This document shows positions 1 to 64,000 of a stretch of 64,000 bases of DNA, piece by piece. Under the pieces are notes generated by a model. The model saw only the letters and a program-made list of their open reading frames with translations. It was not told the origin of the DNA and made no database searches. A program made the translations under genes and the position numbers. Origin of the DNA: Methylocystis sp. Sn-Cys (lineage in GTDB: Bacteria > Pseudomonadota > Alphaproteobacteria > Rhizobiales > Beijerinckiaceae); NCBI RefSeq assembly GCF_016745395.1, contig NZ_JAERVJ010000008.1, positions 1 to 64,000 on the forward strand, written 5' to 3'. The first letter of the stretch is position 1; each line of letters opens with the position of its first letter.

Positions 1-51
1 GTCAGGCTCATAACCTGAAGGTCGCAGGTTCAAATCCTGCCCCCGCATCCA
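1..51 (+). tRNA. tRNA-fMet (CAT), 3' part, 5' end outside window
   Basis: The first bases are the anticodon arm, variable loop, T arm and 3' acceptor strand of an initiator tRNA. Visible are the anticodon loop CTCATAA between TCAGG and CCTGA (stem ending in G:C pairs, as in initiators), the T arm GCAGG-TTCAAAT-CCTGC, the acceptor strand CCCCGCA and an encoded CCA at 49-51. The base before CCA (discriminator, position 48) is T, where A is usual. The 5' half is cut by the window edge. Confidence 0.93.
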
Positions 52-149
52 AGCTTACGTTTCCCCAGCAGATCCCTGTAATAAAAAGCCTTTTCGCCGC
101 GCCGCGACAAAATGCGCGGGCTCTTGGGAGCGCTGCAGCAAAAATCGGC

Positions 150-178
150 TTGACACTTGTGCAATGCAGCAATACAAC
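150..178 (+). promoter_or_regulatory. sigma70-type promoter of the small RNA
   Basis: TTGACA at 150-155 is a perfect -35 box. It is followed after exactly 17 bases by TACAAC at 173-178 as -10 box. The predicted start is near 184-186, just before the hairpin that opens the small RNA. Confidence 0.7.
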
Positions 179-184
179 AGTGAG

Positions 185-276
185 ACGACAGCGAGATGGT
201 TCTCGCTCTCGTAGCCCTCCTTGGGCGTTTCCTCCCTTGACTTGGGCCGCTGGCTTTCCGGCGGCCCCTTTTTTTG
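185..276 (+). ncRNA. putative trans-acting small RNA with anti-Shine-Dalgarno motifs
   Basis: About 90 bases without a credible reading frame lie between a strong promoter and a strong intrinsic terminator. Seen in order: a 7-bp hairpin (190-196 with 201-207, loop TGGT); a short hairpin GCCC/GGGC (214-226) whose loop is TCCTT; an unpaired TTTCCTCCC (228-236); and a terminator hairpin (244-253 with 258-267, loop CTTT) followed by seven T. The two CCTCC-like motifs are complementary to ribosome binding sites. This architecture resembles the rhizobial anti-SD sRNAs (for example the alpha-r14/NfeR1 type), which pair with mRNA translation starts; membership in a particular family is inference. It is convergent with cobB. 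Confidence 0.65.
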
Positions 277-289
277 TCTCGGGGGAAAC

Positions 290-1591
290 TCAGCCGACGA
301 CGTGAAAAAAGGTCCCGGAGACCAAGCCCGCGCGTCGGCCGGAAGGCGATTGCGTGGGGGAATAGGCGTCCCGCACCAGCGCGAAAGCCTCGCCTTCCTC
401 GCGCGTGACCGTAGCGTAGTGGAATTCATGCCCCCGTAAAATGCGTCCTTTCGGACCGAGGCAGTGATCCGCCGAAAGAACCGCGATTCTGTAGCCAAGA
501 TGAAGCTTGCGGCTGGCGAAGCTCGTCTCCAGCTCGAGCAATCCCGCCATCAGATGCGCGCGCCCGTCGGCGTCGGTGAGAAGACGCCCCAAAACCATAT
601 AGCCGCCGCACTCGCCATGGACCGGCTTGGATTGGGCGAAGCGGCGCAGGCCAGAGAGAAAACACTCGGCCGGCGCGAGCGCGCCGGCATGGAGCTCCGG
701 ATAGCCGCCGGGAAGCCAACAGAGGTCGGCGTCTTGCGGCGGCGGCTCGTCGGCAAGGGGGGAGAAAAAGACAAGCTCTGCGCCTTGCGAGCGCCAGCTT
801 TGCGCGTGATGGGGATAGAAAAAGGAAAAGGCCGCATCGCGCGCGACGGCAATTCGTTGCGCCGGGGGCTTCGGCATAGCGGATGCGTCGTCGGCCTGCG
901 GCGCGCTTGACGCGGCTTTGACGATTGCAGTCACATCGACATGGGCTTCGACAAAATCCGCCAGAGCGTTTAGCCGCGCGTCCAGCCCTTCCGTTTCTCG
1001 CGCTTGCACGAGCCCCAGATGCCGCTCCGGCAGCTTGACGGCGTCGTTTCGGGGCAGGGCGCCAAAAAGCGGAAGCCCAAGCGCCGCCACGCTCTCCGCC
1101 ACCAGACGGCGATGCCGGTCGCTGCCGAGGCGATTAGCCACGACGCCGGTGATTTTCACACGCGGATCATGGGAGGCGAGACCTCGGATGACAGCGCCCG
1201 CGGTCTGTGCCTGGCCGGAAGCGTCATGCGCCAGCAGCACCGGCCAGCCGAGCAGCGCGGCAATATCCGCGCTGGCGCCTGTGCCGCCGGCGCCCTCGGG
1301 CGCCCCGTCGAAAAGCCCCATGGCGCCTTCGGCGATGATGATGTCGGCTTCCGCGCCCGCCCTCGCGGCAAGCGCCGCTATCAAGCCAGGCTCCATGGCC
1401 CAGGAATCGAGATTGATTCCCTCGCGTCCCGTCGCGGCGGCGTGAAAGGCCGGGTCGATATAGTCCGGTCCGCATTTCACCGCGGTGACGCGCATCCCGC
1501 GCCGCGTGAGCGCCCGCATCAGGCCGAGCGCGAGCGTTGTCTTGCCCGAGCCCGATCGCGCCGCCGCGATCAATATGCCCGGAGCGCTCAT
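290..1591 (-). CDS. cobB: cobyrinic acid a,c-diamide synthase
   Basis: ATP- and glutamine-dependent amidation of the a and c side chains of (hydrogeno)byrinic acid in cytoplasmic cobalamin synthesis. The 433-residue protein starts with a dethiobiotin-synthetase-like nucleotide-binding domain (P-loop SGSGKTT near residues 13-19). It ends with a class I glutamine amidotransferase domain (LPGGYPE near 293; catalytic Cys328 in HGECGG). Length is normal for the family. It is the last gene of the riboswitch-controlled operon and its start overlaps the end of cobM by four bases (ATGA). No intrinsic terminator with a T-run was seen downstream of it on this strand. Confidence 0.95.
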
Positions 1592-2352
1592 ACGCCGCCT
1601 CGCGGCCGGAAGCGGCGATCGTAGCCGACGTCGTAAAGGGCGCTTTCTCGGAAGTCCTCGGTGTCGAGCGCGGGGCCGACGAGAATCAGCGCCGTGCGCT
1701 CCATCGGCGCCTCGGCGGCGCGGGCTTCAATGTTCGCAAGCGGGCCTCGGATAATCGTCTCCTCGGGCCAGGAGGCGCGATAGACTAGGGCGACGGGGCA
1801 GTCCGCGCCGTAGAACGGCGTGAGCTCTTCGACGACGCGGCCGAGAACGTGAATGGAGAGATGGATCGCGAGCGTCGCGCCGGACTGCGCGAAGGTGGCG
1901 AGCTTCTCGCGCTCCGGCATGGCCGAGGCGCGGCCCGAGGTGCGGGTGAGCACGACAGATTGCGCCACTTCCGGCAGCGTCAGCTCGCGCCCGAGTGCGC
2001 TTGCCGCGGCGGCGAAGGCGGGGACGCCCGGCGTCATCGTATAGGGAATGCCGAGCGCGCGCAGACGGCGCGTCTGTTCGCCGACGGCGCTCCAGATGGA
2101 GAGATCGCCGGAGTGCAGCCGCGCCACGTCGTGGCCGGCGTCATGCGCGGCCTTCATTTCCGCAATGATGTCGTCGAGCGAGAGGGGCGCGGTGTCGACG
2201 ATGCGCGCGCCCTCCGGACAATGGGCGAGCACGCCCGCCGGCACGAGCGAGCCGGCGTAAAGACAGACAGGACAGCGCGCGATGAGATCGCGGCCGCGTA
2301 GCGTGAGAAGATCGGCGGCGCCGGGGCCGGCGCCAATGAAATGCACGGTCAT
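1588..2352 (-). CDS. cobM: precorrin-4 C11-methyltransferase
   Basis: SAM-dependent methylation at C-11 of precorrin-4 in the aerobic corrin pathway. The 254-residue tetrapyrrole methylase shows the N-terminal [11 protein letters not shown] motif and the CobM/CbiF signatures [10 protein letters not shown] and [10 protein letters not shown] in the first 100 residues. It overlaps cobE by four bases upstream and cobB by four downstream, so the genes are probably translationally coupled. CobM was preferred over the related CobJ and CobI because the CLYAGSLVP segment is typical of this enzyme. Confidence 0.95.
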
Positions 2353-2738
2353 TCTTTTTCCTCGGCGCTGATGGCGAGCGCGCAGGCGACGTAAGGCGTG
2401 GCGATGCGCGGCCCCAACAGGCGGCTTCCGGGGCCTGCTCCGACGAGCGCGGCGGCTTCGGCGACGCTGCCCACGCCGAACATCGCTTGCACGCGGGGCG
2501 AATGGGTGGGCGCGGCGCCCTTGCGCGCTTTCAAAGCATCGAGCGGTAGAAAAACAAGCGCGACGCCGAGCGTCTTTGCGGCCTCATGCAGACCCCGCTC
2601 ATCCGCTTTGCTTTCCAGCGTGCAGAGCGTGATCTCGGAAAGCGGCGCGCCATATTGCGCGGCGACGGCGCGCACGAGATCAATGATCGCCTCGGCCGCG
2701 ACGCCGCGGCGCGCGCCAATGCCGGCGGCGTATCTCAT
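2349..2738 (-). CDS. cobE: cobalamin biosynthesis protein CobE
   Basis: A small (129-residue) protein of the CobE / CbiG C-terminal family. In aerobic producers it is required for efficient cobalamin synthesis but its exact role is unclear; binding of a pathway intermediate has been proposed. The start was set at the ATG that overlaps the cobL stop (ATGA, 2735-2738), giving [12 protein letters not shown], which matches the family N-terminus. A longer in-frame extension up to about 2933 only shadows cobL. Family features seen: GIGARRGV near the start, [10 protein letters not shown] in the middle and [14 protein letters not shown] near the end. Confidence 0.9.
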
Positions 2739-3937
2739 GGCTTCACCGCGCGCCATTGCAGCACCGCCATGGCGGGATCGAGCGCATGAAAGCGGCCGAC
2801 CGGACGGGCGCGAGAAATCTGCAAATGTGTAAGATCTCCGCCTTTGGCTTCGAACGCCTGCGTGAGAAGCGCCTGCGTCTCCAATGTCACGCCGTTGACG
2901 ACGATCCTGCCTTGCGAAGGAAGCGCGCGCCATGCGGCCTCCATCGTCGCTTCATTGGCGCCGCCGCCGATGAAGACCGCATCGGGCAAGCGAAGGTCTT
3001 CCAGCGCCTGTGGAGCGGCGCCTTTCACGATCTCCAAATCGGGAGCGCCCAAAGCGATTGCGTTGCGCGCGATACGCGCGGCGCGCGTTTCGTCTCGCTC
3101 CAGCGCAATGGCGCGGTTGGCGGGATCGCTCAGCATCCATTCGATCGAAATCGAGCCCGAGCCGGCGCCGATGTCCCACAGCGTCTCGCCCTTGCGCGGC
3201 GCGAGCGCGGAGAGTGTCACGGCGCGGATCTCACGTTTTGTGAGCTGGCCGTCGTTCTCGAACCAGTCGTCGGGTAAGCCAGGCGCGCGGGGAATGATGC
3301 GTGCGGCGGGCTCTGCGACGACATCGATCGCGACAGTGTTGAGCGCCGCAATGTCTTGCAGATCGAATGTGTCTGCGCGACTCTCCCGAACGCGTTCCTT
3401 CGAGCCGCTCAGATGTTCGAGCACGAAGAGTCGCGAAGCGCCCATGCCGAGCTTTGTCAAATGCTCGGCGAGACGCCCCGGCGTCGTTTCGTCCCATGAC
3501 AGCGCGATGATGCGCGCGCGCGCCTGGAGATAGGGTGTGATGCGCTCGAAGGCGCGGCCATGCAGTGAGACAAGCGCGCAGTCCTGCTGGCTCCAATTGA
3601 GCCGCGCGGCGGCGAGAGAGAAGGCGGAAGGCGAGGGAATGCAGAAGATTTCGTCGCGCGCGACGTGGCGCGAGATGAGATCGCCGACGCCATAGAAGAA
3701 GGGATCGCCAGAGGCGACCACGACGACCGGTGCGCCGCGCCGCGCCAAAATAGGCGGAATGGCGTCAGTCAGCGGCGAGGGCCATTGCAGGCGCTCGGTC
3801 TTGCTTTCACCTATGAGCGAGAGATGGCGCGCGCCGCCGACAATAAGTGTCGCCTGCTCGATCAGCGTGCGCGCGGCTGGCGCCAGCGCCTCGACGCCAT
3901 CTTCACCAATGCCGATGATGGAGAGCCATTTCTCCAT
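2735..3937 (-). CDS. cobL: precorrin-6Y C5,15-methyltransferase (decarboxylating)
   Basis: Fused bifunctional enzyme that methylates precorrin-6B at C-5 and C-15 and decarboxylates the C-12 acetate. The 400-residue protein has an N-terminal CbiE-type tetrapyrrole methylase domain (residues 1 to about 205, with ASGDPFFYGVG near 75-85). The C-terminal CbiT-type domain (about 225-400) has the SAM-binding signature DIGAGSGSISIEW at 255-267. Both domains look intact. It follows cobJ without a gap and overlaps cobE by four bases. Confidence 0.95.
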   Translation of the reverse strand: MEKWLSIIGIGEDGVEALAPAARTLIEQATLIVGGARHLSLIGESKTERLQWPSPLTDAIPPILARRGAPVVVVASGDPFFYGVGDLISRHVARDEIFCIPSPSAFSLAAARLNWSQQDCALVSLHGRAFERITPYLQARARIIALSWDETTPGRLAEHLTKLGMGASRLFVLEHLSGSKERVRESRADTFDLQDIAALNTVAIDVVAEPAARIIPRAPGLPDDWFENDGQLTKREIRAVTLSALAPRKGETLWDIGAGSGSISIEWMLSDPANRAIALERDETRAARIARNAIALGAPDLEIVKGAAPQALEDLRLPDAVFIGGGANEATMEAAWRALPSQGRIVVNGVTLETQALLTQAFEAKGGDLTHLQISRARPVGRFHALDPAMAVLQWRAVKP

Positions 3938-4690
3938 TCACTCGGCCTTTCGCGACGTATAGACCCAGTCGCGCGCGCCGTCGCGCGCGATGCGCTTCGT
4001 GCCGCTCGCCCCGATGACGACGAGCGTCGACATGTCGATCAGCGATGTGTCCGCTTCATCGAGGCGCGTGAGAATGATCTCTTCCTTTTCGCGGCCGACC
4101 GCCTTCGCGAAGCTCACAAATGTTTCGCCGGGAAGCAAGCGGCGCAGCAGCGCAAAGGCGTCTATGATGCGCGTCGGCCGCGCGCGCGAGGCGGGGTTGT
4201 AAAGCGCGATGACGAAGTCGCCGCGCGCCGCATGTTCCAGCCGCTTTTCGATCACGCTCCATGGCTTGAGATTGTCCGAAAGCGAGATGGCGCAGAAATC
4301 ATGGCCGAGCGGCGCGCCGAGACGCGCTGCCGCCGCCTGCATCGCCGAGACGCCGGGCAGCACGCGAATGTCGAGAGCGCGCCATTCCTTCGGGCCGTGA
4401 TCGACAGCTTCGAACACCGCCGCCGCCATGGCGAAAACGCCCGGATCGCCGCCAGAGACGACCGCGACGACGCGGCCTTGCGCCGTTCGCGCGAGCGCCT
4501 CACGCGCGCGGTCGATCTCGACGCGATTGTCGCTCGCCAGTCGCATCTGTCCGGGCCGCATGAGCACGCGGGCGACATAGGGGTCGTAGCCGATGATGTC
4601 CTGCGCTTGTGCGAGCGCCTCTTGCGCCTCCAGCGTCAGCCATTTTTCATCGGCCGGCCCCAGGCCGACGATATAGAGTATCCCGCTCAT
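3938..4690 (-). CDS. cobJ: precorrin-3B C17-methyltransferase
   Basis: Methylates C-17 and drives ring contraction of precorrin-3B, yielding precorrin-4. The 250-residue single-domain tetrapyrrole methylase has VGLGPADEKWLT at the start, GYDPYV near 34, SGGDPGVFAMA near 80-90 and YNPASRARP near 165, all typical of CobJ/CbiJ-H enzymes. The start overlaps the end of cobI by four bases. The adjacent cobG supplies the precorrin-3B substrate, which fits the aerobic route. Confidence 0.95.
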   Translation of the reverse strand: MSGILYIVGLGPADEKWLTLEAQEALAQAQDIIGYDPYVARVLMRPGQMRLASDNRVEIDRAREALARTAQGRVVAVVSGGDPGVFAMAAAVFEAVDHGPKEWRALDIRVLPGVSAMQAAAARLGAPLGHDFCAISLSDNLKPWSVIEKRLEHAARGDFVIALYNPASRARPTRIIDAFALLRRLLPGETFVSFAKAVGREKEEIILTRLDEADTSLIDMSTLVVIGASGTKRIARDGARDWVYTSRKAE

Positions 4691-5451
4691 GGACGGCGAC
4701 CCTGGCCCGGCACGAGCGCCATGGCGAAATAGGGCGCATCGTCGTCGCGCTTTTCAGCGAAGGGCATAATCTTCTCGCCCGCCATGGTCCCGCGCTCGAC
4801 GTAAATGGCGCGGGAGATGACGCCTGCGCGCGTCATGGCGCGGCGCAATTTCGGGAAGTTGCCGCCGAGTTTCATGACGACGGCGGCGTCTGTCGCAGCA
4901 AGACGCTCGGCAAGCGCGTCTTCATCGAGCGTCGCGGGCATGACGGTGAGAATATCGTCGCCCCATGTCATGGGTTGGCGGGCTGCGGCGAAACAGCCGG
5001 ACATGCCGGAAACGCCTGCGCAAACCTCGACGCGAAAACGCTGCTGAAGCCGCGTGAACATATGCATGAAGGAGCCGTAGAGCAGCGGATCGCCTTCGCA
5101 GAGCAGGGCGACGTCTCGGCCCTGTTCGAGCACAGCAGCGAGACGCTTCGCGCTTTCTTCGTAGAAACCCGCAAGCGCAGAGACGTATTCGGGCGCGTCG
5201 AAGGCAATCTCCGTGGTCACCGGATAGAGGAGCGGCAGCTCCTCGCAGCCTTTCGAGACATAGCGCTCGGCAATTGTGCGCGCATGACTCACGCGGCCGC
5301 GCTTGGCGAAATAGGCGATCGTTTTCGCTTCGCCGATGAGGCGGGCGGCTTTCACCGTCACAAGCTCAGGATCGCCGGGGCCAAGCCCAATGCCGATCAG
5401 CGCGCCGAGTTTCGTGGCGCCTTGTTGCGAGGTTATGGGAAGCACGCTCAT
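4687..5451 (-). CDS. cobI: precorrin-2 C20-methyltransferase
   Basis: Methylates precorrin-2 at C-20 to give precorrin-3A. The 254 residues begin with a short lead and then GIGLGPGDPELVTVKAARL, the typical N-terminal SAM-binding loop. CEGDPLLYGSF is the second conserved loop, and PVTTEIAFDAPEY with GVSGMSGCFAAARQP confirm the CobI/CbiL subfamily. It is four-base coupled to cobH upstream and cobJ downstream. Confidence 0.95.
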   Translation of the reverse strand: MSVLPITSQQGATKLGALIGIGLGPGDPELVTVKAARLIGEAKTIAYFAKRGRVSHARTIAERYVSKGCEELPLLYPVTTEIAFDAPEYVSALAGFYEESAKRLAAVLEQGRDVALLCEGDPLLYGSFMHMFTRLQQRFRVEVCAGVSGMSGCFAAARQPMTWGDDILTVMPATLDEDALAERLAATDAAVVMKLGGNFPKLRRAMTRAGVISRAIYVERGTMAGEKIMPFAEKRDDDAPYFAMALVPGQGRRP

Positions 5452-6080
5452 TCGGCGTCGCTCGCCAGCGCATTGATGGCGGCGGCGGCCATGGCGCTGC
5501 CGCCCTTGCGGCCTTTCACGATGGCGAAAGGAATGCGCTTATCGGCAGCAAGCGCCTCTTTCGATTCCGCCGCGCCGACAAAGCCCACTGGCATGCCGAT
5601 GATCGCTGCAGGGCGCGCAACGCCTTCATTGAGCATTTCGAGCAGGCGGAAGAGGGAGGTCGGCGCATTGCCGATCGCAACGACGGCGCCATCGAGCCTA
5701 TCGCGCCACAGCTCCATCGCGGCGGCGCTGCGGGTTGTGCCGAGTTCCGCGGCAAGCGCCGCAACAGCGGGGTCTGCGAGGGTGCACACCACGGGATTAT
5801 TCGCCGGCAGGCGCGCGCGCGTGACGCCATGCGCGACCATATTGGCGTCGCAGAGAATGGGCGCGCCCTTGCGCAGCGCGGCTTTGGCGTCCGACACAAA
5901 ACTTGGCGAGAAGTCGATATCGTCAGCGAGCTCCACCATGCCGCAGGCGTGGATCATGCGCACGGCGACCTTTTCCTGCTCCGGCGTGAAGCGCGCGAGA
6001 TTCGCCTCCGCGCGAATGATCGCAAAGGAGCGCTTATAGATCGCCGCGCCGTCGCGGATGTAACTCAATGCGTCTGACAT
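5448..6080 (-). CDS. cobH: precorrin-8X methylmutase
   Basis: Moves the C-11 methyl group to C-12, producing hydrogenobyrinic acid. The 210-residue protein carries the conserved catalytic histidine in VRMIHACGM (His44) and family blocks ADDIDFSP, GAPILCDANMVAHGV and IGMPVGFVGAAESKEAL. Length is normal. The start overlaps the 3' end of cobG by 16 bases. Confidence 0.95.
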   Translation of the reverse strand: MSDALSYIRDGAAIYKRSFAIIRAEANLARFTPEQEKVAVRMIHACGMVELADDIDFSPSFVSDAKAALRKGAPILCDANMVAHGVTRARLPANNPVVCTLADPAVAALAAELGTTRSAAAMELWRDRLDGAVVAIGNAPTSLFRLLEMLNEGVARPAAIIGMPVGFVGAAESKEALAADKRIPFAIVKGRKGGSAMAAAAINALASDAE

Positions 6081-7339
6081 AGATGTTCCCTTGCGCGCGC
6101 GGCGAGCGCGCTTTCGACGGCGTCGATGTCGAGCCCCTTCGACTGTGGCGCGTCGCTCGCGCCGCCCGTGTCGACGAGGTTGAAGCGGCCGTCATCGGCG
6201 ATAAGCGTCACCGGCGCGTTTCCGGGCCGCGCGCAGCCTTTCGCGCAGCCGGAGATATGAAGGCCGACGCCATCCTTGCCTGCAAGCTTTTGCGCCAGCG
6301 GCGCGAGCCGCGCAAGAGCGCCGCGCGTATCGCCGCGCGCCTGCGGGCATTCCGGCGCGCCGGGACACGCCACGACGGCAAGGCGCGGGTCTTCGTGGGA
6401 GACGATAAGGTCGAGCGCGCGGGCGGCGGCGACGATGCTTCGCGCTGCGTCGGCCGATGGCGCGGGAATGAGAATGGCGCGCCAGGGCGTGAGGCGTAAT
6501 TCGTCGCCTGCTTGCGACGCGGCGAGCGACGCAAGCTCTTCAAGCGCGCTTGCGCGCCAACGGCCCGACGGCGCGGCGACGCCGGCGAAACAGAGGCCGC
6601 CGGCTTCTTGCGCGCCGAGGAATGGGCGCGGCGCAGACTCTGGACGCCGCGAACGCGCTGCGACGAGCCCGGCTTCGCTAAACAGGCGAGTGGCTCCAAA
6701 CGCTTTGACGAGCCGCCCCATACGGCGCAGCTCGAAGGCGCCGTTGCGGAGCGCCACAAAGGCGCGCGCGAGCTTGAGCGCGGTGGCGACGGCTTCGGTT
6801 CGATCGACGATAATCGCGAGGTCGTCGGCTCCCGCTACGCTTATCGCAACGTTGTTCAGTTGGACGGCGGAAAGGCGAATATCCGCTTCGACGTTCGACA
6901 GCGGCAGTGCTCCGCCGTCTATAGCAAAAAGAAATTTGGCGGGGAGGGCGCGGAGCGCCTGATCCGCCTGGATGGCGTCGGCGAGTTCGTGCGCCATCGC
7001 ATTGGCGTCGTCAGAGAGCGGCGCAGCGATGATGTTGGTGACGCGCTCGGCCGCGGCGTCGCGCGGAAGCAGATATGCGGCGTCGAGTCTGCGTAGAGCC
7101 CCGGGCAAAGTTGCCTCGCTGACGCCTCTGATCTGCAGCTGCGCGCGTTGCGAGAGATCCACAAGGCCATTGCCGTAATCGGCGGAAATCGCTGCGACGG
7201 CTGCAAGCTGCGCAGCGCCTATGCGTGAGCCCACGATCTTCGCGCGGATGAGCAGACCGTCATTGCTCGCCATGGGGGCGTAGGCCCCTGGGCACCAGCC
7301 TTTGATCTCAGGCGTCGGCTGCATGGGTCCCTCCGACAC
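6065..7339 (-). CDS. cobG: precorrin-3B synthase (oxygen-dependent)
   Basis: Iron-sulfur and oxygen-dependent monooxygenase that converts precorrin-3A to precorrin-3B, the hallmark step of the aerobic corrin pathway. It belongs to the nitrite/sulfite reductase-like family: the N-terminal segment KGWCPGAYAPM is typical. C-terminal cysteines in CPGAPECPQARGDT and HISGCAKGCARP are the expected Fe-S/siroheme-type ligands. The start at 7339 overlaps cobN by about 30 bases; an internal ATG at 7324 is an equally good start. The protein is 424 (or 419) residues. Confidence 0.93.
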   Translation of the reverse strand: MSEGPMQPTPEIKGWCPGAYAPMASNDGLLIRAKIVGSRIGAAQLAAVAAISADYGNGLVDLSQRAQLQIRGVSEATLPGALRRLDAAYLLPRDAAAERVTNIIAAPLSDDANAMAHELADAIQADQALRALPAKFLFAIDGGALPLSNVEADIRLSAVQLNNVAISVAGADDLAIIVDRTEAVATALKLARAFVALRNGAFELRRMGRLVKAFGATRLFSEAGLVAARSRRPESAPRPFLGAQEAGGLCFAGVAAPSGRWRASALEELASLAASQAGDELRLTPWRAILIPAPSADAARSIVAAARALDLIVSHEDPRLAVVACPGAPECPQARGDTRGALARLAPLAQKLAGKDGVGLHISGCAKGCARPGNAPVTLIADDGRFNLVDTGGASDAPQSKGLDIDAVESALAARAREHLCQTH

Positions 7340-10300
7340 TCACCAAAATGCTGCGTACGCTGTTCCGGCCAGTGCGCCACAGTTGACGCGAGAGCGCCTC
7401 GTTGAAGACGTGTGCGATTGCCTCCAGGGCGCGCGGATTTTCGTGCGTGAGAAAATCGCGTACTTTGTCGTCGCCGAGCGTCGTTGAAAAGGCGAGGTCG
7501 AATTGCGCGTCGCTGACGAGCCCGCTTGTCGCCGCGAAGGCGTAAAGATTGTCGATGCCTTCCGCGATCTCCGCGCCGCCGCGATGGCCGTGGCGCATCT
7601 GGCCTTCGAGCCAGCGCGGATTGGCGAGGCGCATGCGCAGCACGCGGGCGATCTCGTCTTGCAACGGCCGCGCGGTCAGGCGCTCCGGCCGCGTCGCGTC
7701 GAGATGCACGAGAGCAGCGTCGCCTCCGAGCATCTTGTTGGCCGCCGCAAAGCCACCTTCGAAATCAGCGAAGGCGGGGCCGGTCAGCACGTCCACTTCC
7801 GCCATGTCCTGCGCATGGACATGAGCGTCGGCGCCGGCGACTTGCGCGCTGAACGCGTCATAAGCGGGCGCACTTTCGCCGGCGCGGTCGAGCGCATGGC
7901 CGCCGGCTTGAAGATAAGCGCGGGCAAGATCGTCCGGCGACGACCACTCTCCGCGCAAGATCGTCTCGCTGACGCCGAGCCCGTAGTTTCCATGCGCCGC
8001 GCCAAAGATGCGTGTGAGGTCTTGCGCTTCCTTGAGTGGATTGAAACCAGCGTCTTCATCGAGCGCCGCCACCGCGCGCACGGCGTCGTCGAAGAGGGCG
8101 ATGAGTCCGGGAAACATGTCGCGGAATAGGCCCGAGACATGCAGCGTCACGTCGACACGCGGAAAATCGAGCTTTGCCTCCGGCAATATCTCGAAGCCGA
8201 TGACGCGTGCGCTTTGGTGATCCCATGTCGGCCGGACGCCGAGAAGCGCGAGCGCCTGCGCGAAATCCTCGCCGCCGGTGCGGATCGTCGCGCTGCCCCA
8301 GAGATCGAGCATGATGCGGCGCGGGAATTCGCCATGCGTTTGCGCATGGCGCGTCATCACTTCATGCGCGGCGCGCCGGCCGATGTCGTAAGCCGTTTGC
8401 GTCGGCGCGTGGCGTGGGTCGATGCAGAAAAGATTGCGGCCGGTGGGGATGACGTCGGCGCGGCCGCGCGACGGCGCGCCGGCCGGGCCCGGCTCGACAA
8501 AGCGGCCCGAAAGCGCGGCGAGGAGCGCCTTGCGTTCGCTTAGCCCGCAGGCGTTGCGCGTTGCGTCGTCGTCGGCGTGGCCGAAGACATGCAGCCCGTC
8601 GCCGATGCGCATTTCCTTTAGATCGCACATCCAGGCGTCGAGTCGCGTCAGCGTTTCGGCGATGTCGGTCTCGCGCGTTACGCCGCATTCCTGCGCGAGC
8701 CCGCTGCGTTCGGCTTCGTCGAGAATGGCGCCGGCGATAAGGCGCGCGCGGCGTGGATCGAGCGACGCCGCGGCCGCATATTCGTCGAGCAGCGTCTCGA
8801 TCGTCGCGGCGGCGTCGAAAAGCTCGGCCTCGACGAGCGGCGGCGTGAGATGGCCGATGGTCACGGCGCTCGTGCGGCGCTTGGCTTGCGCGGCTTCGCC
8901 GGGATCGTTGACGATGAAAGGATAGATGAGCGGGGTAGGGCCCAGCACGGCTTCGGGCGCGCACTCCTGCGAAAGCATCACGGACTTGCCCGGCAGCCAT
9001 TCGAGCGTGCCATGGGCGCCAAGATGTATGAGCGCGTCGATTTTGCGAATGTGACGCAGCCAGAGATAGAAGGCGACATAGGCGTGGCGCGGCGGCCGCT
9101 GCATGTCGTGATAGGTTTCGTAGCGCTCCGCGCGCGCGCCGCGATCTGGCTGCAGGGCGATGACGAGATTGCCGTTGATGAGGCAGGAGAAGCGGAAGGC
9201 GTCGTTGATGACCGCGGGGTCGTCTTGTGGCGCGCCCCATGCGTCGTTGAGAGTTGCGATGAAGATTGCGGGAAGCGTTTCGAGTAGGCGCGTGTAGTCG
9301 GTGAGCGCTAACTCGATGACATACGAGTTTTCTTCGAGCGCACGAATGATTGATCGTGATCCCTCCTTCTCCCGGGAGAAGGTGGTCTTTGCGTCAGCAA
9401 AGGTCGGATGAGGGCGGCCCTCACCCGACCCCTGCTTACGCAGGGGCCACCCTCTCCCGCAGGCGGGAGAGGGGATTTCCGCTGCGTTCGTGGCGTCGCT
9501 CAATGACGGAGGGTCTTCTACAACGTAGCCGGCGTCGCCCAGCGCTGCGGTGATCTCCACGACGCTCGCTTCGGCGTCCAGGCCGATCGCATATCCGCTG
9601 CGTCCGCGACGCGCGGGGTAATCGGAGAGAATCAGCGCAAGGCTTTTCTCGGCGTTCGATTTGCGGCGCAGGCGCGCCCAATTCGCGGCGAGCTCCGCAA
9701 CGAAAGCGATGCGCGACTGCTCCGGCGCATGGCGGGGCTCGTCCAATTCGGCCGGGCCGCGCGGCGCCGTTTCCTTGAAGGAGATGGCGCGGGTGAAGAT
9801 GCGGCCGTCGACCTCCGGCAGCACGACATTCATCGCGAGGTCGGCGGCGTTGGCGCCGCGTGCGGAGGCTTCCCATGCGTCTCGCGTGCAGGTGGCGAGC
9901 GCGACTTGCAAGACGGGCGCGTCGGCGCGGTCGAGCACACAGCCCGAGTCGCGGCGTGCGGAGAAGGCGGTGGCGTTGAGAATAATGTCCGGAGCGAATG
10001 CGTCGAGCGCCTGCGTTATAAAAGCTTCGCTCTCGGGCTCCTTGAGGCTTGCGACATAGATTGCGTCAATGGCGAAACCACGATCATTGAGCGCATCTGC
10101 GAGCGCGATGATCGGCGCAACGTCGTCGGCAAGATGAAGCGAGCGATAGAAGACGATCGTCGCGCGCGGCGCCTTGCCCTCGGCTGCGCGACAGGCCTGC
10201 GTGAAACGGCCGGCATTGGCGACCGGAACGCTCTCGCGCCAATCGGCCGGGCGCCCGGCGAGCGTCGAGGCATAGGCCAGGAACGAACGGAGATTATCGG

Positions 10301-10736
10301 GCCCGCCGTCCTGGAAGAGGCGCCAGATGCGATTGAGGGCCTGGGCGTCTAGCGTCGAAGCCTGAGAGAGTCGCAGATCCTCGACCGTATCGCCCGGCAC
10401 GATCGCGAGCGCAATATTGCGCGAGCGTGCGAGGGCTTCGAGCTGCTCGACGCCATAGGCCCAATAATCCTTGCCGCCGAGAAGCCGCACCAAAATGACC
10501 TTGGCGTGGCGCGCGACTGTGTCGAGATAGAGATCGACGGAGTAGGGGTGTTTCAGTTGCGCGAGCGGCGCGCAGCGCAGGCTTGCAAGCTGCTCGCCGC
10601 GCGCATGCAGCCGCGCGAGCAGGCGCAGCTCTGAATCAGAAAAGGACAGAAAGACCACGTCGGCCGGAGTCTGGCCGAGATCCGTCGCCGCGCCGGCGTC
10701 GTCGAGACTATGGAGATCGCGCGGCAGGAGATGCAT
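7308..10736 (-). CDS. cobN: cobaltochelatase subunit CobN
   Basis: Large subunit of the ATP-dependent CobNST complex that inserts cobalt into hydrogenobyrinic acid a,c-diamide. The 1142 residues show the CobN/magnesium-chelatase-H family throughout: GGKDYWAYGVEQLEAL near 95, HLGAHGTLEWLPGKSV, and a C-terminal half with NPRWLEGQMRHGHRGGAEIAEG. It is somewhat shorter than classic CobN (about 1275). Odd: residues about 420-459 (SPACGRG...FSREKEGS) are encoded by an in-frame palindromic repeat and interrupt the family sequence. The CobS and CobT chelatase subunits are not in the window. The gene starts six bases after cobW. Confidence 0.95.
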   Translation of the reverse strand: MHLLPRDLHSLDDAGAATDLGQTPADVVFLSFSDSELRLLARLHARGEQLASLRCAPLAQLKHPYSVDLYLDTVARHAKVILVRLLGGKDYWAYGVEQLEALARSRNIALAIVPGDTVEDLRLSQASTLDAQALNRIWRLFQDGGPDNLRSFLAYASTLAGRPADWRESVPVANAGRFTQACRAAEGKAPRATIVFYRSLHLADDVAPIIALADALNDRGFAIDAIYVASLKEPESEAFITQALDAFAPDIILNATAFSARRDSGCVLDRADAPVLQVALATCTRDAWEASARGANAADLAMNVVLPEVDGRIFTRAISFKETAPRGPAELDEPRHAPEQSRIAFVAELAANWARLRRKSNAEKSLALILSDYPARRGRSGYAIGLDAEASVVEITAALGDAGYVVEDPPSLSDATNAAEIPSPACGRGWPLRKQGSGEGRPHPTFADAKTTFSREKEGSRSIIRALEENSYVIELALTDYTRLLETLPAIFIATLNDAWGAPQDDPAVINDAFRFSCLINGNLVIALQPDRGARAERYETYHDMQRPPRHAYVAFYLWLRHIRKIDALIHLGAHGTLEWLPGKSVMLSQECAPEAVLGPTPLIYPFIVNDPGEAAQAKRRTSAVTIGHLTPPLVEAELFDAAATIETLLDEYAAAASLDPRRARLIAGAILDEAERSGLAQECGVTRETDIAETLTRLDAWMCDLKEMRIGDGLHVFGHADDDATRNACGLSERKALLAALSGRFVEPGPAGAPSRGRADVIPTGRNLFCIDPRHAPTQTAYDIGRRAAHEVMTRHAQTHGEFPRRIMLDLWGSATIRTGGEDFAQALALLGVRPTWDHQSARVIGFEILPEAKLDFPRVDVTLHVSGLFRDMFPGLIALFDDAVRAVAALDEDAGFNPLKEAQDLTRIFGAAHGNYGLGVSETILRGEWSSPDDLARAYLQAGGHALDRAGESAPAYDAFSAQVAGADAHVHAQDMAEVDVLTGPAFADFEGGFAAANKMLGGDAALVHLDATRPERLTARPLQDEIARVLRMRLANPRWLEGQMRHGHRGGAEIAEGIDNLYAFAATSGLVSDAQFDLAFSTTLGDDKVRDFLTHENPRALEAIAHVFNEALSRQLWRTGRNSVRSILVSVGGTHAADA
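9358..9475. repeat. palindromic repeat inserted in frame in cobN
   Basis: The segment is made of inverted pieces: CTCCCGGGAG near 9368-9377, GTCTTTGCGTCAGCAAAGG, CCCCTGCTTACGCAGGGG and CTCTCCCGCAGGCGGGAGAG. Such 'ctctcccgc...gcgggagag' elements are normally intergenic in Hyphomicrobiales. Here the element is read through without stop in the cobN frame and adds roughly 40 residues. Confidence 0.85.
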
Positions 10737-10742
10737 GGCGCC

Positions 10743-11777
10743 TCACGGCTGCGCGAGCATCGCGGCGATCGACTCGCGATCGAGTCCCTTTTCGCCGATC
10801 ACGACGAGACGGCTCGCGCGTTCTTCGCCAGACTTCCAAGGGCGGTCGAAATGATGCTGAACGCGCGCGCCGACGCCCTGCACGAGAAGACGCATCGGCT
10901 TGCCGGCGACCTCGACGAAGCCTTTTACGCGCAGCACGTCGTGGGCGCGTGCGGCTTCAACGAGTTTCGTAACGAGCGCGGCGGGATCGGAGACTGTGGG
11001 AATGCTGACGACGAAACTGTCGAAGTCGTCGTGATCATGCTCGGTCTCGGCGTCGTGATGCGAGGGGCGGTTCGCGAGATCATCCTCCGCCGCCGCGGCG
11101 AGGCCGAGCAGCACGAGCGGATCGACGCGGCCGTCGCGCGCGCGCACGACTTTCACGCTCTCGCGCGCGCCTTGCGAAAGCTGCGCGGCGACCGTCGCTT
11201 CTTCAGATTCGTCGAGGAGGTCGGTCTTGTTAAGAATGACGAGATCGGCGCAGGCGAGCTGATCCTCGAAGACTTCTTCGAGCGGATTGTCGTGATCGAT
11301 CGTCTCGGTTTCGGCGCGCTCCTGCGCGATGGCGTCGAGGTCATCGGCAAAACGGCCTTCTGCGACCGCCTTGCCGTCGATGACGGCGATCACGCCGTCG
11401 ACCGTGAGCTTCGAGCGGATGGCGGGCCAGTCGAAGGCCTTTACCAAAGGCTTCGGCAGCGCGAGGCCGGAGGTTTCGATGATGATATGGTCGGGCCGCT
11501 TCTCATGCGCGAGCAGCGCCTCGATTGCCGGCACGAAGTCGTCGGCGACGGTGCAGCACAGGCACCCATTCGCGAGCTCGACGATATTTTCCTCGGGGCA
11601 GTTCTCCACGCCGCAGGCGCGCAAGATGTCGCCGTCGACGCCGACATCGCCGAATTCGTTGATGACAAGCGCCAGCCGGCGGTCGCGGGCGTTCTCCAGC
11701 ACATGGCGGATGAGCGTCGTTTTGCCGGCGCCGAGAAAGCCGGTGACGATGGTCGCGGGGATTTTGGCGGCGCTCAT
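10743..11777 (-). CDS. cobW: CobW-type G3E GTPase metallochaperone
   Basis: P-loop GTPase of the COG0523/G3E family, thought to deliver cobalt to the cobaltochelatase in the aerobic pathway. The start at 11777 overlaps the cbtA stop (ATGA). The 344-residue protein has P-loop GFLGAGKTT (13-21), the metal-binding CxCC motif GCLCC (71-75), the base-recognition motif NKTD, and a histidine/aspartate-rich stretch (HHDAETEHDHDD) that could bind metal. The CobW C-terminal domain follows. Its place between cobalt importer genes and cobN supports CobW rather than a zinc-related paralogue. Confidence 0.92.
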   Translation of the reverse strand: MSAAKIPATIVTGFLGAGKTTLIRHVLENARDRRLALVINEFGDVGVDGDILRACGVENCPEENIVELANGCLCCTVADDFVPAIEALLAHEKRPDHIIIETSGLALPKPLVKAFDWPAIRSKLTVDGVIAVIDGKAVAEGRFADDLDAIAQERAETETIDHDNPLEEVFEDQLACADLVILNKTDLLDESEEATVAAQLSQGARESVKVVRARDGRVDPLVLLGLAAAAEDDLANRPSHHDAETEHDHDDFDSFVVSIPTVSDPAALVTKLVEAARAHDVLRVKGFVEVAGKPMRLLVQGVGARVQHHFDRPWKSGEERASRLVVIGEKGLDRESIAAMLAQP

Positions 11778-12442
11778 GCGGCCTCCGTTTCGTCGCGCGA
11801 GATGAGACGCCAGGCCAGCCCCGCGAGCGTGCCGGCGAGCACCCAGCTTGCGGCCTGCACGGCGAGCGAGGCGGCGGCGAAGCGCGCGGCAAGCTCGGCG
11901 GGGACGGTGCTTTCCGGCGTGGCGAGCGTCGGCCAGAAGAAATGCGGCGCGACGATCAGCGCGGCGCCGAAGATTTTGGCGGCAGGCGCGTCGAGGCGCA
12001 GCAAAGCGAAAAGTCCGGCGCCGGTCGAGGCGGCGGTGGCCAGCCACCAGATTTGGCGGCCTGCAAGGTCGGTTTCGGCGGCGCCGGGGAGTTGCGGCGC
12101 AAGGCCGAGGCTCGTCGCAAGTCCGGTCGCGGCGAAGGCGCAGGCGCCCCAAAGCGCGGCGCGGCGCGGGCCGATCGACTCTCCCGAAAAAAGCATGAAG
12201 GCGAGCAGGATCAGCGCATAGCCGGCCGAGACGGCGATGGTCGCGAGGCTTGTCGCAGCCGTGCGGCGCAGGCCCTCCAAGGCCGGGGCCGCAGCCTCGG
12301 CCGTGTCATGAGCGTGCTGCGCCGCCTCATAAACCTCGGCGGCGAGGATGAGCGGCGTAGTCGTGATGTGCTGCAGACCCGCAACCGCAAGGCCCGCAAC
12401 AATGCCGGCGATGAGGCCGGCCGCCAACAGGCGCGCGATCAC
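11774..12442 (-). CDS. cbtA: cobalt transporter subunit CbtA
   Basis: Inner-membrane component of the CbtAB cobalt uptake system predicted to be B12-regulated. The 222-residue protein has about five hydrophobic helices, beginning MIARLLAAGLIAGIVAGLAVAGLQ, and family segments HAHDTAEAAAPALEGLRRT and APHFFWPT. It follows cbtB closely and overlaps cobW. A riboswitch upstream of cbtB makes the pair vitamin-regulated. Confidence 0.9.
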   Translation of the reverse strand: MIARLLAAGLIAGIVAGLAVAGLQHITTTPLILAAEVYEAAQHAHDTAEAAAPALEGLRRTAATSLATIAVSAGYALILLAFMLFSGESIGPRRAALWGACAFAATGLATSLGLAPQLPGAAETDLAGRQIWWLATAASTGAGLFALLRLDAPAAKIFGAALIVAPHFFWPTLATPESTVPAELAARFAAASLAVQAASWVLAGTLAGLAWRLISRDETEAA

Positions 12443-12460
12443 GGGTCGCGTGAAAGGCGG

Positions 12461-12643
12461 TCAGTGGCAGGGAAAGGAGAGCGCGTGGCGCGAATCATGC
12501 GCCGCGTCGTGCACGGTCTCGGAGTTGGCGAAACCCGCGCCATAGACGAGGCCGAGGCCGACGACGAAAGCAACGAAAGCGGCCTTCAGCGTCTCCGCGC
12601 GAGAGCCGGAAATCGAACGAATAGCGGCGGTCTTGGTCGTCAT
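12461..12643 (-). CDS. cbtB: cobalt transporter subunit CbtB
   Basis: A 60-residue protein with a single transmembrane helix (about residues 20-40) and a histidine-rich C-terminus (HDAAHDSRHALSFPCH), the classic CbtB layout; the histidines probably bind cobalt. The start was set at ATG 12641-12643 (MTTKTAAIRS). A longer frame upstream runs into the riboswitch and was rejected. It is the first gene of the cobalamin operon. Confidence 0.9.
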   Translation of the reverse strand: MTTKTAAIRSISGSRAETLKAAFVAFVVGLGLVYGAGFANSETVHDAAHDSRHALSFPCH

Positions 12644-12689
12644 AAGGGTCTCCCTGCCGCCCCACCGGCGGCGCATAATTCCGACAAGT

Positions 12690-12852
12690 GACGGCAGGTC
12701 TCCTGGCTTCCGGGTTCCATCCGCGCCGCCTTCCCAAGCTTTTGGCTCAGTGGCCGATGGCGCAGCCTTCCCGGTTACAGTTGCGGGGGCAGCCGCGGTT
12801 TTGGGGACTCCCGCACCGCGTTCCCTTTTCGCCTCCTTGCGAAGGACCGTCA
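12690..12852 (-). promoter_or_regulatory. cobalamin (adenosylcobalamin) riboswitch
   Basis: Read on the minus strand, the leader of cbtB contains the conserved cobalamin aptamer blocks in order: GGTCCTTCGC; GGGAACGCGGTG; GAGTCC; GCTGCCCCCGCAACTGT; GCCACTG; GGGAAGGCG; and the full B12 box AGCCAGGAGACCTGCC at 12693-12708. It lies about 45 bases before the cbtB start and probably shuts down the whole cbtB-to-cobB operon when B12 is plentiful. cobO, transcribed away from it, would not be controlled by this copy. Confidence 0.97.
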
Positions 12853-12904
12853 CGCTCAGTCATATGCGCGCGTCACCTTTACGTCAAACGCCAAGGAGCG
12901 CGTC

Positions 12905-13522
12905 TTGGAAGAAGAGCAGGAAAAGGACGCGGCGCGCCGCCATCGCGAGAAGATGGAAAAGCGCAAGGCCGTGCAGGACGCCGAGGTCGCCCGCAAGACG
13001 ATCGCGCAAAAGGGCCTGCTGATGGTTCACACCGGCCCTGGGAAGGGCAAGTCAACGGCGGCCTTCGGCTTGGCGCTGCGGGCGCTCGGCCATGGCTGGA
13101 AGGTCGGCGTCGTGCAATTCGGCAAGGGCGGCTGGCGGTCGGGCGAGCGCGAGATGCTGGAGAAGCTCGGGCAGGTCTCCTGGCACACATTAGGGGAGGG
13201 CTTCACCTGGGAGACGCAGGACCGGGCGCGTGACGAGGCCGCGGCGCGGCGCGCCTGGGAGACGGCCTGCGCGCTGATGGATGATCCCGAGATTCGCCTG
13301 CTGGTGCTCGACGAGCTGAATATTTCGCTGCGCTACGAGCACCTGCCGCTGGGCGAGGTTGTGGAAAGACTGGCCGCTCGTCGAGAAGGTCTCCATATCG
13401 TCGTGACTGGACGCAACGCCAAGCCGGAAATGATCGCGGCCGCTGATCTCGTCACGGAAATGACCCTTGTGAAGCACCATTTCGCGGCGGGCGTGAAGGC
13501 GCAGGAAGGCATCGAATTTTAA
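12905..13522 (+). CDS. cobO: cob(I)yrinic acid a,c-diamide adenosyltransferase
   Basis: Transfers the 5'-deoxyadenosyl group from ATP to cobalt(I) corrinoids (CobA/CobO/BtuR family). The 205 residues show a charged N-terminal helix, the P-loop GPGKGKST (44-51), VVQFGKGGW, the acidic LDELN motif and TGRNAKPEMI. It is divergent from the cbtB operon. No second riboswitch was seen in the 50 bases before its start. Confidence 0.95.
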   Translation: MEEEQEKDAARRHREKMEKRKAVQDAEVARKTIAQKGLLMVHTGPGKGKSTAAFGLALRALGHGWKVGVVQFGKGGWRSGEREMLEKLGQVSWHTLGEGFTWETQDRARDEAAARRAWETACALMDDPEIRLLVLDELNISLRYEHLPLGEVVERLAARREGLHIVVTGRNAKPEMIAAADLVTEMTLVKHHFAAGVKAQEGIEF

Positions 13523-13549
13523 TATGAGTTCCGCTTTGATTGGTTCGGT

Positions 13550-13680
13550 GTCATTCCCGACGCTCGCGCAGCGAGCGATCGGGAATCCAGAGCAAAACCA
13601 GCGCTTTTGCGGCTCTGGATTCCCGATCGGGCCTTCGGCCGGTCGGGAATGACAAGCGCCAACGCAAGCTACTCAAACCG
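13550..13680. repeat. palindromic intergenic repeat, family A copy 1
   Basis: Outer arms GTCATTCCCGA and TCGGGAATGAC bracket inner inverted pieces (CGCTCGCGCAGCGAGCG, ATCCAGAG/CTCTGGAT). The unit and its 27-base tail recur almost unchanged at 62415-62544. Confidence 0.85.
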
Positions 13681-13687
13681 AAAAAGC

Positions 13688-14728
13688 TCAGCCTTGGCGT
13701 CGTAGCATCCGCTCCACCGCGGCGCCGCGGGCATTGAAGAAGAACTGCGGCGCCGAGACGAGCGCGCGCCAAAGCGCAGATGCTGATTTGACCACGGGCG
13801 TCAGCAGCATGCCGGCAACCGAATGCGGGTCGACGCCTTTTTCATCGACGCCATAGGTCAGGTGCGGGTTTTTCTCCGTGGGGATCTCGAGCGTTCCGAA
13901 CATCCAGTCCCACACGGCGAGGACGCTGCCGAGGTTGCGATTGAAGTGCCTCGGGTCGTTCGAATGATGGATCTGGTGGTGGGCTGGGCTCAAAATCAGG
14001 CGGCCCCAGGCGCCGGAGAAGGGTATCCAGAACTGCGAGTGCTGGAGATGCCCGATGGTCCAGAGAAAGCAGAGAAAGAGGATGTTCTTGCCGTCGACGG
14101 CAAACATATCCGTCGGCCGGTTGAAGAGCCAATGCAATGTGCCGGACGCGGCGCCGATGAAGGTCGCAAGCATATAGCCGAAGATGACGTTGTCGATCGG
14201 GTGGTTTCTGAAGTTGGTCAGCGGCGTGAGGACATCGGCCGTGTGATGGAGCTTGTGAAGCTCCCACAAGAAAGCAACCCGATGTTTGAGATAATGGTCG
14301 AGAAAATAGCCAATCTCATAGGCCAGGAACAAAATAACGGTCGAGATCGCCTTGATCTGCAAATCGCTGAAGCTTGTGTTCCCCATGTGCCCGAATGCTT
14401 CGCCGAGGACTGAACTGACGCCCATCGCAATGACGTTCGACGAAATGACGAGGCCGCCGATCACCGCCGGCATGAAGATGACGCTGAGAACGAAGAGCTT
14501 CAGATCTGCGTGAACAGACTCGCGCATCGCGAAATTCTTGGAGAAAATCGCGCGCGCAACAGCCCGCAGATTGGCGCGCCCCCGGCGCCGCAAGCGTCGA
14601 TAAGCCAATGCGGCGAAACCCAAAGCGAAGGACGACGCCAGCGAATAGACCGAGAAAATCGAACCTGCCGAAAACAGCTCCGACGAAACTTGCCTTACGG
14701 AAAAGCGGATCGCGCTGTTCAGGTCCAT
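13688..14728 (-). CDS. sterol desaturase / fatty acid hydroxylase family protein
   Basis: Membrane-bound di-iron oxygenase of the fatty acid hydroxylase superfamily. The 346-residue protein contains the histidine clusters HKLHH and HHQIHHSNDPRHFN expected to bind two irons, set between hydrophobic helices (about 95-120, 160-180, 215-245). The substrate is unknown; in bacteria the family hydroxylates or desaturates lipids such as hopanoids, sterols, carotenoids or fatty acids. The start ATG at 14726-14728 (MDLNSAIRF) was chosen because upstream sequence of the frame overlaps the exporter gene. Only five bases separate it from the EamA gene upstream, so the two are probably co-transcribed. Confidence 0.88.
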   Translation of the reverse strand: MDLNSAIRFSVRQVSSELFSAGSIFSVYSLASSFALGFAALAYRRLRRRGRANLRAVARAIFSKNFAMRESVHADLKLFVLSVIFMPAVIGGLVISSNVIAMGVSSVLGEAFGHMGNTSFSDLQIKAISTVILFLAYEIGYFLDHYLKHRVAFLWELHKLHHTADVLTPLTNFRNHPIDNVIFGYMLATFIGAASGTLHWLFNRPTDMFAVDGKNILFLCFLWTIGHLQHSQFWIPFSGAWGRLILSPAHHQIHHSNDPRHFNRNLGSVLAVWDWMFGTLEIPTEKNPHLTYGVDEKGVDPHSVAGMLLTPVVKSASALWRALVSAPQFFFNARGAAVERMLRRQG

Positions 14729-14733
14729 CGGAG

Positions 14734-15717
14734 CTATCTGGGCGGCTCGAAGTCGGCTCGCGGCGAAGCGTATTCGTAAGGCGCGATGGCGCCAAGGCGC
14801 TTTCCGAGGACGGACTTCCGCAAGTAGCTGCGCAGCTTGATATTTTTCGCGGCAGGACCGGCCTCGACCATAAGGACGCCGAGCAGGATGAGAAGGCAGC
14901 CCAGGATGGCGGGGCCCGTCAGGCGTTCCGAGAGCAGCGCGGCGCCCGACAAGGCCGCGAAGACGCACTCAAGCGACATGATCAGAGCGGCTTCGGCCGG
15001 GGGCGTATATTTTTGCGCGACGATCTGCAGCGTGAAGGCAATGCCACCGGAGCAGAGGCCGGCATAGAGGATGGCCGGAAGCGCCACGGCCAATCCCTCC
15101 TGTGAGACAGGCTCGACGCTGAGCCCGATCATCAGGCCGAGAAGAGTGGCGACGCCATATTGCGCGAAAGCCAGGAAGAATGGCCGGTCGGCGCGCGCCA
15201 GAAAGACCGGAACGAGGCTGATCCCGGCCGCCCAGGCGACGTCCGCGATCAGAACCAAAGCGTCGCCGCCGTTGAGCCCCTGAAAACGCCCATGTTCCGT
15301 CAGGAGCCAGGCCCCCGCGACGGACACGGCGATCGCGCCCAAGACCACGGGTCTCGGCTTGGCTCCCGTAATCATCCAGACGATGAAGGGGACGAAAATC
15401 ACGTAGAGGGCGGTCAAAAAACCGCCGTTCGTCGCCGTGGTCGTGACGAGGCCGGTCTGCTGCAAAGTGGAGCCGACAAACAGGCAGAGGCCGATCAGGC
15501 CCGCAAGCGCCACATCCTGTCTTCTCAACCGCGCTCGAGCCTTGTTACTGCGCTCGTAGAAGGCGAACGGCGCCAGCGCCATCCAGGAAACCAAAAAACG
15601 CGCGCCGACGAAACTGATGGGCCCCATGGCCTCGTTGGCGTGTTTCTGCGCGATAAAAGCCGTTCCCCAAATGATCGAAACCGCCATAAGCAACAGATCG
15701 GCGCGCATTCGGGACAT
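14734..15717 (-). CDS. EamA/DMT-family transporter
   Basis: Drug/metabolite exporter of about ten transmembrane helices with two EamA repeats; SIIWGTAFIAQKHA opens the first. The 327-residue protein starts at ATG 15717 (MSRMRADLL), preceded by an AAGGAAG ribosome binding site; MRADLL at 15708 is an alternative. The C-terminal tail is charged and cytoplasmic. Its substrate cannot be deduced. The hydroxylase gene follows at once, which suggests a shared lipid- or metabolite-related role. Confidence 0.85.
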   Translation of the reverse strand: MSRMRADLLLMAVSIIWGTAFIAQKHANEAMGPISFVGARFLVSWMALAPFAFYERSNKARARLRRQDVALAGLIGLCLFVGSTLQQTGLVTTTATNGGFLTALYVIFVPFIVWMITGAKPRPVVLGAIAVSVAGAWLLTEHGRFQGLNGGDALVLIADVAWAAGISLVPVFLARADRPFFLAFAQYGVATLLGLMIGLSVEPVSQEGLAVALPAILYAGLCSGGIAFTLQIVAQKYTPPAEAALIMSLECVFAALSGAALLSERLTGPAILGCLLILLGVLMVEAGPAAKNIKLRSYLRKSVLGKRLGAIAPYEYASPRADFEPPR

Positions 15718-15959
15718 CAGCTTCCTTTGCCGTTTGAGGGCCGCGGCGGGCGTTCCATCTCGAGGAGACAGCGCCGGCCCGGCTGCTTGGTCGCGGCCAG
15801 CCCCGCAAAAGTGCGATCGGCGGCCAAAAATGCTGAAGCCGACGCCCGAACAAGTCGAGAGCGTCGGCTCCAAATCGATCTGCGCCGTTGCCGGGCCGAT
15901 CGTGCTCCCAGACGACAAGACCGGGAGATCACCCCCCGGCAAGTCGTTCAGCAGGGGTA

Positions 15960-16154
15960 TTACTGAATCATGCGCGCGGTAGAGCCGGTGCCGGCGGTGC
16001 CGAGAGCCTCGCGGTTGTTGCCCGTGCCGTTGGTGCCCTCGGGAGAGATCCAGTCCGGAACCCAGGTAAGAGCGACGACGACGAAGCCGACGAAGGCGGC
16101 GACCCAGATGAGCATCTTGCCGATGTCGCCGGAGCTGTGAACGTTGACAGCCAT
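15960..16154 (-). CDS. 64-residue single-helix membrane protein of unknown function
   Basis: Not recognised. One hydrophobic helix (MLIWVAAFVGFVVVALTWV, residues 14-32) is preceded by a short polar N-terminus and followed by a Gly/Thr/Asn-rich tail. A good ribosome binding site (GGGGGAAAA) sits before the ATG. Upstream on the same strand TTGCCA and TAGGGT are separated by 17 bases and could be a promoter. It stands alone between the exporter gene and the divergent rpsB cluster. Confidence 0.65.
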   Translation of the reverse strand: MAVNVHSSGDIGKMLIWVAAFVGFVVVALTWVPDWISPEGTNGTGNNREALGTAGTGSTARMIQ

Positions 16155-16616
16155 GCGTTTTCCCCCTGTTTGTTTTTTCTACCAGAATGCTTGCCGCATC
16201 GAGGTAACCCTAGCCCGATTCAAACCGCTTGGCAATCTGCGGGGAGAGCCTAATTTTGACGGCCAAAAATGCGATATTAAAGCGTATAATCAATAACTTA
16301 ATGTGCGACAACTGGTCGCGGACAAAAAATTTTTTTAGGCCGTGGAACCCGAAGATTCGAGGCCTTTGAGAGGCCTCTCCGAAGCCCCGCCGCAGGTTGT
16401 TTCCACCCCGGGCAGGCGGCCTCGGGGCGGCCTTCTTGCAAATCCTCTTGCAAACCTTGCGGCGATCCCTATTGCTCCCTGCGGGCGCTTCGCATATAAG
16501 CGCGCGCATCCCACAGGCGAAGGTTATGCGGCGTCTGATCCAAGACGTCGTTTCCGGTGGCCGGTTTCCGGCCTCTTCACCTTGCTTTCGCCGAGGCTCA
16601 ACCGGAGAAAAGTAAA
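16155..16616. other. long intergenic region between the 64-residue protein gene and rpsB
   Basis: It holds divergent promoters and no convincing gene. An AT-rich patch at 16250-16340 and a GAGGCCT/AGGCCTC hairpin near 16359-16378 precede the rpsB promoter. The leader of rpsB is about 110 bases, long enough for the S2-binding leader that autoregulates rpsB in other bacteria, but no specific structure was recognised. Confidence 0.5.
16472..16500 (+). promoter_or_regulatory. probable rpsB promoter
   Basis: TTGCTC (16472-16477) and TATAAG (16495-16500) are separated by 17 bases, a sigma70-like arrangement. The start would fall near 16507, leaving a leader of about 110 bases before rpsB. Confidence 0.55.
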
Positions 16617-17633
16617 ATGGCGCTTCCTGATTTCACCATGCGCGGCCTTCTCGAGGCGGGCGCTCACTTCGGCCACCAGTCGCATCGCTGGAACCCGAAG
16701 ATGGCCCCCTTCATTTTCGGCGTGCGCAACAACATCCACATCATCGATCTCGCCCAGACCGTTCCGCTGCTCCATCAGGCGCTGAAGACGGTCTCCGACA
16801 CGGTGGCCAAGGGCGGCCGCGTGCTGTTCGTCGGCACCAAGCGTCAGGCGCAGGATCAGATCGCCGACTCGGCCCGCCGCAGCGCGCAGTATTACATCAA
16901 CTCCCGCTGGCTCGGCGGCACGCTGACCAACTGGAAGACCATTTCGGGCTCGATCAATCGCCTGCGCAAGCTCGACGAGATGCTCTCGGCCGGCGCCCAG
17001 GGCGTGACGAAGAAGGAGCGCCTGCTCCTCACCCGCGAGCGCGACAAGCTGGAAAAGGCGCTCGGCGGCATCAAGGACATGGGCGGCACGCCCGACCTGA
17101 TCTTTGTCATCGACACCAATAAGGAGCAGCTCGCGATCAAGGAGGCCAACCGCCTCAAGATCCCGGTGGTGGCGATCCTCGACACCAACTGCGATCCGGA
17201 TGGCGTGACCTATCCCATCCCGGGCAATGACGACGCCGGCCGCGCCATCCAGCTCTACTGCGACTTGATCGCCCGCGCCGCGATCGACGGCATCTCCCGC
17301 AGCCAGGGCGCGCTGGGCGTCGATCTCGGCGAAGCCGAGACGCCGGCCGTCGAGCCGGCCGTGGCCGGCGCCGAAAGCGGCGAGGCTTACGAGTCGGCTG
17401 AGGTCTTCGAGCTGCTCGCCGCGCCGCGCGGCGCGCCCGACGATCTCGCCAAGCTGAATGGCGTCGGCCCGCAGGTCGTCAAGAAGCTCAACGACGCCGG
17501 CGTCTTCCATTACTGGCAGATCGCCGCGATGACGCCGGCCGACGTCGAAAAGGTCGACGCCGATCTCAAGCTCAGCGGCCGCATCGCCCGCGACGGCTGG
17601 GTGGATCAGGCGCGCGCGCTTCTGTCCGCCTAA
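16617..17633 (+). CDS. rpsB: 30S ribosomal protein S2 with C-terminal extension
   Basis: Core small-subunit ribosomal protein. The 338 residues begin [21 protein letters not shown] and carry the S2 signatures [20 protein letters not shown] and [14 protein letters not shown]. Unlike the roughly 240-residue enteric protein it has about 100 extra residues, starting near 240. These include a helix-hairpin-helix-like segment ([17 protein letters not shown]), a known feature of Hyphomicrobiales S2. The start was chosen at the ATG after GGAGAAAAG. tsf follows after 135 bases. Confidence 0.98.
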
Positions 17634-17663
17634 AGACTGACTGTCATCTTTCGCCATTACCTC

Positions 17664-17692
17664 GGGCGCCGGCTCATCCAGAGCCGGCGCCC
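17664..17692 (+). other. perfect hairpin between rpsB and tsf
   Basis: GGGCGCCGGCTC and its exact complement form a 12-bp stem with loop ATCCA. There is no T-run, so it is more likely an RNA processing, stability or pausing element that tunes tsf relative to rpsB than a full terminator. Confidence 0.6.
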
Positions 17693-17768
17693 GTCGCCAT
17701 AAAGCCCCCGAGAGCCGGGAAGCCGTCGCCGCGGGCTTCCAGCCGGCCCCAACAGAAGGATTTCGACC

Positions 17769-18695
17769 ATGGCCACGATTACCGCCGCCCTCGTCAAGGA
17801 ACTGCGTGAGAGCACCGGCGCCGGCATGATGGACTGCAAGGCCGCGCTCACCGCCACCGATGGCGAGTTCGAGGCGGCTGTCGACTGGCTGCGCAAGAAG
17901 GGCCTGTCCAAGGCCGCCAAGAAGGCCGACCGCGTGGCCGCCGAGGGCCTCGTCGCCGCGCTCACCGGCGACAAGAAGGGCGTCGTCGTCGAGGTGAACT
18001 CCGAGACCGACTTCGTTTCCCGCAACGCCGACTTCCAGACGCTCGTCAAGAACATCGCCGAAGTGGCGCTGGCGACCGGCAAGACCGACGCCGCTGAGCT
18101 CGGCGGAGAGGCCTATCCGGGCGGCGGCACGGTCGCCGAGAACATCACGACGTCTATCGCCACGATCGGCGAGAACCTCACGCTGCGCCGCGCCGCCGCG
18201 CTGACGGTGTCCGACGGCGTCGTCGGCCGCTATGTGCACGGCCAGGTCGTCGACGGCCAGGGCAAGATCGCGGTGATCGTCGCGCTGGAATCGACCGGCG
18301 ACAAGGAAGTGCTGGCCAAGCTCGCGCGCGAGATCGCCATGCATGTCGCCTCGGCCAATCCGCAGGCGATGGACGCCTCTGGCCTCGACCCGGCGATTGT
18401 CGAGCGCGAGGCCAATCTGCTGCGCGAGAAGAACGCCGGCAAGCCCGAGAATGTGCTGGCGAAGATCGTCGAGTCCGGCGTCAAGACCTTCGCCAAGGAA
18501 GTCTGCCTGCTCGACCAGCCCTCGAACCACCCCGAGCACAATGGCAAGACCGTCGCCCAGGCGGTGAAGGAGCTCGAAGGCAAGGCCGGCGCGCCGATCG
18601 CCATCAAGGGCTTCGTCCGCTATGCGCTCGGCGAAGGCATCGAGAAGCAGACCAGCGATTTCGCCGCGGAAGTCGCGGCGGCTGCGAAGGGCTGA
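17769..18695 (+). CDS. tsf: elongation factor Ts
   Basis: Guanine-nucleotide exchange factor for EF-Tu. The 308 residues show the N-terminal UBA-like domain, the signature [16 protein letters not shown] (13-28), and TDFVSRN with the dimerisation domains. Length is typical. The start follows AGAAGGA. It is followed by a strong intrinsic terminator, so the rpsB-tsf unit ends here. Confidence 0.98.
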
Positions 18696-18770
18696 GCCAG
18701 AACGGGCTTCCACGCCATTTCCTCCCTTAAAGGGGAGGGCGCTTCGCAAGGCGTAATGAACAGAAACTAA

Positions 18771-18802
18771 AAGGCCGAGGCTCCAACCTCGGCCTTTTTT
18801 GT
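18771..18802 (+). terminator. intrinsic terminator of rpsB-tsf
   Basis: AAGGCCGAGG and CCTCGGCCTT form a 10-bp stem with loop CTCCAA, followed by a run of T. Confidence 0.9.
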
Positions 18803-18976
18803 TGGTCTAACGCTTGGTTGCTTTTCAGCCCAAGCAGACATGCTCGCTGTGGCGCATAAGTCGGCGCCGCGCTGATGAGCCATTGCGGGCGCCTGAACGG
18901 GCGTTATCTCCGAACTGTTTAATCCGGCGACCACGCTCCCGCCTCGGCTGGGAGGCCGGATCACGGAGGGAGAAAA

Positions 18977-20377
18977 ATGACGATCCGTCCGGACCCCACC
19001 TTCCACGCCACCCCCAAGCTGGCGATGGAAGCGCCCCCTGAGCGATATGCCTACGTCCTGATGCTCAGTCCCGATTTGTCGCGGCCCGACTGCCTGGGCG
19101 TGGTCGACGTCGACTCAAATTCTTCGTCCTATGGAAAAATCGTCCACACGGTGATGATGCCGAATAAGGGCGATGAATTTCATCATTTCGGCTGGAACGC
19201 CTGCTCATCCGCCTTGTCGCCCATGTCGGGCCACGCCTTTCTGGAACGCCGCTACCTCATCATCCCAGGTCTGCGGTCGTCGCGGATCTATGTGATCGAC
19301 ACCAAGCCGGACCCCACGCAGGCAAAGATCCACAAGATCATCGAGCCGGAGGAAGTCTTCCACAAGACCGGCTATTCGCGACCGCACACGGTCCATTGCG
19401 GGCCGGAGGGCATTTATGTCTCCACCCTCGGCGGCGGCGGACCGGATGGGACCGATAGCCCGCCCGGTATCTTCATCATGGATTGCGAAACATTCGACGT
19501 GCTGGGCCGCTGGGAGATCGACCGAGGGCCGCAGGACAAGCATTACGATTTCTGGTGGAACCTCCCGCGGGATTACATGGTGACGAGCGAATGGGGGCTG
19601 CCGCCGCAGTTCGAGAACGGCCTGGTTCCCGACGATCTGCTCGGCAACAAATATGGGCATAGACTCCATTTCTGGGATCTGCGCGCGCGACGCAACGTCC
19701 AAACAATTGACCTTGGCGCCAACCATCAGATGGCCCTTGAAGTCCGGCCGGCGCACGACCCGATAAAGGAATATGGCTTCGTCGGCGTCGTGGTGGACAC
19801 GACCAACCTCGAGGGGTCGATCTGGACCTGGTGGCGCGAGGGCGGCACGTTCCGTTGCGAGAAGACAGCCGTCATTGCGCCCGAGCCGGCGGATAAAGAT
19901 CAGCTCCCCCCATTGCTACAGGCCTTCGCCGCCGTTCCGCCATTGGTCACCGACATCGACCTCTCCCTCGATGATCGGTTCCTCTATGTGTCCTGCTGGG
20001 GCACGGGCGAGATGCGCCAGTATGACGTCAGCGACCCGAGGGCGCCCAAGCTGGTTGGCTCGGCGCATATCGGCGGCATTGTCAGACGGACGCCCCATCC
20101 GAATGGCGATGCATTTGCCGGCGGCCCGCAGATGATCGAGATCAGCCGCGACGGGAAGCGGGTCTACTGGACGAACTCGCTCTATTCGACCTGGGACGAC
20201 CAGTTCTTTCCTGAGGGAGTGCCAGGCGCGATGGTCAAAGCCGACGTCGGGACCGATGGCGGCGTCACACTAGACAAGGAATTTTGGGTTGAATTTCCGG
20301 ATGGATACAGGTCGCACCAAATACGCCTGGAAGGCGGCGACTGCTCGACCGACTCCTTCTGCTATCCGTCCGTCTGA
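18977..20377 (+). CDS. mtoX: selenium-binding protein SBP56 family, probable methanethiol oxidase
   Basis: The SBP56/SELENBP1 family includes bacterial MtoX, a copper-dependent enzyme that oxidises methanethiol to formaldehyde, sulfide and hydrogen peroxide. The 466-residue protein has full-length family blocks: PNKGDEFHHFGWNACSS, GYSRPHTVHCGP, PRDYMVTSEWG, YGHRLHFWDL and LDDRFLYVSCWGTGEMRQYDVSDP. No signal peptide is evident, although some characterised MtoX enzymes are periplasmic. The start has a strong GGAGGGAGAAAA site. A membrane-protein gene starts two bases after its stop. Position inside the tsf-pyrH cluster suggests an inserted accessory unit. The methanethiol role is inferred from family. 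Confidence 0.85.
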   Translation: MTIRPDPTFHATPKLAMEAPPERYAYVLMLSPDLSRPDCLGVVDVDSNSSSYGKIVHTVMMPNKGDEFHHFGWNACSSALSPMSGHAFLERRYLIIPGLRSSRIYVIDTKPDPTQAKIHKIIEPEEVFHKTGYSRPHTVHCGPEGIYVSTLGGGGPDGTDSPPGIFIMDCETFDVLGRWEIDRGPQDKHYDFWWNLPRDYMVTSEWGLPPQFENGLVPDDLLGNKYGHRLHFWDLRARRNVQTIDLGANHQMALEVRPAHDPIKEYGFVGVVVDTTNLEGSIWTWWREGGTFRCEKTAVIAPEPADKDQLPPLLQAFAAVPPLVTDIDLSLDDRFLYVSCWGTGEMRQYDVSDPRAPKLVGSAHIGGIVRRTPHPNGDAFAGGPQMIEISRDGKRVYWTNSLYSTWDDQFFPEGVPGAMVKADVGTDGGVTLDKEFWVEFPDGYRSHQIRLEGGDCSTDSFCYPSV

Positions 20378-20379
20378 AG

Positions 20380-21042
20380 GTGGGCCACGTTCAATGGAGC
20401 ACGGCTGACCTTTGGCTGGCCGTGGTCGCCAGCGGCCTCTACCACGGCGTTAATCCGGGCATGGGATGGCCTCTGGCCGTTTCAGCCGGCCTGATGGGCA
20501 GGGGGCGCTGGGACCTCGCCTTGGCGCTTGCGTCGCTTGCGGCCGGGCACTTAGCCGCCATGCTGGTCATTCTGCTGCCCTTCGCGCTGATGACCGCGCT
20601 GGTGGAATGGGGACGCGTCATCAGGATCGGCGTCGGCGTCGGCGTGATGGCCTATGGCGCCTACCGCCTCGTCAACCGGCGACATCCGCGCGCGCTCGCC
20701 CGAATCAGGCCCACGCAGCTTGCGCTGTGGTCCTTCGCTATCGCGATCGCGCATGGGGCCGGTTTGATGCTGCTGCCCATCTATCTTGGCCTTTGCTCGG
20801 CGGGAGAGGTCGACGCGGCCCATCAGGGACTAGCGAGCCTGATGGGGCGCAACTTTGCAACCGCGGTCCTGGTTTCGCTCCTCCATGTGGTCTCGATGGT
20901 GACCGCTGGCGGCTTGATTGCGTTCCTTGTCCACGGCTGGCTCGGCCCAAGTTTTATCTCCAGGAGCTGGTTCAACCTCGACCTGGTTTGGGCGCTGAGC
21001 TTGATGCTCGTCGGCGCCGCCGGGCTCGTGACGGCCTTATGA
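20380..21042 (+). CDS. multi-pass membrane protein of unknown function linked to mtoX
   Basis: Not recognised beyond being an integral membrane protein. The 220 residues hold about six hydrophobic helices with histidines at their edges ([37 protein letters not shown]). The start is GTG two bases after mtoX, implying coupling. The HG-N-P and H-G-x-G motifs recall metal or heme-handling membrane proteins, but no function can be assigned. Confidence 0.8.
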
Positions 21043-21098
21043 AACATTCCCTTCATCCCCCGCGTTTCGCCCTGCTGGCGGGGCGCCGGGAGGGTTCA

Positions 21099-22082
21099 AT
21101 GCCTGCGCAGGGACAATCGATTACGGAAGCGATCCGGGAGAATATCTCGGTAACCGGCATAGAGAGCGCCGCCCCCCTGCCGGATATGCAGACGCAGGGG
21201 GACGGGCTCAAAAATCCGCGCGAGCTTTATCCCAAGCCGCCTTTCGAGAAGCAGCCGCAGCCTTGGCCGGGCCTCGCCTGCAAGATGACTCCGCTGCCCG
21301 ATCACGGCGAGAAGAGCTATCGCGGCTCGGGGCGGCTCAAGGGCCGCAAGGCGCTGCTCACGGGCGGCGATTCCGGCATCGGCCGCGCGGCGGCGATCGC
21401 CTTCGCGCGCGAGGGCGCCGATGTCGCGATCAATTATCTTCCGCAAGAGGAGGAGGACGCCCGGGAGGTTGTGGCGTTGATCGAAGACGCGGGCGGCAAG
21501 GCCGCGCCCATTCCTGGCGACATTCGCGACGAAATGTTCTGCAAGCGTCTCGTCGATGACGCCGTGAACGAGCTCGGCGGGCTCGATATTCTGGTCAACA
21601 ACGCCGCCCGCCAGCATGTGCATGAATCGATCACGGAGATCACCACGGAAGATCTCGACTGGACCTTCCGCACCAATCTCTATGCGCTGTTCTGGATCAC
21701 CAAGGCGGCCGTTCCCCATATGCGGCCCGGTTCGACCATCATCAATACGACCTCGATCAACGCCTATGAGCCGTCGCAGCATCTGCTCGATTATGCGGTG
21801 ACGAAGGCCGGCATTCTGAATTTCACCTGGGGACTGGCCAAGCAGCTCGCCAAGCAGGGCATCCGCGTCAACGCCGTCGCGCCGGGCCCGTTCTGGACGC
21901 CGCTGCAACCTTCAGGCGGGCAGACGCAGGAGCATCTCACCCAGTTCGGCGGCGACACGCCGCTCGGCCGCCCCGGCCAGCCGGCGGAGATTGCGCCGCT
22001 TTACGTCCTGCTGGCCTCGGCGGAATCGAGCTATGCGACGGGGCAGGTGTTCGGGGCGACAGGCGGCGAGGTCGGACCGTAA
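21099..22082 (+). CDS. short-chain dehydrogenase/reductase (GSP39/YdaD-like)
   Basis: NAD(P)-dependent oxidoreductase. The 327-residue protein has a roughly 80-residue N-terminal extension with a proline-rich segment ([15 protein letters not shown]) typical of the stress-protein 39 subgroup. The Rossmann motif TGGDSGIG (88-95), NNAARQ and the catalytic YAVTK follow. The start at 21099 has a GGGAGGG site. An ATG at 21039 overlaps the preceding stop (ATGA) and would add 20 residues. The substrate is unknown; it is likely co-transcribed with mtoX. Confidence 0.9.
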
Positions 22083-22116
22083 CCTTTCGCTTTGGAGATT
22101 CGAAAGGGTCACTTGC

Positions 22117-22156
22117 GGCGGGGGCGCGCCATTCGTATTTAAGTCGCGCCCCCGCC
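22117..22156 (+). other. perfect hairpin in the pyrH leader
   Basis: GGCGGGGGCGCG and its exact complement form a 12-bp stem with a 16-base AT-rich loop, ending about 22 bases before the pyrH start. No T-run follows. It may mark the old boundary of the translation cluster or act as a leader/processing element. Confidence 0.5.
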
Positions 22157-22178
22157 CAAGCCATCAGAGAGACCCGTC

Positions 22179-22904
22179 ATGTCCGACCACGCCTCGAAGC
22201 GATATAAACGCGTGGTCGTGAAGCTTTCCGGCGAGGCGCTGCAAGGATCGCTGCCTTATGGCCTCGACGCGACGACGCTGGAGCGCATCGCCAAGGACCT
22301 GGCCACGGCCTCCGAGAACGGCCACGAGGTCGCGGTGGTCGTTGGCGGCGGCAATTTCTTCCGCGGCATCAAGGGCGCCGATACGGGCATCGAGCGGGCG
22401 CGCGCCGATTCGATCGGCATGCTCGCGACCGTCATGAACGGGCTGGCGCTCGAGCAAGCGATCGAAATGCAGGGGCGCCCGGCCCGCTGCCTCTCCTCCG
22501 TGCCGATGCCCTCGCTGTGCGAATCCTTCTCGCGCCGCGCGGCGCTGCATCATCTCGCCAAGGGGAGGGTGATGATCGCGGCCGGCGGCACCGGCAATCC
22601 CTTCTTCACGACCGACACGGGCGCCGTGCTGCGCGCGGCCGAGCTTTCGGCCGACGCAGTGCTGAAGGCGACCCAGGTCGACGGCGTCTACACCGCCGAC
22701 CCCAAGCGCGATCCCGCGGCCAAGCGTTACGAGCGCTTGACCCATGACGAGGCCATCGCCCAAAATCTCGCCGTCATGGACACGGCCGCCTTCGCGCTGG
22801 CGCGGGAAAATCGAATTCCGATCATCGTCTTTTCGATCGGCGAACCCGGCGCGATCGCCTCGGTGCTGGCCGGGGGTGGGCGTTCGACCCTCGTCGCGCC
22901 ATAA
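22179..22904 (+). CDS. pyrH: UMP kinase
   Basis: Phosphorylates UMP to UDP with ATP, in the cytoplasm. The 241-residue amino acid kinase family protein has [13 protein letters not shown] near the start, [23 protein letters not shown] and DGVYTADPK, all diagnostic for bacterial hexameric PyrH. It begins the pyrH-frr-uppS-cdsA-dxr run. Confidence 0.98.
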
Positions 22905-23055
22905 GCCCGCGCGTCTTTAACTTGCGCACGACGCCTAAAAACATGCCATAAGGGGCTTTGATCGCGGACCTGCGCGTCCGCGGGCCAGTTGAGAAACCAC
23001 GCCGGCCGGGCGCGCGCCCTCGCGCTGCTGGCGACGAAAGCAGGTTGTAGAGGTC

Positions 23056-23616
23056 ATGACGGATAAATTCGATCTGGCGGATTTGAAGCGCCGCATGCAG
23101 GGCGCGATCGCAACTCTGAAACATGAGTTCGGCGGCCTGCGGACCGGCCGCGCCGCCGCGAGCCTGCTCGACCCCGTGCATGTCGACGCCTATGGGCAGA
23201 TCTCGCCGCTCAATCAGGTGGCGACCGTCAGCGTGCCGGAGCCGCGCATGCTCGCCGTCCAAGTCTGGGACAAGGCGCTGGTCATCGCCGTCGACAAGGC
23301 GATTCGCGAAGCCAATCTCGGTCTGCAGCCGACCGTCGAGGGCCAGATCCTGCGCATCCGCATGCCGGAGCTCAACGAACAGCGCCGTAAGGAGCTGGTG
23401 AAGGTCGCCCATAAATATGCGGAAGAGGCCCGCGTCGCGGTGCGCCATGTCCGGCGCGACGGCATCGACACGCTGAAGAGGTTGTTGAAGGATCACGCCA
23501 TTCCCGAGGATGACGGCAAGCGGCACGAAACCGAGGTGCAGAAGGCGACCGACGACTCTGTGAAGGAAATCGACGCGGCCCTGGCCGCCAAGGAAAAGGA
23601 AATTATGCAGGTCTAA
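23056..23616 (+). CDS. frr: ribosome recycling factor
   Basis: Splits post-termination ribosomes together with EF-G. The 186 residues show the typical [34 protein letters not shown] and a C-terminal charged helix. It lies 150 bases after pyrH; no internal promoter was evident in that gap. Confidence 0.98.
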
Positions 23617-23694
23617 GGGCCGTGCTGGAGACGCGAGCGCGGCGGCGACCGTCTGCCTCCATTGCTGAGATCGGCCGGCGATTCGGAACGACAT

Positions 23695-24471
23695 ATGGCG
23701 GAAGGCGATTTTTTGGAGATGGCGACGACCACGCTCGGCATAACGATTGTCCCGCGCCACGTCGCGCTCATTATGGACGGCAATGGCCGCTGGGCGGCGG
23801 CCCGCGGCCTGCCGCGCTTCGAGGGCCATCGCCGCGGCGTCGAGGCGCTTCGTCGGGCCGTCCGGGCTGCGATCGAGCTCCGTATCTCCTATCTCACGGT
23901 CTATTCCTTTTCGGCGGAGAACTGGTCGCGCCCGCGTGAAGAGGTGCAGAGCCTGCTCGGATTGCTGCATCGGTTCATTCGCAACGACCTGTCCGAGCTG
24001 CACGACAACAACGTGCGGGTGCGCGTTATTGGCGCGCGCGAGGATCTCGCGCCGGAGATTCTGGCCCTGCTCAAGGAGGCGGAGCAGGTGACGGCGGCCA
24101 ACACCGGGCTGACGCTCGTCGTGGCCTTCAATTACGGCGCGCGGCAGGAAATTGCGGCGGCGGCGCGCGCGCTCGCCGAGATGGTGGCGGAGGGGCGGCT
24201 TGCGCCGCATGAAATCGACGCCGACGCCATCTCCGCGCGCCTCGACACCGCCGACATACCGGACCCGGATCTGATCATCCGCACCTCCGGCGAACAGCGG
24301 CTCTCGAATTTCCTTTTGTGGCAGGCGGCCTACGCCGAATTCGTGTTCCTGCCGATCCTGTGGCCCGATTTCGATCAGGCCGCTTTGGTCTCCGCTTTGG
24401 AGGAATACGCTCATCGGGAGCGCCGGTTTGGCCGGGTCGAGTCGCCGCGCAGCGCCAAGACGGCGTCATGA
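23695..24471 (+). CDS. uppS: isoprenyl transferase (undecaprenyl diphosphate synthase)
   Basis: Makes the C55 lipid carrier precursor for peptidoglycan and LPS. The 258-residue cis-prenyltransferase has [13 protein letters not shown] (catalytic Asp28), [11 protein letters not shown] and [19 protein letters not shown]. The ATG at 23695 was chosen over an upstream TTG at 23662. The stop overlaps the cdsA start. Confidence 0.95.
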
Positions 24472-25316
24472 CGAGCCCGCTGTCCAAGGAAAAAAGCGGC
24501 GGCTTCGCCGATCTCGGGCCGCGCGTCGCTTCTGCGGTTGTCCTCGTCGCGGCGGCGGTGGCGACGCTCTATTTCGGGGGCGCTATTTTCGCCGCTTTCT
24601 GGCTCGTGGCGGCATTTGCCGTGAACTGGGAGTGGCAGGGGCTGATTGGCGGCGAGCGTCGCGTCGCAAGAGTCGCCGCCGGCGGCGTGGCGACGGCGAC
24701 GGCGGCGGCTTTCGGGCGGAACGGGCTCGCTGGCTATGCGGCTCTGGATATCCTCTTTTTTGCAGCGACCGCCGCCGTTTTGGCCGGGCCGGCGCGGCGG
24801 GCCTGGGCGGCCGGGGGCGTCGTCTATGCCGGGGCGCTGGCCTTTTCGGTCTGCTGGCTGCGGGAATCATTCGACTTCGGAATTCTGGCGATCGCCTTCC
24901 TCTTCGCAATCGTGTGGGGAACCGACATTTTCGCCTATTTTGGCGGGCGGCTGATCGGCGGTCCCAAGCTTTGGCCCCGCGTCTCCGCCGGGAAAACCTG
25001 GTCGGGCACGATCACCGGCGTCGTCAGCGGCGCCTTGCTCGGCCTTGCGACCGCCTATCTCGGCGGCGGCCCGGCGCTTGCTAGCGTTCAGGTGTTTCTG
25101 GTCGGACTGGCGGCGGCCGGCATCTCACAAATGGGAGATCTGTTCGAATCCTCCGTGAAGCGCCGCTTCGGCGTCAAGGATTCGAGCCAGCTCATTCCCG
25201 GTCATGGCGGCGTGATGGACCGTCTGGATGGTTTCATTTTCGCCTGCGTTTTCGCGGCGGCGATCGGCTTGGTCCGGGGCGATCCCTCGGCGGCGGCCAA
25301 CCTCTTTTTCTGGTGA
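24468..25316 (+). CDS. cdsA: phosphatidate cytidylyltransferase
   Basis: Forms CDP-diacylglycerol for phospholipid synthesis in the inner membrane. The 282-residue protein starts at the ATGA overlap with uppS (24468). It has several membrane helices and the C-terminal signature [32 protein letters not shown] (positions 222-253), which binds nucleotide and metal. [15 protein letters not shown] is also typical. Confidence 0.96.
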
Positions 25317-25323
25317 AACGCTC

Positions 25324-26556
25324 ATGGGTTTGAAGAACGGACATGCAAACGGGGGCGCCCGGGCGCCGCGCCGTATCGTCCTGCTCGGCGCAACGGGTTC
25401 GGTCGGCCGCTCGACGGTCGATCTCCTGGAACGCGATCCGGAGGGGTTTTCGGTCACCGCCGTCGCCGGCGGGCGCGACGCCAAGGCGCTTGCCGACGTC
25501 GCCCGCCGCACCAAGGCGGAATTTGCGGCGATTCGGGACGAAAACGCCTATGCGGAGCTGAAGGACGCGCTCGCGGGCACGAATACGCAAGTGGCGGCCG
25601 GCCGTGACGCCGTGATCGAGGCGGCCGTGCGCGACGCCGATCTCGTCGTATCGGCCATCGTCGGCGCCGCGGGCGTCGAGCCGACGCACGCCGCGCTGTC
25701 TCTCGGCCGGGACGTCGCCCTCGCCAACAAGGAATGCCTCGTCTGCGCCGGCGCGCCGTTCATGCGCACCGCCAAAAAGATGGAGGCGATGCTCCTTCCG
25801 GTCGACAGCGAGCACAACGCCATCTTCCAGGCGCTGGGCGGCGAGGATCCGTCGCGGATCGAGCGCATGATCGTCACGGCTTCGGGCGGCCCGTTCCGCA
25901 CCTGGAGCAAGGAGCGCATCGCCAACGCGACGGTCGAGGAGGCCCTCAACCATCCGAACTGGGCGATGGGCCCCAAGATTACGGTCGACTCGGCAGGAAT
26001 GATGAACAAGGGCCTCGAGCTGATCGAGGCGCACCATCTTTTCGGGGTGCCGGCGGAAAAGCTCGAGGTCGTCGTGCATCCTCAGTCGATCGTGCACGGG
26101 CTCGTGGCTTTCTCGGACGGCTCCGTCACCGCCGGCATGGCGCCGCCGGATATGCGCGTGCCGATCGCCCATTGTCTGGCCTATCCCGAGCGCCTCACCA
26201 CGCCGGCGCATCGGCTCGACTTCGCGAAAATCGCGACGCTCACATTCGAAGCGCCCGATTTCGAGCGGTTCCCCGCGCTCAGGCTGGCGCTCGACGCTCT
26301 GGCGCATGGCGGCGGCTTGACCAATGTGCTCAACGCGGCGAATGAGATCGCGGTCGAGGCTTTCCTCGGCGGCCGCATTTCTTTTGCGGGAATCGTCCGC
26401 CACGTGGCGGAGGCCTGCGAGACGGCGCTGCGCGAAGGCTATGCTCGGGCTCCTGAAAATGTGGAGGAAGCGCTGGGCGTTGACCATATTGTCAGAGAAA
26501 GGTCGCGGGCGGTCTTGGCCGTCGATGCGCCTTCGGGCATTTTAACGCTTCAGTAA
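25324..26556 (+). CDS. dxr: 1-deoxy-D-xylulose 5-phosphate reductoisomerase
   Basis: Second enzyme of the MEP isoprenoid route, supplying precursors to UppS upstream. The 410 residues show the NADPH-binding LLGATGSVGRST near 20-30, NKECLVCAG, the metal-binding VDSEHNAIFQ and the SGGPFR active-site segment. The start at 25324 (MGLKNGHANGG) comes seven bases after the cdsA stop. Confidence 0.97.
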   Translation: MGLKNGHANGGARAPRRIVLLGATGSVGRSTVDLLERDPEGFSVTAVAGGRDAKALADVARRTKAEFAAIRDENAYAELKDALAGTNTQVAAGRDAVIEAAVRDADLVVSAIVGAAGVEPTHAALSLGRDVALANKECLVCAGAPFMRTAKKMEAMLLPVDSEHNAIFQALGGEDPSRIERMIVTASGGPFRTWSKERIANATVEEALNHPNWAMGPKITVDSAGMMNKGLELIEAHHLFGVPAEKLEVVVHPQSIVHGLVAFSDGSVTAGMAPPDMRVPIAHCLAYPERLTTPAHRLDFAKIATLTFEAPDFERFPALRLALDALAHGGGLTNVLNAANEIAVEAFLGGRISFAGIVRHVAEACETALREGYARAPENVEEALGVDHIVRERSRAVLAVDAPSGILTLQ

Positions 26557-26621
26557 CCAAACGCCCCGCGCCCCAGGTTGCGCGGGGAGCTTGGCCCGCG
26601 TGACGCGTTGGAGACGAGACC

Positions 26622-27773
26622 GTGCTGGACCTGTTGACGACTTTTGCGACCTACGTCATCCCCTTCGTGTTCATCTTGACCATCGTGGTCTTTGTCCACG
26701 AATTCGGCCACTTCATCGTCGGCCGCTGGTGCGGGGTCCAGGTAGACGCCTTTTCGATTGGCTTTGGTCCCGAGCTTTGGGCCAGGACGGACCGCTATGG
26801 CACGCGGTGGCGCATCGCCGCCATTCCGCTAGGCGGCTATGTGAAATTCCATGGCGACGCCAATGGCGCGAGCCTGCCGGACCCCGACGCCGTCGAGGCG
26901 ATGCCGGCGGCCGAGCGCGACGTCACTTTCGCAGCGCAGACGGTCTGGAAGCGGGCCGCCATCGTCTTTGCCGGGCCGTTCGCCAATTTTGTCCTCGCCA
27001 TCGCGATTTTTGCAGGCATCTTCAACTTTTACGGCCGCACGATCCTGGCGCCGCGCGTCGGCTCGGTCGTCGAGGGCGGGGCGGGGGCGGCCGCCGGCTT
27101 CCTGCCGGGGGATCTCGTCCTGTCGATCGACGGCGCGCCGATCGACGCCTTCTCGAAAATGCAGGAAATGGTTTCGGTTTCCGCCGACTCCAAGCTTGTC
27201 TTCGTGGTGCGCCGCGCCGGGCAGGACGTGACGATCCTGGCGACGCCCGCCTGGCGCGAGGTCGAGAGCCCCGCCGGAAAGATGCGAATCGGCATGCTCG
27301 GGCTCAAGGCGTCGACCCAGGCCAGCGACGTGCGGGAGGAGCGCTATGGGCCGCTCGAGTCGGTCAGGCTGGCGTTCAGCGAGACCTGGCAGGTGGTGTA
27401 TCGCACCGGCTCCTATCTCGGCGGCCTCGTCAGCGGCCGCGAAAGCGCCGATCAGCTCTCGGGTCCAATCGGAATTGCGCAGATTTCGGGCAAAATGGCG
27501 CAGGCGGCGACCAAGGTCGGCCTCGCGCCCTTCCTCAATCTGATCGCCATCCTGTCCGTATCGATCGGTCTTCTGAATCTGATGCCGGTTCCGATGCTCG
27601 ACGGCGGCCATTTGCTGTTCTTCTCCATCGAGGCCATCCGTGGCCAGGCGTTGAACGAGCGGGCGCAAGAGTTCGCTTTCCGGGTCGGGCTCGCCATGGT
27701 CGGGGTGTTGATGATCTTCTCGACCTACAATGACATCGCGCGGCTCATCCACCGCTTCGCTGGCGCGTCCTGA
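26622..27773 (+). CDS. rseP: RIP metalloprotease RseP (site-2 protease)
   Basis: Inner-membrane zinc protease that cleaves transmembrane segments, for example of anti-sigma factors. The 383 residues show HEFGH (26-30) in the first helix, a PDZ domain (about 125-200) and the C-terminal NLMPVPMLDGGH motif supplying the third zinc ligand. The start codon is GTG. It precedes bamA as in most alphaproteobacteria. Confidence 0.96.
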   Translation: MLDLLTTFATYVIPFVFILTIVVFVHEFGHFIVGRWCGVQVDAFSIGFGPELWARTDRYGTRWRIAAIPLGGYVKFHGDANGASLPDPDAVEAMPAAERDVTFAAQTVWKRAAIVFAGPFANFVLAIAIFAGIFNFYGRTILAPRVGSVVEGGAGAAAGFLPGDLVLSIDGAPIDAFSKMQEMVSVSADSKLVFVVRRAGQDVTILATPAWREVESPAGKMRIGMLGLKASTQASDVREERYGPLESVRLAFSETWQVVYRTGSYLGGLVSGRESADQLSGPIGIAQISGKMAQAATKVGLAPFLNLIAILSVSIGLLNLMPVPMLDGGHLLFFSIEAIRGQALNERAQEFAFRVGLAMVGVLMIFSTYNDIARLIHRFAGAS

Positions 27774-27805
27774 CGCAAGCGGCGCAGTTACGAAGTTTAT
27801 GGCGG

Positions 27806-27839
27806 AACCGCGACGCGCGTCGCGGTTTCTTCATTTTTA
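27806..27839 (+). terminator. probable intrinsic terminator after rseP
   Basis: AACCGCGACG and CGTCGCGGTT form a 10-bp stem with a two-base loop, followed by TCTTCATTTTT. It would separate the rseP transcript from bamA or attenuate read-through. Confidence 0.6.
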
Positions 27840-28065
27840 TTCACCGCATTCGCGGTCCGTTAACCGTCTGCTAGCCATGAATAGTGGCTTTGACGCCACG
27901 CCTTCGACAAATTGCCCGAACAGAATTCATTCTGGATTTGCAGGGGTGGTTAAACCCTGTAGAAGATTTGGCGGGACCCCGGAAAGGCGTGTTTCGCCTT
28001 GCACAAATAGGTTGTCATTCGCCGCGCTCCGGGCGGCGGAAGTTGCGGACGAGGACCAGCATTAC

Positions 28066-30561
28066 ATGCAATCCACTGGCGGCATTTGGAAATCTTCGTC
28101 ACTTCTTATGGCCGCGCTTGCGGCGCTTCTCCTCTTTTCCGCGCCGGCGTCGGCGGACATTGTGGTGCAGGGCAACGCCCGCACCGACGCCGAGACGATT
28201 CGCTCTTATTTCACGGGCTCGAGCCCCGAAGAGGTCGAAAAAGGGCTCGAGGCGCTTCGCCAGAGCGGGCGCTTCGCGACTGTTTCCGCAAGCCGCAAGG
28301 GCGGCACTGTCATCATCCGCGTGACCGAAGGCAATCAGGTCAACCGCGTGGTCATCGAGGGCAATAGCAAGGTCAAGACCGAGAACCTGCAGCCCGAACT
28401 GCGCACAAAGGCGCGCGGCGCCTTCAGCCCGCAGATCGCGGAGGCCGATGTCGCCCGTCTGACCGAGATCTATCGCCGCGCCGGCCGCGCCGCCGCCAAG
28501 GTTTCCTATCGCACGGTCGAGCTGCCGAATGGCCGTATCGACGTCGTGTTCACGGTCGTCGAGGGCGACAAGACCGGCGTCAAGGAGATCCGTTTCGTCG
28601 GCAATAACGTCTATTCGACGCGCCGCCTCGTCGGGATGATGGAAACGACGGAGATGAATTTCCTCTCCTTCCTGAAGACCAGCGACGTCTACGATCCCGA
28701 CCGCATCGCTTCCGACCTCGAGCTCGTTCGCCGTTTCTACCTCAAGAACGGCTACGCCGATTTCCGCGTCATCAGCTCGGATGCCCAATACGACCCCGCG
28801 CTGCAGGGCTACGTCATCAACATCGTCGTCGAAGAAGGTCCGCAATATCGGGTTTCTTCCGTCGGCGTCGAATCGCATCTTCCCGATATCGACGGCGAAG
28901 CGCTGAACGGCGTGCTGCGGCTCTCGCCCGGCGATGTCTACAATGGCGACGCCGTCGAGAAGACGGTCGAGGCGCTGACCCGCGAAGTCGCCAAGAAGGG
29001 CTACGCCTTCACGCAGGCCCGTCCGCGCGGCGAACGCAATCCCGCCGCGCAGACCGTCGCGATTCGCTTCGTTCTCGATGAAGGCCCGCGCGTCTACATC
29101 GAGCGCATCAATATTCACGGCAACACCCGCACCCGCGACTATGTCATCCGCCGCGAGTTCGATATCGGCGAGGGCGACGCCTATAACCGCGTTCTGATCG
29201 ATCGCGCCGAGCGCCGCCTGAACGGCCTCGGCTACTTCAAGAAGGTCAAGATCACCAATGAGCCGGGCTCGTCGCCTGACCGCGTGGTGCTGAACGTCGA
29301 CGTCGAGGATCAACCGACGGGCAATTTCGGCGTCTCCGGCGGCTATTCGACGAACCAGGGCTTCCTGGCCGAGGTCTCGGTTTCCGAGAGCAACTTCATG
29401 GGCCGCGGTCAGGCCGTTCGTCTGTCGGTGCAGGCGGGCCAGATCGCGCGCGGCGTGAACTTCAGCTTCACGGAGCCCTATTTCCTCGATCAGCGCATCT
29501 CGGCGGGCTTCGACGTCTTCGCGCGCCGGCAGGACGCCTATAACTACTCGATCTACGCCTCGACCTCGATCGGCGGCACGCTGCGCCTCGGCGTGCCGAT
29601 CACGGACGAGCTCAGCTTCTCGCCGCGTTACTCGATCTATCAGACGACGATCTCGATCCCGAATACGATCGCTCGGCCTTACAACGACTGTTCGGTGCCG
29701 ACCGCGATCACGCCCGGCTATTCGGTCTTCTTCCCGAGCTGGCAGGGCTATCCGAATCTCTTCTACAACTGCCAATCGAATGGCGAGGCGTCGCTGGCGA
29801 TCAAGGAATCGCAGGGCACGATCGTGACGTCGTCGATCGGCTATTCGCTGAACTACAATACGATCGACGACTTCCGGAACCCGCATAACGGCTGGATGGC
29901 GACTTTCAGCCAGGACGCGGCGGGACTGGGCGGCTATTCGCGCTACCTCCGCACGACCGGCGACGTCCGCTACTTCCACGAGATTCCCTATCTCGACGAT
30001 GTGGTCGGCATCGCGCGTCTGCAAGGCGGCAATCTGTTGCCCTTCGGCGGCTATACGCCCCGCATTCAGGATAACTTCAACCTTGGTCCGAGCCTTGTCC
30101 GCGGCTTCGCGCCGGGTGGCATCGGTCCGCGCGACTCGAATATCTTCACTACCTACAATGCGCGTTACGGCAACTCGCTCGGCGGCTCCGACTATGTCGG
30201 TGGCTCGCTCGAAGTGCAGTTCCCGCTTTGGGGTCTGCCGAAGGATCTGGGCCTCAGAGGCGCGCTCTTCGCCGACGCGGGCAGCCTTTGGAACTTTGAG
30301 GGCCGCACCAACTACAGCAATAATCTCCCGACGATTCCCGGCGTGACCTGTCTGGCGGCCTATACGGCGGCGGCCGGGTTCGGCCAGGGAACCTGCGTGG
30401 TGCCGAATTCGAACGCCTTCCGCCTTCGCTCTTCGGTCGGCGCCTCTGTGCTGTGGAACTCGCCGATGGGTCCGATCCGCTTCGATTACGCGGTCATCAC
30501 CTCGAAGGCGAACGCCGACATCACGCAGAACTTCCGCTTCTCGGGCGGCACCAACTTCTGA
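28066..30561 (+). CDS. bamA: outer membrane protein assembly factor BamA
   Basis: Omp85-family core of the BAM complex that folds beta-barrel proteins into the outer membrane. The 831-residue protein has a signal peptide (residues 1-30, cleavage after APASA) and five POTRA domains (about 31-425, first block [14 protein letters not shown]). The 16-strand barrel carries the conserved VRGF motif (LVRGFAPGG) and ends in a terminal Phe (GGTNF), the usual BAM signal. The start at 28066 was chosen because it begins the signal peptide; the frame is open upstream but unlike the family. Confidence 0.97.
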
Positions 30562-30572
30562 TCTTCGCACAA

Positions 30573-30607
30573 GCGCGTCGGGCGGATTCCGTCCGGCGCG
30601 CTTTTTT
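30573..30607 (+). terminator. intrinsic terminator after bamA
   Basis: A stem of about 14 bp (GCGCGTCGGGCGGA against TCCGTCCGGCGCGC, two G:T pairs) is followed by TTTTTT. Confidence 0.8.
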
Positions 30608-30643
30608 GTATCTCGAGCGCCGAAAGTCTGGCAGGCTACGCAT

Positions 30644-31705
30644 ATGAGCGTTGCGGCCTTTTTCCATCTCTCACGCCCTTACACCGTCGCTGAAATTGCC
30701 GAGCTGACTGGGGCCCGCATCGCCGAGGGCCGCGGTTTCGAGACCCCGCCAGCGCTCATCACCGGGGTTGCGCCGCTTGCGGCGGGCCATGTCGGCGATC
30801 TGTGCTTCTTTGCCTCTGCGCGCTATGTCGACGCGCTCGAAACCTGCCGCGCGACGGCATGTTTCATTCGGCCGCGGGACGCGCATCTTCTGCCCGAACG
30901 CATCAGCGGACTGATTGTCCCAGACCCTCAGCGCGCCATGACGCTCGCCGCGTCGAAGCTCTTCCCGCACGCCTTGCGGCCCGAGTCGCTGTTCCGCGCG
31001 AGCGGCGTTTCCCCGAGCTCGATCATCCATCCGCAGGCGCGGCTGGAGCCCGGCGTGACGGTCGATCCCGGCGCCATCATCGGGCCGGGCGCCGAGATCG
31101 GCGCAGGCTCCATCATCGGCCCGCAGGCCGTCATCGGCCCCGACGTGCGCATCGGCCGCGATTGCGCCATCGGCGCGCATGTCAGCATCATCTGCTCGCT
31201 GATCGGCGATCGGGTCATCATTCACCAGGGCGCGCGTCTCGGCCAGGACGGCTTCGGCTTCGCGCGGGGCGAGAAGGGCTGGCTCAAGACTCCGCAACTC
31301 GGCCGCGTCATCATCCAGGATGACGTCGAGATCGGCGCCAATACGACGATCGACCGCGGCGCGACACGCGACACGATTGTCGGCGAGGGCGCCAAGATCG
31401 ATAATCTCGTGCAGATCGCGCACAATGTTGTGATCGGCCGATTCTGCGCCATTGCCGCGCAGACGGGCATCGCTGGCTCCTGCGAGATCGGCGATTATGT
31501 CATGCTTGGCGGTCAGTCGGCGCTCGCCGGCCACATTACGATCGGGGAGGGCGCCGCCATTGCGGCAAAGTCTGGCGTCGCCCGCGACGTGCCGCCGGGC
31601 GCGCGCTTCGGCGGCGCCCCCGCGCGGCCCCTGCGGCGTTTTCTCCGAGCGGAGGCGCTGCTCGATAAGCAGGCGCGACGCGACAAGCCCGATAAGGCGA
31701 TATAA
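30644..31705 (+). CDS. lpxD: UDP-3-O-acyl-glucosamine N-acyltransferase
   Basis: Third step of lipid A synthesis, adding the N-linked acyl chain. The 353 residues contain an N-terminal uridine-binding domain (1 to about 110) and a left-handed parallel beta-helix of hexapeptide repeats (I-G-x-x-x-x; about 110-320), with [22 protein letters not shown] holding the catalytic His. It is the first gene of the lpxD-fabZ-lpxA-lpxB group after the bamA terminator. Confidence 0.97.
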
Positions 31706-31754
31706 AAGACCCCGAGGAGCGCGTTAGACGCTCAGCTATCAGGGGACGGAAACT

Positions 31755-32219
31755 ATGTCAGGGACGGAAGCCGGCGCGACGCTCGAGAGCGCAGATATTC
31801 TCGACATCATGCGCAGCCTGCCCCATCGCTATCCATTTTTGCTCGTCGATCGCATCGTCGATATTCGCGGCGATGAGTCCTGCGTCGGCATCAAGAACGT
31901 CACGATCAACGAGCCGCAATTCACCGGGCACTTTCCCGAACGGCCGGTCATGCCAGGCGTTCTGCTCATCGAAGCCATGGCGCAAACGGCCGGCGTCATC
32001 GTCATGCGCGCGAATGCGCAGAGCGAGCGGCCCAAGCTCGTCTATTTCATGACGATCGACGCAGCCAAATTCCGCAAGCCGGTCACCCCCGGCGACCGCG
32101 TCGAATTCCACATGACCAAGACGGCGCAGAAGCGCAATATCTGGTGGTATCAGGGTAGAGCGCTGGTCGATGGCGCGCTTGTCTGCGAGGCGCAGATCAG
32201 CGCCATGATGGGCGTCTGA
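31755..32219 (+). CDS. fabZ: 3-hydroxyacyl-ACP dehydratase FabZ
   Basis: Dehydrates 3-hydroxyacyl-ACP in fatty acid elongation and balances flux to lipid A. The 154-residue hot-dog-fold protein has [13 protein letters not shown] and the active-site segment [20 protein letters not shown], with catalytic His and Glu. Confidence 0.97.
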
Positions 32220-32241
32220 CACAAAGGCTCGCAAGCCCGCC

Positions 32242-33048
32242 ATGACGGCGATCATTCATCCGACGGCGATCGTCGAGCAGGGCGCGTATCTGCACGACGG
32301 CGTCGTCGTCGGGCCATTTTGCCACATTGGCGCGGGCGTTGAGATCGGCGCCGGCGCTGTGCTGCAATCCCACGTCGTCGTCGCCGGCCGCACGAAGATC
32401 GGCGCCCGCGCGCGGATCTTTCCCTTCGTCTCGCTCGGCGCGCCGTCTCAGGATCTCAAGGCCGCGCTTGCCGAAGGCGATCTTTCGATCGGCGACGACT
32501 GCGTCATTCGCGAGGGCGTCACCATCAACTCCGGCGTCGGCGAGGGCACGTGGGTCGGCGCGGGCTGCGCATTTCTCGCCTATTCGCATGTCGCGCATGA
32601 CTGCCGCCTCGGCGACCGCGTCATTCTCGCCAATCAAGTCTTGCTTGGCGGCCATGTCATTATTGGCGATCACGCCTCCGTCGGCGGCGGAACGGCGGTG
32701 CACCAAAATGTGCGCATCGGCGCGCATGCATTTGTGGGCGGACTCGCGGGCGTCGAGGGTGACGTCATCCCCTTTGGTCTCGCAAGCGGCAATCGCGCGC
32801 ATCTCTTCGGCGTAAATATCGTCGGATTGCGCCGGCGCGGCTATTCGACCGAACGAGTGGCTCGGTTACGGGACGCCTATCGGCGGCTTTTCACTGGCGA
32901 CGACGCTCTGGAAACTTTGAGCGACCGGGTCGAAAAAGTCGCGACGACCTATGTCGGCGTTTCCGAGGTCGAAGAAATTGTCGCCTTCCTGCGCGCGCCG
33001 TCTCGACGCCCGCTCTGCGCGCCGCGTCAGCGCGGCGAGCGGGCATGA
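32242..33048 (+). CDS. lpxA: UDP-N-acetylglucosamine O-acyltransferase
   Basis: First acylation of lipid A synthesis. The 268-residue hexapeptide-repeat trimer subunit contains HPTAIV at the start, VSLGAPSQDLK, the catalytic histidine region CAFLAYSHVAHDC and the substrate motif GLNRVGL-like NIVGLRRRG. Its stop overlaps the lpxB start (ATGA). The lpxI gene that often sits between lpxA and lpxB in alphaproteobacteria is absent. Confidence 0.96.
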   Translation: MTAIIHPTAIVEQGAYLHDGVVVGPFCHIGAGVEIGAGAVLQSHVVVAGRTKIGARARIFPFVSLGAPSQDLKAALAEGDLSIGDDCVIREGVTINSGVGEGTWVGAGCAFLAYSHVAHDCRLGDRVILANQVLLGGHVIIGDHASVGGGTAVHQNVRIGAHAFVGGLAGVEGDVIPFGLASGNRAHLFGVNIVGLRRRGYSTERVARLRDAYRRLFTGDDALETLSDRVEKVATTYVGVSEVEEIVAFLRAPSRRPLCAPRQRGERA

Positions 33049-34190
33049 GCGGCCCCCGTATTTTCGTCATTGCCGGCGAAGCCTCCGGCGATGCGCTGGG
33101 CGCGGCCCTGATGCGCGGCTTGCGCGAAAGATCGCCCGACGTCGACTTCATCGGCGTCGGCGGCAAGGCGATGACGGGCGAAGGGCTCGCTTCGCTTTTC
33201 TCCATCACCGATATTGCCGTCATGGGGCTTCTGTCCCCCTTGGCGCGCCTGCCAAAAATCCTTGCGCGCATCGACGAGACGGCGCGCGCCGTCCTTGCCG
33301 CCGAGCCCGATTGCCTGGTGATCGTCGATGCGCCCGATTTCACCCACCGCGTCGCGCGCCGGGTGCGACGGGCGCGGCCCGATATTCCCATCGTCGATTA
33401 TGTGAGCCCGACGGTCTGGGCCTGGCGTCCCGGCCGCGCGCGGAAGATGCGCGACTATGTCGATTGCGTGCTCGCTTTGCTGCCCTTCGAGCCGCGGGCG
33501 CATGAGAAGCTCGGCGGGCCGCGCTGCGTCTATGTCGGCCATCCGCTTGTCGAAGCGCTCGACGAGCTTGCGCCTCACGGCGAAAGCGGGCCGTCTCGCG
33601 CGCCGCTTCTCCTCGTTCTTCCGGGCTCGCGCCTCGCTGAGATCACGCGCATGACGCCGCTCTATGGGCGGACGTTGGAACGGCTCATGCGCGATTGCCC
33701 CCATCTCGATGTCGCGATCCCCGTCGCGCCGCATATGGAGGCGCCGTTGCGGGAGGCGCTGCGTGGCTGGCCGATCGTCCCGCGCCTCATCTTGCAGGCG
33801 GAGAAATTCGCCGCGTTCCGAACGGCCCGAGCGGCGCTCGTCACCTCCGGCGTCGCCACGCTGGAGCTTGCGTTGGCGCAAACGCCGATGGTTGTCGCCT
33901 ATCGCGTTTCGCCGCTCGAATCCTGTTTGCGCTTTCTCGTGAAGGCGCATTCCATCGTGCTGCCCAATCTCGTGATCGGCGAGAACGCGGTTCCTGAATT
34001 TTTGCAGGAGGCCGCGACGCCGCGCGCCTTGGCGGAGGCGCTTACGCCGCTCCTTGCCGAAACGCCGCCTCGCGCGGCGCAATTGGCCGCCTTCGAGCGC
34101 GTGCGCGCGCGTCTTATGCAGGCAGGCGCGCGCCCGAGCGCGCGGGCGGCTGAGATTGTCCTCGAATATGCAGCTTTCCGGCGCCCTTGA
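33045..34190 (+). CDS. lpxB: lipid A disaccharide synthase
   Basis: Condenses lipid X with UDP-diacylglucosamine at the inner membrane. The 381 residues show IFVIAGEASGDALGA, GVGGKAMTGEG, YVSPTVWAWRPGRARKM and LPGSRLAEI, all LpxB signatures. It is the last gene of the envelope cluster; 128 bases follow before the permease gene. Confidence 0.97.
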   Translation: MSGPRIFVIAGEASGDALGAALMRGLRERSPDVDFIGVGGKAMTGEGLASLFSITDIAVMGLLSPLARLPKILARIDETARAVLAAEPDCLVIVDAPDFTHRVARRVRRARPDIPIVDYVSPTVWAWRPGRARKMRDYVDCVLALLPFEPRAHEKLGGPRCVYVGHPLVEALDELAPHGESGPSRAPLLLVLPGSRLAEITRMTPLYGRTLERLMRDCPHLDVAIPVAPHMEAPLREALRGWPIVPRLILQAEKFAAFRTARAALVTSGVATLELALAQTPMVVAYRVSPLESCLRFLVKAHSIVLPNLVIGENAVPEFLQEAATPRALAEALTPLLAETPPRAAQLAAFERVRARLMQAGARPSARAAEIVLEYAAFRRP

Positions 34191-34318
34191 GCGCCGTGCG
34201 GGGTCGCATAGGCGGGACGGGGCATTTCCACTTGTATCTTACGGCGCCGCAACCATAATCGGCGCAAACTCCCGAGCGGCCAAAGAGATGCGCCGCGCAT
34301 TCGCGAAAGGGCGGCGCA

Positions 34319-35764
34319 TTGTCCGAGGTCGAGCGGAAGATTTACCTCACGCGCAAATCCGTGGTCGCCATCCTCGCGGCGCATGACGCCGAGAAAGAAG
34401 GCGACGGGCTGAAGCGGGCGCTGGGCTGGGCGTCGCTGATGGCGCTCGGCATCGGCGGCATCATCGGCGCGGGCATTTTCGTGCTGACCGGCACAGCGGC
34501 GGCGAATTACGCCGGGCCGGGCGTCATGGTCTCCTTCGCGCTCTCAGGGATTGCGTGCGCCTTCGTCGCCTTCTGCTACGCCGAGCTTGCCGCGCTTCTG
34601 CCCGTCTGCGGCAGCGCCTACACCTATACTTATGTGACGCTCGGCGAGATTTTCGCCTGGATCATCGGCTGGAATCTCGTCCTGGAATATGCCGCCGGCG
34701 CCGCGACCGTCGCTGTCGGCTGGGCGGGCTATTTCAACCGCGTGCTGCATGGGTTGGGGATCAGCGTTCCGTCACAATACACGACCGCCTATTTTGCCGC
34801 CCCGGGCGATCCCGCCGTGCATGGGTTCTTCAATTTTCCCGCCGCGGGCATTGTCCTTTTGTTGACCATGCTGCTGGTGCGCGGCACGCATGAGTCGTCG
34901 CGGTTCAACAATGTGATCGTCGCTCTCAAGGTTGTTGTCGTGCTGATGGTGATCGCGGTTGGCGCGGCGCATGTCGACGTCGCCAATTGGTCGCCGCTCA
35001 TTCCCGAGAACAGCGGCGAATTCGGCGTCTATGGATGGAGCGGCGTGGCGCGCGGCGCCTCGGTCGTCTTCTTCGCCTATGTCGGCTTCGACTCCGTCTC
35101 GACGGCGGCGCAGGAGGCGCACACGCCGCAGCGCGACATTCCGATCGGCATCATCGGTTCTCTCGTCATCTGCTCCCTGCTTTATGTGGCGGTTGCGGCG
35201 GTGGCGACAGGCGTCGTGAATTACAAGGATCTCGGCGTGCCCGATCCGATGGCGCTGGTGATGGATCACACGGGCGTCGCCTGGCTCGCATGGGTCGTGA
35301 AATTCGGCGCGCTCGCCGGGCTGACTACCGCCATTCTTGCGCTGCTCTACGGCCAGACGCGCGTTTTCTTCACCATGGCGCACGACGGCCTGCTGCCGGC
35401 CTTTTTCGCCAAGCTTCATCGCCGCTATCGCACGCCGGCGGCGAGCCAGATCCTCGTCGGCGTCACGGTGGCCCTCGCGGCCGGCCTGTTTCCGATCGAT
35501 ATATTGGGAGAGATGGTGAGCATCGGCACGCTGGCCGCATTCGCGCTGGTTTGTTTCGCCGTCCTCCAACTGAGACGAACCCATCCGGAATTGCGCCGAC
35601 CCTTCCGGGCGCCCGGCATTCCGGTGATGCCGATACTGGGCATTTTGTCCTGCATCGCGCTCATGGTCGCTCTGCCGCTCGATACCTGGCTGCGGCTCTT
35701 GGTCTGGACCGGCATCGGCCTCGCCATCTACGCCTTCTACGGGATCACGCACGCGAGGCGATAA
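34319..35764 (+). CDS. APC-family amino acid permease
   Basis: Twelve-helix amino acid/polyamine transporter of the inner membrane, closest by layout to the YfnA/cationic amino acid group. The 481 residues show the first-helix motif GIGGIIGAGIFVLTG (about 41-55) and helices to the C-terminus. The start is TTG (MSEVERKIYLTRKSV); no in-frame ATG fits better. Substrate is not predictable. It follows lpxB but is probably its own unit, and phrB follows after ten bases. Confidence 0.88.
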   Translation: MSEVERKIYLTRKSVVAILAAHDAEKEGDGLKRALGWASLMALGIGGIIGAGIFVLTGTAAANYAGPGVMVSFALSGIACAFVAFCYAELAALLPVCGSAYTYTYVTLGEIFAWIIGWNLVLEYAAGAATVAVGWAGYFNRVLHGLGISVPSQYTTAYFAAPGDPAVHGFFNFPAAGIVLLLTMLLVRGTHESSRFNNVIVALKVVVVLMVIAVGAAHVDVANWSPLIPENSGEFGVYGWSGVARGASVVFFAYVGFDSVSTAAQEAHTPQRDIPIGIIGSLVICSLLYVAVAAVATGVVNYKDLGVPDPMALVMDHTGVAWLAWVVKFGALAGLTTAILALLYGQTRVFFTMAHDGLLPAFFAKLHRRYRTPAASQILVGVTVALAAGLFPIDILGEMVSIGTLAAFALVCFAVLQLRRTHPELRRPFRAPGIPVMPILGILSCIALMVALPLDTWLRLLVWTGIGLAIYAFYGITHARR

Positions 35765-35774
35765 AGGAGGCGCC

Positions 35775-37211
35775 ATGGCGCCGGCGATCGTCTGGTTTCG
35801 CAACGATCTTCGCCTCGACGACAATCCTGCCTTGATGGCGGCGGCGCGCTCTGGCGCGCCGCTGGTTGCGCTTTATGTGCTCGACGACGACAGCGCCGGC
35901 CAGTGGCGCATGGGCGGCGCGAGCCGCTGGTGGCTTCACCATTCGCTCTCTTCGCTCGCCGCCGATCTCGCGCGGCTCGGCGTTCCGTTGATCCTGCGGC
36001 GCGGCCGCGCGGAATTCGCGCTGGAAGCCGTGATCGCCGAGACGGGCGCGGGCGCCGCCTATTGGAACAGGCTATACGAACCCTGGGCCGTGCGTCGCGA
36101 CAACGAGATCAAGGCGGGTCTGGGCGGGCGCGGCCTTACGGTCGAGAGCTTCAACGGCTCGTTGCTCTTCGAGCCCGCTCATATGCGCAACAGGCAGGGC
36201 GAGACCTTCAAGGTCTTCTCGCCCTTCTGGCGCGCATGTCTTGCTGCGGGAGGGTCGCCAGCGTCCTTGCCGGCGCCGACTAAGCTCAGCGCGGCTCCGG
36301 CGCCGGCGAGCGACAGATTGGACGACTGGGGCCTTTTGCCCAAAGAGCCTGACTGGGCGCGGGGCCTGCGCGACGCTTGGAAGCCGGGTGAAGCGAGCGC
36401 TCGCGCACGTCTCTCCGACTTCGCGAAGATTCGCGTTCTGGATTACAAGAACGCGCGCGATTGCATTGCGGGGCAGGGCGCGTCGCGCCTCTCGCCGCAT
36501 CTGCATTTTGGCGAAATCTCGCCGCGGCGTGTCTGGGCCGAGATCATTCAGTCAGCCGGCGAGGCCGGCCTGCCTTATCTACGCGAGCTCGGTTGGCGAG
36601 AGTTCTTTCATCATCTGCTCGTGACCAACCCGGAGATGCCCGAGCGCGCGCTCGACAGGCGTTTCGACGGTTTTCCCTGGCGCGACGATCCATCCGCGCT
36701 CGAGGCCTGGCGCAGGGGGCGCACAGGCTACCCGCTCGTCGACGCCGCCATGCGCGAGCTGTGGCTCACCGGCTTTATGCACAATCGCGCGCGCATGGTG
36801 GCCGCGAGCTTTCTGGTGAAGCATCTTCTGCTTCCCTGGCAGGAAGGCGCGCGCTGGTTTTGGGACACGCTTGTCGACGCCGACCTCGCCAACAATAGCG
36901 GTAACTGGCAATGGGTCGCTGGATGCGGCGCCGACGCCGCGCCTTATTTCCGCGTGTTCAATCCGGTTTTGCAGGGCGAGAAATTCGATGCCGACGGCGC
37001 TTATGTGCGCCGCTTTGTCCCGGAGCTGGCGGGGCTCGAATCGCGGTGGATACACCGGCCATGGGAGGCGCCGGCGCATGTGCTCGCGGCGGCGGGCGTG
37101 ACGTTGGGAGAGACCTATCCGCTTCCCATCGTGGATCACGCCGCAGCGCGCGCACGTGCGCTCGCCGCCTTCGAGGAGATGCGGGCGAGCGGCGCCGATT
37201 TTAAAACCTAA
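35775..37211 (+). CDS. phrB: deoxyribodipyrimidine photolyase
   Basis: Light-driven repair of cyclobutane pyrimidine dimers. The 478-residue class I photolyase has an N-terminal antenna domain (IVWFRNDLRLDDNPAL) and the FAD-binding helical domain with GRTGYPLVDAAMREL, HNRARM and LANNSGNWQWVAG, including the tryptophans of the electron chain. An AAAGGAGG site lies five bases before the ATG. It is convergent with the AmpG-like gene, 15 bases away. Confidence 0.95.
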   Translation: MAPAIVWFRNDLRLDDNPALMAAARSGAPLVALYVLDDDSAGQWRMGGASRWWLHHSLSSLAADLARLGVPLILRRGRAEFALEAVIAETGAGAAYWNRLYEPWAVRRDNEIKAGLGGRGLTVESFNGSLLFEPAHMRNRQGETFKVFSPFWRACLAAGGSPASLPAPTKLSAAPAPASDRLDDWGLLPKEPDWARGLRDAWKPGEASARARLSDFAKIRVLDYKNARDCIAGQGASRLSPHLHFGEISPRRVWAEIIQSAGEAGLPYLRELGWREFFHHLLVTNPEMPERALDRRFDGFPWRDDPSALEAWRRGRTGYPLVDAAMRELWLTGFMHNRARMVAASFLVKHLLLPWQEGARWFWDTLVDADLANNSGNWQWVAGCGADAAPYFRVFNPVLQGEKFDADGAYVRRFVPELAGLESRWIHRPWEAPAHVLAAAGVTLGETYPLPIVDHAAARARALAAFEEMRASGADFKT

Positions 37212-37226
37212 GGGCAGGCGCTTCTA

Positions 37227-38588
37227 TCAATCCGTCTCGGCGGTTCTTTCCGCCGATGTCTCCGCCAGAGCGCCTTCTCCGATCTGCTCCTGCTTGCGCC
37301 AGACCCACCAGGCGAGGATGGCGACCGGAAACCCCATCAGCGACGTTCCGACGAAGAACGTCTCGAAGCCGGTGTGCTTGATGATGAAGCCGGACGTTCC
37401 CGCCAGCAGGCTGCCGGGCAGGGCGCAAAGCGAGGTGAGCAGCGCAAACTGGCTCGTCGCAAATTCCGTTGAGACGAGCGACGACATGTAAATGATGAGC
37501 ACCACCTGCGCGAAGGCGTAGGCGAAACCCTCGATTCCCACCGCGAGCGCAAAGTCTGTGAAGTCGTGGCCATGCGCCGCGAGCCAGGCCAGGGACAGAT
37601 GCGAGGCCGAGCCGGCGATCGTGCCGATCACGAGGCTCTTCAACATGCCGAACTTGCGCACGACAAGGCCGGCGAGAATGGTGCCGCCGAGCGCGATCCA
37701 GAAGCCGAAAACCTTGGTGACCGTGGCGATGTCGGCTTCCGAGAAATGCAGGTTCTTGAACAGCGGCATGGCCATGGCGGTGGAGACATAGCCCGGCATG
37801 CGAAAGCCCGCGACAAGCAGAAGGATCGCCAGCGCCATCGGCCCGAGACGGCGCCAGAGTTCCTTGATCGGCTCGGTCACGGTGAAAGCGATGCTCGGCC
37901 GCGCGCGATGCGGCTCGAAATCAGAGGGCGGCTCGGGTGCGAGGAAGGTCGCGACGAGGCCCAGCGTCATCACGCCAGCCATGCCGAGATAGGCGGCCCG
38001 CCAGCCGTAGAAATTCGCAAGATACAGCGCGCCGGCGCCGGCGACCGCCGTGCCGACGCGATAGCCCATCTCTGCGACCGAGGTCATGAAGGCCAGCTTT
38101 TCCTTTGGCGCGACGGTGATGCGCCAGCCATCGACGGTGATGTCCTGTGTCGCGCCGGCGACGCCCAGCGCAAAGGAAAAGAAAATCGTCCAGGCAAGCC
38201 AGCTTCCCGGATCGCCATAAGCCACGCCGATCAGCGCGATGATGACGGCAATCTGCGAGACGAGGACCCAGTCGCGCCGGCGCCCGAGCAGCCTGGAAAA
38301 GATCGGCGCGTCATACTCATCCAGGAAAGGTGCCCAGAGCCATTTGAACTTATAGGCGAGCGTCATTTCGCTTAAGAGACCGATGGTCTCGATCGGCACT
38401 CTGGCGTCGTAGAGCCAGGCGGATTGCGTGCTGTAGACCAGGAGAAAGGGCAGGCCGGTCGAGAAGCCGAGCAGGATCGCCGCGCCGATGCGGCGGGGAT
38501 CATTGTTGAAATGCGTGAGGAAGGACGTCTTGTCGCGGGGCGCTGCGATGTCGTGCACGGCGTAGCCTCTAGAAGGGTTGCGCGTCAT
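37227..38588 (-). CDS. AmpG-like muropeptide/MFS transporter
   Basis: Twelve-helix major facilitator protein resembling AmpG, the anhydromuropeptide permease used in peptidoglycan recycling. The 453 residues contain FSTGLPFLLVYSTQSAWL near 40-57, FKWLWAPFLDEYDAP, LGRRRDWVL and GATQDITVDGWRI, which match the AmpG family. Substrate assignment is by family; a related saccharide transporter is possible. Confidence 0.85.
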   Translation of the reverse strand: MTRNPSRGYAVHDIAAPRDKTSFLTHFNNDPRRIGAAILLGFSTGLPFLLVYSTQSAWLYDARVPIETIGLLSEMTLAYKFKWLWAPFLDEYDAPIFSRLLGRRRDWVLVSQIAVIIALIGVAYGDPGSWLAWTIFFSFALGVAGATQDITVDGWRITVAPKEKLAFMTSVAEMGYRVGTAVAGAGALYLANFYGWRAAYLGMAGVMTLGLVATFLAPEPPSDFEPHRARPSIAFTVTEPIKELWRRLGPMALAILLLVAGFRMPGYVSTAMAMPLFKNLHFSEADIATVTKVFGFWIALGGTILAGLVVRKFGMLKSLVIGTIAGSASHLSLAWLAAHGHDFTDFALAVGIEGFAYAFAQVVLIIYMSSLVSTEFATSQFALLTSLCALPGSLLAGTSGFIIKHTGFETFFVGTSLMGFPVAILAWWVWRKQEQIGEGALAETSAERTAETD

Positions 38589-38590
38589 TA

Positions 38591-38701
38591 GAGCGCATTC
38601 CGCAAAAGTTGATAGACTTTTGCGATAAGAATGCGCTCCAGCTTTTTGACTCTGCGCGCTTTCTCATCGCTCGCATGATTCCATGCGAGCGGAAAGCGCG
38701 C
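38591..38701. repeat. two adjacent palindromes typical of Hyphomicrobiales
   Basis: GAGCGCATTC...GAATGCGCTC (38591-38638) encloses CGCAAAAGT/ACTTTTGCG. A second palindrome, GCGCGCTTTC...GAAAGCGCGC (38654-38701), encloses CTCGCATG/CATGCGAG. They fill the gap between the AmpG-like gene and cobT. Confidence 0.8.
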
Positions 38702-38789
38702 TAGGGACTGCGACGCTGCGGCGTCAACGCATCTGAAGAACGCTCTTTCTCAACTCGCCATTTCCCTCTCCAGGCGCTACACCCCGCGC

Positions 38790-39812
38790 ATGGCTCACGA
38801 CATCCGTCCCTTTGAAGAAATCCGCATGCTCTTCGCCAATCTTCCGGCGCCGAGCGAAGAGGCCGTCGCCGCCGTGCGGGCGCGCGACGCGCAGCTCACC
38901 AAGCCGCCGGGCGCGCTTGGCCGGCTCGAGGAGATCGTCGAATGGCTCGCGGCCTGGCAGGGCGTCGCCGAGCCGGCGATCGCGCGACCGCTCGTCGCCG
39001 TCTATGCGGGCAATCATGGCGTCGTGGCGCAGGGCGTCTCCGCCTTTCCGGCGAGCGTCACCGCGCAAATGGTGCAGAATTTCATGAGCGGCGGCGCCGC
39101 GATCAATCAAATCTGCAAGGCGCATGACATCGGCCTGAAGGTCTATGAGCTGGCGTTGGAGCGGCCGACCCAGGATTTCACGCTGGCGCCCGCCATGGAC
39201 GAACGCGAGGCGGCGGCGACTTTCGCCTATGGTTTCGAAGCCGTAGAGGGCGGGATCGACCTGCTCGCGCCCGGTGAGATGGGCATCGGCAATACGACGA
39301 GCGCCGCCGCCATTTATGCGGCGCTCTATGGCGGGCCGGCCTCGCGCTGGACCGGGCGCGGCACGGGCGTGAATGAAGAGGGCCTCGCGCGCAAAAATGC
39401 GGCAATCGACGCGGCGCTCGCGCTGCACGGGCCGCATCTCTCCGATCCGCTGGAAATCCTGCGCCGCCTCGGCGGACGCGAGATCGCGGCGATGATGGGC
39501 GCGATCACGGCGGCGCGGCTCAATCATGTGCCCGTTGTGCTCGATGGTTATGTCGTTTGCGCCGCCGCCGCCTTGCTTCACGCCATGACGCCGGACGCTG
39601 TCGCCCATTGCGTCGCGGGCCATGTTTCGCCAGAGGGCGGGCATCGCGAGGTTTTGGCGCGGATGGGCAAAACACCATTGCTCGATCTGGGGATGCGGCT
39701 TGGGGAGGGGTCGGGGGCCGGCTTGGCGATCGCTATCGTCAAGACGGCGCTCGCCTGCCACCGCGACATGGCTACTTTCGAGAGCGCCGGGGTAAGCGGC
39801 AAGGACGCTTAG
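38790..39812 (+). CDS. cobT: nicotinate-nucleotide--dimethylbenzimidazole phosphoribosyltransferase
   Basis: Activates the lower ligand 5,6-dimethylbenzimidazole to its riboside phosphate for nucleotide-loop assembly (CobT of Salmonella, CobU of Pseudomonas). The 340 residues contain LTKPPGALGRLEEI, YAGNHGVVAQGVSAFP, GEMGIGNTTSAAA and the C-terminal EGSGAGLAI; the catalytic Glu lies in GHVSPEGGH or nearby. It stands alone, 26 kb from the cob operon, and no riboswitch was seen upstream. Confidence 0.95.
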   Translation: MAHDIRPFEEIRMLFANLPAPSEEAVAAVRARDAQLTKPPGALGRLEEIVEWLAAWQGVAEPAIARPLVAVYAGNHGVVAQGVSAFPASVTAQMVQNFMSGGAAINQICKAHDIGLKVYELALERPTQDFTLAPAMDEREAAATFAYGFEAVEGGIDLLAPGEMGIGNTTSAAAIYAALYGGPASRWTGRGTGVNEEGLARKNAAIDAALALHGPHLSDPLEILRRLGGREIAAMMGAITAARLNHVPVVLDGYVVCAAAALLHAMTPDAVAHCVAGHVSPEGGHREVLARMGKTPLLDLGMRLGEGSGAGLAIAIVKTALACHRDMATFESAGVSGKDA

Positions 39813-39878
39813 GCCGGCTTACAAACTGTTGTCACATCGGCGTGCACAGCTTGGCAGTGAAACAGGAGCCTGTCGCCA

Positions 39879-40808
39879 ATGAACCCGGACCTTTTGTCCG
39901 CAAACCTCTCCCTTGCTTTTATGGCAATTATCGCGGCTGCGCTTCTTGCGCATCTGACCCAGCTCGCGACCAGGCGCCGCCTGTTGCATGGCGTTTATGC
40001 CGCGACGGCAGCGGGTCTGCTTTATCTTTTCGGGGAGAAAGCTCTCGGCTGGAGCTTCGTCCCGCGCGACGTCCTACTGGCGGTCTATGCGGCGCTGTTC
40101 GTCGCCGTCGCCGGCGCGGCGCTCCTGCGCCGCGGCAAGGGCGAAGACATCCCCTGGATCGGTCTGCTGATCGAGCAGGGCGCGATGGCCTATATTTTCG
40201 CGCCCGGGGCCTATTGGAAGCCGCCGCTCGCGGCGCTGCTGCTGCTCTACTTCCTGCTCGAGCTTTTCAGTTGGCTCAAGGGCCGCGAGGAGACGCGCGC
40301 AACGGCGGCCGCGTCCACGGACAACCGTCCGCCCCTTTATCCGCCGAAGCGGGTGCGTGGCGCTAGGGAAATGGCTCTCGCGGGCGCGGCGGCGGCGCTT
40401 GCCTATGTCTTTGCCATGGGCACGGGTAAAGTTCCGGCGCCCCCGGCTCCCGAAGAGCAGGCGAATGTCGAGCAGCAGACCGCAGAGTCGCCCGCCAGCG
40501 ACCAAACTGCGCCCGCCGAGAACCAGACCGCAGAAGCGCCGGCGCCTTCCGAGGAGTTGAAACCGGCCGAGACCGCCCAGGCGCCCGAGGCGACGACGCC
40601 GCCCGACGCTGCGCCAGCGGAAAAGCCAGCCGCGTCTGAGGATACTTATACCGCGAAGGCGGGCGAGACGCTGAAGACGATCGCCAGGAAGCTCTATGGA
40701 AAGGCGGACAAGCTGCGCGCGCTTACCGCCGCCAACCCGGGGGTCAAACCGGGCGCGAAGCTCAAGGCGGGGCAGGTGATCAAGCTGCCTGAGCCGCCTG
40801 CGAAGTAG
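39879..40808 (+). CDS. membrane protein with C-terminal LysM domain
   Basis: The 309-residue protein has about four or five hydrophobic helices in residues 1-140, a further helix near 165-185, a long Ala/Pro/Glu-rich linker (about 190-260) and a C-terminal LysM-like domain (TYTAKAGETLKTIARKLYG to GQVIKLPEP, about 255-305). LysM usually binds peptidoglycan, so the C-terminus is probably periplasmic. The combination of polytopic membrane region and LysM is unusual and no function is known. Confidence 0.8.
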   Translation: MNPDLLSANLSLAFMAIIAAALLAHLTQLATRRRLLHGVYAATAAGLLYLFGEKALGWSFVPRDVLLAVYAALFVAVAGAALLRRGKGEDIPWIGLLIEQGAMAYIFAPGAYWKPPLAALLLLYFLLELFSWLKGREETRATAAASTDNRPPLYPPKRVRGAREMALAGAAAALAYVFAMGTGKVPAPPAPEEQANVEQQTAESPASDQTAPAENQTAEAPAPSEELKPAETAQAPEATTPPDAAPAEKPAASEDTYTAKAGETLKTIARKLYGKADKLRALTAANPGVKPGAKLKAGQVIKLPEPPAK

Positions 40809-41084
40809 TGCAGATGGTTATTTGCGCCGGCGATCTTGGGCCACTGGATTGCCGGCGCGCCTCTCGAGGCGGCCGTCAATTGCCACCCTCGCCGCCTTCC
40901 ACCAGCTTGGACGGACGCAGCACGTCGACTTCTCAGGGTAGTTTCGAATCTGTGAACAGGGCCTGATAGAGCGTCGAATCCTTACGATCCTCGTTCAACT
41001 TAATTCTTACCCTACGCATTGCTGTTTTACGATCGAACAGACGCAAACCAAACCGATTCAACGGCTCCGCAACCGGGCGGAAAC

Positions 41085-41699
41085 ATGCGCGCTATAAAAG
41101 ATTTGCCACCCGCCTTTGATCGCTTCTGGGAAATCGGCGGCGTCCTTGGCTTCGCGACATTCGAGGACTCCGACGGAAGTGAACAGGAGTTTCTCGCGTC
41201 GATCTCAGCGATCGTGCCCGACATCGACGGAGCTGCTCTTAGCGCCCTCGGTTTTCGGCGCATCGACGATCGGACGTTTCTGGGAGATTGGTACGATCCT
41301 GAAAACAACGCTCTCGTTCGGCGCGGCGTATTCAGAAGCAAGGATGGGCTGGAGCTGGTCGACCCCAAGCTTCGGGATCTTTGCGAGACGGAAATCGTCT
41401 CGGGCGGCTGGTACATTCCCGACACGGGCGAAGGTGGCCAGTTCGCCTACGCTTTTTCATCGCCTCCTTACCCTCTTTCGGCTCGGCCGAGTGAAATCGA
41501 GCAACTCTTTCTTGCCGTCAAAAATTTTATCCTGCCTCCAAACTGCACCCATGAAATCTACGATTGGAGTTTTCCCCGGCTGCCTGAAACGTCGACCTAC
41601 TTTGACGCCGGCGTCGAATGGTGGGGCGTGTTTCTGTTCACGATATACATCCCCGGGCTCCGACGGCTCACCGCTATAGCGGGCTCGGCGTCCGACTAA
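41085..41699 (+). CDS. hypothetical protein, orphan
   Basis: Not recognised. A 204-residue soluble-looking protein with no signal peptide, rich in aromatic residues and acidic patches (GGWYIPDTGEGGQFAYAFSSPPYPL). The ATG at 41085 after GGGCGGAAA is preferred over 41019. Codon use is less GC-rich than in neighbouring genes, and the 270 bases before it contain no gene, so it may be acquired. Confidence 0.6.
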   Translation: MRAIKDLPPAFDRFWEIGGVLGFATFEDSDGSEQEFLASISAIVPDIDGAALSALGFRRIDDRTFLGDWYDPENNALVRRGVFRSKDGLELVDPKLRDLCETEIVSGGWYIPDTGEGGQFAYAFSSPPYPLSARPSEIEQLFLAVKNFILPPNCTHEIYDWSFPRLPETSTYFDAGVEWWGVFLFTIYIPGLRRLTAIAGSASD

Positions 41700-41708
41700 G
41701 TCGATAAC

Positions 41709-41790
41709 CGTCATTGCGAGGAGCGAAAGCGACGAAGCAATCCAGAGCCGTGTTGCGGCCCTGGATTGCTTCGCTTCGCTCGCAATGACG
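41709..41790. repeat. palindromic intergenic repeat, family B
   Basis: CGTCATTGCGAG...GAAGCAATCCAGAG and the inverted CTGGATTGCTTC...CTCGCAATGACG form one long near-perfect palindrome of about 82 bases. Confidence 0.85.
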
Positions 41791-41816
41791 GGCGAGGCTC
41801 GCAATGATGGGCGGCT

Positions 41817-42404
41817 TTACGCCGGAATTATCAGTTCTCGCTCGGTCATCAGATAATCGAGGCGCTCGTCATGCGGCTCGGTCGGCACATGGTCGGCCTC
41901 CTGGCAGGAATAGGCGAGGCCAACGACCGTTACCGGCTTCTTCGGGCGTAGCTGCGCGAGCGTCGCGTCGTAAATGCCGCCGCCATAGCCGAGGCGGAAG
42001 CCCTTGCGGTCGAAGGCCGCCAGCGGCGAGAAGATGACGTCGGGGTCGCGCGCCGGCTTGTCTTCGGCCGGCTCGGAAAGGCCGAAGGGCCCTTTCACGA
42101 GATCGTCGCCGGGCGCGAAATCCCGGAAGACCAGAGGATGCCGGACCTTGTGCATCACCGGCAGCACGACCCGGTATCCCTTTCGCGCGAGAGCCTCGAT
42201 CAGCGGGCGGGTGTTGAGCTCGCTGCGAATCGGCCAGTAGACCGAGACGACCGGCGTTTCGAGCCCGGTTCTCGCTGACAGCTCGTCAACGAGCGCGAGG
42301 CCGCGGCGGGCCACCGCCAAAGCGGCGTCATGGGCTTCCGCATGAGTCACGAGGTCGCGGCGCGCCAGCGCGCGCCGGCGCAATTCTGTCTTCACATCGG
42401 TCAT
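41817..42404 (-). CDS. ygfA: 5-formyltetrahydrofolate cyclo-ligase
   Basis: Converts 5-formyl-THF to 5,10-methenyl-THF with ATP. The 195-residue protein (start ATG 42402-42404, MTDVKTELRRR) shows VYWPIRSELNTRPL, FSPLAAFDRKGFRLGYGGGIYD and the C-terminal PTEPHDERLD, the standard signatures. An upstream ATG at 42461 lies inside the probable 6S RNA and was not chosen. Linkage of this gene to 6S RNA is widely conserved in proteobacteria. Confidence 0.92.
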   Translation of the reverse strand: MTDVKTELRRRALARRDLVTHAEAHDAALAVARRGLALVDELSARTGLETPVVSVYWPIRSELNTRPLIEALARKGYRVVLPVMHKVRHPLVFRDFAPGDDLVKGPFGLSEPAEDKPARDPDVIFSPLAAFDRKGFRLGYGGGIYDATLAQLRPKKPVTVVGLAYSCQEADHVPTEPHDERLDYLMTERELIIPA

Positions 42405-42429
42405 GGAGAAGGGGCCGGGAAAGCGAGAG

Positions 42430-42553
42430 TGAAAGCGCGGGCCACGTGAGCCGTGGGACATCGATCCCGGGAACCTACAACGTAGGTGGGCGCCGTGTGG
42501 CCAAGCCCACGGGCAAGGCCAGGGACAGCTCCCATAAGGATCGATAAGGCCCC
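42430..42553 (-). ncRNA. ssrS: 6S RNA (ssrS)
   Basis: On the minus strand just upstream of the cyclo-ligase gene, the sequence contains 6S-like blocks in order: GGGGCCTTATCGATCC, GGGAGCTGTCCCTGGCC, GCCCGTGGGC, CCACACGGCGCCCACCTACG and TTGTAGGTTCCCGGGATCGA. The arms TCGATCC (42538-42544) and GGATCGA (42461-42467) close the long rod, leaving the open central bubble that mimics an open promoter for RNA polymerase. A -10-like TATTAT lies at 42559-42564. Exact ends are uncertain. Confidence 0.78.
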
Positions 42554-42629
42554 GGGGAATAATAGTCCTGCACGCACCCCGCAGCGCCGCTTGTACAACT
42601 TAGCGCGCCCCGCGCCTCGGCGCCAGTGC

Positions 42630-43352
42630 TCAGGCGTATTCGAGTTCGGCTTGCGTCTCGGGCGTTTCTGCGATCTGGCTGACCGGCAGGCGCTTGATGC
42701 GCACGAAGGTGAAGAGGCCGAAAGGCGCCAGCCGCCGGCGCTCCACCAGCCGCATCTCGGGGCGCCGGTCGATCCAGTCGCCGATAATCGCCCAGGGAAA
42801 TTGCGGGCGCCAGCCGAGCTTGGGCGCGACATGGCGGTCGAGCCAATGCTCGAATATCGCGAAGGGATCGTCCTTGCGGCTGACATGGTTGACGAGGATG
42901 ATCTCGCCGCCCGGCCGCACCACGCGTCCCAATTCATCGAGCATGGCTTCCGGCTCCGGCGCCACTGTCAGCACGAAAGGCGCGCAGACGCAGGCGAAGG
43001 TCGAATCGGCGAAGCCCATGCGCGTCGCATCCATCTTGCAGAGGGCCACCACATGGCTCAGCCCCTGCCGGCGCACGCGTTCGCTGGCGCGGCGCAGCAT
43101 CGGCTCGCATAGATCGACGCCATAGACCTGGTTATGCGGCTCGAACATGGGAAGCTCGAGCCCTGTGCCGACGCCGACGTCGAGAATTGGGCCGTCCGCC
43201 TTGGAGGCCGCAGTTGTGAGGGCGCGGCGGCCGGGACGGAACACGGCCGTGAAAGCGAGGTCATAGATCGGCGCCCAGCGCGCGTAAGCGGCCTCGACGT
43301 CGCCAGTGTCCAGCGATTCGATCTCGCGGCTCGAATCTGTCGCTTCGGTCAT
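42630..43352 (-). CDS. SAM-dependent methyltransferase, PmtA-like phospholipid N-methyltransferase
   Basis: The 240-residue class I methyltransferase has the pre-motif [16 protein letters not shown] and the SAM loop [14 protein letters not shown] (residues 56-69). The C-terminal [15 protein letters not shown] followed by [12 protein letters not shown] resembles the Rhodobacter-type PmtA that methylates phosphatidylethanolamine towards phosphatidylcholine. Function is inferred from these motifs; a different methyl acceptor is possible. The start overlaps the mnmA stop (ATGA), so the two are coupled. Confidence 0.85.
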
Positions 43353-44596
43353 CTCGGCGCCCTTTGCGCGGTTGCGGCGCGCGGCGGCGACGCCATGACG
43401 GGAACGCTCTGTCTCGCCGGCTCGACCGCGGCGATGAAGCCGCCGCCCAGCACGCGCGCGCCATCGCCATCGTCGATAGGGTCGTAGAAGACGCAGGCCT
43501 GCCCCGGCGACACGCCGAATTCGCCCGTCGCGAAGACGACCGTCGCCTCCTGGCCTTCACGCGCGATGAGCCGCGCAGGGACGGGCGGGCGAGTGGAGCG
43601 GACGCGGGCCATAATGTCGATCCCTTGCGGCGGCAATTGAGACAACGCGCCAGGGCCGATCCAGTTCACACCCCGCAAGGCGACGGCGCGCGTTTCCAAC
43701 GCCTCGCGCGGGCCGACGATGACTTGGGCTTTCGCCGCGTCGATGCGCACCACATAAAGCGGCTGCGCGTCACGGCCCGCGACCGCGGCGCCGAGACCAA
43801 GGCCTCGTCTCTGACCTATCGTATAATGCACGACGCCCGCATGACGGCCGAGCACCCGCCCGTCGATATGGACGATCTCGCCCGGCACCACGGCCTGAGG
43901 CGCGAGCCGCTGCACGACGTCGGTGTAACGTCCGCTCGGCACGAAGCAAATGTCCTGGCTGTCGGGCTTGTCCGCCACTTCGAGAGAGAAGCGGCGGGCC
44001 ATGTCGCGCACCTCCGCCTTGGTGTAGTCGCCGAGCGGAAAGCGCAGCATCGCGAGCTGCTCCCGCGTCGTGGCGAAGAGGAAGTAGCTCTGGTCGCGCG
44101 AGGCGTCCTTGGCGCGGTAGAGCGCCCGCCCGCCGGCGCCGTCGTCGCGCGAGGAGATATAATGGCCGGTCGCCAGAATATCGGCGCCGAGGTCCTTGGC
44201 GGTTTCGAAAAGATCGGCGAATTTGATGAATTGGTTGCAGGCGATGCAGGGGACCGGCGTCTCGCCGCTGGCGTAGGAGGCGGCGAATTCCCCGATCACT
44301 CGCTCCTGGAAGCGCCGCTCGTAATCGAGCACGAAATGCGGAATGCCGAGGCGCGCCGCGACGGCGCGGGCGTCCTGAATGTCCTGGCCGGCGCAGCAGG
44401 CGCCCTTGCGGTGGGTGGCCTCGCCATGGTCGTAAAGCTGAAGCGTCACGCCGACGACGTCGTAGCCCTGCTCCTTGAGAAGGGCCGCGACAACGCTCGA
44501 ATCCACGCCTCCCGACATGGCGACGACGGCGCGCGTTGCGCCCGGCGACGCCGGTAGGGTCGAAACGTCATCCGCAGCGCTGGTGCAAATCGTCAT
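43349..44596 (-). CDS. mnmA: tRNA-specific 2-thiouridylase MnmA
   Basis: Thiolates U34 of Lys, Glu and Gln tRNAs with ATP and a persulfide relay. The 415 residues show the PP-loop [15 protein letters not shown] (27-41), the [10 protein letters not shown] region, the catalytic PCIACN and [12 protein letters not shown] with the distal cysteine. A short extra C-terminal tail of about 25 residues follows the normal end and overlaps the next gene. Confidence 0.95.
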
Positions 44597-44800
44597 AGTC
44601 TGGAGGTTACGCCTTGGAGTGATGGGGAGCCGGCGCCTATGCCGCGTCGCGGCAAAAACCCCGGCAAGCTGCCATTTAGAGCATTACCGGGCCGTGAGGC
44701 AATCGTATCGGGGAAAGGCGCGCCCATATCAGCGTCATATTGTTCCTGGGCCGCATGGCTGCTAAGACGCCGCAAACTGTAGCGGTGTAAGGATAGGTCC

Positions 44801-45742
44801 ATGGCGGCGATGAAACTTCTGGCGGGCAATTCGAACCGGGCGCTCGCCGAGGCCATAGCGGCGCATCTCTCGATTCCGCTCTGCCGCGCGCATGTGCGGC
44901 GTTTCGCCGATCAGGAGATCTGGGTCGAGGTTCTGGAGAATGTCCGTGGCCAGGACACTTTCGTGATCCAGTCCACGTCCTTCCCGGCGAACGACCATCT
45001 GATGGAGCTCTTGATCATGATCGACGCGCTCCGCCGCGCGTCGGCCCGCCGCATCACCGCGGTGATCCCGTATTTTGGTTACGCGCGCCAGGATCGCAAG
45101 CAGGGCGGGCGCACGCCGATCTCGGCCAAGCTTGTCAGCAATCTCATCACCCGCGCCGGCGCCGACCGCGTGCTGACGGTCGATCTCCACGCCGGGCAGG
45201 TGCAGGGCTTCTTCGATATCCCGACCGACAATCTTTTCGCCGCGCCGGTGATGGTCGCCGACATCAAGGCGCATCGGCAGTTGAAGAACGTGATGGTCGT
45301 CTCGCCCGACGTCGGCGGCGTGGTGCGCGCCCGCGCTCTGGCCAAGCGCATCGACGCGCCGCTGGCGATCGTCGACAAGCGCCGCGAGCGGGCAGGCGAG
45401 TCGGAAGTGATGAACATTATCGGCGACGTCGCGGGCCATAACTGCATTCTGGTCGACGACATCGTCGACTCGGGCGGCACGCTCTGCAACGCCGCCGACG
45501 CGCTGCTCGCGGCGGGGGCGGAATCGGTCCACGCCTATATCACCCATGGCGTGCTGTCGGGCGCGGCGGTCGAACGCATCACGGCCTCGAAGCTCAAGGA
45601 GCTCGTCATCACCGACACGATCCGCGAGACAGACGCCGTGAAGGCGGCGCATAATATCCGCGTGATCCCCATCGGCCCGCTGATCGGCGAAGCGATCGCC
45701 CGCACGGCGCGCGAGGAGAGCGTGTCGAGCCTGTTCGATTAG
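44801..45742 (+). CDS. prs: ribose-phosphate pyrophosphokinase
   Basis: Makes PRPP for nucleotides, histidine and cofactors including the cobamide loop. The 313 residues show [27 protein letters not shown], the ATP-binding [23 protein letters not shown] and the PRPP loop [13 protein letters not shown]. Divergent from mnmA over a 204-base gap in which nothing else was recognised. Confidence 0.97.
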
Positions 45743-45765
45743 CGGCGACGCCTGCAGTGGGCGCA

Positions 45766-45885
45766 TGTCATTCCCGGCGGGAGGAATAACAACCCCTACG
45801 CTGCCGCGTCATGCCCGCGCTTGTCGCGGGCATCCACGCCAGGACAGGATTCCCGATCGCTTGCTTTGCAAGCGTCGGGAATGAC
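45766..45885. repeat. composite intergenic palindromic repeat
   Basis: Family A arms (GTCATTCCCGG at the left, GTCGGGAATGAC at the right) enclose a second element at 45806-45841, whose 36 bases are repeated identically at 61035-61070. This suggests one repeat landed inside another. Confidence 0.8.
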
Positions 45886-45912
45886 ACCGACGTCGTATCA
45901 AGCTTCTTCGGC

Positions 45913-46506
45913 CTAGCCCCGCGCGTCGAAGGTCCGCACGCTGCCGTCGGCGAAGAACACTTTCTTCACCAGAAAGACCGCCTTCAGATTTTCCCTGTCC
46001 TCGCTCACGAGGCGCCGGCCCTTGTCGTCGAGCTTGCCCGCGTCGATTTGCTCGTCCCAGCGGATCGCGCCGCCTCCGGAGATCAGCGCGCTCACGGCGA
46101 TTTTTGTGCTGTAGACGGCTCTGTCCTGCTGGTCGGTGAGCTTCATGACGCCCTCGAAGGCGCGGATCGCTTTGCCGGCGAGGTCGGGCTTCGCTGGCGG
46201 CGTGGGGACATTTTCGACGGCGCCTTTGGGTTCGGCTGGCTTCGCTGTCGCGCCCTTCAGCAGGCGCGACAGCTCCGACTTCTCGGCCGGTTTGATCGCG
46301 CCGGGCGCCTCCGCACGTTTTTGCTCGGGAGCCGTTTTGGCCGCCGGCGCAGCCGGTTTCTCGGCGCTCACCAAAGCCGAAAGGCTGTGTTCGACCGACG
46401 CGCTGTTTTTCCCGAGCAAATAGCCGGCGGCGCCGCAGGCGAGCCCGACCGCCACGATCAATCCGGCGGCGGATGTCTTCGAAGCTTGCGGTTTCTTCTT
46501 CGCCAC
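45913..46506 (-). CDS. single-pass membrane protein of unknown function
   Basis: Not recognised. The 197-residue protein has a basic N-terminus (KKKPQASK), one helix (about 13-32, AAGLIVAVGLACGAAGYLLG), an Ala/Pro/Lys-rich linker and a compact C-terminal region from about 105 (AFEGVMKLTDQQDRAVYSTKIAVSALISGG...) that is probably periplasmic. A GTG at 46506 is preceded by AGGAG at good spacing and was preferred over an upstream ATG at 46551. Confidence 0.75.
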   Translation of the reverse strand: MAKKKPQASKTSAAGLIVAVGLACGAAGYLLGKNSASVEHSLSALVSAEKPAAPAAKTAPEQKRAEAPGAIKPAEKSELSRLLKGATAKPAEPKGAVENVPTPPAKPDLAGKAIRAFEGVMKLTDQQDRAVYSTKIAVSALISGGGAIRWDEQIDAGKLDDKGRRLVSEDRENLKAVFLVKKVFFADGSVRTFDARG

Positions 46507-46611
46507 GCGGCGGCTCCTGCATGAATCGCTTTTGACGAAAACTCGCGCCAAATGTCAGGCCGCGAAAGGTCCGCCTCTCGCCATGCTTGCCGTTGGGTTA
46601 ACGAAGCCCAA

Positions 46612-47649
46612 TCATTCGGCTGGCTGCAGGACGGCGCCCACTCGCGCCTCTGTCGCGCCCTCACGGATTTTCGATCGGAGAGGTTCGACGACGAGACCTT
46701 GCAGCCAGGACAGCGCGCCGGAGATCAGAAGAATCGGTGCGACCGAGGCGAAGAACAGCTCCCAGCCGCGCATCGCCGGGCTGGCGAAGAGCATGTAGCC
46801 GGCGAAGCCGCCCAGCCATTGCACGAGATAGATCGGGTAGCTCAAATCGCCGAGCAGGCGGTCGACACGGGCGAGGGCCGGCCCGGTTTTCAATTCCGAG
46901 AGCGCCACGACGACCGGGATGGTGAGGAAGATATTAAAATAGAAACCCGCTCTGACCGGGTAATTCGCCGGGGCCAGGGCGGCTTCCGCGAAGAAATTGG
47001 TCATCCATAGGCCAAGCGCAAGGACGGCGGCGATGGGCGGGATGCGCAGCGTGCTTTGGCGGCGCCAGAAATAGGCGAGGGCGCCGACCGAGAAACTCAT
47101 GATCGGGCCGTTAACTGAAAAATAGATTCGGTCGAAGGGCACGTCGTTCAGCGTCGCGACGAGATGCAAATAAAAGCCGAGCGCAAAGCCGAAGAACGCA
47201 AAAGCGGGGCCTCGCGCGAGGAGGAGAAACAGAGCCCCGTACATCATGATCTCGATCGAGAGCGACCAGGCTGGCTCGATGAAGATGAACTGATCGGCCC
47301 TGAAAAATACGATCGGGATCACGAGAAGGTTTTGCACGATGTCGGCGAAGGTTGCCGGAAACCCCCACCGTGGCATGAAGCTCGCCGATTGGAGGGGAAA
47401 AATCTCGACGGCGAGGAAGGTTAACAGGCAGGCCGCCAGATATGTCGGCCCCAGCCTCAAAAACCGGTTGAGCCAGAAGCTCTTGGCGTCGAAGCGATAG
47501 TGCTCGTGAAGCGCCGCCGTCATGGCGTAGCTCGACAATATAAAAAAGCTGCGGACGGAGTAATATCCGATGTGCTCACAATAAGTTGAGCCAGAAAGGT
47601 GGGAAATGACGACACTGAGGGCGAGGAAAAACCGCAATGATCCAGTCAT
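46612..47649 (-). CDS. acyltransferase 3 family membrane protein
   Basis: OafA/NodX-type integral membrane O-acyltransferase. The 345 residues include LRFFLALSVVISHL near the start with the conserved His, RSFFILSSYAM, the RFLRLGPTYL motif and about ten helices. Such enzymes acetylate or succinylate surface polysaccharides, LPS or lipids; the target is unknown. It is divergent from the acyl-CoA ligase gene. Confidence 0.85.
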   Translation of the reverse strand: MTGSLRFFLALSVVISHLSGSTYCEHIGYYSVRSFFILSSYAMTAALHEHYRFDAKSFWLNRFLRLGPTYLAACLLTFLAVEIFPLQSASFMPRWGFPATFADIVQNLLVIPIVFFRADQFIFIEPAWSLSIEIMMYGALFLLLARGPAFAFFGFALGFYLHLVATLNDVPFDRIYFSVNGPIMSFSVGALAYFWRRQSTLRIPPIAAVLALGLWMTNFFAEAALAPANYPVRAGFYFNIFLTIPVVVALSELKTGPALARVDRLLGDLSYPIYLVQWLGGFAGYMLFASPAMRGWELFFASVAPILLISGALSWLQGLVVEPLRSKIREGATEARVGAVLQPAE

Positions 47650-47830
47650 GGTTAAGATATGTCCTGAAGAAATGCATTAAGACGGGCGAAAGGCTGCCGT
47701 TGATCCAGTTTGAATTGGGCTTCGCTAAAAAAGAATTATTGAGCCAAGCAGCAATGGCGCGCCCGCGCGCGATCACAGCCGAAACGCGCAAGGCTTGCGA
47801 AGGCGGCTCGGCTGGTGCGAAAAGGCGCCG

Positions 47831-49357
47831 ATGACGCAGACCTTCGTTCGAGAACCCGTTCCCGCCCGTTTCAATCTCGCCCGCTACTGCCTGGCGGAAA
47901 ACGCCCGCCTCCGGCCGGACGCCACCGCGATCACGGTCGTCGGCGACGCAGGCGCGTTGCGCTGGACCCATGCGGAGCTCGATCTGAAAGTGCGCCGGCT
48001 CGCGGCGGGCTTTTGCGCGCTGGGGCTCGCGCCCGGCGCCCGCGTCATGATCCGCATGGGCAATGAAGCCAATGCGGCGCTCGCCTATTTCGCGGCGATC
48101 GCCGCAGGCTATGTGCCGTTGCTCGCGTCCTCGCAGCTCACCTTCGAGGAAGCGGATTTCCTGCTGAAGGATTGTGGCGCCGCCGTATTGGCGCTTGGCG
48201 CCGCCTTTGAAGGGGAGGCGCATGAGGGGAACGCCATCGTGCTGCGCGGCGCCGATCTCGCGCAGCTCGCCGAAAGCGCGCCGTTAGAGGATTACGCCGA
48301 CACGGGCGCGGATGACCCCGCTTATCTCGTCTACACCTCCGGCACGACGAGCCGGCCGAAAGGCGTGCTCCACGCCCATCGCGCCGCCTGGGGCCGCCGC
48401 CCCATGCGGGCGCATTGGACGGGGCTCGGGCCCGGCGACGTCATGCTACACGCCGGCGCGATCAACTGGACCTATACGCTGGGCGTCGGGATCGTCGATC
48501 CCTTGTCGGCGGGGGGCTCCGCCGTCCTCTACAACGGCCACCCGGACCCCGCCGTTTGGCCGCGGCTCATCGCCGAGCACCGCGCCACAGTTTTCGCGGC
48601 CGTGCCGGGCGTTTACCGGCAGATGCTGAAATACGCTGCGCCGGAGATCGCCGATCTTGCCAGCCTGCGCCATTGTCTCTCGGCCGGCGCCGCGCTGCCG
48701 CCGAGCCTGTTGGCGGAATGGCGGGCGCGCACCGGCAAGGACATTTACGAAGCTTTCGGCATGAGCGAATGCTCGACCTTCATTTCGAGCGGCCCGACGA
48801 CCCCGGTGCATCCGGGCTCGCCCGGCCGTCCGCAACCGGGCCGGGTGGTGGCGGCGCTGCCGCATGAGGGCGGCGAAACGCCGCTGCCGGCGGGCGAGAC
48901 CGGCGTGCTCGCCGTGCGCCGCGACGAGCCGGGCCTGATGCTCGGTTATTGGAACCGCCCGGATGAAGAGGGCGAGGCGTTTCGCGGCGACTGGTTTGTC
49001 TCCGGCGACCTCGTCGAATTTGACGCGGAGGGCTACATGCACCATCACGGCCGCGCCGATGAGGTCATGAACGCCGGCGGCTATCGCGTTTCCCCGGCGG
49101 AAGTGGAGAAATGCCTTCTCGCCTTTCCCCATGTCGCGGAAGCCGCCGCGGCGGAGCGCCCCGGCCGCGACGCCGATACGTCGATCATCAAGGCCTATGT
49201 GGTGATGCGCGACAATGCGCCCTGCGACGAAGCGGCGATCCTGGCGCATTGCCACGAACATCTTGCTGCTTACAAGCGGCCGCGCGCCGTCGTCTTTCTG
49301 GAGGCCTTGCCGCGTAACGCCAACGGCAAGTTGAATCGGAAAGCCTTGCCCGTTTGA
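47831..49357 (+). CDS. acyl-CoA synthetase (AMP-forming), benzoate-CoA ligase-like
   Basis: ANL-superfamily ligase activating a carboxylic acid with ATP and CoA. The 508 residues contain the AMP-binding motif YLVYTSGTTSRPKGVLH (about 170-186), AFGMSECSTFIS, the hinge HHGRADEVMNAGGYRVSPAEVE and the catalytic Lys region PRNANGKLNRKAL near the C-terminus. The layout resembles the benzoate/medium-chain acyl-CoA ligase group, but the substrate cannot be fixed. The ATG at 47831 has AAAAGGCG upstream. Confidence 0.9.
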   Translation: MTQTFVREPVPARFNLARYCLAENARLRPDATAITVVGDAGALRWTHAELDLKVRRLAAGFCALGLAPGARVMIRMGNEANAALAYFAAIAAGYVPLLASSQLTFEEADFLLKDCGAAVLALGAAFEGEAHEGNAIVLRGADLAQLAESAPLEDYADTGADDPAYLVYTSGTTSRPKGVLHAHRAAWGRRPMRAHWTGLGPGDVMLHAGAINWTYTLGVGIVDPLSAGGSAVLYNGHPDPAVWPRLIAEHRATVFAAVPGVYRQMLKYAAPEIADLASLRHCLSAGAALPPSLLAEWRARTGKDIYEAFGMSECSTFISSGPTTPVHPGSPGRPQPGRVVAALPHEGGETPLPAGETGVLAVRRDEPGLMLGYWNRPDEEGEAFRGDWFVSGDLVEFDAEGYMHHHGRADEVMNAGGYRVSPAEVEKCLLAFPHVAEAAAAERPGRDADTSIIKAYVVMRDNAPCDEAAILAHCHEHLAAYKRPRAVVFLEALPRNANGKLNRKALPV

Positions 49358-49385
49358 GGCGTTGGCCTGAATAGCCTCAGCAAAG

Positions 49386-49429
49386 AAAAATGGCCCGACC
49401 GCGCCGGGGGCAAGTCGGCGTGGTCGGGC
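49386..49429 (-). terminator. intrinsic terminator of ihfA
   Basis: Read on the minus strand, GCCCGACCACGCCG pairs with CGGCGCGGTCGGGC (one G:T pair), followed by CCATTTTTC. It ends the ihfA transcript and lies just beyond the acyl-CoA ligase stop. Confidence 0.8.
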
Positions 49430-49463
49430 GCTCATCCGTCGCGGGGCAATGCGATCGGATGGA

Positions 49464-49931
49464 TCACTCTTTTTCCAGTGTCGGCGCGCAGGACGGCATG
49501 TCGCCGGCGCTATGCGCCAGCGGCTGCCGTCGCGACGGCTTCGCGCCTTGGCGCGGCGTCGAACCGCTGATCGCGGCTTTGATCGTCGGCGAGGCTTTGA
49601 AGATGACGACCCGGCGCGCGTCGATCGGCACAGGCGCGCCCGTGCGCGGATTGCGGCCCGAGCGCTTGTGCTTCTCGCGCACGACGAAAGAGCCAAAGTC
49701 GTGCAGCTTGAGGGTTTCGCCCGAAACCAGCGTCGAGACCATCTCGTCGATGACGCAATCCGTGAGGCGCTTTGCCTCGCGCCGCGAGATCCCCTTCACG
49801 CGCTCGAAGATCGCCAGGGCGATGTCTTGTCGCGTGAGCGCGCCGCGCTGGCTTTCTTCCTGCTCTTCGGAGGAGCTTGCCGCGGCTTTCAGCCGCGTTT
49901 TGATGGGTTCGTCTGCTGTCGACATCAGCAT
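49464..49931 (-). CDS. ihfA: integration host factor subunit alpha
   Basis: DNA-bending nucleoid protein. The core HU/IHF fold runs from about residue 30 to 120 (LTRQDIALAIFERVKGISRREAKRLTD; LHDFGSFVVREKHKRSGRNPRTG; IDARRVVIFKASPTIKAAI). The start at 49931 (MLMSTADEP) follows GGAGAAGG. The 155-residue protein has an extra acidic N-terminus and a C-terminal tail of about 30 residues compared with enteric IHF-alpha. It is transcribed away from the GTPase module. Confidence 0.9.
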   Translation of the reverse strand: MLMSTADEPIKTRLKAAASSSEEQEESQRGALTRQDIALAIFERVKGISRREAKRLTDCVIDEMVSTLVSGETLKLHDFGSFVVREKHKRSGRNPRTGAPVPIDARRVVIFKASPTIKAAISGSTPRQGAKPSRRQPLAHSAGDMPSCAPTLEKE

Positions 49932-50166
49932 GGCGCCTTCTCCAGCGTCTTGCGCCACAGGTCCATAAACAAGCAGCGACATTGACTTGGAGCGCATTAG
50001 AGCGCTTTCGGCGCCTCCCAACAGTGCTGTTGGTCACCATGACTCCATGACTTTCGTCAGGGTATGTCGCATTTTACAAGTTGCGTGATACAAACATGGC
50101 TGTAGAGGGCTCTCATCCGGAGTCTCGAATTATTTGCGTTGCGTGCAGGGAGTCTCAAGAAATACA

Positions 50167-50493
50167 ATGGATAACGGCATTAACGACGACAAACCGCAGC
50201 AGCTTCCCGATAATCTCCCCATCGGACTGATGTTCGATCCGATGGAGCAGATGCGCGAGCTGCTCTTCGGCGCCACGAAGCGAGAGACCGAGCGTCAATT
50301 CAACATTCTGGAAGCCAAGTTGGAAGAGACGCGTAGGGAATTCCTGACGCGCTTCGAAGAACTCGACTCCCGTATCCTGGAACTGTCTCAGGAGACCGAG
50401 AAAAACCGGCTGGAGACGATAGAGGCCATCGGCGGCGCGATCGTCGAATTGGGCTACATCATCAAGGCGATGAGCGAGAAGCGGAAGGCTTGA
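50167..50493 (+). CDS. small coiled-coil protein of the Rab-like GTPase module
   Basis: The 108-residue protein has a short polar start (MDNGINDDKPQQLPDN) and a long amphipathic helix from about residue 30 to 80 predicted as coiled coil. Its LLFGATKRETERQFNILEAK segment resembles the LLLGETVRRLDETDARLD segment at the start of the next protein, which suggests shared ancestry or a hetero coiled coil. No signal peptide, so it is cytoplasmic. It starts the three-gene unit, four bases before the OmpA-domain gene. Function unknown; an adaptor role is inference. Confidence 0.85.
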   Translation: MDNGINDDKPQQLPDNLPIGLMFDPMEQMRELLFGATKRETERQFNILEAKLEETRREFLTRFEELDSRILELSQETEKNRLETIEAIGGAIVELGYIIKAMSEKRKA

Positions 50494-50497
50494 CGCG

Positions 50498-52096
50498 ATG
50501 TCTGCGCCAAGTGGGATCGAGGCCTTCGAGAAAGTAAAGTCGCTTTTACTTGGAGAGACCGTCCGTCGCCTCGACGAGACAGACGCACGTCTCGACAGGA
50601 TCGACGCGCGCGTCGGAGACGAGGAGAAATTCGCCATTTCGTCAGGCGACGTCATGGTCGAGGCGTTCAAGCGCGCGGAACATAAACGCCCGCGTGACCT
50701 TACCGCCGCGCTGGCGCCTTCGGTCGTCTCGATCGTCCGCGCCGAGATTCGCAGCTCCAAGGATATGATGATCGAGGCCTTGTACCCGATCATGGGCCGT
50801 CTCGTGACGGTGACCGTCGCCAGCGCTTTCCGTGACCTCGTCGAGAGCCTCAACGCGCGCATCGAAGCGCTCATTTCCGCGAACTCGTGGCGTATGCGGC
50901 TGCGCGCTCTGCTGACCGGCCGCTCGATGGCCGAAGTCGCGCTCGCCGAAGCCGAGGCAGGCCGTTTGAAGCGCGCGCTGCTGCTCGAGCGGGGCAGCGG
51001 CCGCCTGCTCGCGATATGGCCGGCGGAAGAAAACGGAGAGGCCGGCAACGCCGATCTGCAAAGCGGGCTGATTGCCGCCATCACCGAATTCGCCGCGAAT
51101 GTTTACGCCTATCGAGGCGGCGAATTGCGCATGCTCGACATCGGCTCGGGCATCGTGTTCTTGCGCGCCTCTCCGCGCGTGATCGTGGCGGGCGAATTCG
51201 GCGGCCAATTGTCGCGCCGGATGGAGCGCCGTCTCGACGACACCTTTCTCACGATTGTCGAGCGGCACGAGGCGGACGAAGCTTCCTGCACGTCCACCGC
51301 TTTGGGCGATATGTTGAATGAAGCGCTCGCCGCAGAGAAATCGAGGCGGAGCAAAGCGCCTTTGATGATTTTCAGCGCCGCGCTGGCGTTTCTCGGCGCC
51401 TGGCTCGCCTGGGACTCGATGCTGCACGGATGGCGCGAAAGGCGCATCCGCGAGGCCTATGTCGTGGCGATGGCCGGCCATCCCGCCTTGGGCAAATATC
51501 CGCTCCGTCTCGAGGTCGACCATCAAGCGGAAATCGTCGTTCTGCGCGGGCTCGCCGCTGACGAAACAGAACCTCGGACGCTCGCCGCGGAACTCATCGA
51601 AGCGGCCGAACCCTATCGCGTCGCCAGCGACGTCACCGCGGTTGCGCCTGTCGCGCAGATGGAGGCGCTGCGCGACGCGCTCGGCGAAGCGCACGCGGCC
51701 TTGCAGCGCCTCAAGGCCGAACAGGAAGAGCCGCGCGCCAAGCTCCGGCGTTTCACCGACAGTTTCGCGGTCTTCTTCACAGAGCTCGACACCTTTCTCG
51801 ATCCCGCCGCCGCCGCGGCCGGCCTCGACGAGCTGGCGTCGCTTCTCAAAGCGAGCGGCGAGGGCGTGCGCGTCGTCGGCTATGCCGACGAGGTGGGTAC
51901 GACGGGGCGAAATAGATTCGTTTCGCGCAAGCGCGCCGAGAGGGTCATCGCGATGCTCGTCGAGCGCGGCGTCGCGCGCAACCGTCTCGCGCTCGTTTGG
52001 CGCTCGACATATAATCCCATCGGCGATCCCAATGCGGAGCTGCACAGCCGCCGCGTGTCGTTCGAAATGCCCTTCGCCGGGGAGTTCGCGAAGTGA
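50498..52096 (+). CDS. membrane-anchored protein with roadblock-like cytoplasmic region and periplasmic OmpA domain
   Basis: The 532 residues lack a signal peptide. Order seen: N-terminal helical segment (LLLGETVRRLDETDARLD, 15-32); a helical block with PIMGRLVTVTVASAFRDLVESLNARIE (about 103-129) matching an uncharacterised family known also from cyanobacteria; a region at about 155-265 (LLLERGSGRLLAIW ... LIAAITEFAANVYAY ... LRMLDIGSGIVFLRASPRVIVAGEF) with the rhythm of a roadblock/longin-like sensor; one transmembrane helix (287-306); a BON-like stretch (about 318-380); a short coiled coil; and a C-terminal OmpA peptidoglycan-binding domain (about 415-530, VVGYADEVGTTGRNRFVSRKRAERV). The stop overlaps the GTPase start (GTGA). 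Confidence 0.88.
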   Translation: MSAPSGIEAFEKVKSLLLGETVRRLDETDARLDRIDARVGDEEKFAISSGDVMVEAFKRAEHKRPRDLTAALAPSVVSIVRAEIRSSKDMMIEALYPIMGRLVTVTVASAFRDLVESLNARIEALISANSWRMRLRALLTGRSMAEVALAEAEAGRLKRALLLERGSGRLLAIWPAEENGEAGNADLQSGLIAAITEFAANVYAYRGGELRMLDIGSGIVFLRASPRVIVAGEFGGQLSRRMERRLDDTFLTIVERHEADEASCTSTALGDMLNEALAAEKSRRSKAPLMIFSAALAFLGAWLAWDSMLHGWRERRIREAYVVAMAGHPALGKYPLRLEVDHQAEIVVLRGLAADETEPRTLAAELIEAAEPYRVASDVTAVAPVAQMEALRDALGEAHAALQRLKAEQEEPRAKLRRFTDSFAVFFTELDTFLDPAAAAAGLDELASLLKASGEGVRVVGYADEVGTTGRNRFVSRKRAERVIAMLVERGVARNRLALVWRSTYNPIGDPNAELHSRRVSFEMPFAGEFAK

Positions 52097-52590
52097 TCTC
52101 GGCGAAAGTCATGCTGCTCGGGGACATCGGCGTCGGGAAATCGTCGCTGGCGCGCCGTTTCGTCTTCGATCGCTTCGAGAGCGATTACAAGACGACGATC
52201 GGCGTCGATGTGCTCACGCATGACGTCGCCCTCGGGCCCGACGCCAACCATGAAACCTTACGTTTTGTCTTATGGGATACGGACGGGGATTTCGGCCTGC
52301 GCATTTTCGAGACGGTCTATCTCGCGGGCGCTTCTGCTGCGATCATCGTCGCCGATGCGACGCGGCCGGCGACGCTCGTGAAAATGGCAGGCCTCGCCAC
52401 GCATTTCGAAGAAAGATTTCCCGGCCGCCCGGTGGCGGCGATCGTCAATAAAATCGACCTCGCCCCCGAGCTCGCAAGCGACGCGTCGCCGTCGCGACAC
52501 GACGTCGTTTATACGAGCGCCAAGACGGGGCAGGGGGTGGCGGAGATGTTTCTCTCGCTCGGCCGTGCGATCTGGCGGCGCGCGATGTAG
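52093..52590 (+). CDS. Rab/Ras-like small GTPase
   Basis: The 165-residue P-loop GTPase has all five G motifs: G1 GDIGVGKS (10-17), G2 threonine in KTTIGVD (33-39), G3 WDTDGD (61-66), G4 NKID (119-122) and G5 TSAK (141-144). In G3 the usual WDTAGQ is changed: Ala to Asp and the catalytic Gln to Asp, which may slow hydrolysis. There is no C-terminal prenylation cysteine. GTG start inside the preceding stop (GTGA) implies coupled translation with the OmpA-domain protein, the likely partner or regulator. The role of such bacterial GTPases is unknown. Confidence 0.92.
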   Translation: MISAKVMLLGDIGVGKSSLARRFVFDRFESDYKTTIGVDVLTHDVALGPDANHETLRFVLWDTDGDFGLRIFETVYLAGASAAIIVADATRPATLVKMAGLATHFEERFPGRPVAAIVNKIDLAPELASDASPSRHDVVYTSAKTGQGVAEMFLSLGRAIWRRAM

Positions 52591-52667
52591 CGCATGGGGC
52601 GCAAATGATCGCCCGAAGCTTTTCAGTGACCGTTCCATTTCCGTTTGAGCAGCTCGCGTCGGGCCTT

Positions 52668-52745
52668 GTCATTCTCGGCGGGCTGAAAGCCCGACCGGGA
52701 ATCCAGAGCCACAATCGCTGGTGATCGAGCGCTGCGCGAGTGACG
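52668..52745. repeat. partial palindromic repeat, family A
   Basis: GTCATTCTCGGCGGGCTGAAAGCCCGACCGGGAATCCAGAG matches half of the family A unit (positions 52668-52709); the other arm is decayed. Confidence 0.65.
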
Positions 52746-52771
52746 ACCAAATCAACCGAGTGGATCGCGCA

Positions 52772-53581
52772 TCAATTGCCGTTGGCTGGCTTGGAGCCCG
52801 CAGCCGCCTCCGGAACGTCCTTTTGTTGCTTTGCCGCTTCCTTCGCGAGATCGGCTCTGAGCGTCACGATATCGGCGACGAGCCGCTTCTTTCTTTCGTC
52901 GAGCGGCTCCTTGACGATTTTTTGGTAATCATCTTTCGACGCGCCATAGAAGGCGACGCCGAGGCTCGCGACTCTTTTTTCCAGCTCACCGCATTTTATC
53001 TCGATGACTTTCACCAGTGTTTCGGCTGGCTCATTCGATAACGGCACAAGGCTCTTCGACTCCGAGACGAGACAGCTATCGAAGGCGCTCGACGCTTCGC
53101 TCAAAAGCTTCGTGCGTTCGAACTCCACCGCTTTGATCCGATCTTGCGCAACGCTCGCCGCCTCGTCGCCGCGTGGCGCTTGAGCGGCTTGCTCTTTTTC
53201 GACTTGATGGCGTTGCCTTTCGGAGGAGGCGGCTTGGTCGAACAAAGAACGGAGCCCGGGCTGCATGGAAGCATAGGCGGATCGAATGATCGCGTTCGCT
53301 TCGCTACGACCAAAATCGCCACGGAAAAGCGCGTCGCGCGCCAGATCGATGTGATTGCCGCAAGCGGGGCGAAGCGAGCTCTCGATGTGGTCGAAGGTCG
53401 CCGCAGGGTCTTTTTTGGCGGCCTGTCTCAGATATTGCTTGGCGCAGTCGGCATAAGCCGCAAAATGCGGCTTCACCTGCGAGGCGATAAATTGATCCGG
53501 TCCTTGCGCAAAGACGGCGGAGGATGTCGTTACAGAGAAGCAGCAGACGATTCTGGAGAGAACCCGGACGATTTTGCTCAT
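52772..53581 (-). CDS. exported protein of unknown function
   Basis: Not recognised. The 269 residues start with a signal peptide (about 1-25, cleavage after AVFA), then an all-helical, Gln/Lys/Ala-rich mature part with four cysteines (ADCAKQ, RPACGNH, FDSCLV, EIKCGE) that could form two disulfides. The C-terminal third is charged and coiled-coil-like. It is convergent with the GTPase module and separated from it by a repeat. Confidence 0.75.
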   Translation of the reverse strand: MSKIVRVLSRIVCCFSVTTSSAVFAQGPDQFIASQVKPHFAAYADCAKQYLRQAAKKDPAATFDHIESSLRPACGNHIDLARDALFRGDFGRSEANAIIRSAYASMQPGLRSLFDQAASSERQRHQVEKEQAAQAPRGDEAASVAQDRIKAVEFERTKLLSEASSAFDSCLVSESKSLVPLSNEPAETLVKVIEIKCGELEKRVASLGVAFYGASKDDYQKIVKEPLDERKKRLVADIVTLRADLAKEAAKQQKDVPEAAAGSKPANGN

Positions 53582-53690
53582 ATCACACCTTCGGAAACGC
53601 CAGGGCGCTATGGCGGCTTTGCGCGCTCGTGGGAAACAAGCGCGAGACAGGATGGGCGGGGTTTGAAGCTTTCGAATCGACGTCGCAAGC

Positions 53691-53720
53691 GAACTATACC
53701 GGAGCGCTATTCAATTAAAA
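53691..53720. repeat. direct repeat, left copy
   Basis: GAACTATACCGGAGCGCTAT followed by TCAATTAAAA. It matches 56056-56085 at 26 of 30 positions in the same orientation; the two copies bracket the esterase-acetyltransferase-LysE segment. Confidence 0.7.
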
Positions 53721-53859
53721 GCATGTAAATCAAGAACTTAGTTCACATAGGCGGCGATGGGCGCGCGCATGGCCGCCAGACCGGCTGCCCGTCCATGACG
53801 GAAGGGAATGTCTGCTTCTGATTTTCTGCGATCGTTGATGGCTTGCCGAAAGCATCCCT

Positions 53860-54636
53860 TCAGCGGCGGCCGTCAGTGATGCAGCTCTGTTGCATTCGCT
53901 GGGCGGCATGGTCGGCCTTGTTCCTTGTAGAAGGCAGCGCCCATCGCAGTGCATCTGGCAGCGTAAGGCTCCATGCTGTGAAATCGTGACCTCCATCGAA
54001 TTCGACATAATGAGGTCTGTAGCCGTGTCGCAGCAATGCATCTCGAAATCTCCTCACGGCTTCAATCTGGGAGACTGCCTGCAAAACATCCTCTTTGTGC
54101 AGGACGCCTTCCTGCGTTTCTTGAAGACCCACATCCAGGTAAAATTCTGTTTTTGGCTTGGGATCCAGTTTCTCAAAATAATCGATAATCCAACAATCGT
54201 TCGACCAGAATGAGCCAGACTGGGCGATCACTTTTGTGAATCGGGATGGATTCACCATCGAGACATAAGCTGCGGCCAAACCGGTATAGCTAAGACCCGC
54301 GATCACGCGCTCCTGGGCCTCGAGTGCGCTAGGATAGGCGCTCTCCAGCCACGGGAATAACTCTTCTTCGATGAACCGAGCGAACGGAGAATAGCAGGGG
54401 CACTCCACCCATCTGGATGCGGCGCTTTCCATCGAGACAAAGACAAAAAGTGAATTAGCGATGTCGCCCTTGGAATCGAGGGCGTCGATGATCGACGTTG
54501 CGCCAACACGGTCTCGGTAAAGCTCCGCATCCAGAAACACAGTCACGTTCGTGGCCCTATGCTCCGGCTCACGCACCCATACCGTCCGCTCATTCGCAAG
54601 GTGGATGCTCTTTAAAGTATGCTCTGTTTCTTTCAT
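53860..54636 (-). CDS. alpha/beta-hydrolase, esterase D / enterochelin esterase-like
   Basis: The 258-residue protein belongs to the putative esterase family (Fes/IroE/esterase D type). It has VFLDAELY near 31-38, the nucleophile elbow GLSYTG (about 114-119, Ser116) and the C-terminal GGHDFTAW with the catalytic His. No signal peptide. Substrate unknown. Base composition is lower in GC than in the flanking core genes, and it lies inside the repeat-bounded segment, so it may be acquired. Confidence 0.85.
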   Translation of the reverse strand: MKETEHTLKSIHLANERTVWVREPEHRATNVTVFLDAELYRDRVGATSIIDALDSKGDIANSLFVFVSMESAASRWVECPCYSPFARFIEEELFPWLESAYPSALEAQERVIAGLSYTGLAAAYVSMVNPSRFTKVIAQSGSFWSNDCWIIDYFEKLDPKPKTEFYLDVGLQETQEGVLHKEDVLQAVSQIEAVRRFRDALLRHGYRPHYVEFDGGHDFTAWSLTLPDALRWALPSTRNKADHAAQRMQQSCITDGRR

Positions 54637-54694
54637 TACACGACCCGACGGTTAAAATCCGGGATTGCCGCGAACTGAAACGGATATCGGATCT

Positions 54695-55246
54695 TCAAGC
54701 CAGGGAGTGAGGCCGCTGAATCTCGAAAAAGTGGCAAAGCTCGTAACGCTCACGGGCGGGTGCGTAGACCATGCCCTCCCCAGTTGGCTTCATTCCACAA
54801 GCTCTCAGAACGGCAATCGACGCTGCATTTCCCGGTTGAACCGCCGCCTCGATCACGTCGAGGTCGAGCAGGTCGAAACCGGTCGCCAATGCTACCGGGG
54901 CAAGCTCCCTCATGTAACCCTTGCCATGGTGCTTCTCGCCGAGCCAATAACCAAGAGAACCGCGCCGGCGGTTGTCTTCGTCGCGGAGGAGCATAACCCA
55001 CCCGGTCAGCTCGCCGCTGGCTTTTTCGATCACGGCGAAAGGTAGTGCATCGCCCCGGTGCGCCCGTTCACAGGCGGCGTCGATACACGCGACAGCCATT
55101 TCATAGGTAAAAGGGACGGGCCAATAAGCCACCCGTCGGCTGACGTCCGGCGTCATCATCGTGGCGGTCGCTGCCGCATCTTCGGCGTCGACACAGCGTA
55201 GGAGGAGTCGGGTCGTCTCCAATGGTTGAAATGGGTCGCTTTCCAT
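54695..55246 (-). CDS. GNAT-family N-acetyltransferase (RimJ/RimL-like)
   Basis: The 183-residue acetyltransferase starts LETTRLLLRCVDAEDAAA and has the acetyl-CoA loop YWLGEKHHGKGYMREL (R/Q-x-x-G-x-G/A type) and the C-terminal motif NAASIAVLRACGMKPTGEG. The ATG at 55246 begins the family sequence; an upstream ATG at 55273 would add nine residues. The acceptor substrate is unknown. Confidence 0.85.
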   Translation of the reverse strand: MESDPFQPLETTRLLLRCVDAEDAAATATMMTPDVSRRVAYWPVPFTYEMAVACIDAACERAHRGDALPFAVIEKASGELTGWVMLLRDEDNRRRGSLGYWLGEKHHGKGYMRELAPVALATGFDLLDLDVIEAAVQPGNAASIAVLRACGMKPTGEGMVYAPARERYELCHFFEIQRPHSLA

Positions 55247-55316
55247 ACTTTGACAGATACCACAGATCGACATCGCAGGCGCTGATCCTGCGCGCGTAGG
55301 CAGTCTGCCGCTTCGA

Positions 55317-55916
55317 TTACCACGCCGCTTTCGCAGCGAGCGTCAGCAAGAAAATGCCCGCAATGATATTGAAAGCGGCCATCACATCGCTGCTTCTCGC
55401 GGTTTTCGCGGCCGTCGCGAAAGCCGCACCGCAAAGCGTCAGGAATAGCGCCATAATCGAGACGTGGATCGAAGCGGCGAGGAAATAGGAACTCAAATTC
55501 ACGCCCGCAAAAAGAGGGACAACCGTCAAATAAAGAAGGAGCGGCTTTACGTTTAGCAGATTGGCGGTGATAGCGCTCGTCATCTTTACAGAGTCGAGGC
55601 GGGTCACTTCAACGCGCGTCACTCTAGACAGCCCCTCTCCGATCATGCGGAGCGCCAACCACACCAGATAGATTGTTCCGCCGATTTTGAGGGTCCACAT
55701 CGCAGCTGATGATCGGGCCAAGAGATTCGAGACGCTCAAACCTGCCAATGTCGCGTGAATGTAGATGCCGGTCGCCGTCCCCGCTATTACTGGCGCTACA
55801 CCGCGAATGCCAGAGCGCGCCGCGTTGCTCATGGCCATCGCAAAGCTGGCTCCGGGGGACAAAGCGATTGGTAAAATCGCAGCCATGAAACCGGTTATAT
55901 CCATTTTGATTTGCAT
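55317..55916 (-). CDS. LysE/RhtB-family exporter
   Basis: Amino acid efflux protein with about six helices. The 199 residues (start ATG 55916, MQIKMDITGF) include AILPIALSPGASFAMAMSNAARSGIRGV, the characteristic PGP-like N-terminal motif (here SPGAS), and a C-terminal helix. An inner ATG at 55904 is possible. The bases just upstream are the remnant of a response regulator gene, so this gene's promoter region was created by a rearrangement. Confidence 0.85.
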   Translation of the reverse strand: MQIKMDITGFMAAILPIALSPGASFAMAMSNAARSGIRGVAPVIAGTATGIYIHATLAGLSVSNLLARSSAAMWTLKIGGTIYLVWLALRMIGEGLSRVTRVEVTRLDSVKMTSAITANLLNVKPLLLYLTVVPLFAGVNLSSYFLAASIHVSIMALFLTLCGAAFATAAKTARSSDVMAAFNIIAGIFLLTLAAKAAW

Positions 55917-55923
55917 ATTACCG

Positions 55924-55981
55924 TTGCGATAGCGCCTGTATCGCCCGCTCTGTCCGGGTGCGCAAATGCAAGCGCGCCGCA
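55924..55981 (-). pseudogene. 3' remnant of a NarL-type response regulator gene
   Basis: Read on the minus strand it encodes LAARLHLRTRTERAIQAL followed by SQR, matching the last residues of the intact regulator at 57296-57949 (LAKLHLRSRTELAIRALSER). Nothing of the receiver domain is left; the copy stops at the junction with a duplicated gene leader. Confidence 0.75.
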
Positions 55982-55982
55982 A

Positions 55983-56052
55983 GATAGTGGCTTTATGAGG
56001 CCGAGGGAAAGCACGATCCAAGGGAGCTTCCGATGCGCCTGAATGTCAGAAA
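55983..56052 (+). pseudogene. truncated copy of the leader and first codons of the Gly/His-rich protein gene
   Basis: About 70 bases closely match 58067-58136, including the AAGGGAG ribosome binding site and ATG with the codons for MRLNVRK (start 56034). The copy then runs into PNCIGALPN and a stop. Together with the adjacent regulator remnant it shows that about 0.7 kb between the two parts was lost in this copy. Confidence 0.7.
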
Positions 56053-56055
56053 ACC

Positions 56056-56085
56056 GAACTGTATCGGAGCGCTACCCAATTAAAA
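56056..56085. repeat. direct repeat, right copy
   Basis: GAACTGTATCGGAGCGCTAC followed by CCAATTAAAA, in the same orientation as 53691-53720 with four differences in 30 bases. Confidence 0.7.
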
Positions 56086-56161
56086 TCACTAGATCACGTA
56101 AGATTGGCAAGCTCCTGCACGGTAAGTCGCCGCGCTCGTGCATCCGATCCCCCACAGGACC

Positions 56162-56884
56162 CTAAGGGGAGTTTTGCGGAAGCCGCCATTCCATGACGAG
56201 AAACCAAGGAGCGCGGCGATATCTTGCCTCCCGTTCAGGGTCGTCTCCCGACTGCGGCTGCGGTTCATCGAAGAAAGTCAGCGTAAGGCCCTGCGCAAGC
56301 AGTTCTTTCATATACGAGGCCAATGGTCGATGCCAGTTTTTGACGCGAATGCCTGACCACTCGACCCACTCGGGGAACTCCTCCAGGTAGCGATCGACCG
56401 GGTAATAAAGACACTTTCCGTCCTGATCTGTTATCCAGCCGCTCGAACACGACGTGATGAAGCTATTTAAGTTTGCGATGAGGAGAGTCCCGCCGGGCTT
56501 TAGCACACGCGTCATTTCCGCCAGCGCCGCGCGGAAGTCATCTATGTCGAGTAGCGTCAAATAACTGACGACGAGGTCGAAGCTTTCGGCGGCGAATGGC
56601 AGGCTCTCCGCTCCGCCGATGCGGTAATCGCCATCAGGGTCGCGCTGATGCGCATGAGAAATCAATTCTTCGGTGGGGTCGATTCCCACGGCAGGGACGC
56701 CTTTTGATTTGAGCGCGCGGCAAAAGCGTCCTTCGCCGCAGCCCACGTCGAGTGCGCGCTCGAAACGCTTTCCGGATATCCGCTCCATGATCACAGGATC
56801 GAGCACATGCTCGCGTCCAAAATCGCCGCGTTCACCTTGCGCCGCGATCCATGCGCTCGCCGATTCTTCCCAGCCGTTGCTCAT
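56162..56884 (-). CDS. class I SAM-dependent methyltransferase
   Basis: The 240-residue protein has the SAM-binding loop ALDVGCGEGRFCRAL near residues 43-57, an acidic strand end (VGIDPT) and motif FDLVVSYLTLLDIDDF. The family is the broad UbiE/COQ5-like Methyltransf_11 group; the acceptor is unknown. The ATG at 56884 has GGAG at good spacing and was preferred over 56896. Confidence 0.85.
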   Translation of the reverse strand: MSNGWEESASAWIAAQGERGDFGREHVLDPVIMERISGKRFERALDVGCGEGRFCRALKSKGVPAVGIDPTEELISHAHQRDPDGDYRIGGAESLPFAAESFDLVVSYLTLLDIDDFRAALAEMTRVLKPGGTLLIANLNSFITSCSSGWITDQDGKCLYYPVDRYLEEFPEWVEWSGIRVKNWHRPLASYMKELLAQGLTLTFFDEPQPQSGDDPEREARYRRAPWFLVMEWRLPQNSP

Positions 56885-57295
56885 AAGGCGCTCCATCAGA
56901 CGAATTTATGATTTAAAACTGTAAGGATAAGCAAAACCGCGAATGGCGCAGCCGGGCGACGATGTTTGCCACTGGCCCATCGCGCATCTTCTCTAGCATT
57001 CCCGCTCAGCGTAACGCATGCATACATTCATGTCGCCGCCCTCGTCATGGCCGGGCTTGTCCCGGCCACCCACGCCGCGCAACGGCGGCTAACGCTGGGC
57101 ATAGGGCGATCATGGAACATTTGCGTCGGCGTAGCAGGACTGCGGAGCATCGCAAAGCCCGCGCTGAACTTCATCCCTAGCGATAACGCGTCCTGTTGGT
57201 CTGTGCCCGCCGGCGTGGGTGGCCGGGACAAGCCCGGCCATGACGGTCCCCGAAATGTGTGATTCCCTTAGACCCGCTTAGCGAGATATCAGCAG
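56885..57295. other. gene-free stretch filled by repeats
   Basis: About 410 bases between the methyltransferase and the response regulator. Most of it is the inverted-arm repeat at 57043-57245. The first 150 bases include the AT-rich promoter region of the methyltransferase. No gene was found. Confidence 0.6.
57043..57245. repeat. composite repeat with exact inverted arms, family C
   Basis: CGTCATGGCCGGGCTTGTCC and on to 57076 is repeated exactly inverted at 57212-57245 (…GACAAGCCCGGCCATGACG). The roughly 135 bases between the arms have no gene. The same arm type recurs at 61035-61177 with a slightly different arm sequence. Confidence 0.85.
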
Positions 57296-57949
57296 CTACC
57301 GCTCCGACAGCGCCCGTATCGCCAGCTCCGTGCGGCTTCGCAAATGCAGCTTGGCGAGAATGGTCGAGACGTGATTCTTCACCGTGCCTTCCGCGAGGCC
57401 CATTTCGCGCGCGATTTCGCGATTGCCCTTGCCGGCGGCGACGTGGTTGAGGACGTCCTTCTCGCGTTCGGTGAGCGGCTCCTCGTCTTCGAACGATAAT
57501 TTGCTCGGCGTTCTGACGCGGCGAAACTCTGAGAGGATTTTTGTCGCGACGCTGGGCGACAGACGCGGTTCGCCGCGCGCCGCCGCGCGGATGGCGGAGA
57601 GGATTTCGGCCTCTTCGGCGTCCTTCAGCAGATAGCCTTGCGCGCCGGCCGAAACCGCCTCGAAGACAAGCTCGTCGGCGTCGAAGGTCGTGAGCATGAT
57701 GACGCGGATCGACGGCGATTTCGCCAAAATGGCGCGCGTCGCGGCGATGCCGTCCATGCGCGGCATTTTGAGGTCCATCAGGACGACGTCGGGCGCATAG
57801 GCGAGGGCGGCGCTGACCGCCTGCGCGCCGTCCGCCGCCGTGGCGACGACCGCAATATCCTCCTCGAGCGCCAAGAGCGCCGCCAGCGCCTTGCGGATCA
57901 CGCTCTGATCCTCGGCGATCATCAGGCGTATCTGCTTTCCGGCGGTCAA
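57296..57949 (-). CDS. NarL/FixJ-family response regulator
   Basis: The 217 residues comprise a receiver domain (1 to about 125; phosphoacceptor Asp59 in VVLMDLKMP, with acidic pair ED at 13-14 and a conserved Lys in LLKD) and a LuxR-type helix-turn-helix (about 150-212, LTEREKDVLNHVAAGKGNREIAREMGLAEGTVKNHVS). No histidine kinase is nearby, so its partner is elsewhere. A remnant of a close copy lies at 55924-55981. Confidence 0.93.
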   Translation of the reverse strand: MTAGKQIRLMIAEDQSVIRKALAALLALEEDIAVVATAADGAQAVSAALAYAPDVVLMDLKMPRMDGIAATRAILAKSPSIRVIMLTTFDADELVFEAVSAGAQGYLLKDAEEAEILSAIRAAARGEPRLSPSVATKILSEFRRVRTPSKLSFEDEEPLTEREKDVLNHVAAGKGNREIAREMGLAEGTVKNHVSTILAKLHLRSRTELAIRALSER

Positions 57950-58117
57950 TCGGCCTCTCCCCGCCTACCACGAGTTTGGCAATATAATAAGCGCAACCAG
58001 GGCTATGCGCAAAAAGCTGACTGGAAGCTGAACGGCGCGGACACTTTCGGTTCAGGCGCACGGCGCGATAGTCGCTTCATGAGGCCGAGGGAAAGCCTCG
58101 ATTCAAGGGAGCCTCCG

Positions 58118-58468
58118 ATGCGCCTGAATGTCAGAAAGACAATCGCTCTCACTGTTTTGGCCGGATTGCTCGGCGCGGGCGCCGCCTCGCCCGCCGCAGC
58201 CGATGGCTGGGGCTGGAATGGCGGCTACGGCTGGGGGCATCATGGCGGCTGGCGACATCATCATGGCGGTTGGAACAATGGCGGCGCGGCAGCCGCCGCG
58301 GCGATCGGCGGTCTGGCGCTCGGCGTCGCCGCCGGCGCGATGAGTCAGCCCCAATATGGGACCGGCTACGGCGGCTATTATGGCGGCGACTGTTACCCCG
58401 TCGATCGCCCGGTCATGGACGGCTGGGGCAATGTTGTTGGCTACCGCAGGGCCCAGGTCTGCGATTAG
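58118..58468 (+). CDS. exported Gly/His/Trp-rich small protein
   Basis: The 116-residue protein starts with a signal peptide (MRLNVRKTIALTVLAGLL..., cleavage near ASPAAA at about 28). It continues with GWGWNGGYGWGHHGG and similar repeats, a short hydrophobic Ala/Gly stretch, and GYGGYYGGDCYPVDRP. Such proteins are common and uncharacterised in Hyphomicrobiales; metal binding by the His-rich part is possible. The ATG at 58118 has AAGGGAG at good spacing. A strong terminator follows. Confidence 0.8.
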   Translation: MRLNVRKTIALTVLAGLLGAGAASPAAADGWGWNGGYGWGHHGGWRHHHGGWNNGGAAAAAAIGGLALGVAAGAMSQPQYGTGYGGYYGGDCYPVDRPVMDGWGNVVGYRRAQVCD

Positions 58469-58577
58469 CGCTCTCTTAATCTCCTCCGACCCGTCCTCCC
58501 CGGGTTTTGTTGTGTCCCGCGTGCTTTCCGAGTTTCCGCCGCCCACCCCCGCACCCCTCTCGCGCGGCGGCGGACAA

Positions 58578-58611
58578 AGAGCCTCCCGGAGCGATCCGGG
58601 AGGCTTCCTTT
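58578..58611 (+). terminator. intrinsic terminator
   Basis: GCCTCCCGGA and TCCGGGAGGC form a 10-bp perfect stem with loop GCGA, followed by TTCCTTTTTT. It ends the small exported protein's transcript. Confidence 0.9.
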
Positions 58612-58613
58612 TT

Positions 58614-58982
58614 TCAGATTGGCTTGAAGGCGAGCGAGGATTTGCCTTCGGCAGGATCGCGTCGCCAGATGCTGGCGCTGTCGCGTTCGAAATGGGCCTT
58701 GTGGCCCTTGCGCGCGACGAGCACGAGGCGGCCACGATCGATCGACCATCGCACCGGGTCGAAAACCACAATGCCGTTGTCGCGGCAGGCGGGGGCCAGT
58801 TGCGCTCTGCCGCCGCCCATCAAGGTCAGCATGCAGCCGGTGTCCTTATCGTCACGCAGAATGCCGTAGCGGCCTGCCGTGTCGCCGGCGGCGACGGCGT
58901 TGGCGAGCGGCAAAGCGGCGAACAGGGCCGCGGCCAAGCCGAGGCGCCGCAGCTTATCCGCGCGCGGGGAAGAGGTCGACAT
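58614..58982 (-). CDS. AprI/Inh-family metalloprotease inhibitor
   Basis: Small periplasmic inhibitor family known to block serralysin-type metalloproteases (AprI, Inh; Brucella Omp19 is related). The 122 residues have a signal peptide (about 1-32, ending NAVAA). The mature domain shows YGILRDDKDTGCMLTLMGG, LAPACRDNGIVVFDP and RLVLVARKGHKAHFER, including the two cysteines of the single disulfide. No protease gene is adjacent, so it may protect against external or host enzymes. Confidence 0.85.
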   Translation of the reverse strand: MSTSSPRADKLRRLGLAAALFAALPLANAVAAGDTAGRYGILRDDKDTGCMLTLMGGGRAQLAPACRDNGIVVFDPVRWSIDRGRLVLVARKGHKAHFERDSASIWRRDPAEGKSSLAFKPI

Positions 58983-59223
58983 CGACGCATGCTCCAGAGT
59001 GGGTGAATCGCGTGCAGTCTGCCCTTTTCACGCGCCCGGGCCAAGGCGTCTGCAGCCGTTTTCGCAGCAATTCGGCTGAGCAATCATGCGCCAACGCACG
59101 TCCTGCTCAGATTCCGCCAACTTAGATGAGGCGCGGTAATCTGTAGCAGGCGGGGGCTTTTGCGCAGCGCGGTCGATCGGGATAAAATTACGAGAATTTC
59201 GTCCCCCAGGAGTTCCACGCCTC

Positions 59224-60570
59224 ATGGACCCGGCCGCACTCGCGCTCGCCGAACGCTCCGCGCCTCGCTACACGAGCTATCCGACCGCGCCGCATTTCGT
59301 AAAAGAGATCGGCGACGTCGAGATGCGCGACTGGCTTGGCGCTCTCGATCCGCACGCGACGCTGTCGCTTTATTTCCATGTGCCGTTTTGCCGGGAAATC
59401 TGCGCCTATTGCGGTTGCCACACCAAGGCGGTTCGGCAGGAGGCGCCGCTCACCGCCTATAAGGAAACGCTGCTGCGCGAAGTCGAGATGACCGCGCGCG
59501 CGACAAAGGCGCGTAGCGTGGCGAGCATCCATTGGGGCGGCGGCACGCCGGGCATTTTGGGGCCCGCGCGCTTCGGAGAAATCGTCGAGCGCCTGCGCGA
59601 CCTCTTCGACGTCACCCACGAGACGGAACATGCGATCGAGCTCGACCCGCGTCTCCTCGAGCCGGATATGGCGGAGGCGCTGGGGCGGGCGGGCGTCAAC
59701 CGCGTTTCCTTTGGCGTGCAGGATCTCAACGCCCATGTTCAGGAAGCGGCGGGCCGGGTGCAGCCCTTCGAGATCGTGGAGCGCGCCGTCGCCATGATGC
59801 GCGGCGTCGGCGTCAGCGCGATCAATCTCGACCTGATGTATGGCCTGCCGCTGCAGAGCGTCGCCGACGTCGAGCGCACGGCTTCCATGGCGGCCTCGCT
59901 CGATCCGCAGCGGCTTGCGGTTTTCGGCTATGCGCATGTGCCCTGGTTCAAGGCGAATCAGAAACTCATCGACGCCGCCGCGCTGCCCGGCGCCGCCGAG
60001 CGCCTCGCCCAGGCCGCGGCGGTGCGCCGGGCGTTGGAGCGCGCCGGCTATGAGGCGATCGGCCTCGATCACTTCGCGCGGCCGAGCGATCCGCTGGCCG
60101 TGGCGGCGCGGCAGGGGCGCATGCGCCGCAACTTCCAGGGCTATACGATCGACAGCGCAGCCGCTCTGCTGCCCTTCGGCGTTTCCTCGATCGGCCGTCT
60201 GCCGCAGGGCTTCGTCGGCAACGCCACCGATCTTGCCGGCTGGCGGCGCGCCGTGGAGGCGGATCGATTTGCGGTCACGCGCGGCCTTGCCTTTTCCGTC
60301 GAGGATTTGGCGCGCAGCGAGATCATCGAGCGGCTGATGTGCGACTTTACCGTCGATTTCGGCGCCGTCGCGTTGGAGCATGGCTTTGCGGTCGACGCTT
60401 TCGATCAGGCGCGCCTCTCCTTGAGCGGGCTGCAGCGCGATGGCGTGGTGGCGCTGCGCGACCGGCGCGTGAGCGTCACCGAGCGTGGACGGCCGTTCGT
60501 GCGCCTTGCCGCCGCAGCCTTCGACGCCTATCTGGAGGCCGGCGCGGCGCGTCATTCCGCGGCCGTTTAA
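59224..60570 (+). CDS. hemN: oxygen-independent coproporphyrinogen III oxidase
   Basis: Radical SAM enzyme that decarboxylates coproporphyrinogen III to protoporphyrinogen IX when oxygen is low. The 448 residues contain the radical SAM cluster CREICAYCGC (Cys56, 60, 63, with Cys65 as in true HemN), RYTSYPTAPHF and GGGTPGIL. The extra conserved Cys and N-terminal RYTSYPTA distinguish it from HemW. No clear FNR box was found upstream. Confidence 0.95.
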   Translation: MDPAALALAERSAPRYTSYPTAPHFVKEIGDVEMRDWLGALDPHATLSLYFHVPFCREICAYCGCHTKAVRQEAPLTAYKETLLREVEMTARATKARSVASIHWGGGTPGILGPARFGEIVERLRDLFDVTHETEHAIELDPRLLEPDMAEALGRAGVNRVSFGVQDLNAHVQEAAGRVQPFEIVERAVAMMRGVGVSAINLDLMYGLPLQSVADVERTASMAASLDPQRLAVFGYAHVPWFKANQKLIDAAALPGAAERLAQAAAVRRALERAGYEAIGLDHFARPSDPLAVAARQGRMRRNFQGYTIDSAAALLPFGVSSIGRLPQGFVGNATDLAGWRRAVEADRFAVTRGLAFSVEDLARSEIIERLMCDFTVDFGAVALEHGFAVDAFDQARLSLSGLQRDGVVALRDRRVSVTERGRPFVRLAAAAFDAYLEAGAARHSAAV

Positions 60571-60614
60571 TCGCCGAAAAGCAGAGCCGGGCAGGGGGCT
60601 GTCTGGAGAGGCGC

Positions 60615-61004
60615 ATGACGCCGCTGACGGCCTTCTTCGCCAAGTTCATCGGCGCTTATGCGCTGTTTGCGGCCGCATGGCTCTACTTCCGCCGCGAAGC
60701 CGCAGTGGGGCTGATCGAGCGCATCTCGCACGATCCCGTCTTCGAATCGATGATCGGCGTGCTCCGCCTCGTCTTCGGCCTGGCTGTCATCTCGTCCCAT
60801 AACCGCTGGGATGGATGGCTGGAGGCGTTGGTCTCGGCGCTTGGCTGGATCGGCCTCTTCAGTGGGCTCGCGACGATGTTCCTGCCCACAGGCTTTTTGC
60901 GCAGATCGGTGGACTGGATGCAGTTCAAGGAGAAGCTCCCCGTTTACGCGCTTGTTTCGGCGCTTCTCGGAGCCGTGTTGCTCCTCGGCGGCCTTGCTGC
61001 GTGA
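60615..61004 (+). CDS. small multi-pass membrane protein of unknown function
   Basis: Not recognised. The 129-residue protein has four hydrophobic helices (about 8-24, 46-60, 72-90 and 107-127) with short loops. The ATG at 60615 follows GGAGAGGCG and lies 45 bases after hemN, so it is probably co-transcribed with it. Confidence 0.75.
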   Translation: MTPLTAFFAKFIGAYALFAAAWLYFRREAAVGLIERISHDPVFESMIGVLRLVFGLAVISSHNRWDGWLEALVSALGWIGLFSGLATMFLPTGFLRRSVDWMQFKEKLPVYALVSALLGAVLLLGGLAA

Positions 61005-61034
61005 TGCGCACGCCAGGCTCCAGGTTACGCACCA

Positions 61035-61177
61035 GCGTCATGCCCGCGCTTGTCGCGGGCATCCACGCCAAGACATTGCGACACGCGGGGAGGAGAAGCG
61101 GCGTTGTTCAGCTTATGCTCTCAGCTTTTCTGCGTCGGCGCGGCGTGGATGGCCGCGACAAGCGCGGCCATGACGCG
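61035..61177. repeat. composite repeat with inverted arms, family C
   Basis: The left arm (61035-61068, GCGTCATGCCCGCGCTTGTC...) and right arm (61142-61177) are near-exact inverted copies, enclosing about 75 bases without a gene. The left arm is identical to 45806-45841. Confidence 0.85.
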
Positions 61178-61292
61178 GGAACACGTTTGCTCGTTAACCC
61201 GAATTCGGAGCCCTGATGCGTGCGCGGAGCGGCTTGTGAGTGGGAGCCGTCTCCGGCATCGTGCGCGTTCCCGATTCTAGCCGTAAGAACCC

Positions 61293-62390
61293 ATGCCCGT
61301 CTGGACGCCCGAACAGGAGAATGCGCTGAACAGCGTCGCGAAATGGCTTGCGACGCCGCGCGGCCCGCAGGTGTTTCGCCTGTTCGGCTATGCGGGCACG
61401 GGCAAATCGACGCTCGCGCTTCACCTTGCCGAACATGTCGACGGCGACGTCGCCTTCGCCGCCTTCACCGGCAAGGCCGCGCTGGTCATGCGCTCCAAGG
61501 GCTGCAAGGACGCCCGCACGATTCACAGCCTCATCTATCGCGCGACCGATTCTGAAACCGAGGAGCCGTCCTTCGTTTTGAATGACGAGAGCGACGCAGC
61601 GCGCGCGAAGCTCATCGTCATCGACGAATGCTCGATGGTCGACGAGGAGCTGGGGCGCGATTTGCTGTCCTTCGGCAAGAAGGTGCTGGTTCTCGGCGAT
61701 CCGGCGCAATTGCCGCCGGTGAAGGGCGGGGGCTTTTTCACCGAGGCAGAGCCCGATGTGATGCTGACGGAAGTGCATCGCCAAGCCTCCGACAATCCCA
61801 TCATCCGCCTGTCGATGACGATTCGCGAAGGCGGCACGCTGACGCGCGGCGTCTATGGCGAGACGCGCGTCGTCTCGCGCGAAGGGCTCGATCCCGCGCT
61901 CGTCACCGGCGCCGATCAGGTGCTGGTGGGCATGAACAAGACACGGCGAGCCTATAACGGGCGGCTGCGCGAATTGCGCGGCTTCACCGGGCAGTTTCCG
62001 CAATCGGGCGAAAAGCTCGTCTGCCTGCGCAACAACCGCAAGAAGGGCCTGCTCAATGGCGCGCTGTTCACGGTGAAAAGCGCGGGCGCGTTGCGGCGCG
62101 GCAAGATACGGATGCTCGTCATGCCGGAGGAGGGCGAGACGGGCAAATTCCAGCGCGTCGCTGTTATTCCGCAGTTCTTCGACGGCGGCGAGGGCGAAAT
62201 TCCTTACGCGATGCGCAAGGATTCGGACGAGTTCGATTTCGGCTATGCGCTGACCGTGCACAAGTCGCAGGGCTCGCAATGGGACAATGTGACCCTCTTC
62301 GACGAGTCTTTCGCCTTCCGCGAACATCGCGCCCGCTGGCTTTATACGGGCGTCACGCGCGCCGCGCACAGGCTGACTCTGGTGATGTGA
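61293..62390 (+). CDS. RecD/Dda-like ATP-dependent DNA helicase
   Basis: Superfamily 1B helicase. The 365 residues show motif I (FGYAGTGKST, about 31-40), motif Ia (AAFTGKAALVM), motif II (IVIDECSMVD), motif III (VLGDPAQLPPV), and C-terminal UvrD-type motifs V-VI (FDFGYALTVHKSQGSQWDNV; ARWLYTGVTRAAHRL). It is much shorter than RecD of RecBCD and lacks its N-terminal domain, so it acts alone, perhaps in repair or recombination like Dda. Confidence 0.9.
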   Translation: MPVWTPEQENALNSVAKWLATPRGPQVFRLFGYAGTGKSTLALHLAEHVDGDVAFAAFTGKAALVMRSKGCKDARTIHSLIYRATDSETEEPSFVLNDESDAARAKLIVIDECSMVDEELGRDLLSFGKKVLVLGDPAQLPPVKGGGFFTEAEPDVMLTEVHRQASDNPIIRLSMTIREGGTLTRGVYGETRVVSREGLDPALVTGADQVLVGMNKTRRAYNGRLRELRGFTGQFPQSGEKLVCLRNNRKKGLLNGALFTVKSAGALRRGKIRMLVMPEEGETGKFQRVAVIPQFFDGGEGEIPYAMRKDSDEFDFGYALTVHKSQGSQWDNVTLFDESFAFREHRARWLYTGVTRAAHRLTLVM

Positions 62391-62414
62391 AGCAGGAAGC
62401 CAGAGCGCCGGTAT

Positions 62415-62544
62415 GTCATTCCAACGCTCGCGCAGCGAGCGATCGGGAATCCAGAGCAAAGCTGGCTATTTTTGCTCTGGGATTCCCGGTCGGGCCTTCG
62501 GCCCGTTGGGAATGACAAGCGCCAATGCGAGCTATTCAAACGGC
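62415..62544. repeat. palindromic intergenic repeat, family A copy 2
   Basis: Same unit as 13550-13680, including the 27-base tail after GGGAATGAC, with a few changes. It fills most of the gap between the helicase and the phospholipase gene. Confidence 0.85.
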
Positions 62545-62658
62545 AATGGTATAACGCCCGCGCCTTCGCTTTCGGCGCGATAAGAAAGGCAGACCCGTTG
62601 TCAAAACGCGCGGGCGAGCGTTAATCTTCCGTCTCATATTTCAGTGATGGAGGTTTTT

Positions 62659-64000
62659 ATGACTACTGCGCGGATTCTAGCCATTGTCCCGAGTGTCGGC
62701 GCCTATATCCCAACCGTATGGAGCCTTGCGCCCGGCCAGAAGCTGGGACTCGCCTTGTCCGGCGGCGGTTTCCGCGCCTCGCTCTTCCATATCGGCGTGC
62801 TGGCGCGATTGGCCGAGCTCGACCTGCTGCGGCGCGTCGATGTGCTCTCCACCGTTTCGGGCGGCTCGATCATCGGCGCATTCTATTATCTCAAGCTCAA
62901 GAAGCTGCTGGAGGAAAGGCCGCTCGACCCGAATGGCGAACCCATTTTGCCGTCGTCGCAGGACTATGTGGACCTCGTCGGCGAGGTCGAAAGCGAATTT
63001 TTGGCGGCGGTTCAGACCAATGTCAGAATAAAGGCGCTGCTCGACCCCGTCGCCAACGCCAGGATGATTTTCTCGGATGATTATTCGAGAAGCGACCGCA
63101 TCGCAGAAGTATATGAACAGTGCTTTTACAGCAGATTCGCGAAGAACCCTGGCGAGAAAATTCCACTGTCGGATTTGCTGATCACGCCAGCCTGGATGCA
63201 GCCCGGCTTCAATGTGCGGGAGTATAATTCGACATCGGATTTCAAGATTCCCATCCTCAACCTCAACGCGACGTCGCTGAATACCGGCGGCCGGTGGGTT
63301 TTCACCGCGACGGATCTGGGCGAGGTCCCCTCGGCAAATCCGATCGGCACGATCAAGCCCTTGCCAAGGATCAGTTATTCGGATCCCAGTTTGACGCCGG
63401 AGCAGCAAAAGAAGCTGGCGCAGATCGGCCTTTCCGAGGCTGTCGCCGCTTCGGCCTGCGTGCCGGCGATATTTACGCCGCTCGCAATCCACGATCTCTA
63501 TCCGAAGGGAGCGAATGGCGAAGAGATTGTGGTCGAGCTGGTCGACGGCGGCGTTTACGACAATCAGGGCGTCGAGGCGCTGCTTTCTGAAAAATGCGAC
63601 CTGATCATTTGCAGCGACGCCTCCGGGCAGTTGGACGGGAACCGTACGCCGGACATTCAACTACTGCCCGTCGCCACGCGCTCGAACGACATATTGGCGA
63701 CGCGCGTGCGCGCCGAGTGCTACGACAATCTCCGCAATTGCCCCGGCGATGGGAGCTTCGTCTTTTTCCACCTGCGCGACGACTTCCCCGGAAATGCGGC
63801 CTATCCGTCGCTGCCCGGGCCGGTCGACCAGTGCAACGGTCTCAACGATGGGCATATCTACGCCCTTTCCAATATCAGAACCGATCTCGACGCCTTTTCG
63901 GACATCGAAGCCTATACGCTGATGTACGACGGCTACTGTCTCGCCGACTATTTTCTCCAGCATAACCAAGGTAACGCGGGGCTCGGCGCGCCGTCGCCCG
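62659..64000 (+). CDS. patatin-like phospholipase, 3' end outside window
   Basis: Lipid acyl hydrolase of the patatin family, 447 codons visible and still open. The oxyanion motif GGGFRAS lies at residues 37-43. The nucleophile Ser is in TVSGGSIIGA (about 71-80), where the usual G-x-S-x-G ends in Ile. The catalytic Asp is in the DGG motif of VDGGVYDNQG (about 296-305). No signal peptide is evident. The ATG follows GGAGG with an AT-rich spacer. Confidence 0.85.
   Translation, partial: MTTARILAIVPSVGAYIPTVWSLAPGQKLGLALSGGGFRASLFHIGVLARLAELDLLRRVDVLSTVSGGSIIGAFYYLKLKKLLEERPLDPNGEPILPSSQDYVDLVGEVESEFLAAVQTNVRIKALLDPVANARMIFSDDYSRSDRIAEVYEQCFYSRFAKNPGEKIPLSDLLITPAWMQPGFNVREYNSTSDFKIPILNLNATSLNTGGRWVFTATDLGEVPSANPIGTIKPLPRISYSDPSLTPEQQKKLAQIGLSEAVAASACVPAIFTPLAIHDLYPKGANGEEIVVELVDGGVYDNQGVEALLSEKCDLIICSDASGQLDGNRTPDIQLLPVATRSNDILATRVRAECYDNLRNCPGDGSFVFFHLRDDFPGNAAYPSLPGPVDQCNGLNDGHIYALSNIRTDLDAFSDIEAYTLMYDGYCLADYFLQHNQGNAGLGAPSP

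Follow-up and report, generated by a model that had tools for sequence, protein, structure and literature searches.

What could three tightly packed genes, encoding a coiled-coil protein, an OmpA-type membrane protein and a small Rab-like GTPase, do together? The locus that raises this question lies in the first 64,000 nucleotides of contig NZ_JAERVJ010000008.1 of the methane-oxidising bacterium Methylocystis sp. Sn-Cys (hereafter the window) and its features are collected in Table 1. We propose that these genes form the core of a signalling set of the Group 1 Rup type with five parts, which would convert envelope state into a change of transcription, a reading to which we give a probability of roughly 60%. 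They are part of a larger set including a response regulator and an unlinked kinase. The gene set itself is not new, as Wuichet and Sogaard-Andersen reported this cluster in 2014 under the name Group 1 Rup (PMC4316618); what we add is the assignment of a roadblock fold, the kinase unlinked from the triple and the regulator found at the locus, none of which turned up in print in the literature searched.

Table 1. Features of the locus, in window coordinates.
Feature	Position	Strand	Basis
Coiled-coil cytoplasmic protein, 108 aa, first gene of the triple	50167-50493	+	ORF calling
Middle protein, 532 aa: N-terminal helices, predicted roadblock-fold domain, one membrane helix, OmpA domain	50498-52096	+	
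Predicted roadblock-fold domain with flanking helices, residues 144-275	50927-51322	+	AlphaFold2, Foldseek, VIA-align
Single predicted membrane helix, residues 286-305	51353-51412	+	Hydropathy
OmpA domain (peptidoglycan-binding type), residues 437-513	51806-52036	+	Pfam E 2.2e-11
Rab-like small GTPase, 165 aa, Group 1 Rup type, GTG start	52093-52590	+	Pfam Ras E 1.2e-21
G3 motif WDTDGD of the GTPase, Asp where the catalytic Gln is expected	52273-52290	+	
NarL/LuxR-type response regulator, 217 aa, proposed fifth component	57296-57949	-	Pfam, co-occurrence

The coiled-coil and middle ORFs are separated by a 4-base gap, and the middle and GTPase ORFs overlap by the four bases GTGA. This packing, as read in the first-pass annotation, was borne out by the ORF coordinates and the junction letters. 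The same holds for its other readings of the triple, namely five G motifs in the GTPase, one membrane helix and an OmpA domain in the middle protein, and homologues of the three genes co-occurring in other genomes: a neighbourhood search found the triple in 12/12 relatives carrying the middle protein. In 52/64 loci from other genomes, both the middle protein and the GTPase were matched by HMM, and 35 of these 52 share the 4-base overlap of the window. The arrangement is therefore not a chance one. Directly after the GTPase gene, between the triple and the regulator, lies a 269 aa ORF (52772-53581, minus strand) with a start resembling a signal peptide by eye and no Pfam match.

All motifs from G1 to G5 are present in the GTPase. 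The annotation overlooked that the position of Ras Gln61 is occupied by Asp (G3 DTDGD). Among 62 aligned GTPase rows from other genomes, this position is D in 29, N in 25, H in 6 and E in 2, and Gln was found in none, while the G3 Asp is kept in all 62. Among solved structures, the closest in sequence are Rab22, Ypt51 and Rab5, joined by Rab6 when the family profile is used, and Rabs make up nearly all of the best 60 listed. Since the G3 Asp is conserved in GTPases other than MglA (PMC4316618), its retention here, together with solved relatives that are almost all Rabs, places the protein outside the MglA family.

The Group 1 Rup cluster, reported from alphaproteobacteria and cyanobacteria, comprises a Rab-like single-domain GTPase without the G3 Gln, a coiled-coil protein, a protein that joins a conserved domain to a membrane helix and an OmpA part, and an output protein that may be a histidine kinase (PMC4316618). 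The window locus has the same features: a single-domain Ras-superfamily GTPase within the 150-240 aa range, carrying G1-G5 but no catalytic Gln in G3, and neighbouring genes for a coiled coil and for a protein in which domain, membrane helix and OmpA follow one another. The output protein is also present in the genome, as a kinase, but not beside the triple. In the published account, as far as it is accessible, the fourth gene of the cluster was treated as output, a GAP role was suggested for the kinase N-terminal domain from an invariant Gln there, and the Rup family, at the time of its naming, did not include a single experimentally characterised member (PMC4316618). Its table couples 0/121 Rup sequences to MglB; the conserved domain was described as unknown and no interaction with an MglB homologue was predicted, in contrast to the roadblock fold predicted here. 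The window genus further departs from that description in having the kinase unlinked and a NarL-type regulator at the locus.

The AlphaFold2 model of the middle protein shows block-mean pLDDT values of 81-95 across residues 131-275, preceded by low-confidence residues 81-130 (block means 51-67). Residues 154-267 match solved roadblock chains in Foldseek and VIA-align, including MglB, Ragulator, an archaeal roadblock and Mon1-Ccz1, with MglB as the top Foldseek match to the cytoplasmic domain. The succession helix, two strands, helix, three strands, helix is found both in the model and in its matches, and the fold predicted for residues 154-267 is that of a roadblock/longin domain. By analogy, this domain may dimerise or bind the GTPase, two points on which the model is silent.

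At the sequence level the picture is different. When 50 members of the middle-domain family were scanned, Robl_LC7 was matched by a single one (E 0.049) and Fuz_longin_1 by another single hit (one member, E 0.0024), and GvpL_GvpF appeared with 10 members among unrelated families (best 25 of 63 families). Profile-profile comparison with 24 Robl_LC7 proteins gave a probability of 0.6%, two control regions giving 0.2 and 0.3%; strand, helix and strand seemed to be aligned in the right register, at this same probability of 0.6%. No Robl_LC7 match was obtained in genome G000, and a PDB profile search with the middle domain returned only ferritin and AppA fragments (E 0.11-0.45). Pfam and NCBIfam scans of the middle protein retrieved OmpA-type families, along with likely chance matches such as GrpE and PfkB, the latter at E 0.0028, which is below its cut-off. 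Because sequence-level searches gave no convincing Robl_LC7 match, our assignment is based solely on the predicted fold, and because the domain falls short of the Robl_LC7 profile it is filed as roadblock-fold and not as Robl_LC7. Thus, of the roadblock/longin region noticed in the first-pass annotation, the fold stands as a prediction at residues 154-267, while a match by sequence or by profile does not.

Hydropathy of the middle protein gave one 19-mer peak (1.76 at residues 287-305), and a second membrane helix was not seen, as no 19-mer above 1.4 started outside residues 271-319. In the OmpA domain, D464 and R479 are invariant in 12/12 aligned homologues; we take these two positions to be its peptidoglycan contacts. 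Residues of about 316-434 (window 51443-51800), between the membrane helix and OmpA, have a BON-like look by eye followed by coiled coil, and this stretch has no Pfam match. As for the first gene of the triple, an HMM of the coiled-coil family, six of whose seeds come from these same loci, matches an ORF upstream of the middle gene in 11/11 stretches from relatives (L031-L041). The coiled-coil protein (50167-50493) and the N-terminus of the middle protein (50498-50700) have in common an LLxG-type start followed by coiled coil. The resemblance between them is a weak one, with 5.9e-6 as the best E value among 50 sequences and a likely coiled-coil bias; the two are possibly related and could form a heteromer.

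The conserved N-terminal domain of the fourth component, for which an HMM was built from 9 loci (alignment A3, 38 sequences), is predicted to be PAS-like. Judging by its position, it would be the N-terminal region meant in PMC4316618. It was found in 48/64 fetched loci, lying downstream of the GTPase on the same strand in 41, nearby on the other strand in 5 and upstream in 2. Pfam analysis of 10 downstream ORFs identified 5 histidine kinases with the PAS-like N-terminal domain; the other five of the 10 are a hybrid kinase without this domain (L101), an RNase-type protein (L058), two ORFs with no family (L049 and L055) and the L099 ORF described next. In a cyanobacterial locus (Symploca, L099:8505-10496), the same N-terminal domain is carried by a PAS-GAF-adenylate/guanylate cyclase, an output type absent from the accessible part of the account of outputs in PMC4316618.

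Among the remaining 16 loci, 13 have the fourth-component domain elsewhere in the genome (L042, L043, L059 and L097 among them), L098 and L104 fall outside the genome-wide count, and in the genome of L091 (G069/G043) the domain was not detected though the triple is present. No fourth gene was detected by the domain HMM within the 64-kb window (best E 1.1). In the genome to which the window belongs, it is located away from the triple, at C8:535551-536930 on the minus strand, and encodes a kinase composed of PAS-like, PAS, HisKA_3 and HATPase domains, its start being set at an internal ATG.

Are these dispersed genes kept together? The cytoplasmic part of the middle protein was found in 12/61 relatives, with GTPase and coiled-coil ORFs beside it in 12/12, and the kinase domain in 11/61, all within these 12. 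In the genus, the middle protein, the kinase domain and the regulator mark the same 8/37 genomes, and the kinase is away from the triple in all 8. We mapped the set on an RpoB tree of 29 genus members and the outgroup G142, the 8 members left out all being without the set. The number of changes was 5 with G142 coded as lacking the set, 6 with G142 coded as having it, and 4-6 in 40 bootstrap trees; G142 has the middle domain. As far as a one-gene tree can tell, the set is not one inherited block. In a class sample of 337 genomes, the middle domain was found in 9 and the kinase domain in 5, all 5 within the 9, with misses possible because scoring was limited to at most 7 or 12 candidates in each genome. 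The four genomes with the middle domain in which the kinase domain was not detected are G138, G142, G152 and G258, and G142 belongs to the family of the window genome itself. Conversely, the genomes of L058 and L062 have the GTPase and the kinase domain but no detectable cytoplasmic (roadblock) part of the middle protein. The ORFs upstream of their GTPases (L058:352-2328 and L062:3274-5063) lack this part, the end of the former being OmpA-like by eye. For L096 and L105, the middle domain was found at another site of the genome, not next to the GTPase in question.

The proposed fifth component combines a receiver domain (Response_reg, E 2.5e-27) with a LuxR-type DNA-binding domain (GerE, E 4e-19), as regulators of the NarL/FixJ type do. 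D59, T87 and K109 are invariant in 8 aligned regulator proteins and are presumably the functional receiver positions, including the phospho-acceptor Asp. The gene is 4.7 kb from that of the GTPase, behind five ORFs, four of which have a family (esterase, acetyltransferase, LysE and methyltransferase). Five relatives have a homologue immediately adjacent to the GTPase gene (L032, L033, L035, L036 and L037); the distance is about 1.6 kb in L034 and about 4.9 kb in L031. Among the 61 genomes, the NarL-type set scored 294-319 bits in 8 members of the genus, followed by 178 bits in G052. Weaker matches (157-178 bits) include G038, G050 and G059, all without the triple; since such matches also occur in genomes without it, a weak regulator match means little.

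Regulators also accompany the kinase in other loci. A NarL/LuxR-type regulator adjoins the gene with the PAS-like domain in L044, L048, L049, L050, L055, L056 and L094; receiver and LuxR domains were found in 7/7 of these regulators by scanning, the kinases being scanned only in L044 and L055. In Hyphomicrobium-type loci, the ORF after the kinase has a receiver domain only in 5/6 scanned cases and no family in the other. The kinase is followed by a receiver and LuxR domain protein in L087 and by metabolic genes in L052, L057 and L076. No regulator ORF of the NarL-type set was found near the unlinked kinase in stretches of about 10 kb from the 8 genus genomes.

Gene order, domains, the predicted roadblock fold and the co-occurrence of the parts, as computed here, can be arranged in the following scheme. 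The middle protein would span the inner membrane, its OmpA domain holding peptidoglycan and its cytoplasmic roadblock-fold domain providing a platform for the product of the neighbouring gene, the Rab-like GTPase. The PAS-like N-terminal domain of the HisKA_3 histidine kinase (C8:535551-536930) would receive the nucleotide state of this GTPase, and the kinase would phosphorylate the NarL-type regulator and so act on transcription. We infer each transfer step (binding of the GTPase by the roadblock domain, peptidoglycan as input, the direction of flow and the pairing of kinase with regulator) by analogy with MglA/MglB, with conservons (PMC13343842) and with roadblock/longin biology (PMC10933270), as far as these two sources are accessible.

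The main rival is a flow in the reverse direction, in which the PAS domains of the kinase would sense a cytoplasmic cue and act through the roadblock domain and the GTPase on the envelope via the OmpA protein, for instance in positioning or wall synthesis. It finds a parallel in conservons, where the kinase is placed upstream of the roadblock protein and the GTPase (accessible text of PMC13343842), and the second PAS domain of the kinase also speaks for it, as does the pairing of GTPase and roadblock genes, which have stayed side by side in the window. However, the DNA-binding NarL-type regulator accompanying the kinase looks like an output, as does the cyclase at the same position in the cyanobacterial locus, and PMC4316618, in its accessible part, also takes the fourth gene as output; we regard the reverse direction as rather unlikely.

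Another view restricts the roadblock domain to dimerisation or scaffolding without any regulation of the GTPase, GAP function residing in the N-terminal domain of the kinase. The GTPases without a G3 Gln in 62/62 aligned rows point that way, and so do L058 and L062, which retain GTPase and kinase domain without a detectable roadblock part. Yet no column of the kinase N-terminal domain contains Gln in more than 15/38 sequences, in an alignment that is uncertain in its helical part, so that a universal trans-acting Gln is not seen; roadblock and longin proteins are moreover known platforms for small GTPases (accessible text of PMC10933270). A role as scaffold only is in our opinion unlikely. Quite improbable, finally, is a stand-alone pair or triple with another job, such as anchoring a polarity complex to the wall, its co-occurrence with the other genes reflecting shared transfer or loss of an ancestral block: the kinase is indeed unlinked in the window genus, and in G043/G069 and 4/9 class genomes the middle domain is present while a kinase domain was not detected, but the unlinked kinase is present in exactly the 8/37 genus genomes with the triple, with about 5 changes on the one-gene tree, and a shared ancestral block is insufficient because unlinked genes are jointly kept.

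How does the proposed relay from envelope to transcription compare with known systems? The Myxococcus MglA/MglB polarity switch also pairs a small Ras-like GTPase with a roadblock partner, but its GTPase differs in family and in G3 motif, and MglB, a roadblock protein, has no membrane or OmpA parts. Eukaryotic Ragulator-Rag, Mon1-Ccz1-Rab7 and TRAPP-Rab similarly offer a roadblock/longin platform to Rab or Rag GTPases at a membrane; the bacterial set differs by its peptidoglycan-type domain and two-component output, and the comparison made here is at the level of the fold. Conservons, the actinobacterial G protein systems (CvnA-D; Mfp), unite a histidine kinase, a roadblock protein and a Ras-like GTPase in one set, and these three are found here too, the roadblock by predicted fold only. 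According to the accessible part of PMC4316618, conservon GTPases belong to the MglA family, unlike that of the window, the conservon roadblock is described as MglB-type, in contrast to the membrane helix and OmpA protein here, and a response regulator is not part of the system.

The first-pass annotation had interpreted the triple as a switch passing information across the inner membrane to the cell wall. The predicted fold and the co-occurrence lend partial support to this interpretation, which missed the 2014 description, the histidine kinase and the response regulator. Going further, we hold tentatively, at slightly less than even odds, that Rup GTPases are not without a roadblock partner but have one anchored to the wall across the inner membrane, in a conservon-like G-protein relay that would consist of an external sensor, an internal Rab-type switch seated on a roadblock platform, and an output through either a two-component system or a cyclase. 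No paper linking Rup GTPases with a roadblock domain was found by title or start of abstract, in a search with subscription journals mostly outside its coverage, and no experimental test of Rup function after 2014 was found in the literature searched.

Rup is the prokaryotic group placed closest to eukaryotic Rab/Ras. If true, such a relay would make the roadblock/longin platform for Rab-type GTPases common to bacteria, archaea and eukaryotes and would contradict the published view of Rup proteins as having no MglB-like partner. It bears on the origin of Rab-type GTPases and of their roadblock/longin platforms, and on how bacteria might report the state of the wall to gene expression via a G protein. 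The roadblock protein, kinase and response regulator proposed as its partners make Rup testable in a cultured methanotroph or in Hyphomicrobium. In one genus of the class sample, two genomes carry two close copies of the middle cytoplasmic domain (G267:C15:270-4241 and G152:C12:16858-21233).
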